A DNA stretch of 33,370 nt from assembly GCA_013297755.1 (NCBI GenBank), contig JAAFIH010000041.1, positions 1 to 33,370 of the forward strand, written 5' to 3'. Made by a program: the position numbers and the translations under genes. Source of the stretch: Cytophagales bacterium. GTDB lineage: Bacteria; Bacteroidota; Bacteroidia; Cytophagales; UBA9547. A model generated the notes under the pieces. It saw nothing but the letters and a program-made list of their open reading frames with translations. It had not been told where the DNA came from and did no database searches. This document shows positions 1-33,370 of the stretch, piece by piece. How positions within the stretch are numbered: position 1 is the stretch's first letter; the number at the start of each line of letters is the position of its first letter.

Positions 1-143
1 AAGCCACAAAATATAAAACTAAACCATTTAGTATGAAAAAGTTTGTGTTACCCCAATAGAAAATAAAAACAACGTAATAGTCTGATAATCAAGGCTTTAT
101 GTAAAATTTGATACAAGTTGGGTTAAGGATTTTTTTTGTTTAT

Positions 144-235
144 TATAATCGTTACAAACGATTATATCGACCGCCCCCGTTGCAAACGAGGGCGATTGGG
201 TTGCAAATTCTATGATACAGATTCCAGATTGCAAA
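144..235. repeat. REP-like tandem hairpins with shared loop
   Basis: Two adjacent hairpins lie just past the end of the minus-strand surface operon. The first has a perfect 10-bp stem (144-153 with 157-166) and loop ACA. The second has a 10-bp stem with one mismatch (172-181 with 185-194) and loop GCA. Stem sequences differ outside the apex, but both apices read CGTTrCAAACG. The TTGCAAA core recurs at 181, 201 and 229. No U-tract follows on the minus strand, so neither is an obvious intrinsic terminator. The pattern resembles repetitive extragenic palindromes; that assignment is inference. Confidence 0.5.
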
Positions 236-254
236 GATGTAATAGCTTAACATA

Positions 255-1262
255 TTATCTTATTGTATCTTTAGCTAAAATAGATTCAATTTCTCCATCT
301 TTAAAAATTCTTTTACAAAAATTTTTGTTGGTATATTCAAACTTCATCAATAAAGCATTGTCTTCGTTGGCTGTAGGTTCTACAATTTGTCCTTTTTCGT
401 TGTAATATTTAGATGAATTGTTATTTATTCCATATAATTTTATGTAAAAAAAATCTCCTATTTTGAAGTTTTGTTCAAGGTATGATTCTTTTAGTTGTAT
501 TGTTAAATCTATTTTTCGATAATTACCAACCTTTTTAGGAAAAGTTGCCAAAAAAGATAAAATTCCACTACCTTCCATTTCAGATCGAATATCGAAGTTG
601 GCACTAGAGATTAATGAATCTTTTGAAAGTAAAACTAGATGATAATAACTATATACTATATTATAAAAAGATTCAGAATAATTTTGATTTGGTAAATATA
701 CTGCTATTTTTTTTCTAAAACATAAATAACCATCATTATTGATAATAGCATTAAAATTACTATTTAAAATCTCTTCTATTTGCAATAAACTTGAAATTTT
801 TGCCATAACAATAGTGTTGTTTCTTACTGGTATCTGGCCACCACCTGTGAGAGTTACTGTAAAAGGATATGTACCATATCCTGATTTTGTAAAAGTAATA
901 TTTGAAACACCAATAGGAACTTTATCGAATTGATATAAACCATTGGTGTCCGTAAAAGTAGTTGCTCTAAAGTCTCCATTTTTGAGGCTTACTTTTACAC
1001 CACCACCACTTCTCGCATAATTATATTTTACTTTGTTGGTAATCAAATCTTCATCCATAAAAATATTATGGTCTAATTGACAAAGTAAATTTAAAACTGG
1101 ATGTTGATTTATATACAAATTATCAGGACCATGTCCATTTAAAATTACTATTCCTTTCATGGCTCCATATATGGTAGGTTTTTTAGGAATTGGTTCTTGA
1201 TTATGTTTGCAACCAAAAAATGTAAACAAATAAATTAAAATTAATAAATATTTAGTTTTCAT
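255..1262 (-). CDS. Lipoprotein with carboxypeptidase-regulatory-like domain
   Basis: This 335-residue protein starts with a lipoprotein signal: a hydrophobic stretch ending FFGC, with Cys18 as the predicted lipidated residue. Residues about 33-140 resemble a CarboxypepD_reg-like beta-sandwich, with the pattern GV-V-L...TDTNGLYQF-VP-G...F-KSGYG, but with a long insertion after the first strand. The remaining ~190 residues match nothing I recognise. It is the last gene of a minus-strand run and follows the next lipoprotein gene by 5 bp, so they are probably co-transcribed. The regulatory-like fold usually acts as a non-catalytic spacer or binding module on exported Bacteroidota proteins. Likely outer membrane or periplasmic; the specific function is unknown. 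Confidence 0.8.
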   Translation of the reverse strand: MKTKYLLILIYLFTFFGCKHNQEPIPKKPTIYGAMKGIVILNGHGPDNLYINQHPVLNLLCQLDHNIFMDEDLITNKVKYNYARSGGGVKVSLKNGDFRATTFTDTNGLYQFDKVPIGVSNITFTKSGYGTYPFTVTLTGGGQIPVRNNTIVMAKISSLLQIEEILNSNFNAIINNDGYLCFRKKIAVYLPNQNYSESFYNIVYSYYHLVLLSKDSLISSANFDIRSEMEGSGILSFLATFPKKVGNYRKIDLTIQLKESYLEQNFKIGDFFYIKLYGINNNSSKYYNEKGQIVEPTANEDNALLMKFEYTNKNFCKRIFKDGEIESILAKDTIR

Positions 1263-1267
1263 AAAAA

Positions 1268-1969
1268 TTATTTTTTTATATAGAATTTTACAATGTTATT
1301 TTTTTGAAAATAGCTATTTATTATAGGTCTCACAAAAACAGTATCACCAGTTTTGTAATAGGTGTTTTGGTAATGTTGACTAATTGTAAAGTTATTGAGA
1401 GCAACTTTTTCATTGAAACCTAAAGTACTTCTAAAATCAAAATATGATACATACACTTTTGTAAGATTAGTATCAAAATGCTTGTCTTTACAAAACTCTA
1501 AGTATGGTCTTATGTATATAGCGTTTGTATCTAGATTAGAAGCATGAAATTTAAGAGATGTTATGGTAATTATATTATTAAATTCAACTATTTCAAATTC
1601 ATCTAAATAAATGTTTTTTATTTTTAATATATAGAATTGAGATTCTTCTTTATTTTGTTGATATTTTTTATAAAATCTAACAGTATCAATGCCATTAGAC
1701 TCTACTCCTTTGATACTTGAAGTAAAATACCCTTGTTTCTCAAATAATAAATTATAAGTGCCTCTTGCTATTTTTGACAATGTATATCTACCATTGCTAT
1801 CAGTAGTATCAGTATACATACCATTTTCATTTATGGCTGTAACTTTCACAAATGGTATATTTACTAACCCAGTAATTACGCCTTTTCCTTGTGGTAAAAC
1901 TGGTAAGTTTTCAACTTTGCAATTTGTAAGAAAAATAGTTAAAATACTAATAAAAAATATTTTTTTCAT
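1268..1969 (-). CDS. Small lipoprotein with carboxypeptidase-regulatory-like domain
   Basis: A 233-residue protein with a lipoprotein-type leader ending LTNC (Cys17). Residues about 28-92 form a compact CarboxypepD_reg-like domain: G-ITG-V, then TTDSNGRYTLSKIARGTYNLLFEKQGY. The remainder is charged and hydrophobic and matches no family I know. It starts only 3 bp after the stop of the upstream T9SS protein gene and is followed 5 bp later by a lipoprotein with the same domain. The three look like one transcript. The two lipoproteins may be diverged paralogues or partners at the cell surface; this is inferred from position and shared domain only. Confidence 0.8.
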   Translation of the reverse strand: MKKIFFISILTIFLTNCKVENLPVLPQGKGVITGLVNIPFVKVTAINENGMYTDTTDSNGRYTLSKIARGTYNLLFEKQGYFTSSIKGVESNGIDTVRFYKKYQQNKEESQFYILKIKNIYLDEFEIVEFNNIITITSLKFHASNLDTNAIYIRPYLEFCKDKHFDTNLTKVYVSYFDFRSTLGFNEKVALNNFTISQHYQNTYYKTGDTVFVRPIINSYFQKNNIVKFYIKK

Positions 1970-1972
1970 GGT

Positions 1973-3301
1973 TTAATATTTGGAAACTGTTTTGCGATAG
2001 ATGTGGTCGTTGGTATGAATTTCTACAATATAAAGCCCACTAGCTAAATTTGATATATCAAAATAGTCAAGACCTTGATTTATAACTTGCCCTGATATAT
2101 TTAATAATTTACTTGATAATATTTTTGTATCAGCATTGCAACTAATATTAAAACTATCATACGCTGGGTTGGGGTAAATTGTTATGGTGTTAGTAAGTTT
2201 TTTTATTTTTTTTTGATCTAATTCTATATTTTTAGATTCTTTATTATCTGTTTCTTCTGAAAGTCTTAAATTGGCCATATTAGGAAAAATTTTATTTTGT
2301 TCCTGAAAAAATGCTGATTGATTGCAACTTAATGATGAACAAAGTACTTCCCTATCTTCTGTACCACCACAAGGGCCAATCATATTAACTTTTAAAATTA
2401 AACTTTTGATTGCTGGTCTATTGCCAAGAGCTGGAATTTCATAATAAACTTCAGCACCATTCAACATTTCTTTGCACCAAGCACCAGAATTTGGTTGGCT
2501 ATCGCCTAGTGTTGGAACTCCAATTGTATTAATAACTTTAAAACTGGCATAATTATTACAAATTGAAATTGAATTTTCTCTATTTGGATATGAAACAAAA
2601 TTTGATTTACCAAAGTATTTTATAAACCATTTTCCTTTATGGCTCGTATAGTTTTCATTACCTAGTGAATCATAAACTGGAAAACGACCATCACCAGTTA
2701 AAATATTATTGTTTGTATCAAGAGGAACTGCAAAAAATTCAAAATGTGCGCCATAATACGTATTTAATGGACCTGTTAAACTATAAAATCTAGAACAGTT
2801 TTCAAATCCAGGTTTTCCTAGTCTAAAACCAATTTTTGAAATTTTATGAGTAAACACTTTTATATCATCATCTTGTTGAATTACAACTGCATCAACACAA
2901 GGTATATTACTAAAATTCATATCATCTCCCTCATAATTACCTAAAGGAGTATAACTACCTGTAGCTTGTAATTCTAAATTGCTTTTAAATATAATTTCTT
3001 TTGCATTTATATCTACATAAGTATTTGCAGTTGGTCTTGTAATGTTTAAACTATCAATGATAATACTATTTTTAGCGTTAAAAATTTTAGCTCTTTCATC
3101 AAGATTTGAGCTATATCTTTTAAGAATGTTATTACCAAGTTTTAAGTTACAACTGCAAGGTTTGTAGTTGGCCTGATATTGAGGATTATAATAATGATTT
3201 GCATTTATAATATATGCTGTATCAAGGCAACTTGGTGGGGTGCCAAATGTTTGAGTGATACAATATAATAATAAAAATATGATTTTTGCTATTGATTTCA
3301 T
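1973..3301 (-). CDS. T9SS type A sorting-domain surface protein
   Basis: A 442-residue secreted protein. Residues 1-20 are a signal peptide (basic start, hydrophobic core, then TFGTPPS). The last 70 residues (373-442) are a type A T9SS C-terminal sorting domain: IYPNPA near its start, LLNISGQ, ISNLASGLYIVEI and a final basic strand. Such proteins are exported by Sec, cross the outer membrane through the type IX machinery and end attached to the surface or released. The middle (about 20-350) contains several Cys residues and no catalytic motif I recognise. It lies 26 bp downstream of the frame-restored end of the GIGTTNP-repeat gene and 3 bp upstream of a lipoprotein gene, so it is probably in the same operon. 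Confidence 0.85.
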   Translation of the reverse strand: MKSIAKIIFLLLYCITQTFGTPPSCLDTAYIINANHYYNPQYQANYKPCSCNLKLGNNILKRYSSNLDERAKIFNAKNSIIIDSLNITRPTANTYVDINAKEIIFKSNLELQATGSYTPLGNYEGDDMNFSNIPCVDAVVIQQDDDIKVFTHKISKIGFRLGKPGFENCSRFYSLTGPLNTYYGAHFEFFAVPLDTNNNILTGDGRFPVYDSLGNENYTSHKGKWFIKYFGKSNFVSYPNRENSISICNNYASFKVINTIGVPTLGDSQPNSGAWCKEMLNGAEVYYEIPALGNRPAIKSLILKVNMIGPCGGTEDREVLCSSLSCNQSAFFQEQNKIFPNMANLRLSEETDNKESKNIELDQKKIKKLTNTITIYPNPAYDSFNISCNADTKILSSKLLNISGQVINQGLDYFDISNLASGLYIVEIHTNDHIYRKTVSKY

Positions 3302-3327
3302 AATTATGATTTTTTTTCGATTGAAAA

Positions 3328-3480
3328 TTATTTAATCAACTTTTCTAGATTTTTAATTTTTTTATTTTGTTCAATTAAATATAGAGTAAGTTCTTCTATT
3401 TTTCTTAAAAGAGCAGCATCCATATCTGTAACACTGTAGCCCACATTTATGGCTTCATTTTCAGACAAAATATTTGGCAG
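3328..3480 (-). pseudogene. Out-of-frame C-terminus of the repeat surface protein
   Basis: Read in the neighbouring frame, this stretch encodes HLPNILSENEAINVGYS, then a coiled coil containing LLRKIEELTLYLIEQNKK, and stops at 3328-3330. This is the conserved terminus of Bacteroidota GIGTTNP-type surface proteins, which normally follows WSDFVF...EDVEKFI-NKHLP. The upstream frame stops instead at 3447. Adding one A to the A4 run (plus-strand T4, 3488-3491) restores IIKNKHLP and joins the two. Either a real frameshift mutation or a homopolymer sequencing error. Confidence 0.75.
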
Positions 3481-5933
3481 ATGTTTGTTTTAATAATAAA
3501 TTTTTCTACATCTTCAATTTTTGATAATTTATAGTTTTGGTTGAATACAAAATCAGACCAATTTTTTGCATTTAAACTAAGTCCTCTTGTTCTAATATTT
3601 CCTTCAACAGACAACCTAAAACCATTAGTAGCAGCAGTGCCTATGCCTACATTACCATTTTCACTATAAGTTACTGCATTTTCTAATTTTACTTCTTCTC
3701 CATTTGATTGTTTGTAAGTTGATAATCCTCCATACACAACCATTTTGCCCCCAGCAGAAATATTATCAAAAGTTGCATTGCCACCAACTGCTAATACAAC
3801 ATCGTCTGGCTGAGGAATAGGTGTTCCCAAATAAACTCTACCTGTAACAATAATAGCACTTGAATCAGTTTTAATTTTTGAAGTACCTTTGACATTTAGT
3901 AAAATTTCGTCTTTTACAATGAGCTTTCCTAAAATGTTTAAATTTCCAGTAAAAAGTGAACTCCCATTCACTTTCATTTTGTAGTTGTTATCAGAAGTTG
4001 AGCCTATACCAACATTTCCAAGGTTATTTATATAAAATTGAGGTCTAAAGTTTGTGCTTAAACTTAATCCATTTAATCCAAATGAAAGAGAATTGGGTAC
4101 ACCATTTGTACCTCCACCAGGTATGAATGCATAATCACCCATAAAAATTGTACCCATTTGTGATGTAATATTACCAGTAGCGTGAATATCGCCATTTACA
4201 AACAATTTAGAATTTACATTAGTAGAGCTAGTTCCTATCAAAAGATTGCCACCAGTTTCGTTAATGATAGTATTTGCCTGTACACTTTTATTGATGTACA
4301 ATGGATCTGATACTAAACTTGAAAATATTTCATTTATATTAGCAGTACCTTGTGTAGGGTTTGCAACTTTACCATTGGTTATAATTGAACTTGTACCTAT
4401 TTTTAAAGTTCCTGTAAAATTTGTATTCCCCTGATAAGTATAATAATTGCTTGTAGGATTATAATTTACGTTTTGTCCTGCACTTGTTTGCACACTTCCA
4501 TCTGCAAATTGGAGGGCTTTATGGATTTTTACATGTTGGGCGGCATCCCAACTGAGGGCTACGTTGGTGCCTGTGGTGTTCCAGTTGCTATTGGCAGTGC
4601 TGCTGCCCAGGGCACCCCCATTTTGGCCAAAAACAACTGGGCCTTCAAACCCTGAGGCTGTGCCAAAACCATTGCCATGTCTGATACCATTATTAAAATC
4701 TGTACCATTTTTGAGGTAAATGGTGTTGTAATTCAACACTGGGTTGCTGTTGATTTCTAATTGCCCAAATTGGGTCATACTCATGATGGGTTTGCCACCA
4801 TTGTATTGGCCTTGTACTGGAGTGTAAATATCAAATTTTGATCCAGTAAACGTAATGCCATTGTTGAGATTTGTGGCCACTTGGCTTAGGGCAGTTTGCA
4901 GATTGGCCACATCAGTTTTGGTATTGTTTACATTAGAATTTATACCCAAAATAGAGTTTGTAAATGCTTGATGGGTGACTTGATTGGCAGTGGCTTGGGT
5001 GGCTATGTTTGCATTTAGTCCCAAAATACTGTTTTGTAATGCTTGGTTTTGATTAGCAACAATGGAGCTTAAACCAGACACAGAATTGTTTAGTACTGCC
5101 AATGCAGATGTAGTGCTTAGCACTGGTTGCCAAGAATTGGTAGCAGTGCCATCTGCAAACAAAAGGCCTGAATTTGTGCCAGATAGGGCTATTTTGCCCA
5201 CTACAGCCAACTTTTCGGTTGGGTTTGTGGTGCCTATGCCTAGGTTGCCATCTGTGGTAATTCTTACTTTTTCGGTATTATTGGTATATATTTTTACAGA
5301 TTCGTTGTTTACAGAACCCAAAAATTGTGTGCCAGCCACTGTGTTGCCTTGCAGGCTCCAAGTGCCAGGGGTAACTTGGGCTGTCATGTTAGTGGCACGT
5401 CCATTGATGACCAAATCTAGGCCATCTGCTTCGCCAAAACCTGCCACATCGTATTGGCCAGTGGGGTTGCTAAAAATATATATTCTAAACTCCAGTGGCG
5501 TAAGCACGCCAGTAAGCGAGCTTATGCTAAAAGTTCTGGTTTGGGTAGGTGTATTGATGGTTTGGTTTTGCACATTGGTAAGCACCCCAGTAGTTGGGTG
5601 AATGTACGATAAATTAAATGTACGATTGATGTTTTGCGAATAGCCCTGAATGGCTACATTGGCAATATCCAAAGCATAGTTTACACTTGGGCTAATAGTA
5701 AAACTGATATATTGGGCAGCAGTAGTGCCATTTCCATTTTTGGCAAAGGCCAGTGTAGTAGCACTCAGGCCAGATACTATAAAACTGTTGCTTAGATTGT
5801 TGGCTTGTTGCAAACTGCCCCCAGCAGCTATGGTAGCACTAGCTACGCCAGTAGCCAAGGTGGGTGTGGTGTTGGTGTTTTCAAAATCCCAAGCGGCAAG
5901 TTGGGTGGTTTGGGCATAGCTACTCATAACCAA
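3447..5933 (-). CDS. GIGTTNP-repeat (tail-fibre-like) surface protein, frameshifted at both ends
   Basis: The uninterrupted frame gives 828 residues. After the leader comes a domain of about 170 residues (starting AAWDFEN), then repeated modules such as GNLGIGTTNPTEKLAVVG, VGIGSTSDNNYKMKVNG and VGIGTAATNGFRLSVEG. These are typical of Bacteroidota exported proteins resembling phage tail-fibre stalks, with predicted beta-strand or coiled-coil segments between them. No enzymatic motif and no T9SS sorting domain is visible. The listed start is a TTG placed after most of the signal peptide. With one C fewer in the C7 tract at 5966-5972, an ATG at 5991 gives a full leader ending VMSSYAQ. The C-terminus is also out of frame (see 3328-3480). 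Residues 1-485 are GC-richer than the rest, suggesting a mosaic. First gene of the surface operon. Confidence 0.75.
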   Translation of the reverse strand: MVMSSYAQTTQLAAWDFENTNTTPTLATGVASATIAAGGSLQQANNLSNSFIVSGLSATTLAFAKNGNGTTAAQYISFTISPSVNYALDIANVAIQGYSQNINRTFNLSYIHPTTGVLTNVQNQTINTPTQTRTFSISSLTGVLTPLEFRIYIFSNPTGQYDVAGFGEADGLDLVINGRATNMTAQVTPGTWSLQGNTVAGTQFLGSVNNESVKIYTNNTEKVRITTDGNLGIGTTNPTEKLAVVGKIALSGTNSGLLFADGTATNSWQPVLSTTSALAVLNNSVSGLSSIVANQNQALQNSILGLNANIATQATANQVTHQAFTNSILGINSNVNNTKTDVANLQTALSQVATNLNNGITFTGSKFDIYTPVQGQYNGGKPIMSMTQFGQLEINSNPVLNYNTIYLKNGTDFNNGIRHGNGFGTASGFEGPVVFGQNGGALGSSTANSNWNTTGTNVALSWDAAQHVKIHKALQFADGSVQTSAGQNVNYNPTSNYYTYQGNTNFTGTLKIGTSSIITNGKVANPTQGTANINEIFSSLVSDPLYINKSVQANTIINETGGNLLIGTSSTNVNSKLFVNGDIHATGNITSQMGTIFMGDYAFIPGGGTNGVPNSLSFGLNGLSLSTNFRPQFYINNLGNVGIGSTSDNNYKMKVNGSSLFTGNLNILGKLIVKDEILLNVKGTSKIKTDSSAIIVTGRVYLGTPIPQPDDVVLAVGGNATFDNISAGGKMVVYGGLSTYKQSNGEEVKLENAVTYSENGNVGIGTAATNGFRLSVEGNIRTRGLSLNAKNWSDFVFNQNYKLSKIEDVEKFIIKTNICQIFCLKMKP

Positions 5934-5965
5934 AACAAGATTAAATATACTTATAAGTAGAAAAT

Positions 5966-5972
5966 GGGGGGG
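5966..5972. repeat. Homopolymeric G7/C7 tract in the signal-peptide coding region
   Basis: Seven G on the plus strand (seven C in the sense strand of the surface-protein gene) stand out in AT-rich DNA. The tract sits between a possible ATG (5989-5991) and the hydrophobic core of the signal peptide. With six C the frame runs from that ATG through MHLLKFTPHFLLISIF and LVLVMSSYAQ into the mature protein; with seven it does not. Candidate slipped-strand phase-variation tract, or a sequence error. Confidence 0.5.
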
Positions 5973-5991
5973 TAAATTTTAAAAGATGCAT

Positions 5992-6532
5992 ATTTTTGAG
6001 ATTTTGTCTATAAATTTGATGTTGCAATAGTAGAAAGGATTTTTTTAATAAAAAAATATTTATTGTAATATTTAATAAAAAAAATATAAATAAATAAGTA
6101 AGTTGCTGATAATCAAGTAAGTAGATGTGGGCAACTGCTTAGGTAAAGAATATACCCATAACTTACTTTTTATTGTAAATAACTTTACCCATCAACTAAG
6201 CCCAAAACCCTAGCCTAGCTCAAAACTTTCAATTTGGGGTAGAGATGAGTGATTAAGAGAACCTGAAAACCTCTATTCATTAGAAGCCTTCCTTCTTGGA
6301 TTCTGTGGCTTGGTACTAGAAATTGATTTACAGTATTGCTAAAAAAATAGTAATTTTTCAAAAAAATTATACATGAGTTTGCCCTGCCTCTATATTTTTG
6401 ATTAGTAATTTACCAACAAAACACTAAATAAATTTTCTTTTCTTTTAATCAAAAAATCTTTTTTTACTTTTGTAAATTATTTAATGTTCGTATATTCATA
6501 AAAAATATTTATTAAAATAAAATATAAAATAA
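5992..6532. other. Intergenic region between divergent surface operon and CHAT gene
   Basis: About 540 bp without a convincing gene. It should hold the divergent promoters of the surface operon and the TPR-CHAT gene. An imperfect inverted repeat (6115-6131 with 6155-6168; AAGTAAGT...TGGG pairing with CCCA...ACTTACTT) encloses a 23-nt loop. I see no tRNA or known RNA family. Confidence 0.5.
6465..6472 (+). promoter_or_regulatory. Candidate -7 element for the TPR-CHAT gene
   Basis: TACTTTTG matches the Bacteroidota -7 consensus TAnnTTTG and lies 61 bp before the start codon. The expected TTTG at about -33 is not evident, so this is a weak call. Confidence 0.35.
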
Positions 6533-9500
6533 ATGAAAAATATATTTTTATTACTTTTTTGTATTATTATAACAAATTGTTTTGCTCAAGATTTAGAGTA
6601 CTTCAAAGTACAATATGATAGTTGTAGAGTAAGATTTAATCATTCTCAGTACGATGTGTCGTCTAAATGGTTAGAAGAAAATCTACCAGAAGCAAAATTT
6701 AAACAAAAAGAAGCTGTTTATTGGGATATGAACAATTTATTGGCAAGATGCTATGTAAAATTGGGTAAAACTAAGCGTGCAGAGCAATATTTCAAAGAAA
6801 CAATCGAATTTTATGATACTAAACCTTTGAAAGAAAAAGTACACATCAATAATCAATCGGCCCTCATCAATTTGGCTTACTTATATTTTAATACCAAGCA
6901 ATTTGCTGAAGCAGAACGATACTATATTCAAGCATTTGAATTAAAAAAAACGCAATCTGGTGAACAAAACCCTGATTATATTACTCTTCTCAATAATGTA
7001 GCAGTAGTACTCAATGTTGAAGGTAGAAACGTAAAAGCTGACTCACTCTACAATGTTTTGACAAAATTAAAAAAAGAGGTTTATACAGAAAATAGCCCTG
7101 AATATATGAATACACAGTACCACAGAGCCAATCTATATAAAAATACTGGTCGATATATTGAAGCGGAACCCCTCTACAATCAAGTTGTAGGATTTAGACG
7201 CACCAATCCTGGCGAAAAAACTCCAGAATACATGAACGCTTACAAACATTTGGGGCAGTTGTATACCCTCCAAAGAAAATATGCTATGGCGGAACCCGTT
7301 TTTACAAGGTTGATAGACCTAAACAAATCGTTGTATGGCGAAAAACACAAAGAATATACAGAATCTTTAAATAACTTGGGCCAATTGTATATATCAATGG
7401 AATTGTATCAAAATGCAGAAAAATTATATTTAGATGTGGCCGAAATTCGCAGAAATACACTTGGCAAAAATGATATAGATTATGCTGCTGCCAATAACAA
7501 TTTAGGTTATCTTTATCGTAAAATGAGTAAATATTTGCTTTCTGAAAAATATTACAAAAAAGCCCTAGATATTTATGAAAGTAATGTAGGAAAAAAACAT
7601 GGTAGTTATGTAGCCACTTTGGTTAATTTAGCTGGTCTGTATCGAGAAATGGGGCGTTTTGTCGATTCTGAATCACGTTACAAGAAAGCACAAGATATTT
7701 ACAAAGAAACCATAGGAGAAGATAACATTGATTATGCTGGTTTGCTTAATAACATCTCACTTTTTTATACAGAACTAGGAAAGTACGATCTAGCAGAAGA
7801 TGCCTATAAAAATTCTCTTAATGTTACTGAAAAAGTACTAGGCTTGGAACACCCAGATTATGCAACTACACTCAACAACTTAGCATCTTTGTACAAAACT
7901 ATGGGTAGATACGAAGAAGCCGAAGGCATATACATACGCTCAAGTAATATTCGTAAAAAAGTAATGGGCGAAAATAATTTTGATTATGCTACTTCACTCA
8001 ACAATATTGGCGCACTATATGAAATCATGGGCAGATACAGAGATGCTGAAGTATTTTATCAAGATGCTCTAAGTATTATCAAGCAAATTTTTGGAACTAA
8101 ACATCCAACTTACGCCAATCAATTAAACAACTTGGCAGGTTTGTACGAAATAACTAAAGAATACGATCAAGCCGAACGATTATATACAGAAGCACTTACC
8201 ATTCAATCTGAAGTATTAGGAGAAAAACATCCTGATTATGTGCTTACGCTCAATAACTTGGCCCTATTGCAACAAAAAACAGGTAATTTTGAAAAAGCCG
8301 AAGAGTTATATAAAAAAAATATAAGCAAAACCAAAGTTTCTTATGGAGTAAAACATCCAAATTATGCCACCTCACTATCCAACTTAGCTGGCTTGTACGA
8401 AACCCAAGCACGCTACAAAGAAGCCGAGGGATTGTATGTACAATCCCTACAGATCAGAAAAGAAGCTTTTGGCGACAAACATCCAAGCTATGGAGTTACA
8501 CTTATTAATTTAGGTCGATTGTATGCTGCTTTGTTCAATTATGCAAAAGCAGATTCTATGTGGAACAAAGCTACAAGTATGAATTTATACCAAATTCAAA
8601 AATATTTCCCATCTATGAGCGAAAAAGAAAAAGGCGAATTTTATGCCACTATTCGTGAAAATTTTGAACAATTCAACTCTTATGCTTTACTCAGATACAA
8701 ACGCGATCCAACCATTTTGGGTAAAATGTACAACAACCAATTGGCCACCAAAGCTCTACTACTCAACGCATCAAATAAACTCAGACAAAGTATTTTTGCT
8801 AGTGGAGACACAGTCCTGATACACGATTTTAAAACTTGGCTCAATCAAAAAGAATTTTTGTCAAAGGTATACGCAATGCCCAAAGAAGACATCATTTCTC
8901 AAAGAATAAATATTGATAGTTTAGAACGACTTACCAATAACTCAGAAAGATTACTTTCGCAGAAATCTGATTTATTTAAAACCGCCAATAGCAATCAATT
9001 TTACACCTGGCAAGATGTAAAAAAACAACTCAAACCCAATGAAGTAGCCATGGAAATTATTAGATTTCCTAAATTCAAATTCGATTCTTCTGGTATTTAT
9101 ACTGACTCAGTATTTTATGCAGCTCTTGTTGTGAAACCAACTTCTATCAACTCTCCCGAACTTGTACTCATGCGAGAAGGATATGTTATGGAAACTAAAT
9201 TATTGAAATATTATAGAAATGCCATCAAACAGCAAACCATCAATGAATATTGCTATAAATATTTTTGGCGAGATTTAGGAATAGCACTCAAAGGTTTCAA
9301 AAAAGTATACATATCTGTTGATGGAGCCTATAATCAATTAAACATCAATACACTACAAAATTTACAAACGCAAGGATATGTATTTGATGAAATAGAAGTA
9401 CAAATAGTATCGAATACCAAAGACCTGATTACTCACAAATCACTCCCAAATCCAGAAAAAAGTATCATGCTTTGTGGAAATCCTGATTTTATGATGCAAC

Positions 9501-10219
9501 CCAAAACAAAAAAATCTGAAGCTGGTTATGATGAAGACAATAAAGAAGAGATTTATACACCCACACTTGCTGCACTGCCAGGTACAGAAACTGAAGTAAA
9601 AGAAATAGATAAACTTACAAATTCAAATGGATGGACATCTAAAATGTACGTTGGTGGCCAAGTAACTGAAGAAAGAATAAAAAAAATGGCCAGTACAAAA
9701 GTTGTTCATATAGCCACACATGGTTTTTTTGAAAATGATAAAGCATCCAAACAAAAAGGACTGAAAACTGGAGGAGTTGCCGAAAATCCATTACTTAAAT
9801 CAGGTCTTATGTTGAGTGGCTCTGATATAACTGTTCAGAATAAGAAAAAAGGAATAATTTTACACAACAAAAATAAAGAAGAAGATGGCATTCTTACAGC
9901 TTATGAAGCCATGAATCTGAGTTTAGAAAATACAGATTTAGTCATACTTTCGGCCTGTGAAACTGGATTGGGAGAAGTGAAAAATGGAGAAGGCGTTTAT
10001 GGATTGCAACGCTCGTTTCAAGTAGCTGGTGCCAAATCTATAGTGAATAGTTTATGGACAGTAAACGACCAAACAACTATGCTGTTGATGACCAGTTTTT
10101 ATAAAGAATGGATACGCACAGGAGATAGAAAAACCGCTTTTAGAACAGCTCAATCTACCGTTCGTAAGCAATTTCCACATCCTTATTATTGGGGAGCTTT
10201 CGTAATGATTGGAGATTAA
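6533..10219 (+). CDS. Exported TPR-repeat protein with C-terminal CHAT protease domain
   Basis: A 1228-residue protein. The N-terminus is a signal peptide ending CFAQ; ITNC in the leader could instead be a weak lipobox. Residues about 90-680 contain roughly 14 tandem 42-residue TPRs of the kinesin-light-chain type, each near the pattern YA--LNNLA-LY---G-Y-EAE-LY--AL-I----G-KHP. A linker of about 250 residues follows, then a CHAT (caspase-HetF-associated) domain. Its catalytic dyad is intact: His1063 in ATHGFF and Cys1142 in LSACETGLG, followed by GGxxxxRSFQVAGA-like and WG-F--IG segments. TPR-CHAT proteins are presumed peptidases whose repeats bind partners or substrates. The export signal argues for periplasmic or surface action rather than a cytoplasmic CRISPR-type effector. 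No partner gene is adjacent; it converges on the Fur-family gene with a 9-bp gap. Confidence 0.9.
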   Translation: MKNIFLLLFCIIITNCFAQDLEYFKVQYDSCRVRFNHSQYDVSSKWLEENLPEAKFKQKEAVYWDMNNLLARCYVKLGKTKRAEQYFKETIEFYDTKPLKEKVHINNQSALINLAYLYFNTKQFAEAERYYIQAFELKKTQSGEQNPDYITLLNNVAVVLNVEGRNVKADSLYNVLTKLKKEVYTENSPEYMNTQYHRANLYKNTGRYIEAEPLYNQVVGFRRTNPGEKTPEYMNAYKHLGQLYTLQRKYAMAEPVFTRLIDLNKSLYGEKHKEYTESLNNLGQLYISMELYQNAEKLYLDVAEIRRNTLGKNDIDYAAANNNLGYLYRKMSKYLLSEKYYKKALDIYESNVGKKHGSYVATLVNLAGLYREMGRFVDSESRYKKAQDIYKETIGEDNIDYAGLLNNISLFYTELGKYDLAEDAYKNSLNVTEKVLGLEHPDYATTLNNLASLYKTMGRYEEAEGIYIRSSNIRKKVMGENNFDYATSLNNIGALYEIMGRYRDAEVFYQDALSIIKQIFGTKHPTYANQLNNLAGLYEITKEYDQAERLYTEALTIQSEVLGEKHPDYVLTLNNLALLQQKTGNFEKAEELYKKNISKTKVSYGVKHPNYATSLSNLAGLYETQARYKEAEGLYVQSLQIRKEAFGDKHPSYGVTLINLGRLYAALFNYAKADSMWNKATSMNLYQIQKYFPSMSEKEKGEFYATIRENFEQFNSYALLRYKRDPTILGKMYNNQLATKALLLNASNKLRQSIFASGDTVLIHDFKTWLNQKEFLSKVYAMPKEDIISQRINIDSLERLTNNSERLLSQKSDLFKTANSNQFYTWQDVKKQLKPNEVAMEIIRFPKFKFDSSGIYTDSVFYAALVVKPTSINSPELVLMREGYVMETKLLKYYRNAIKQQTINEYCYKYFWRDLGIALKGFKKVYISVDGAYNQLNINTLQNLQTQGYVFDEIEVQIVSNTKDLITHKSLPNPEKSIMLCGNPDFMMQPKTKKSEAGYDEDNKEEIYTPTLAALPGTETEVKEIDKLTNSNGWTSKMYVGGQVTEERIKKMASTKVVHIATHGFFENDKASKQKGLKTGGVAENPLLKSGLMLSGSDITVQNKKKGIILHNKNKEEDGILTAYEAMNLSLENTDLVILSACETGLGEVKNGEGVYGLQRSFQVAGAKSIVNSLWTVNDQTTMLLMTSFYKEWIRTGDRKTAFRTAQSTVRKQFPHPYYWGAFVMIGD

Positions 10220-10228
10220 CGGATATTT

Positions 10229-10645
10229 TTAATTCTTTTGACTACATTTAGGGCAAATTCCTTGAACTAACAATCCAATTTCGTGTGCTAAAAAACCATC
10301 AGGCATAACAAACGATGGTATTCTAGTTTTTTCAAGACAAGTGGTATCTAAACAAATCTCGCACTTAAAATGGACATGCTGATGGGTATGTTTATGGTCG
10401 TGGCAGGTATGGCAAAGTGCAAATTTTGAGGCCATACCATCATCTAAGACTTTATGCAAAATACCATTTTCTACAAAAGAATATAAAGTACGATAAATGG
10501 TTACTCTATCAAAGTTTGGTAATTTTTCTTCAATACTTGCGTGAGATAGAGCTACTGGATTATTCAAAAAAATATCTAAAATGCTTCTACGACCATCAGT
10601 AAGCCTTAAATTATGTTTTTTTAATATTTTTTCGGTTTCTATCAT
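10229..10645 (-). CDS. Fur-family metal-responsive transcriptional repressor
   Basis: A 138-residue protein, typical Fur length. Residues 1-75 form the winged-helix DNA-binding domain (LRLTDGRRSIL, then FDRVTIYRTLYSFVENGILHKV). The C-terminal part carries a His/Cys-rich metal region: C78, C81 and several His at 79-92, then the structural zinc pairs C95/C98 and C131/C134. The family binds Fe, Zn, Mn or haem, or senses peroxide, and represses uptake or stress genes. The very His-rich stretch between domains might favour zinc, but Fur, Zur and PerR cannot be separated by eye. It starts 15 bp after purQ on the same strand and is probably co-transcribed with it. Confidence 0.92.
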   Translation of the reverse strand: MIETEKILKKHNLRLTDGRRSILDIFLNNPVALSHASIEEKLPNFDRVTIYRTLYSFVENGILHKVLDDGMASKFALCHTCHDHKHTHQHVHFKCEICLDTTCLEKTRIPSFVMPDGFLAHEIGLLVQGICPKCSQKN

Positions 10646-10660
10646 TTACATACATATAAA

Positions 10661-11353
10661 TTATACTAAAGAATATTGCAAAAGTGAAGCAAATATGGCT
10701 TGACCATCAGTATTTTTTAAATCTACATCCATAGCACGTTCTGGGTGTGGCATCATACCAAACACATTTTTAGTCTTGTTGCATACGCCAGCAATATCAT
10801 AGATAGAACCATTGGGATTGGCCTTGTCAGACACATTTCCTTGCATATCTGTATATTGAAATAGAATCTGATCGTTGTCTTGAAGAGATTTTAAAGTATC
10901 AGCATCTGTGTAGTATCTACCATCGCCATGAGCAATAGGTATGTTATAAACGGAATTAAAATCTAAATTTTTTGTCAGAAGAGCAGATGTAGAAATGGGT
11001 TTAATATATTGATTTTGGCACACAAAAAGTCTACCAGCATTACGAATCAAAGCACCTGGCAATAATCCAGCTTCAGTAAGAATTTGAAAACCATTGCAAA
11101 CCCCCAAAACTAACCCACCCTTGTTGGCATGCTCAACAACCAACGACATAATAGGCGAAAAACGAGCAATAGCTCCAGAGCGTAAATAGTCGCCATACGA
11201 AAACCCTCCTGGCACAACAATACAATCGCTTCCTTGTAAATCAGTATCTTTATGCCAAAGTTTTACTACTTTCTGCCCCATAATTGTACCAATGGCATAC
11301 ACCATATCTTCATCACAATTAGATCCTGGAAATACTACAACGCCAAATTTCAT
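10661..11353 (-). CDS. purQ: Phosphoribosylformylglycinamidine synthase, glutaminase subunit PurQ
   Basis: A 230-residue class I glutamine amidotransferase. It supplies ammonia from glutamine to PurL for the ATP-dependent conversion of FGAR to FGAM, step four of purine synthesis, in the cytoplasm. Visible signatures are VVVFPGSNCDEDM at the N-terminus, PGGFSYGDYLRSGAIA, the nucleophile Cys86 in GVCNGFQ, and the His203/Glu205 pair in MMPHPERAMD. Length and motifs fit the stand-alone PurQ used with small-type PurL; purL and purS are not in this window. It follows the OFA transporter gene by 59 bp and precedes the Fur-family gene by 15 bp. Confidence 0.97.
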   Translation of the reverse strand: MKFGVVVFPGSNCDEDMVYAIGTIMGQKVVKLWHKDTDLQGSDCIVVPGGFSYGDYLRSGAIARFSPIMSLVVEHANKGGLVLGVCNGFQILTEAGLLPGALIRNAGRLFVCQNQYIKPISTSALLTKNLDFNSVYNIPIAHGDGRYYTDADTLKSLQDNDQILFQYTDMQGNVSDKANPNGSIYDIAGVCNKTKNVFGMMPHPERAMDVDLKNTDGQAIFASLLQYSLV

Positions 11354-11412
11354 TTTAAACTTTTTTCTTTTTAAGTGGTAAAATTAATTTTTATTTACAA
11401 AGTTTTTTAAAA

Positions 11413-12579
11413 CTATTTCACTACAATTTTACGAGTATTATAAAATAATAAACCCAAACCTGTAATACAAGCTGATAGTAAAATTGGTAAGATATAAGAT
11501 TGATTAATATCAAATAATTTCCCTGCAATAATGGGGCCCAAAACACCAGCAAACCCAAATGCCATAAAAACAAATGGATAAACCAACCCATATTTATCAA
11601 CCCCATAAACTTGTAGTGTTTTGGCAGCAAACAATACCATGCAAGAACTATATCCAACGCCTATCATTAATACTAAAATATTAACAGCAAAAACATTATT
11701 AGCCAAGAAACTTATTCCACATAAAGCTGTCAGTAAGATAGAATAAGCAATAAACAACGACTTATCGACACCTATTTTATCGATGACAAATCCCCATACT
11801 ACACGGCCAGTCATATTGCCAAGTGATAATATTAAAATACAATTAGTGGCTATATCATCTGTAAAAGATAGAGAAAGCACAATCGATTTTGCATTTCCTA
11901 TGATTTGCAAACCTGCAAAACTGCCAGCAAACATTGTCAAAAATAGTATCCAATAGTTTCTATCTTTCATTAGCATTGCTGGAGAGAAGTTACTACTAAG
12001 TACTGTGTTTTGAGCCATACCATCATATTTTAAAAAAGTGGTACACAGCATTATCAAAGCACCATATATATATCCCAAAGTTTGAAAAATAGAAAGTACA
12101 GAAATATCAGGTTGTTCTATTTGCAAATATTTAACAACATAAGTGAGCAAGATAGCTCCTGCTCCAAACCCACCTACAGATATTCCAGTAGCTAATCCTT
12201 TGTTCATTGGAAAATTTTTGGCAGGAACTACCAAGCAGCACACATAACCAAACCCTGTGCCAATACCACAAAGTAGTCCAATACTTAAACAAATATTTAG
12301 AAAGTCGCCACCAGAAAGCGAGGCCAAAAAATAACCACAATACAAAAATACAGCACCAATAATAGCCACTTTTTGTGGACCAAACTTGCGTTCAAGCCTT
12401 CCCGAAAAAATCATGCTTGTAGCAAACGACATCAGTGTAAGGCCTACGATTATTTGTGTTTGTAACGTAGAATAACCAAACTGCTTTTTGAGCATGGGCA
12501 CAAAAATACTCCAAGCATAAACTCCACCCAAACAAAGTTGAATAAGAGCTGATGCAACCACTGAAATGTATTTATTCAT
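11413..12579 (-). CDS. MFS transporter, oxalate/formate antiporter (OFA) type
   Basis: A 388-residue membrane protein with about 12 hydrophobic segments. The start LCLGGVYAWSIFVPML (residues 15-30) is the hallmark of the OFA subgroup of the major facilitator superfamily. The loop between helices 2 and 3 has SGRLERKFGPQKV, a variant of the MFS G-x-L-x-D/E-R-x-G signature, and the matching loop in the second half has GRVVWGFVIDKIG. The subgroup contains oxalate/formate exchangers and several putative monocarboxylate carriers, so the substrate here cannot be assigned. It is first in a possible minus-strand run with purQ and the Fur-family gene, although a metabolic link is not obvious. Confidence 0.88.
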   Translation of the reverse strand: MNKYISVVASALIQLCLGGVYAWSIFVPMLKKQFGYSTLQTQIIVGLTLMSFATSMIFSGRLERKFGPQKVAIIGAVFLYCGYFLASLSGGDFLNICLSIGLLCGIGTGFGYVCCLVVPAKNFPMNKGLATGISVGGFGAGAILLTYVVKYLQIEQPDISVLSIFQTLGYIYGALIMLCTTFLKYDGMAQNTVLSSNFSPAMLMKDRNYWILFLTMFAGSFAGLQIIGNAKSIVLSLSFTDDIATNCILILSLGNMTGRVVWGFVIDKIGVDKSLFIAYSILLTALCGISFLANNVFAVNILVLMIGVGYSSCMVLFAAKTLQVYGVDKYGLVYPFVFMAFGFAGVLGPIIAGKLFDINQSYILPILLSACITGLGLLFYNTRKIVVK

Positions 12580-13128
12580 AAATAGATAACTATAAATTAC
12601 TGTTTTTATTTGACTAAAGGGAACTTATAAAAAACCACCCATCATTCCATCTACATTACGGCAAAACAACAGTTTTGAACAAGGTAATTTGCTGTATCTA
12701 GAGTAAGTTTTTTGAAAATGAAATGAAAATTTTTATTTCCCTGAATTTTGCATTAATATATTTTTTTGTAAAAAAAATAAAAAAAAATGAATTTATTTTA
12801 AAAAATAAAATTAAATATAAATTTAAGTGTAATAAATGATTTTAAAAGATTCCATTATTAGTTAAAATACTTAGGGCAAAATTTTGATATATGTAACAAA
12901 AGTAAGAACATTATTTCTAAACAATATCTTTTTTTTAAAACTCATTTAAAAATATTAAATAAATAAATATATTACTCTTACTTTTAGTTTTTCAATTTAA
13001 TATTACTTGATAAATTGCAATGAATAAATTATTTTTTAAAACAAGTTATATTATATTATGCCAAATTATTTATCAATTTTTTTGTTATATAATTTCAATC
13101 TTTTTAATTTGGCACTTTATTTCAAAAT
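12580..13128. other. AT-rich intergenic region between divergent genes
   Basis: About 550 bp, extremely AT-rich, with many A and T runs and no credible reading frame. It must contain the start signals of the minus-strand transporter and the plus-strand DUF5606 gene. Apart from the promoter-like element at 12897-12924, I see no defined structure. Confidence 0.5.
12897..12924 (-). promoter_or_regulatory. Candidate promoter for the OFA transporter operon
   Basis: On the minus strand TTG (12924-12922) is followed after 17 bp by TACTTTTG (12904-12897), matching the Bacteroidota -33/-7 pattern with slightly short spacing. It would give a leader of about 310 nt, which is long, so another promoter nearer the gene is possible. 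Confidence 0.3.
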
Positions 13129-13686
13129 ATGATAGATTTCAAAAGTTTAGCTTCGATTAATGGTATGTCTGGTTTATTTATCATCGTAAAGCCAACAAGG
13201 CTTGGCGTGATATTAGAAAGCCTTGATGCCAACAAAAGCAGATTAGTAATAAATAATAATAGTAGGGTTTCGATTTTAAAAGATATTTCAATCTACACTT
13301 CAGATGCCGATGGCAATATGCCATTAGAGAAGGTAATGAAATCAATCTTTGATATTTTTGAAAATAATATTAATGTAACCCCAAAATCACCAGATAACGA
13401 ACTTAGAGCTTTTCTAAAAAAAGCACTTCCAAATTATGACGAAAGTCGTGTATATGCGTCTGATATAAAAAAATTAGTAAGTTGGTATATAATTTTAATG
13501 CAAAACGACCCACTAATTTTTACAAACAAAGAAGCAGAACCAGAAGCTAAAATCGATTCTAGTGGAGACGAAAATTTACAAAATATTGAAACTGAAAAGA
13601 AACCTTCAAAATCAACTGAAACCAAATCAAAAGAATCAAAAGAAACTAAAGAAGTAAAACCAAAATCTACCAAATCACAAAAATAA
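13129..13686 (+). CDS. DUF5606 family protein
   Basis: A 185-residue protein whose first ~135 residues fit DUF5606, a conserved Bacteroidota family of unknown function. The N-terminal block (ASINGMSGLFIIV--TRLGVILESLD--KSRLVINNNSRVSILKDISIYT) looks like a small beta-barrel, followed by a helical part with LRAFLKKALPNYDESRVYASDIKKLVSWY. The last ~45 residues are a low-complexity Lys/Glu/Ser/Thr tail, probably disordered. There is no signal peptide or membrane segment, so it is cytoplasmic. It lies about 210 bp upstream of asnS on the same strand. The family function is unknown and nothing here adds to it. Confidence 0.85.
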   Translation: MIDFKSLASINGMSGLFIIVKPTRLGVILESLDANKSRLVINNNSRVSILKDISIYTSDADGNMPLEKVMKSIFDIFENNINVTPKSPDNELRAFLKKALPNYDESRVYASDIKKLVSWYIILMQNDPLIFTNKEAEPEAKIDSSGDENLQNIETEKKPSKSTETKSKESKETKEVKPKSTKSQK

Positions 13687-13897
13687 CTCTTTCTGTAGTT
13701 GTTTTATGTGTAGGAAACTTTTAAAAACTTTATTTTTTTGTTTTTTTATTTTAAGCAATCAAAACTAAGGATTTAATGGATAGGTTTTTAGGATTATGTT
13801 ATGTTTTAGCTTTAAATAATTCAGAAGTTTTTAGAAGTTGCCTTAGTATACATTACTCTTTTTTTATCAAAAATTAATTTTGGAAATATCTAAAAAT

Positions 13898-15283
13898 ATG
13901 CAAAGAATTAAAATTAAAGATTTGTTGAAATCAACAAATTATGGCTCAAAAGTATGTATAAAAGGATGGGTACGCTCCAAACGTGACAGCAAAACTGTGG
14001 CTTTTGTAGCCATTAACGATGGCTCTATCATACACAATATACAAGCAGTAATAGATACACCTAACTTTGAAGAAGACTATCTTAAAGATGTGCAAACGGG
14101 AGCCTGTGTAAAAATCGAAGGCACATTGGTACAATCTCAAGGCAAAGGGCAAAGTGTAGAAATACAAGCATCTAGCGTAGAAGTATATGGCAAAGCAGAT
14201 CCAGAAACTTTTCCTTTACAGAAAAAAGGACACAGTTTAGAATTTTTGAGAGAAATAGCTCACTTGAGGCCAAGAACAAACACTTTTGGTGCAATCTTAC
14301 GAATGCGTCATGCTATGGCTTTTGCAGTACATCAATTTTTTAACTCCAAAGGTTTTGTATATGTGCACACACCCATCATAACAGGGGCCGATTGCGAAGG
14401 TGCAGGCGAAATGTTTAGGGTTACAACCATGGATTTGAAAAAAATACCTATCGAAAATGGCCAAGTCAATTTTGAAAATGATTTTTTTGGAAAAGAAACA
14501 AGTCTGACCGTTTCTGGACAGCTCAATGGCGAATTGGCTGCAATGGCATTGGGCGAAATTTATACCTTTGGACCTACTTTTAGGGCCGAAAACTCTAATA
14601 CTTCACGTCATTTGGCCGAATTTTGGATGATAGAACCCGAAGTTGCATTTAATGAATTGGATGATAATATGAATTTGGCCGAAGATTTTTTGAAATATTT
14701 AGTAAAATATGCTCTCGAAAATTGTAGCGATGATTTAGAATTTCTTACCAATTTATATGACAAAGAATTGATAAATAAATTAAAATTTGTGGTAGAAAAT
14801 GATTTCATACGCCTAACCTATACAGAAGGAGTAGAAATTTTAAAGCATTGTGGACACAAATTTGAATATAAAGTAGATTGGGGTACAGATTTGCAATCAG
14901 AACACGAGCGTTATTTAGTTGAAAAACATTTTAAAAAACCCGTAATTCTTACAAATTATCCAAAAGAAATTAAGGCCTTTTATATGAAACAAGATGCCGA
15001 TGGCAAAACTGTAAGAGCAATGGATGTATTATTTCCTGGCATTGGCGAAATAATTGGCGGTTCTCAAAGAGAAGAAAATTATGAAAAATTGATAGCCAGA
15101 GTCAGAGAACTGGGAATGTCAGAAAAAGAACTTTGGTGGTACTTAGACACTAGAAAATTTGGCACTGCACCACATGCAGGTTTTGGACTTGGGTTTGAAC
15201 GACTGATGCTATTTGTAACAGGTATGGGAAACATAAGAGATGTAATTCCTTTTCCTAGAACACCAAAAAATGCCGAATTTTAG
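13898..15283 (+). CDS. asnS: Asparagine-tRNA ligase
   Basis: A class IIb aminoacyl-tRNA synthetase that activates asparagine with ATP and charges tRNA-Asn in the cytoplasm. The N-terminal OB-fold anticodon-binding domain is visible ([26 protein letters not shown]). The catalytic core has motif 2 ([25 protein letters not shown]) and motif 3 ([16 protein letters not shown]). [11 protein letters not shown] precedes the catalytic domain as in other AsnRS. I chose the ATG at 13898 (461 residues) over an in-frame TTG at 13880, because the protein then begins [10 protein letters not shown] and the length matches the usual ~466. A TAATTTTG box (13875-13882), resembling a Bacteroidota -7 element, lies just before this ATG and would give a very short leader. 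Confidence 0.96.
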
Positions 15284-15298
15284 CATTATTTTAGAAAA

Positions 15299-15375
15299 TA
15301 ATCAATAATCAATAATCAATTATCAATAATCAATAATCAATAATCAATAATCAATAATCAATAATCAATAATCAA
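15299..15375. repeat. Heptanucleotide tandem repeat, 11 copies of TAATCAA
   Basis: Eleven contiguous 7-bp units fill nearly all of the 94-bp gap between asnS and ppnP. Ten are identical and the fourth is TTATCAA. A partial twelfth unit (TAAT) merges into the ppnP ATG at 15378. Such short arrays change copy number by slippage. Because it lies directly before the start codon, it would alter leader length and ribosome access rather than reading frame. Confidence 0.95.
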
Positions 15376-15377
15376 TA

Positions 15378-15659
15378 ATGATACAAGTAAACGAATATTT
15401 TGGTGGCAAAGTAAAATCAATGGTTGTAAATGGGGTAGCAGGCAAAGAAACTGTGGGTGTGATGCTACCTGGCGAATACGAATTTGGAACCTCTCAAAAA
15501 GAAATAATGACAGTTATTACTGGTGCATTAGTTGTAAAATTGCCTGGAGAATCTAGCTGGGATGTTTTTCAAAAAGGCGAAGCCTTTGAAGTACCTGCCA
15601 ACCAAAAATTTCAGCTCAAAGTATATGTAGATACTGCTTATTTATGTCAATATTTATAA
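15378..15659 (+). CDS. ppnP: Pyrimidine/purine nucleoside phosphorylase PpnP
   Basis: A 93-residue cupin-fold protein of the PpnP (former DUF1255, YaiE) family, essentially the length of the E. coli enzyme. The family phosphorolyses many nucleosides to base plus ribose-1-phosphate in the cytoplasm. The sequence follows the family throughout: [24 protein letters not shown], then [10 protein letters not shown] and a C-terminal [13 protein letters not shown] segment. No ribosome-binding site is visible, since the heptamer array runs straight into the start codon. The dipeptidyl-peptidase gene begins 5 bp after the stop, implying co-transcription. Confidence 0.95.
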
Positions 15660-15664
15660 TATAA

Positions 15665-17956
15665 ATGTCGACTATTTCTTACAATCCAAAACAAACCATG
15701 TTTTGGATTGTTTGTTTATTTTTAACTATCCCATCTAAAGTATTTTCCCAAACAATAAGTCTTGAAGATATTTGGCTTAACAATACTTTTGCTCAAAAAT
15801 CTTTTGACGATTACCAATTTTCTACATCTGGCAATACATACTTCAAAACAATTTTAAATCCTAAAACGAACAAAACTGAACTTGCCTTATTTGATTTAAT
15901 AACAGATAAAAAAAGAGCTGTAAAATGTATTTTATCTGACTTTAAATTTAGTAATAAAGCGTTAGAAGTTGATGAGTATTTTTGGGATGATAATGAAACA
16001 AAATTACTCTTACAAACACAAACTGAATATATCTACAGAAGATCAACAAAGGCTGTTTATTATGTATACGACCTAGCCACCCAAAAACTTGAAGCCGTAG
16101 CTGATACCCAAAAACTAACCCAATGTGGATTTTCTCCTGATGCAAAAAAAATAGCATATACCAAAGACAACAACCTGTATATCAAAGACTTAGTTGCCAA
16201 AAAAACTAATTCAATTACTAAAAATGGCAAGTTAAACACCCTCATTCATGGTACTTCAGATTGGGTATATGAAGAAGAGTTTGAAATAGTAAAATGCTTT
16301 TTTTGGAATAAATTGAGTAATAAAATTGCTTTTCTAACATTTGACGAATCAGATGTTAAAACTTACAATATGCAAATATGGGGAAATGATTTATATCCAA
16401 TAGATTATATTTATAAATACCCAAAAGCTGGCGAAAAAAATGCTAAAGTTTCTGTTTCGGTGTATGATACTGAAACTAATACTACAAAATTGATTTTTGA
16501 TGGAAACAAAACTGACGCTTATGTTCCAAGACTTTCTTGGACCAACAACAACAATGTACTTTCAGTAACACATCTCAATAGAAATCAAGATTCGCTTACA
16601 ATAGTGCATTATAATGTAATAAATGATAGTACACATGCAATTTTAAACCTAACATCTGGTACTTATGTTTCAATCACTGATGATTTTTATTATCTAAAAA
16701 ACAATGATTTATTGCTATACAAATCCAATGATAACGAAAACAACATTCAAATTTTGGATTTGAAATCAAAAAAAATAACACCATTGACAAATGCTAAAAT
16801 CGGAAAATATTATGATAAATATCCTATACAGTATATTGTGGCTGTAGATGAGAAAAATAAAAAAATATACTATACCGCCAAAGATATACCACCATTGAAT
16901 CAACATTTATTTTCAATCAATTTTGATGGAACCAACAATAAAAAACTAACAACAATAGCTGGCGTAAATTCAGTCAATATTGATCCAACTTGCCAATATT
17001 TTTTGCTAACAAATAGTACTATCAAACAAGGTAATTCTTACTCATTGCACTATTGTTCAGATGGTAGCAAGATTAAAGATTTGGAATCAAATAATGAATT
17101 TAAAGAGAAAATTATTAAAAATAAATTTGTAAATCCTACTTTTCATTCTTTTACCTACATAGATTCAACTTCAAAAAGTACAAGTTCTGATGGGAATGTA
17201 GATTATAATTCTATTTTATTAAATTATTACTTAATCAAGCCCCATAATTTTGATTCAACCAAAAAATATCCAGTATTGGTTTATTTTTATGGTGGACCTG
17301 GGTCTCAAGAAGTGATTAATGAATGGCAAGGCAAAAATTATCTATGGTTTCAACATCTGCTCAGTCAGGGTTTTATAGTGGCTTGTTGTGATAATAGAGG
17401 TACTGGTGGACGTGGTATGGCTTTTCAACAATCGACAAACCATAAATTAGGTCAGTATGAAACTCAAGATCAGATAGCTTTTGGGCGATTTTTATGTTTA
17501 AAACCTTATGTTGACGCATCTAAAATGGCCACTTTTGGATGGAGCTTTGGCGGCTATCTCAGTCTTTTGACTATACTTAAAGGTAGTGATGTTTTTGGTG
17601 CAGCCATTGCTGTTGCTCCAGTTACGAGTTGGCGTTTTTATGATACTATTTATACAGAGCGATATTTGAAAAATCCTACTGATAATGCCAAAGGATACGA
17701 TGATAATTCTCCGCTAAACTTTGCAAATAATTTGAAAGGAAAATTACTATTAATACATGGCACTGGCGATGACAATGTACACTACCAAAACACTATTGCT
17801 ATGCAACAAGCACTGCAACACGCGGGCAAACATTTTGAAACATACACCTACCCAGACAAATCTCATGGAATAAGTGGTGGCAAAACAAGATTTCACCTTT
17901 ACCAAAAGATGACAAATTTTTTATTAGATTTTGCAAAAAATAAATCAAATAATTGA
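15665..17956 (+). CDS. Dipeptidyl peptidase IV (S9B family prolyl peptidase)
   Basis: A 763-residue exported serine peptidase that removes X-Pro or X-Ala dipeptides from peptide N-termini. The signal peptide core is MFWIVCLFLTIPSKVFSQ; translation might begin at that Met (residue 12). An N-terminal beta-propeller carries DWVYEEEFE, whose Glu204/Glu205 match the N-terminus-binding glutamates of human DPP4. The C-terminal alpha/beta-hydrolase domain has the triad Ser627 (GWSFGGY), Asp702 (HGTGDDNVH) and His734 (DKSHGI), with the same 32-residue Asp-His spacing as human DPP4. It probably acts in the periplasm to process peptides. Last gene of the asnS-ppnP-DPP run; no clear terminator follows. 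Confidence 0.95.
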   Translation: MSTISYNPKQTMFWIVCLFLTIPSKVFSQTISLEDIWLNNTFAQKSFDDYQFSTSGNTYFKTILNPKTNKTELALFDLITDKKRAVKCILSDFKFSNKALEVDEYFWDDNETKLLLQTQTEYIYRRSTKAVYYVYDLATQKLEAVADTQKLTQCGFSPDAKKIAYTKDNNLYIKDLVAKKTNSITKNGKLNTLIHGTSDWVYEEEFEIVKCFFWNKLSNKIAFLTFDESDVKTYNMQIWGNDLYPIDYIYKYPKAGEKNAKVSVSVYDTETNTTKLIFDGNKTDAYVPRLSWTNNNNVLSVTHLNRNQDSLTIVHYNVINDSTHAILNLTSGTYVSITDDFYYLKNNDLLLYKSNDNENNIQILDLKSKKITPLTNAKIGKYYDKYPIQYIVAVDEKNKKIYYTAKDIPPLNQHLFSINFDGTNNKKLTTIAGVNSVNIDPTCQYFLLTNSTIKQGNSYSLHYCSDGSKIKDLESNNEFKEKIIKNKFVNPTFHSFTYIDSTSKSTSSDGNVDYNSILLNYYLIKPHNFDSTKKYPVLVYFYGGPGSQEVINEWQGKNYLWFQHLLSQGFIVACCDNRGTGGRGMAFQQSTNHKLGQYETQDQIAFGRFLCLKPYVDASKMATFGWSFGGYLSLLTILKGSDVFGAAIAVAPVTSWRFYDTIYTERYLKNPTDNAKGYDDNSPLNFANNLKGKLLLIHGTGDDNVHYQNTIAMQQALQHAGKHFETYTYPDKSHGISGGKTRFHLYQKMTNFLLDFAKNKSNN

Positions 17957-18430
17957 TTAATTTTTTCATAATCTATTATTTATGATTTTTACATTTTTAC
18001 ATCCTTTATTTTAGCTCCTCTAAATAGTTTTCTTTTAACAACATAAACTGCTGGTATCAATGTTTTATGAGTAATAAATTGTAATAAATTTATTACTGTG
18101 AAATTATGTAAGAAAATTTAATGTTATTTATATAATATTTTTTTTTACTAAAGTGTAACTATTTTTTTATTAAATATAGTTCAATTACTTTTTTTAATTA
18201 TTATCAAAGTGAAGCCATATTATAGCTCAAATATCTTATTTTGGAAAAAATATTGCTAAGAACTAAGGTAAAAGTTTTTTTTATTTAAAAAAACGAAAAT
18301 ATTACATTAGAAAAGTGTTTTAGAAATAAAGTTTAGAAAGCAACTCCCTTCTTGGGTTGGGTTTGGACTTTTGAAAATATGGTATTTACTTTGAAAACAA
18401 GTTAAAAGTGTTTACTTTGGTTTAGAACTT
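17957..18430. other. Intergenic region containing one direct-repeat copy
   Basis: About 475 bp of AT-rich DNA between convergent DPP IV and ATPase genes. It contains the left copy of a 30-bp direct repeat (18001-18030). A short minus-strand open frame (about 17989-18117, no start codon) spans this repeat. The rest, 18031-18430, lies inside the repeat-bounded segment and shows no gene. Confidence 0.5.
18001..18030 (+). repeat. Direct repeat, left copy, flanking the ATPase gene
   Basis: A 30-bp sequence beginning ATCCTTTATTTT and ending CTCTAAATAGTTT. It recurs in the same orientation at 19976-20004, differing only by one T in a T run. The two copies bracket the ATPase gene and about 400 bp of non-coding DNA, with a 1975-bp period. 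This arrangement is expected for an inserted segment bounded by a duplicated or recombination site. Confidence 0.85.
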
Positions 18431-19939
18431 TTATATTACATTTGCAATTTCTTTCAATTTTTGAATAACATAAAGTGCTGAAATTTTAAATTCTTCTTTA
18501 GCAATTTTCTCATCTTCAATAATCCATTGTTTAACTTCGTTTAAAAGATTTTTCTTAGCTTCTCTTTTAATTTGTTTATTTTGTTCAGTTAATATAACAT
18601 TTACTTTGTTTTTAAATCTAGGTGGATAATAACTTTCAAAATCATGTTCTGTAAATTGCGAAAAATTTTTTTCATTCCATCCTTTTTTTATATAATTAGA
18701 TTTAAGAGATTGAATAATTTTTTCTTCTTCAACACCTTCATCAATAATAACCCAAACTTTATTTTTATATAAAGGCTCTAAATGTAAAAAAACAAAAAGT
18801 CTATTAAAATCATCGAATTTGGGTATTATTTGAGATAGGGAATTTGCTGAAAATGTCCTCAATTTATCTTTTAATTTTGGAACGTACCATTTAATAAACC
18901 ATTCTCTAATTAGTACTTCTGCTGATGATTCTTCTAAAAATAACCAAGCAGACCATAGTCCAAAATCATAAAATTCATATCCCAAATTCTCCAATATTAC
19001 TTTTCTGTCTTCTAAAGTATTTGGCACTTCTGTTAATTTTGAAATGAATAAATTTGGTCTTAATGTGTCAGTTAATTCTGAAGTAATATTAAATATTTTA
19101 GATGTATTATTACCTCCTAGATATTTCATAACAATATTTGAATGGGTTGAAATGAAAAATTGATTAGTACTTGATTTTTCTATAATGAAATTAAGTAATG
19201 ATTTTAACGCAGTTGGGTGAATATCATTTTCTGGTTCTTCTATTAAAAATATTTTATTTTCTGCTACACATAAATCTGTTATTAGTCCTATAATATTTGT
19301 AACTCCTTCACCCATTGCTGTTAAAGGAATATGTTCTTGATTATGAACAAAATATACTCCTTTCTTACCATTTGTGCTTGCAAGTGTAGATATTTCAAAA
19401 CCTAATATATCATTACATGCTTTTATATATTGTTTATTTCCAGGTTGAAATTGAGGAGTAACTAATCTATCAATTTTGGAAAATAAGTTTATAAAATTAC
19501 CTGATACAGCATTTGTATTTTGTTCGTTTATTTGGTCATTAAAATTTATGGATTTCCTTTTTGAAAGATAAGGAAAAATTAAATTATGTGGTTCTTTTTC
19601 GGGAAATGGTTGAGGATTGTGAATATAATTACCAATAGGATTAAATATTTTTCGTTCATTAGTTGTAGGATTAAAAACAAAGGTTGAATTTCTTTCTAGA
19701 ATGCCAACTTCATAGTACATTCCTTCTATGTACATTTTAACTTCACCAGTTTGTTCTCCAATTGTAATGTCTGAATGTACTAATATTCCTTGTCTTTGTA
19801 AAGTAAAGATGCAATTTAATAAAGTAGACTTTCCTGAATTATTTGCACCAATAAAAACATTTATTGAAGCAGAAAAATTTGTCTTCTCCATAGATTTAAA
19901 ACCTCTAATATTAGTTAACTCAATGGCTTTTATTTTCAT
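18431..19939 (-). CDS. OLD-like AAA ATPase with degenerate TOPRIM-like C-terminus
   Basis: A 502-residue ABC-type ATPase of the OLD/RecF-like group. Residues 1-30 read MKIKAIELTNIRGFKS, followed by Walker A GANNSGKST (31-39). A signature-like MGEG lies at 209-212, Walker B IFLIEEPEND at 230-239, and the switch His266 in FFISTHSN. Beyond residue 330, WLFLEESSAEVLI (332-344) and VWVIIDEG (to about 402) resemble the Glu and Asp strands of a TOPRIM nuclease, but the usual DxD is not preserved. OLD-family proteins act on DNA, and several are anti-phage effectors, alone or with a partner (Gabija, PARIS, some retrons). No partner gene is present here. The gene sits between 29-30 bp direct repeats beside the rpoB terminator, suggesting acquisition. 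Defence is inference. Confidence 0.85.
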   Translation of the reverse strand: MKIKAIELTNIRGFKSMEKTNFSASINVFIGANNSGKSTLLNCIFTLQRQGILVHSDITIGEQTGEVKMYIEGMYYEVGILERNSTFVFNPTTNERKIFNPIGNYIHNPQPFPEKEPHNLIFPYLSKRKSINFNDQINEQNTNAVSGNFINLFSKIDRLVTPQFQPGNKQYIKACNDILGFEISTLASTNGKKGVYFVHNQEHIPLTAMGEGVTNIIGLITDLCVAENKIFLIEEPENDIHPTALKSLLNFIIEKSSTNQFFISTHSNIVMKYLGGNNTSKIFNITSELTDTLRPNLFISKLTEVPNTLEDRKVILENLGYEFYDFGLWSAWLFLEESSAEVLIREWFIKWYVPKLKDKLRTFSANSLSQIIPKFDDFNRLFVFLHLEPLYKNKVWVIIDEGVEEEKIIQSLKSNYIKKGWNEKNFSQFTEHDFESYYPPRFKNKVNVILTEQNKQIKREAKKNLLNEVKQWIIEDEKIAKEEFKISALYVIQKLKEIANVI

Positions 19940-19975
19940 TTATTTCTTTTCAGTTTAGGCTTCTAACCAATTGTA

Positions 19976-20004
19976 ATCCTTTATTTAGCTCCTCTAAATA
20001 GTTT
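19976..20004 (+). repeat. Direct repeat, right copy, flanking the ATPase gene
   Basis: A 29-bp copy of the repeat at 18001-18030, one T shorter in a T run and otherwise identical. It lies 36 bp upstream of the ATPase start codon and about 36 bp from the rpoB terminator. In one minus-strand frame both copies read KLFRGAK and in another NYLEEL, but no complete gene extends through either. Confidence 0.85.
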
Positions 20005-20040
20005 CCCAAGTAGAGTTTACTATTTTAGTATTGAGTAGTC

Positions 20041-20080
20041 AAAAAAAAATCCCAAATTTCTTTGGGATTTTTTTTATTTT
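20041..20080 (-). terminator. Intrinsic terminator of the rplA-rpoB operon
   Basis: AATCCCAAA pairs with TTTGGGATT around a TTTC loop, flanked by an A run on one side and a T run on the other. It can work in both directions. It lies 9 bp beyond the rpoB stop codon, showing that the transcript ends here instead of continuing into rpoC. Confidence 0.9.
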
Positions 20081-20088
20081 ATTACTGA

Positions 20089-23000
20089 TTATGCTTCCAT
20101 TGTCAGTTCCAATGCCAAACCTCTAAGTTCGTGTACCAATACATTGAACGATTCAGGTATGTTTGGTTTAGGTAAGTTTTCGCCTTTTACAATACACTCG
20201 TAAGCTTTTGCACGACCTACCACGTCATCAGATTTTACGGTAAGTATTTCTTGCAAAATGTGAGCTGCACCAAAGGCTTCAAGTGCCCAAACCTCCATTT
20301 CTCCAAAACGCTGACCACCAAACTGAGCTTTACCGCCTAATGGTTGTTGTGTAATAAGAGAATATGGCCCAATCGAACGAGCGTGCATTTTATCATCTAC
20401 CAAATGTCCAAGTTTGAGCATATAAATCACTCCAACGGTAGTTGGTTGATCAAATCTGTCGCCAGACAATCCATCATATAGATATGTTTTGCCAGTAGGA
20501 GAGATGTTGGCAAGGCTCAATTCGTGGAAAACTTCGTCTTCGCTGGCACCATCAAAAATTGGTGTGGCATATTTTTTGCCAAGTTTAAGACCAGCATAAC
20601 CCAACAAAGTTTCATAAATCTGACCAATATTCATCCTCGAAGGCACACCCAAAGGATTTAAAACTATATCCACTGGCGAACCATCTTCCAAAAATGGCAT
20701 ATCTTCTTCACGAACAATACGTGCTACCACCCCTTTGTTTCCATGACGACCAGCCATTTTATCGCCAACTTTTAATTTACGTTTTTTAGCGATATATACT
20801 TTGGCCAATTTTACAATACCAGTAGGCAACTCATCGCCAACTTCTATTGAGAAACGCTCCCTTTTGAATGTACCAGCAATTTCGTTACGTTTGATATTAT
20901 AATTTTTTACCAAAGATACCAACATTGCATTGGTTTTATCATCAGTAGTAGCATTTTCTATTCGTAAATCAGAGATTAAATTAACCTCTTCAGGTACGTT
21001 GTAGTTGCTTTCGTCTCGATATACGTTCTTGTCAGGGAACATATTTTCGGTAATATTTTTTCTATTAAATTTAACTCCTTTAGAAACAATATCATCTCCA
21101 AAACGATGTTTTATCCCTTGCGATGTTTTACCATCTAGTATAGTTATAAATTTTTCTATAATTTCGCCTCTCAACGAAGATAAATCTTTGCTGTATTGGT
21201 CTTTAAGAGAATCTATTTGTTTTTTTGATTTAGATTTCAGCTCTTTATCTTTTTTGGCACGAGCAAACAACTTTGTGTCTATTACCACGCCTTTCAAAGA
21301 AGGTGGAGCTTTCATAGAAGCATCTTTTACATCGCCTGCTTTGTCGCCAAAGATAGCACGAAGTAATTTTTCTTCTGGTGTTGGGTCTGATTCTCCTTTA
21401 GGTGTTATTTTTCCAATTAGAATGTCGCCTTCTTTCACATCAGCACCTACTCTTATGATACCATCCTCATCCAAATTTTTTACTGCTTCTTCTGATACAT
21501 TTGGTATTTCAGAAGTTAATTCTTCTTCGCCACGTTTTGTATCACGAACTTCTAGTTCAAACTCTTCAATATGTATAGATGTAAATACATCATCACGCAC
21601 AACTCTTTCTGAAATTACGATAGCATCCTCAAAGTTGTAACCTTGCCATGGCATAAAGGCCACTTTCAAATTTCTTCCCAGTGCTAATTCGCCACCATTG
21701 GTTGCATATCCTTCAACTAAAACTTGTCCTTTTTTAACTTTTTGGCCAATTTTAACCATTGGCGTTAGGTTGATACACGTATCTTGGTTGGTTCTTCTGA
21801 ATTTGATAAGTGCATAATTTCTGTATTCACTTTCAAAAGATATAAATTTCTCTTCTTCAGTAAGATCGTACTTAACAGTAATTCTATTTGCATCTACATA
21901 ATCTACAACACCATCGCCTTCAGCTACAATTAATGTACGTGAGTCTTCTGCAATACGTCTTTCAATACCTGTACCTACAATAGGAGCTTCTGCTCTCAAC
22001 AAAGGCACCGCTTGGCGTTGCATGTTAGAACCCATCAAGGCACGATTGGCATCGTTATGTTCCAAAAATGGAATAAGTGAAGCCGCTACTGATACAATTT
22101 GATTTGGAGCAATATCTATATAGGTTACTTTTTCAGGCTCTAATACAGGAAAATCACCTTCAAATCTAGTTTTGATTTTCTCTTCTGTAAACTTGCCTTT
22201 ATCGTCTAGTAAAGCACTCGCTTGGGCAATATGATGGGTATCTTCTTCTTCGGCCGATAAATAAGTAATATCATTTATCAAAACTGTAGAATTTTCTACC
22301 TTACGATAGGGGGTTTCTATAAAACCCATGCCATTGATTTTGGCATGTACACATAGCGAAGATATCAAACCAATATTAGGTCCTTCAGGTGTTTCGATGG
22401 TACACAAACGACCATAATGAGTATAATGCACATCTCGCACCTCAAAACCAGCTCTTTCACGTGAAAGTCCACCTGGCCCTAGAGCCGAAATCCTACGTTT
22501 GTGGGTTACTTCAGCCAATGGATTTGTTTGATCCATAAACTGAGATAACTGATTTGTACCAAAAAACGAATTTATCACAGACGACAATGTACGTGCATTG
22601 ATCAAATCAACTGGCTTGAAGTCTTCATTATCACGTACATTCATACGTTCTTTGATTGTACGAGCCATACGACTTAGACCAACCCCAAATTGAGAATAAA
22701 GCTGTTCGCCAACAGTTCTTACACGTCTGTTTGAAAGGTGATCTATATCATCAACAATAGCTTTTGAGTTGATAAGGCCAATCAAATATTTTACAATACT
22801 TACTATGTCTTCGGTAGTTAATACTTTGACTTGATAAGAAGTAGTTAATCCTAATTTTTTATTTACTCTATAGCGTCCTACTTCTCCAAGATCATATCTT
22901 TTGTCAGAAAAGAATAGATTATGAATAACCTCGCGTGCAGTGGATTCGTCAGGTGCTTCTGCATTACGCAGTTGGCGATAAATTTGCTCAACAGCTTCTT

Positions 23001-23961
23001 TTTCAGAATTTGAATTATCTTTTTGCAATGTATTGTAGATAATAGCAAAATCATTTATATTAATATCTTCACGATGCAAAATAATCGTTTTTGCACCAGA
23101 ATCTAATATCACATCCATGTCAGCCTCGGCTATGGGATGATCACGTTCTAATAAAATCTCATTTCTATCAATAGAAACTACCTCGCCAGTGTCTTCATCC
23201 ACAAAGTCTTCAGTCCAAGTTCTGAGCACACGAGCGGCTAATTTGCGACCAGCTAATTTTTTTAGATTTTCAGTGTTTACTTCAATCTCTTCAGAAAGTC
23301 CAAATAAATCTAATATTTGTTTATCAGAACCAAATCCTATGGCTCTTAAAAGTGTAGTAACAGGGAATTTCTTTTTGCGATCGATGTATGCAAACATCAC
23401 ATTGTTTACATCTGTTGCAAATTCTATCCAAGAACCTTTGAAAGGTATGATACGAGCAGAGTACAATTTTGTACCATTAGTATGTTTGCTTTGAGCAAAA
23501 AATACACCTGGCGAACGATGTAATTGAGATACAATAACACGTTCTGCACCGTTTATTACAAACGAACCACGCTCGGTCATGTAAGGGATATTTCCCAAAA
23601 ACACTTCTTGTTCTATGGTTTTGAAGTCTTCATTATCCTCATCGTTGCAAGACAATTTTAATTTTGCCTTTAATGGGATAGAATAAGTTAATCCTCTATC
23701 AATAGATTCGTCTACCGAATATTTTGGAGGATCAATATGATAATCGATAAATTCAAGTACAAAATTTTCTCTTGAATCAGTAATAGGGAAATTTTCTGCG
23801 AATACTTTGTGCAAACCTTCTGTGCCTTTGGATTCGGCAGATGTTTCTAATTGAAAGAAATCTTTAAAAGATTTAACCTGAATATCCAAAAAATCTGGGT
23901 ATTCGATAGTATTTTTTGCCTTTGCAAAACTTATACGTCCTGAGGTGGGGTTTGTAGCCAA
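20089..23961 (-). CDS. rpoB: DNA-directed RNA polymerase subunit beta
   Basis: A 1290-residue beta subunit. It opens with [30 protein letters not shown] and includes the rifampicin-pocket segment [30 protein letters not shown], where the residues commonly changed in resistant strains are wild type. Later come [17 protein letters not shown], the active-centre loop [16 protein letters not shown] and the C-terminal clamp ([30 protein letters not shown]). The only plausible start in the open frame is TTG (LATNPTSGR); a stop lies nine codons upstream and there is no ATG. It follows rplL by 105 bp with a hairpin between. Unusually, rpoC does not follow: a terminator and then an unrelated ATPase gene do. 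Confidence 0.98.
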
Positions 23962-24000
23962 AGCTGTTGGTTTTTTTGGTTAATAAGAATATAAAGACTT

Positions 24001-24041
24001 TTAAAAAAACAAGAAAAGACCTGACAATATATTATCAGGTC
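24001..24041 (-). terminator. Attenuator-like hairpin between rplL and rpoB
   Basis: On the minus strand GACCTGA and TCAGGTC (24041-24035 with 24024-24018) form a 7-bp stem with a 10-nt loop, followed at once by TTTTCTTGTTTTTTT. This is an intrinsic-terminator layout inside the operon. By analogy with the known rplL-rpoB attenuator in E. coli, it could lower beta-subunit transcription relative to the stalk proteins. Confidence 0.75.
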
Positions 24042-24065
24042 AATCCTAAGAAATAGAGAAATTAA

Positions 24066-24446
24066 TTACTTAACTTCAACTTCTGCACCTGCTTCAACAA
24101 GTTGTTTCTTTAAGCTTTCAGCTTCTTCTTTAGAAACGCCTTCTTTTACTGGTTTTGGAGCTGCATCTACTAAATCTTTAGCTTCTTTCAAACCAAGTCC
24201 TGTCAAATCTTTTACAAGTTTAACAACACCAAGTTTAGCGGCACCTGCATTTTTCAAAATCACATCAAAAGTTGATTTTTCAGCAACTGCTGGAGCAGCA
24301 GCACCACCGCCACCACCTGCTACCATTACTGGAGCCGCAGCCGCAGGTTCGATACCATATTCATCTTTTAAGATAGAAGCAAGTTCATTTACTTCTTTTA
24401 CAGTTAAATTTACTAACTGTTCTGCAAACGCTTTTAAATCAGCCAT
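24066..24446 (-). CDS. rplL: 50S ribosomal protein L7/L12
   Basis: A 126-residue stalk protein that recruits translation factors to the ribosome. The N-terminal dimerisation helices (about 1-32) are followed by an Ala/Gly-rich flexible hinge ([24 protein letters not shown]). The C-terminal factor-binding domain has [48 protein letters not shown]. Length and domain order are standard. It lies 46 bp downstream of rplJ and 105 bp upstream of rpoB, with an attenuator-like hairpin in the latter gap. Confidence 0.98.
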
Positions 24447-24492
24447 TATTGTAATTAATTAAATTGTTATTGTATAAATTTTAAATTGAAAA

Positions 24493-25032
24493 TTATGATT
24501 CGCTCTCTTTCTTTTCTGCTATTGCTTTTACTAATCCAGCTATTTTTTGTTCGCCAGATAGCAAAGCAGAAATAACATTTTTAGCAGGAGATTGTAACAA
24601 TCCTACGATTTCGCCAATAAGTTCGTTTTTCGATTTCAAACTTGCTAATTGGTCTAGCGTATTTTCTCCGATAAAAAAAGAAGAATCAATGGAAGCACCT
24701 TTAAAAACTATTTTGTCGATAGACGTGGTAGTTTTAAATTCTTTTAATAGTTTTCCAGGCAAATTACCAACTGTGGTAAAAATGATACCAGAAGAACCTT
24801 TCAATACAGCTTTGTTAAATTCTGTATAATCTGTAGCGGTAGTTTCGAGGGCTTTTGCTATCAAAGAGTTTTTTACTACTTCATAGTGTACGCCTTTTTC
24901 AAAACAAAATTTTCTAAATTTATTGATTTGACTTACTGTAAGCGCAGACGAATCAGTTACATAGAAATGATCAAACTCCGCAAATTTTTTCGATAAGTTG
25001 CTTATTACAACTGCTTTTTCTTCTCTTGTCAT
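24493..25032 (-). CDS. rplJ: 50S ribosomal protein L10
   Basis: A 179-residue protein that anchors L7/L12 dimers to 23S rRNA at the stalk base. The N-terminal RNA-binding domain is recognisable (MTREEKAVVISNLSKKFAEFDHFYVTDSSALTVSQINKFRKFC, then VVKNSLIAKALE). A helical C-terminal tail (QSPAKNVISALLSGEQKIAGLVKAIAEKK) binds L12. It begins 2 bp after the rplA stop, suggesting translational coupling. In many bacteria the L10-L12 complex represses its own mRNA, but the operator lies upstream of rplJ, which here would fall within rplA coding sequence; I cannot identify one. Confidence 0.97.
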   Translation of the reverse strand: MTREEKAVVISNLSKKFAEFDHFYVTDSSALTVSQINKFRKFCFEKGVHYEVVKNSLIAKALETTATDYTEFNKAVLKGSSGIIFTTVGNLPGKLLKEFKTTTSIDKIVFKGASIDSSFFIGENTLDQLASLKSKNELIGEIVGLLQSPAKNVISALLSGEQKIAGLVKAIAEKKESES

Positions 25033-25034
25033 GA

Positions 25035-25724
25035 CTATATACCTGCTATGCTGTTTACATCAATTTTAACTCCTGGACTCATTGTGCTTGAAATATACAA
25101 ACTTCTGAAGTAAGTACCTTTGGCTGACGATGGTTTCAATTTCAATAAAGTAACCATTACTTCTTGCAAATTATCAGCTAATTTTTCGGGAGCAAACGAT
25201 ACTTTACCAATACTTGTATGAATAATACCAGTTTTATCTACTTTAAAGTCTATTTTACCAGCTTTTACTTCTTTTACTGCTTTGGCAACATCTAATGTTA
25301 CTGTACCAGATTTTGGATTTGGCATTAAGTTTCTTGGACCAAGTATTTTACCTAATTTACCAACTTTTGCCATTACTGTAGGCATCGTGATGATAACATC
25401 CATATCTAGCCAACCGCCTTCTATTTTAGTTATGTACTCATCCAAACCAGCATAGTCAGCACCTGCATCTGTGGCTTCTTTTACTTTGTCTGGTGTGCAT
25501 AGCACCAATACTTTGAGGGTTTTACCTGTACCATGTGGCAATGCTACCACTCCACGCACCATTTGATCGGCTTTTTTAGGATCTACTCCTAAGCGTACAT
25601 CAATATCTACAGACGCATCAAATTTTGTAGTAGATATTTCTTTCATTAATTTAGCTGCATCTTGCAACGAATATTCTTTTTTCGTGTCAATCTTGGCTAA
25701 AGATGCTTTATATTTCTTTGTCAT
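25035..25724 (-). CDS. rplA: 50S ribosomal protein L1
   Basis: L1 forms the mobile arm next to the ribosomal E site and in many bacteria represses its own operon. I place the start at the ATG giving [13 protein letters not shown] (229 residues) rather than the in-frame GTG five codons upstream. Family signatures are [18 protein letters not shown]-like at the N-terminus, [17 protein letters not shown], and [22 protein letters not shown] in the middle. It is the first gene of its operon: upstream there is a promoter (25796-25825) and a divergent kinase gene, and no rplK, which usually precedes rplA. Any L1 autoregulatory site should therefore be in the ~70-nt leader, where a small GAACT/AGTTC hairpin (25752-25765) is the only structure I see. 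Confidence 0.97.
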
Positions 25725-25795
25725 AATAGTAATAAACACTTTCTTGTTAGCGAACTTTTTAGTTCTTAGACAGATGTTTTTTAGAAATTGGAGTG

Positions 25796-25825
25796 CAAAA
25801 TTAATAATAATTTTTTAATTACAAA
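25796..25825 (-). promoter_or_regulatory. Promoter of the rplA-rplJ-rplL-rpoB operon
   Basis: On the minus strand TTTG (25825-25822) is separated by 18 bp from TAATTTTG (25803-25796), matching the Bacteroidota primary-sigma consensus TTTG and TAnnTTTG. Transcription would begin about 65 nt before the rplA ATG. The rest of the 25725-25979 gap is AT-rich and non-coding. Confidence 0.7.
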
Positions 25826-25979
25826 CTATTTTATTCATTTTTATTGCTTTTTAATAAAATTTATTTTTTTAAATTAAAATATTATTAAAATAAAAACAAA
25901 TTTTTAGGTTTTTGACTAATAAATTCATTCATTTGGATTGCATTATTTTTTTTGCTTTTATTGCATCAATTAAATACTT

Positions 25980-27875
25980 ATGTGTATGAAAAGGTTATTT
26001 TATGTGTTGCTCTTATCTGTTGCTGGGTTTGCTCAATCTCAAATTGATTCTACTTTGATAAAGGAATTAGTCATAGCTAAGTCTGATGTCGAAAAAACAA
26101 CTATTTTACTCGAATTGAGTAAAAATTCTATCGATTTTGATCCTGTGCAATCGTATGAATTTGCGTCACAAGCACTTGAATTAAGTAAGAAAAGCAATAA
26201 TGAGCCTCAAATATCCGAATCCTATCGCAGAATTGGTATATATTATATGTATCATAGTGATTATCCAAAGGCCATGGAAAATATTATTTTGGCTATGAAA
26301 ATAGCCGAAAAATTGCAAGATAAATTGCTTATAGCCAAGTGTTTGATGAATGTAGGTGCTATCAATTACGATTACAGTGAATATAATTTGGCATTAGAGA
26401 ATTTTTCAAAATCACTTTCTCTCGCCAAAGAGGTTAATGATAAAGAAACTATTTCTGGTTGTTTGACAAATATAGCCAATGTTTACACCAATCTTCAAGA
26501 TTATAAAATGGCTATCAAAAATTACCAAGAAGCCATCAAAATAAGTACTGAAAGAGAACATAAAAAAGATATTTTTAAGGCTTTGGTCAATATTGCAAAT
26601 GTACTTACCTATGAAAGTAAATTTAAAGAAGCCGAACATAATTATTTGAAAGCACTTAAAATTACAGAGGATTTGAACGATAAAGCAGGCATGGCCACTT
26701 GTTTGAACAATCTTGGAAACTTGTATTTGCAAACTAAGTCTTATGCCAAAGCTCAAACTTTTTGCAACCAAAGTTTGGATATTGCCATAGAAATTGGCTC
26801 AAAAGTTGATATGCAGTTAGCCATACAATCTTTGTCAAGGATTTTTAAAGCAAAAGGTGATTTTAAGTCTGCTTTAGCCTATTTTGAGGCCTCTGCTGCT
26901 GTCAAAGATTCGATTTTTAGTGATACAAAAGTGAAAGAATTTGGCAGATTAGAATCAAAGTTTGAACTTGAAAAAAAGCAAACTGAAATTGATTTGTTAG
27001 AAAAAGATAAATCTCTACAAGAAACAAAGGCACATAGAGATGTACTTAATCGAAATTTTATCATCATTGCGATAGTACTTGCCTTTGTGGGTACTGTCTC
27101 GGCCATTCAATATTTTAATAACAAGAAAACCAAAGAATACAACCAACAATTATTATCCCAAAATAAAGAAATCAAAGCCCAAAGTGAAGCCCTAATGATT
27201 GCCCACGATGAGTTAGATAAGTTTGTTTATCGCTCTTCGCACGACCTAAAAGCTCCTTTAACCTCAGTATTGGGGCTGATTAATATTGCCAAAATGGATG
27301 TGGAACATACAAATACTCCATTATATTTAGACAAAATGCACATAAGTGTAGAAAAATTGATGCTAGTGATTAGAGATTTGACTAATTATAGCACCAATGC
27401 AAGAAGTGAAATCAAGTTTCAAACCATAGATTTTAAGCAAATTACAGAAAAAGCTATCAAAGAATTGGCCTTTTTGGATAATTTTGCACACGTAAATATT
27501 ACTTACACTATTGTTGGCGAAGAGGAATTTATATCTGATGCAAGTCGAGTTTTTATATTAATCTCTAATTTAATTTCTAATGGAATATGTCATGCAGATT
27601 TCAACAAAGATGAGCAAACAGTAAATGTGCACATTACCAAAAAAGCAAGTCATGCAATCATTTTGGTACAAGACAATGGAGTTGGTATCAGAGATGAAAT
27701 TCAAACACGTATGTTTGAAATGTTTTTTAAAGGCACCAATGCCTCTCAAGGTGCAGGGTTGGGACTATACATTGCCAAAGGTGTCATAAGCAAATTGCTT
27801 GGAAAAATCGATTATTCCACAGATTTGGATGTAGGGACATCGTTTAGGATAGAAATACCCAATAAAAAAGGATAG
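25980..27875 (+). CDS. TPR-containing sensor histidine kinase
   Basis: A 631-residue membrane sensor kinase. The signal peptide is KRLFYVLLLSVAGFAQS, and ATG 25986 is an equally good start. Residues about 60-310 hold six or so TPRs, likely periplasmic (for example LNNLGNLYLQTKSYAKAQTF). A coiled coil leads to one membrane helix (about 359-378), and a second coiled coil leads to HisKA with the phospho-acceptor His421 in SSHDLKAPLTSVLG. The HATPase_c domain shows an N box (SNLISNGICHAD, about 527-540), G1 DNGVGI (about 565) and G2 GAGLGLYIAKG (about 591). All catalytic boxes look intact. No response regulator is adjacent, so it is an orphan kinase here. It is divergent from the rplA operon. Confidence 0.92.
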   Translation: MCMKRLFYVLLLSVAGFAQSQIDSTLIKELVIAKSDVEKTTILLELSKNSIDFDPVQSYEFASQALELSKKSNNEPQISESYRRIGIYYMYHSDYPKAMENIILAMKIAEKLQDKLLIAKCLMNVGAINYDYSEYNLALENFSKSLSLAKEVNDKETISGCLTNIANVYTNLQDYKMAIKNYQEAIKISTEREHKKDIFKALVNIANVLTYESKFKEAEHNYLKALKITEDLNDKAGMATCLNNLGNLYLQTKSYAKAQTFCNQSLDIAIEIGSKVDMQLAIQSLSRIFKAKGDFKSALAYFEASAAVKDSIFSDTKVKEFGRLESKFELEKKQTEIDLLEKDKSLQETKAHRDVLNRNFIIIAIVLAFVGTVSAIQYFNNKKTKEYNQQLLSQNKEIKAQSEALMIAHDELDKFVYRSSHDLKAPLTSVLGLINIAKMDVEHTNTPLYLDKMHISVEKLMLVIRDLTNYSTNARSEIKFQTIDFKQITEKAIKELAFLDNFAHVNITYTIVGEEEFISDASRVFILISNLISNGICHADFNKDEQTVNVHITKKASHAIILVQDNGVGIRDEIQTRMFEMFFKGTNASQGAGLGLYIAKGVISKLLGKIDYSTDLDVGTSFRIEIPNKKG

Positions 27876-27989
27876 CCATACATCTAAAATTGATTAGATT
27901 TGCAAAATGATTGAACTTTTAAATATTTTAATGTTTTAATTATTCTGATTAAGTTTGCAAATATTTTGATAAATTATAAATAAAACTTC

Positions 27990-28769
27990 ATGGGTATTTT
28001 TCCATCAAATAAATCTTTTAGAGATTTTTTAATACATTTTTCGTTTATCATTATATTATTTTTATTTTCTGGGTATTTGTTTTTCTATATTTATTTACCC
28101 TCTGTTACCCACCATGACGAGGCTATTGCAGTGCCAGATTTGAAAGGCCAGACATTAGAAAAATCAAAAGAATTTTTGGAAACTTTATCTCTACAATACA
28201 AAATATATGACAGTACTTATATGCCAGGTTTGGCTACTTCTTCGGTCATCAATCAGTTTCCTGTGGCTGGCGAAAAAGTAAAGTCTAATCGTACTATCTA
28301 CCTGACTATCAGCACTGTGAACCCCCCAGAAATAAAAATGCCAAACTTAGTTGGCAACTCTTTTAAGGCAGCAGAAATGACTTTGAAAAGCTATGGTTTG
28401 ATTTTAGGAGAGGTAAAATATAAAGCCAGTGCAAGTCAAGGTGCAGTTTTAGCTCAATATTTGGATAACAATCAAAATATTGTAGTAGGAACTACGTTGA
28501 AGAAGGGTACAGTGATACATATTTTGGTAAGTAGTGGATTAGGTTCAGAAGAAATTATTTTACCAAATATTACTGGATATACTTTGGCAGAAGCCAAAAA
28601 AATGATTCAAAACCTCGGTCTTGAAGTAGGAAGTGTAGTATATGATGAAAACTCAGGACATTCTGATGGACAGGTTTTCAGGCAAAAACCTACCAACAAT
28701 GATAACGATACTACAATAAAAGTAAAATCAGGCGAAATAATTGATTTATGGGTAGCAGGCACAAAATAA
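27990..28769 (+). CDS. Single-pass membrane protein with three PASTA domains
   Basis: A 259-residue protein with a short cytoplasmic N-terminus and one membrane helix (about 13-37). Three PASTA domains follow outside the membrane: about 45-109 (starting VPDLKGQTLEKSKEFL), 114-182 (MPNLVGNSFKAAEMTL) and 187-257 (LPNITGYTLAEAKKMI). PASTA modules bind peptidoglycan fragments or beta-lactams in kinases and penicillin-binding proteins; this one lacks any kinase or transpeptidase domain, as is common in Bacteroidota. A role in envelope biology is likely but undefined. The last 22 bp overlap the start of the T9SS protein gene in another frame, so translation is probably coupled. Confidence 0.92.
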   Translation: MGIFPSNKSFRDFLIHFSFIIILFLFSGYLFFYIYLPSVTHHDEAIAVPDLKGQTLEKSKEFLETLSLQYKIYDSTYMPGLATSSVINQFPVAGEKVKSNRTIYLTISTVNPPEIKMPNLVGNSFKAAEMTLKSYGLILGEVKYKASASQGAVLAQYLDNNQNIVVGTTLKKGTVIHILVSSGLGSEEIILPNITGYTLAEAKKMIQNLGLEVGSVVYDENSGHSDGQVFRQKPTNNDNDTTIKVKSGEIIDLWVAGTK

Positions 28770-31564
28770 TAAATTTTCTTTTTTTCTTTTCTTTTCTTTT
28801 ATCTACTAACATTTATTCGCAATTAAAGGTTGGTAATATTACTAATTATACTTTGCTTCAAAATTCTATTTTTCATACCAAAACCAAAGCTAATCTTAGA
28901 ACAGAAGCTGAGGTAGATTCTATCACACCCAAAGTAAATATTTTTTTAATACAAGGCAATAATCCACGATGCAGTTCTGATAATGAGGTAGTTATATTTT
29001 CGGCAGTAGGTACAAACATAGGCAGTTCTCCTATGTTTCGATGGTATCTCAATGACATACTTACTTCAACTATTGGAAGTAGTTTTGGAAAATCAGATTT
29101 TGAGCATAATGATAAAATTCAGTGTGAGTTAATATCAAATTTAGATTGTGCAAAGCCAAAAAAAGTATTTTCAAACAGACAAAACATTACTATTTCTGTT
29201 ACAATTACATCTGCAGTATCAATCAATGTAGTTGCAGGAAACAACCCTGATTGTAGAGGCAATACCCCCATTTTGTTGAAAGCAACAGTAACAAATGGAG
29301 GCAAAAACCCCACTTATATTTGGGCAAAAAATAACAATATTATTACCACAGCAGTTGGTAGTTCACTATTTTTAGATAGTCTAGGCAGTAAATCTACAAT
29401 ATCAGTATCAGTGGTTTCGGACATTGGTGGATGTGCAGCCAATGGAAATCAACCAGTGTCTCAAATTTTTAAACGTACAGTTCAATCCTTAATTTCGCAG
29501 CCAACCAGCAATGCAGTGCTTTTAAGCCTTTTGAAAGTAGATAATGAAAATTGCCAAAGTAATAATTATACATTTTCGGCAAATGCTTTGTATCCAGGAA
29601 TTACGCCAATTTATGAATGGTATTTCAATAATAACTTAGTCAATAGAGCAGTTGGAGATGTTTTTACAAATCCTGGAAATGTTTTTAAAATTTCGATGCC
29701 CAGAGGGGGTGATGAATTGAAAGTAAAAGTAAGGTCATCGCTTGGCTGTTTGGATACCAAAGAAGCTTTCTCGCAGAGTTATTTTCGTACAGATACGATT
29801 AATGTTTTGCCTTTTTTTGAAGATTTTTCTACTTATAAAGGACAACCTGACACCAAAAAATGGATACCCAAACAGGGGGCATACATTGCTAATAATTACA
29901 CATTTAATCCACCAAGCGTGGGAGTGGCGTATTTTGATGGCTTAAAATATGATGGAAATCCTTACGATAGCACCAGCACAACCAGTAGGGGAGTGGCCGA
30001 TCGACTAACTACATTACCCATCAATTTGTCAGGGTATGAACCCAAAGATAGTCTATATTTACATTTTTTTTGGACGGTAAAAGGTCTTGGAGATGAGCCA
30101 GATTCAACTCAGGGCGATCGTTTATCAGTATTGTTTAAGGACGAAAATCAGGTTTTTATAGAAAAATGGTTTGTAAGAAAATATGTAGATTCAAACAAAA
30201 CAAAATTTGCACATGCCTCAGTCAAAATATCATCTACCTTGGGAGAAAATTTTTTGCACAAAAGTTTTCAATGCAGATTTCAATCTACTGGTCGGCTTAC
30301 GGGTATTTTTGACATTTGGGGCGTTGATTATATTTATATCAGTAATAATTCGACATTTAAAAGACCATTTTTTAATGATCAAAGTTTTGGCTCTAGCCCA
30401 GGACGATTGCTCAAAAATTATACTTCTATGCCCTATAAACACTTTATTGAAAATATATCTACTGAACTAAGAGATACCATGGCAGCTACAACTATCAATA
30501 ATATGTCAGATGTAGGCAATGTAAACCAAATTAATTTTAATTTATACGAAAATAATGGCTCTGTTTCGATTGGTAATGTGCAGACAGTATTTACAAACTT
30601 TAGCCTTTATCCTTTGGGAAATAAATTAAATATTACTAAAAATACTTCAATTTTTCCACTTGAGGCACCAACAAATCCTTATTTTATCAATTCAACATTT
30701 GATATAAGAAATGATTTGGATAATTCTGATGGAAAAAAAATTCCTTATACTCAAAATAATATAAATTCTTACGAAACTCGTTTTGATAATTATTATGCTT
30801 ACGATGATGGTTCGGCAGAGTCTATTATCTCAAGAAATCTTAAATTTGGCCATGTAGCCCAAAAATTTTCAACCAATAAAACAGACACCCTACGCCAAAT
30901 AGCTGTGCATTGGAACAGAACCAAAAAAGCATTATCAAATGCACCTGTTTCGATAATGGTTTGGAAAAATTTACATAAACTTACGAATCCAAACCCCAAA
31001 GACCCTAATATTTTGTACAAAAACACACATTTATTAAAGTATGCAAATGTTGTTGATGGATTTGCTGTAATTGATTTGGATACAAAAGAAAATCCTTTGG
31101 TAATAGTAAATGGAGATTTTCATATTGGTTACCAGCAAATTACAGATGAAGAAGTGATAGTAGGATTTGATAAAAATAACTTTTACCCAGACGCTCATTT
31201 ATTTTTCTCGGACAATGGCCAATGGAGAGATTTTGCTGCTACCAACCCAGAAAGCAAGGGTTCTATGATGATGCGTCCTGTGTTTGGAAAATACACAAAC
31301 TTGCCCACTTTTATTGAAAATAAGCCACAAAATATATCAAATACAATAGATATTTATCCTAATCCTGCTAATGATAAAGTATGTGTTAATGCAATGGAAA
31401 TAGAAAAAATATCACTTTTTGATATTTTTGGCAACAATATAATAACATCACAAGTTGAAAATTGCATGGATATTGCGAATGTGCCAAATGGCATTTATTT
31501 TGTTAAAATACATTCAAAAATCAATACAATTACCAAAAAAATAATCGTTTTACATACCAAATAA
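28748..31564 (+). CDS. Large T9SS type A sorting-domain surface protein
   Basis: A 938-residue exported protein. The signal peptide ends NIYSQ (about residue 28). Residues about 45-350 contain three PKD/Ig-like repeats of roughly 100 residues, each starting with a VxxGNNPxC-like motif and carrying a paired Cys. A central beta-rich region follows ([11 protein letters not shown]...[14 protein letters not shown]) that may be a jelly-roll/MAM-like domain. Residues 867-938 form the type A sorting domain ([36 protein letters not shown], then a basic strand). It is probably a surface adhesin-like protein; no catalytic residues are recognisable. It overlaps the PASTA gene by 22 bp, and its stop codon shares one base with the menB start (TAATG). 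Confidence 0.88.
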
Positions 31565-32388
31565 TGAACCAAACTATAGGCTGGAAGGCAATAAAAGAAT
31601 ACAAAGAAATTTTGTTTTCAGAATTTGAAGGCATAGCAAAAATTAGCATCAATAGACCGCAAGTACACAACGCATTTACCCCATTGACAGTATCAGAAAT
31701 GATAGATGCCATGAATATTTGCAAAGACAGAACAGATTTGGGTGTAATAATTCTTACTGGAGAAGGCGGCAAAGCATTTTGTAGTGGTGGCGACCAAAAA
31801 GTACGTGGCGATGGTGGCTATGTGGGTGGCGATGGAGTGCCAAGATTAAACGTACTGGATTTGCAACGTCAAATTAGGTCTATTCCTAAACCAGTGGTAG
31901 CTATGGTAGCTGGGTGGGCCATAGGTGGTGGCCATGTGTTGCACGTGGTGTGCGACTTGACAATAGCAGCCGAAAACGCTCGATTTGGCCAGACTGGACC
32001 TATCGTAGGAAGTTTTGATGGTGGTTTTGGTGCTTCTTATTTGGCAAGAATTGTAGGTCAGAAAAAAGCTCGAGAAATTTGGTACCTGTGCGACCAATAC
32101 AATGCCCAAGAGGCATTAGACATGGGATTGGTCAATAAAGTAGTGCCTTTAGATCAACTAGAACAAACAACTTTGGCTTGGTGTAAAAAAATGCTTGAAA
32201 AAAGCCCCATTGCCCTAAGGATGTTGAAATCTTCGTTTAATGCAGAATTGGATGGCCAAGCAGGCATACAAGAATTGGCAGGTAATGCTACGCTTTTATA
32301 TTATCTAACAGAAGAAGGTAAAGAGGGAAAAAAAGCATTTGTAGAAAAAAGAAAACCTGATTGGAGCAAATTCCCAAAATTTCCATAA
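31564..32388 (+). CDS. menB: 1,4-dihydroxy-2-naphthoyl-CoA synthase
   Basis: A 274-residue crotonase-fold enzyme that cyclises o-succinylbenzoyl-CoA to 1,4-dihydroxy-2-naphthoyl-CoA in menaquinone synthesis, in the cytoplasm. It closely follows E. coli Men[48 protein letters not shown], then [33 protein letters not shown] and the C-terminal [21 protein letters not shown]. The QTGP motif is the variant seen in bicarbonate-dependent (type I) enzymes. It shares one base with the preceding T9SS gene, so it is probably reinitiated from it. No other men genes are in this window. Confidence 0.97.
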
Positions 32389-32492
32389 CAAATTCGTCTA
32401 AAAAAAATGCAAATTCGTCTGCTATTGATTAGTTTTTGTCAATTTTAGAATAAAATATTTTACAATATATTTTTTATAAACAAAAATCCTTA

Positions 32493-32585
32493 TACCTTTG
32501 TATTAATATTTTTACACATGTAAAATTATTAATTGGGTTTATAACGTAATAATAACCGAGTCTATGGCTCGGTTTTTATTTTTTA
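32493..32585 (+). ncRNA. Candidate small non-coding RNA transcription unit
   Basis: TACCTTTG (32493-32500) is a good Bacteroidota -7 box, though TTTG at -33 is missing. A 16-bp palindrome (32510-32525, TTTTACA-CA-TGTAAAA) lies where transcription would begin, and an intrinsic terminator ends the unit, giving an RNA of about 75-80 nt. No open frame is present. It could instead be a distant menB terminator with a chance promoter-like box. Confidence 0.3.
32554..32585 (+). terminator. Intrinsic terminator downstream of menB
   Basis: AACCGAG (32554-32560) pairs with CTCGGTT (32568-32574) around a 7-nt loop and runs into TTTATTTTTTAG. It lies about 165 bp after the menB stop codon, so it ends either the menB transcript or a separate small RNA. 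Confidence 0.85.
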
Positions 32586-32722
32586 GATAGTTTTGAATAA
32601 GATTTTTGAATCAGTACTCGTTTTGATAGTATTACTTGAAGTTAGTTTATTATTTATTTAAAATGGATGACTTTAAAAATTTTAAATCTCACTTTTTTCA
32701 ATTCTCATAATTTAGTAATGAT

Positions 32723-33211
32723 TTAATATTTTGAGATTGCATTTTTTAGCACATTTTTTATATTCTCAACCAATATTTTTGGGCTCAAAACGGTTAGAGT
32801 TTCGCCATAAGATAAGATTTCCATCACAAAATCATGTGTAATGTGTAGTTTTAATTCAATTTGAAGTTCAGCATCTGTATCTTTCAAAATAGTTTGCGAA
32901 TGATGCAAAGGCAGCGATTTGATGTATTTGCCTTGATAATTTTCAAAAGATAATACCACTGATTCTGGGGCTGTATTGTCAGATGCTATGATTCCAAAAC
33001 TGTGTTCAAAATAATTTTCGGCAAGTTTGGAGCTCTGTTTTTCGTATTTTTTGTTTGTAATTTCCAAGTCAGAAATTCTATCTAAACCAAAGGTTTTAAT
33101 TTTATTATCTGCCAAATCTTTGGCCAAAATATACCACCTGTTTTTAAATTCTTTGAGCGAATATGGTTCTGTAGTTCGCTCGGTTAGATAGTCTATGTAT
33201 GTATCTAACAA
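32723..33211 (-). pseudogene. WYL-domain transcriptional regulator, 5'-truncated
   Basis: The 162-residue frame covers only the later part of a WYL regulator: TERTTEPYSLKEFKNRWYILAKD, then IKTFGLDRISDLEI, followed by a WCX-like C-terminal domain. Full-length Bacteroidota relatives are around 300 residues or more, with an N-terminal helix-turn-helix region that is absent here. The frame has no ATG (TTG at 33211 is the nearest start), a stop lies nine codons further upstream, and a terminator-like palindrome occupies the DNA where the first half should be. WYL domains sense nucleic-acid or nucleotide ligands and often control defence or DNA-damage genes. Probably a decayed remnant; a short ligand-domain-only protein is less likely. 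Confidence 0.65.
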
Positions 33212-33261
33212 TAATTCTCTATTTTTTACTGTATTTTATTAAACCCTAACCCCGAAAATAT

Positions 33262-33337
33262 TTTACGGAATTTATGCTAAAAACCGATTATATGCTTTGT
33301 ATAGTCGGTTTTTTTGTTTTTATTTGCGTTCCGTAAA
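33262..33337. terminator. Bidirectional terminator hairpin nested in an outer inverted repeat
   Basis: A 14-bp stem (33279-33292 with 33300-33313, one G-T pair, 7-nt loop) ends in T runs on both strands and is a strong bidirectional terminator. It is enclosed by a 9-bp inverted repeat, TTTACGGAA (33262-33270) and TTCCGTAAA (33329-33337). A palindrome AATACGTATT (33336-33345) adjoins it. The nested arrangement resembles the end of a small mobile or recombined element, but no such family is recognised. Confidence 0.7.
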
Positions 33338-33370
33338 TACGTATTATATATGTCTTCAAATCACATCTAC

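Follow-up and report, generated by a model that had tools for sequence, protein, structure and literature searches.

Dispersed arrays of tandem seven-base units are already known, if only piecemeal. They have so far been explained by quadruplexes, by RNA-binding regulators or by the behaviour of the polymerase. Mazel and Elhai reportedly worked on repeats in cyanobacteria. One of the studies we draw on here, PMC4692102, is presumably Rehm et al. 2015. It describes arrays of GGGAATC in Xanthomonas and of GGGGA(C/T)T in Nostoc, in which the repeat strand reads outward from either end of an ORF (PMC4692102).

Arrays of another heptamer, TAACTGA, occur in Beggiatoaceae, Cyanobacteria and Bacteroidetes. 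They read forward before start codons, and one set lies reversed directly behind a stop codon (MacGregor 2015, PMC4679880). The same paper recounts the finding of Mrazek et al. 2007 that long simple sequence repeats with 7-nt units are over-represented. In Coxiella burnetii the intervening sequence (IVS) of the 23S rRNA carries an S23p ORF, terminal inverted repeats and, at its 5' end, tandem heptamers in two or three copies depending on the strain (PMC4990558). Heptamer-derived satellites in Bacteria are mentioned in PMC6749651. The protein family PF05635, which matters below, resembles Avd according to a paper on diversity-generating retroelements (PMC10053308).

A text search of the open-licence literature found no paper that mentions TAATCAA together with the word repeat. 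Of PMC10053308, PMC4990558, PMC4692102 and PMC4679880, only PMC4990558 brings PF05635 or S23 together with heptamers; an earlier description is possible.

Here we analyse an array of TAATCAA units that abuts ppnP, a nucleoside phosphorylase gene. Most likely it is dispersed, prone to slippage and incidental to ppnP, a heptamer array of the type found at the ends of PF05635 elements.

Results

The array in front of ppnP

The window, that is, the whole stretch of 33,370 nucleotides that was analysed, contains the following features around the array.

13129..13686, forward strand: DUF5606/DUF6852 gene
13898..15283, forward strand: asnS, asparaginyl-tRNA synthetase, counted from the first ATG (the ORF opens at TTG 13880)
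15297..15379, forward strand: tandem tract of period 7 with 11.9 copies, found by Tandem Repeats Finder, most of the asnS-ppnP spacer
15299..15375, forward strand: eleven TAATCAA units; the other strand reads TTGATTA, bears the G and runs outward from the ppnP start
15320..15326, forward strand: variant unit TTATCAA, the fourth
15376..15380, forward strand: partial twelfth unit TAAT, entering the ppnP ATG (15378-15380)
15378..15659, forward strand: ppnP, pyrimidine/purine nucleoside phosphorylase, Pfam match to PF06865 (E 2e-35)
15665..17956, forward strand: dipeptidyl peptidase IV (DPP IV) gene, 5 nt behind ppnP

The preliminary description of this DNA reported a near-perfect array of eleven 7-bp units that replaces the normal leader of ppnP, with a partial last unit at the ATG. 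This picture is accurate. The 77 nt from 15299 to 15375 consist of 11 heptamers; ten read TAATCAA, the other TTATCAA. For 15297-15379, Tandem Repeats Finder reports a period of 7, 97% matches and a score of 159, the best in the window (the next is 64), and no other tract of period 7 is present in the window. A four-copy pattern with at most three mismatches matches the window 10 times, always within the array, and has no match in 100 dinucleotide-preserving shuffles of the window. With head-to-tail 7-nt units and a length beyond chance, the array is a long simple sequence repeat of the heptanucleotide type.

Behind the last full unit the sequence reads TAATG, so that the A and T with which the start codon at 15378 opens belong to the partial twelfth unit. 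The asnS stop (15283) lies 13 nt before the tract, and positions 15297-15377 take up most of the 94-nt spacer between asnS and ppnP. Because the array fills nearly the whole spacer, it is fair to say that it replaces the leader.

The genome that holds the array (G000) comprises 4.24 Mb in 70 contigs. We compare it to two sister species of the same genus (G001 and G002), with one genome per species. The ppnP orthologues of G001 and G002 are 91 and 94% identical and start at the same codon; together with the PF06865 match this identifies the start at 15378 as genuine. Neither of the two orthologues has an array.

The DUF5606/DUF6852 gene adjoins asnS in all three species, upstream in G000 and G002 and downstream in G001. 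The ppnP gene is followed by the DPP IV gene in G002 as well, and this adjacency is absent in G001. asnS is not adjacent to ppnP in either sister species, and in G001 asnS itself has an array directly upstream. We considered whether the array marks a rearrangement junction, as asnS and ppnP are apart in both sister species. However, the DNA behind asnS differs in all three species, hence the separation carries little weight and we rejected this idea. The DPP IV gene is followed, on the opposite strand, by an AAA_15/AAA_21 ATPase gene (18431-19939), which we take to be OLD-like.

Dispersal and the dominance of period seven

TAATCAA arrays are scattered through the genome. The preliminary description suggested a search for them, and this search yields 312 two-copy matches in G000 (117 and 195 on the two strands), compared to none for the reversed control. 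The window and the stretches around array matches cover 276 of the 312. In these and in two further stretches we mapped 44 TAATCAA tracts. None of the 44 tracts lies inside a called ORF; a single two-copy match lies inside an ORF of 915 aa. The neighbouring genes, judged by eye from their translations, are ordinary and varied. The ppnP array thus shares with the oriented gene-edge arrays that there are many dispersed copies, mainly in non-coding DNA.

A three-copy TAATCAA pattern is found in four of 59 genomes: 242 times in G000 itself, 20 times in G002 and twice each in G011 and G036. The reversed three-copy control unexpectedly matched in genomes of the same genus, 10 times in G001 and 69 times in G002. 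These matches come from arrays of another heptamer, TAATAAC (= TAACTAA).

When the array regions of G000 are scanned for units of 4-14 nt with at least 18 periodic matches, 57 tracts have period 7; periods 8, 12 and 14 account for 1, 1 and 2 tracts, and the remaining periods for none. In contrast, 80 Bacteroidota loci not chosen for repeats (728 kb) contain a single period-7 tract and two tracts of period 11. The heptamers of G000 are many (TAATCAA, TAACTTA, GTTAATG, AATTGAG, TAATGTG and others), and often several of them share a spacer. Longer tandem units are present too, for example of 22 and 40 nt, such as a near-perfect 40-nt unit repeated four times at L142:2350-2507.

Some blocks are composite: C-rich hairpin modules alternate with heptamer arrays (L134:1-1000, L124:2900-4150, L135:2791-3401 and L118:2030-2180). 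Many of these modules end in CACGAATGCACGAATTT, a module end that is also found four times in G001 and once in G033. At L133:3260-3616 an ORF beside an array resembles, on visual inspection, the C-terminal portion of a REP-associated tyrosine transposase, without a Pfam match. At L168:1932-2774 a gene for a PD-(D/E)XK nuclease family transposase (PF12784) lies 20 nt from a tract with TAATCAA units.

Several contigs end in heptamer arrays or a few bases from them, in G000 (C1, C54 and C60) and in G002 (C45, C50, C69, C75, C77, C140, C200 and C266). Hence the number and length of arrays may be underestimated in these two draft genomes.

Polarity at gene edges

TAATCAA tracts abut genes with one particular end. 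On the TAATCAA strand, 24 of 43 tracts have their 3' end no further than 10 nt from a gene edge; for the 5' end this holds in 1 of 36. Counted per locus, the 3' end abuts a gene edge in 24 of 34. Both kinds of edge are used: 17 of the 24 abutting ends are at stops (the gene is on the other strand) and 7 are at starts (same strand).

The same rule can be stated for any unit via the G-richer strand. In G000, 41 of 70 tracts have the beginning of this strand no more than 15 nt from a start or stop codon, and 3 of 61 have its end there. The rule also applies to the G000 tracts without two-copy TAATCAA (16/30 begin at a gene edge, 1/28 end there) and to the tracts of the two sister species (24/38 versus 4/34). 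Tracts with balanced or too few G/C, duplicates and tracts inside ORFs were omitted from this count. The asymmetry is absent from 24 tracts of other families (12/23 versus 10/22), which mostly lie in short spacers next to PF05635 genes. Thus the tracts of G000 and its sister species have the repeat strand of the Xanthomonas, Nostoc and Beggiatoaceae type, which reads outward within 50 nt of either gene edge, and those of the other families do not.

The ppnP copy abuts a start, yet its other end is only 13 nt from asnS. With both ends near genes, it is a weak example of the polarity.

We also asked if ORF calling could create the polarity, and rejected this: an ORF that runs into an array stops in either direction, which cannot produce an asymmetry. 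At one slot the gene before the array (a 270-aa ORF) ends at the same codon position in three species.

Starts and stops are treated alike, which argues for a cause at the DNA level and against a leader that regulates ppnP. Transcripts would contain (UAAUCAA)n at starts and (UUGAUUA)n at stops, so that a DNA-level cause is the simplest reading of the polarity. Selection may purge array growth into coding sequence, in which case arrays would stop at gene edges.

Changes between species

Elsewhere in these genomes, orthologous slots differ in both the number and the sequence of their units. At a locus shared by G001 and G002 (L164 and L154), within DNA that is 93-95% identical, a TAACTAA tract measures 64 nt in G001 and 78 nt in G002, a difference of two units. 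Changes in 7-nt steps, as proposed for the ppnP array, therefore do occur in this class of repeats, as judged from the TAACTAA tract.

A second slot lies between the same two genes in all three species (L136:4305-8546, L243 and L244); in each of them, arrays directly adjoin the same start codon on one side and the same stop codon on the other. At the start edge we find GTTAATG (G000), GTTAATT (G002) and AATTGAG (G001). The stop edge carries ATTAACA (= AATTAAC) in both G000 and G002, and ATTCTCA in G001. In every species the two arrays form an inverted pair (with one base different in G000). A gene is found between the arrays in G000 and G002 and is absent in G001. By its Pfam match this gene belongs to PF05635, the 23S rRNA intervening-sequence protein family. 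The spacer next to this slot has a TAATCAA array in G000 only.

Arrays beside PF05635 genes

Heptamer arrays, mostly inverted, are strongly associated with PF05635 genes in several phyla. In the genomes of the order, we examined 50 of the 108 PF05635 matches listed. Thirty of these were the matches for which the search gave loci, and twenty were chosen by hand (the remaining matches of G000 and G001, plus some of G011, G018, G028 and G036). Of the 50 genes, 23 have a heptamer tract no more than 150 nt away on any side, compared to 12 of 74 control genes, and 12 have tracts on both sides, compared to 1 of 74. Outside the genus the proportions are 14/39 versus 4/51 for any side and 5/39 versus 0/51 for both sides. 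With the threshold lowered slightly, there are 15 two-sided pairs, 12 inverted and 3 direct. The G-strand, at this threshold, points toward the PF05635 gene in 34 tracts and away from it in 9, and one tract is balanced.

For an independent test we used all 25 plasmid records with a tblastn match (L296-L320, for example L309:1439-1864), which amount to fewer than 25 independent cases because some loci are near copies (L301, L302 and L304; L313-L315). The plasmids come from Cyanobacteriota, Bacteroidota, Bacillota, Spirochaetota and Chloroflexota, and nine of nine proteins checked are PF05635. Control ORFs, 178 in total, were taken from four of the 25 plasmids (three Nostoc and one Bernardetia). 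A tract lies within 150 nt of 22 of the 25 PF05635 genes and of 6 of the 178 control ORFs. Here, and in the counts for the order above, a tract this close to a PF05635 gene did not count for a control gene, which lowers the control figures. Both sides are occupied at 18 of the 25 loci and at none of the 178 control ORFs. The lower threshold raises these proportions to 24/25 versus 12/178 (any side) and 20/25 versus 0/178 (both sides). The Bacillota locus, L298, needs the lower threshold to show a tract, and L312 lacks one at either threshold.

The 20 two-sided plasmid pairs of the lower threshold divide into 14 inverted, 5 direct and 1 tied. The near tracts of the higher threshold, 41 in total, are all of period 7, with no other period between 4 and 12 represented; away from PF05635 the plasmid loci have 13 tracts of period 7 and 1 of period 5. 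The arrays that bracket PF05635 genes use many different units. The G-strand points toward the gene in 23 tracts, away from it in 17 and is balanced in 9. This lack of a clear preference argues against a single polarity rule for all arrays.

Some of the plasmid genes are found among defence genes: between cas2 and cas1 (L307 and L308), beside cas1 (L317), between the genes for a restriction subunit S and HsdR (L298), and between DrmD and an MmeI-like gene (L314).

The ppnP locus itself has a single array, with no ORF between asnS and ppnP, and thus neither a PF05635 ORF between arrays nor an inverted partner array; PF05635 ORFs between arrays do occur at other G000 loci. The majority of the heptamer tracts mapped in G000 lack a neighbouring PF05635 gene. 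Of the 7 PF05635 genes of G000 among the matches listed, none has a TAATCAA tract within 150 nt. Hence the tie between the solo ppnP array and PF05635 is one that we infer from the class of arrays, and not from the ppnP copy.

Discussion

Alternative explanations

Pure replication slippage needs no element at all. The polymerase would favour 7 nt, arrays would grow from local chance seeds in non-coding DNA, and PF05635 would merely land nearby. The variation of units from locus to locus and the shifts of copy number by whole units suit this explanation, and the account of Mrazek et al. given by MacGregor (PMC4679880) also counts in its favour. Yet slippage alone accounts neither for the dispersal of one unit to dozens of loci, nor for the polarity at gene edges, nor for the inverted pairs around PF05635 at 14 of 20 two-sided plasmid loci. 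We therefore consider it rather unlikely as the whole explanation.

The preliminary description suggested that changes in the number of units could tune the expression of ppnP and the DPP IV gene. On this view the array would be a phase-variable or tuning leader that sets their translation. The position directly against the ppnP ATG invites this idea, and changes of length by whole units are known in the class of heptamer arrays. However, TAATCAA is present at dozens of unrelated loci, its edge-abutting tracts are mostly at stops, and ppnP lacks an array in both sister species.

The leader does not look like a switch either. TAA is present in every frame of the array before the ATG, so the number of units cannot alter translational coupling by frame. 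The leader RNA folds with -5.8 kcal/mol, no better than shuffles (z 0.24), and five sources of known RNA families gave no match at gathering thresholds. Between 15000 and 15800 there are 7 sigma-70-like sites on both strands together, compared to 3.8 (sd 2.2) in shuffles. One of them is on the ppnP strand (15280-15309), and four on the other strand are in or at the array. We found no convincing promoter for ppnP in the asnS-ppnP spacer, and no match in 14901-15385 to a Bacteroidota-type promoter motif. With stops in all frames, an unstructured leader and no convincing promoter, the gain or loss of units has no obvious on/off effect. At ppnP we see neither the frame shift nor the altered promoter spacing through which unit changes act in a phase-variable contingency locus. 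The effect of the array on ppnP is probably small: the leader is A/T-rich, lacks structure and contains stops in all three frames. A tuning leader is thus improbable.

The preliminary description also named an observation that would speak against its reading: arrays scattered randomly in intergenic DNA with no link to start codons. The scatter in intergenic DNA is there. A link to gene edges is there as well, but it is general and not specific to starts.

Alternatively, the arrays could be binding sites for an RNA-binding regulator of many genes, as MacGregor proposed for TAACTGA. Arrays do lie near the starts of many genes. But one protein would hardly see both (UAAUCAA)n at starts and (UUGAUUA)n at stops, arrays on the two sides obey the same DNA polarity, and the same start edge holds different units in three species. 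We regard such a regulator as very improbable.

An assembly artefact can be dismissed almost entirely: several contigs do end inside arrays, and long arrays may be cut short or collapsed, but the ppnP array is located within a contig and has an ordinary gene on either side, and heptamer arrays recur at syntenic slots in separate genomes.

A dispersed array at the edge of ppnP

We think it quite probable that the ppnP array is one member of a genome-wide family of intergenic heptamer arrays, which often abut gene edges, are polar and drift by whole units. Its effect on ppnP would be small and its origin linked to PF05635. Arrays like it may be the ends of PF05635 intervening-type elements or derivatives of such elements without cargo. 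Alternatively, they may be products of the same array-forming process that makes the element ends. The length of the ppnP array would drift through gain and loss of whole units.

A wider reading is possible, and we offer it tentatively. The excess of seven-base repeats in bacteria may be the footprint of one element family, the PF05635 (Avd-relative) intervening elements with mostly inverted 7-nt array ends. In Bacteroidota, Cyanobacteriota, Spirochaetota, Chloroflexota and others, the elements and their cargo-less arrays would have invaded gene edges, perhaps through templated addition of 7-nt units in a telomere-like manner. The ppnP array would be one solo end. To our knowledge, PF05635 proteins have no known DNA-joining activity.

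The result is sobering for ppnP, whose leader is one array among dozens like it. For heptamer arrays in general, the start-and-stop polarity in A/T-rich units argues against quadruplexes and RNA-binding regulators as general causes. The association with PF05635 across several phyla provides a concrete candidate protein for the question "why seven bases".

Comparison with known systems

The repeats of Mrazek et al. 2007 resemble the ppnP array in unit length and over-representation; the account of them within PMC4679880 mentions neither gene-edge polarity nor a link to PF05635.

The heptamers of the Coxiella burnetii IVS are tandem too; they lie at the end of that element and differ in copy number by strain (PMC4990558). 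Unlike that IVS, which resides in the 23S rRNA, carries an ORF and has terminal inverted repeats, the ppnP array is solo and intergenic.

The arrays of Xanthomonas and Nostoc also have a unit of 7, are dispersed, intergenic and close to ORFs, read outward from start or stop, and adjoin genes mainly of general metabolism or unknown function (PMC4692102). Their units, however, are G-rich and have been interpreted as G-quadruplexes. The unit TTGATTA contains a single G and none of the runs of at least three G that a G-quadruplex heptamer requires. Hence the geometry that the arrays have in common cannot stem from quadruplexes.

The TAACTGA arrays share an A/T-rich heptamer with the same orientation before starts and one reported reversed case behind a stop (PMC4679880). 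As in G000, further heptamers occur in the same spacers and contigs end in repeats. In contrast to the TAACTGA arrays, the unit here is TAATCAA, three changes away in register, and placement at stops outnumbers placement at starts. Furthermore, in the genus that hosts the ppnP array the polarity holds for many units.
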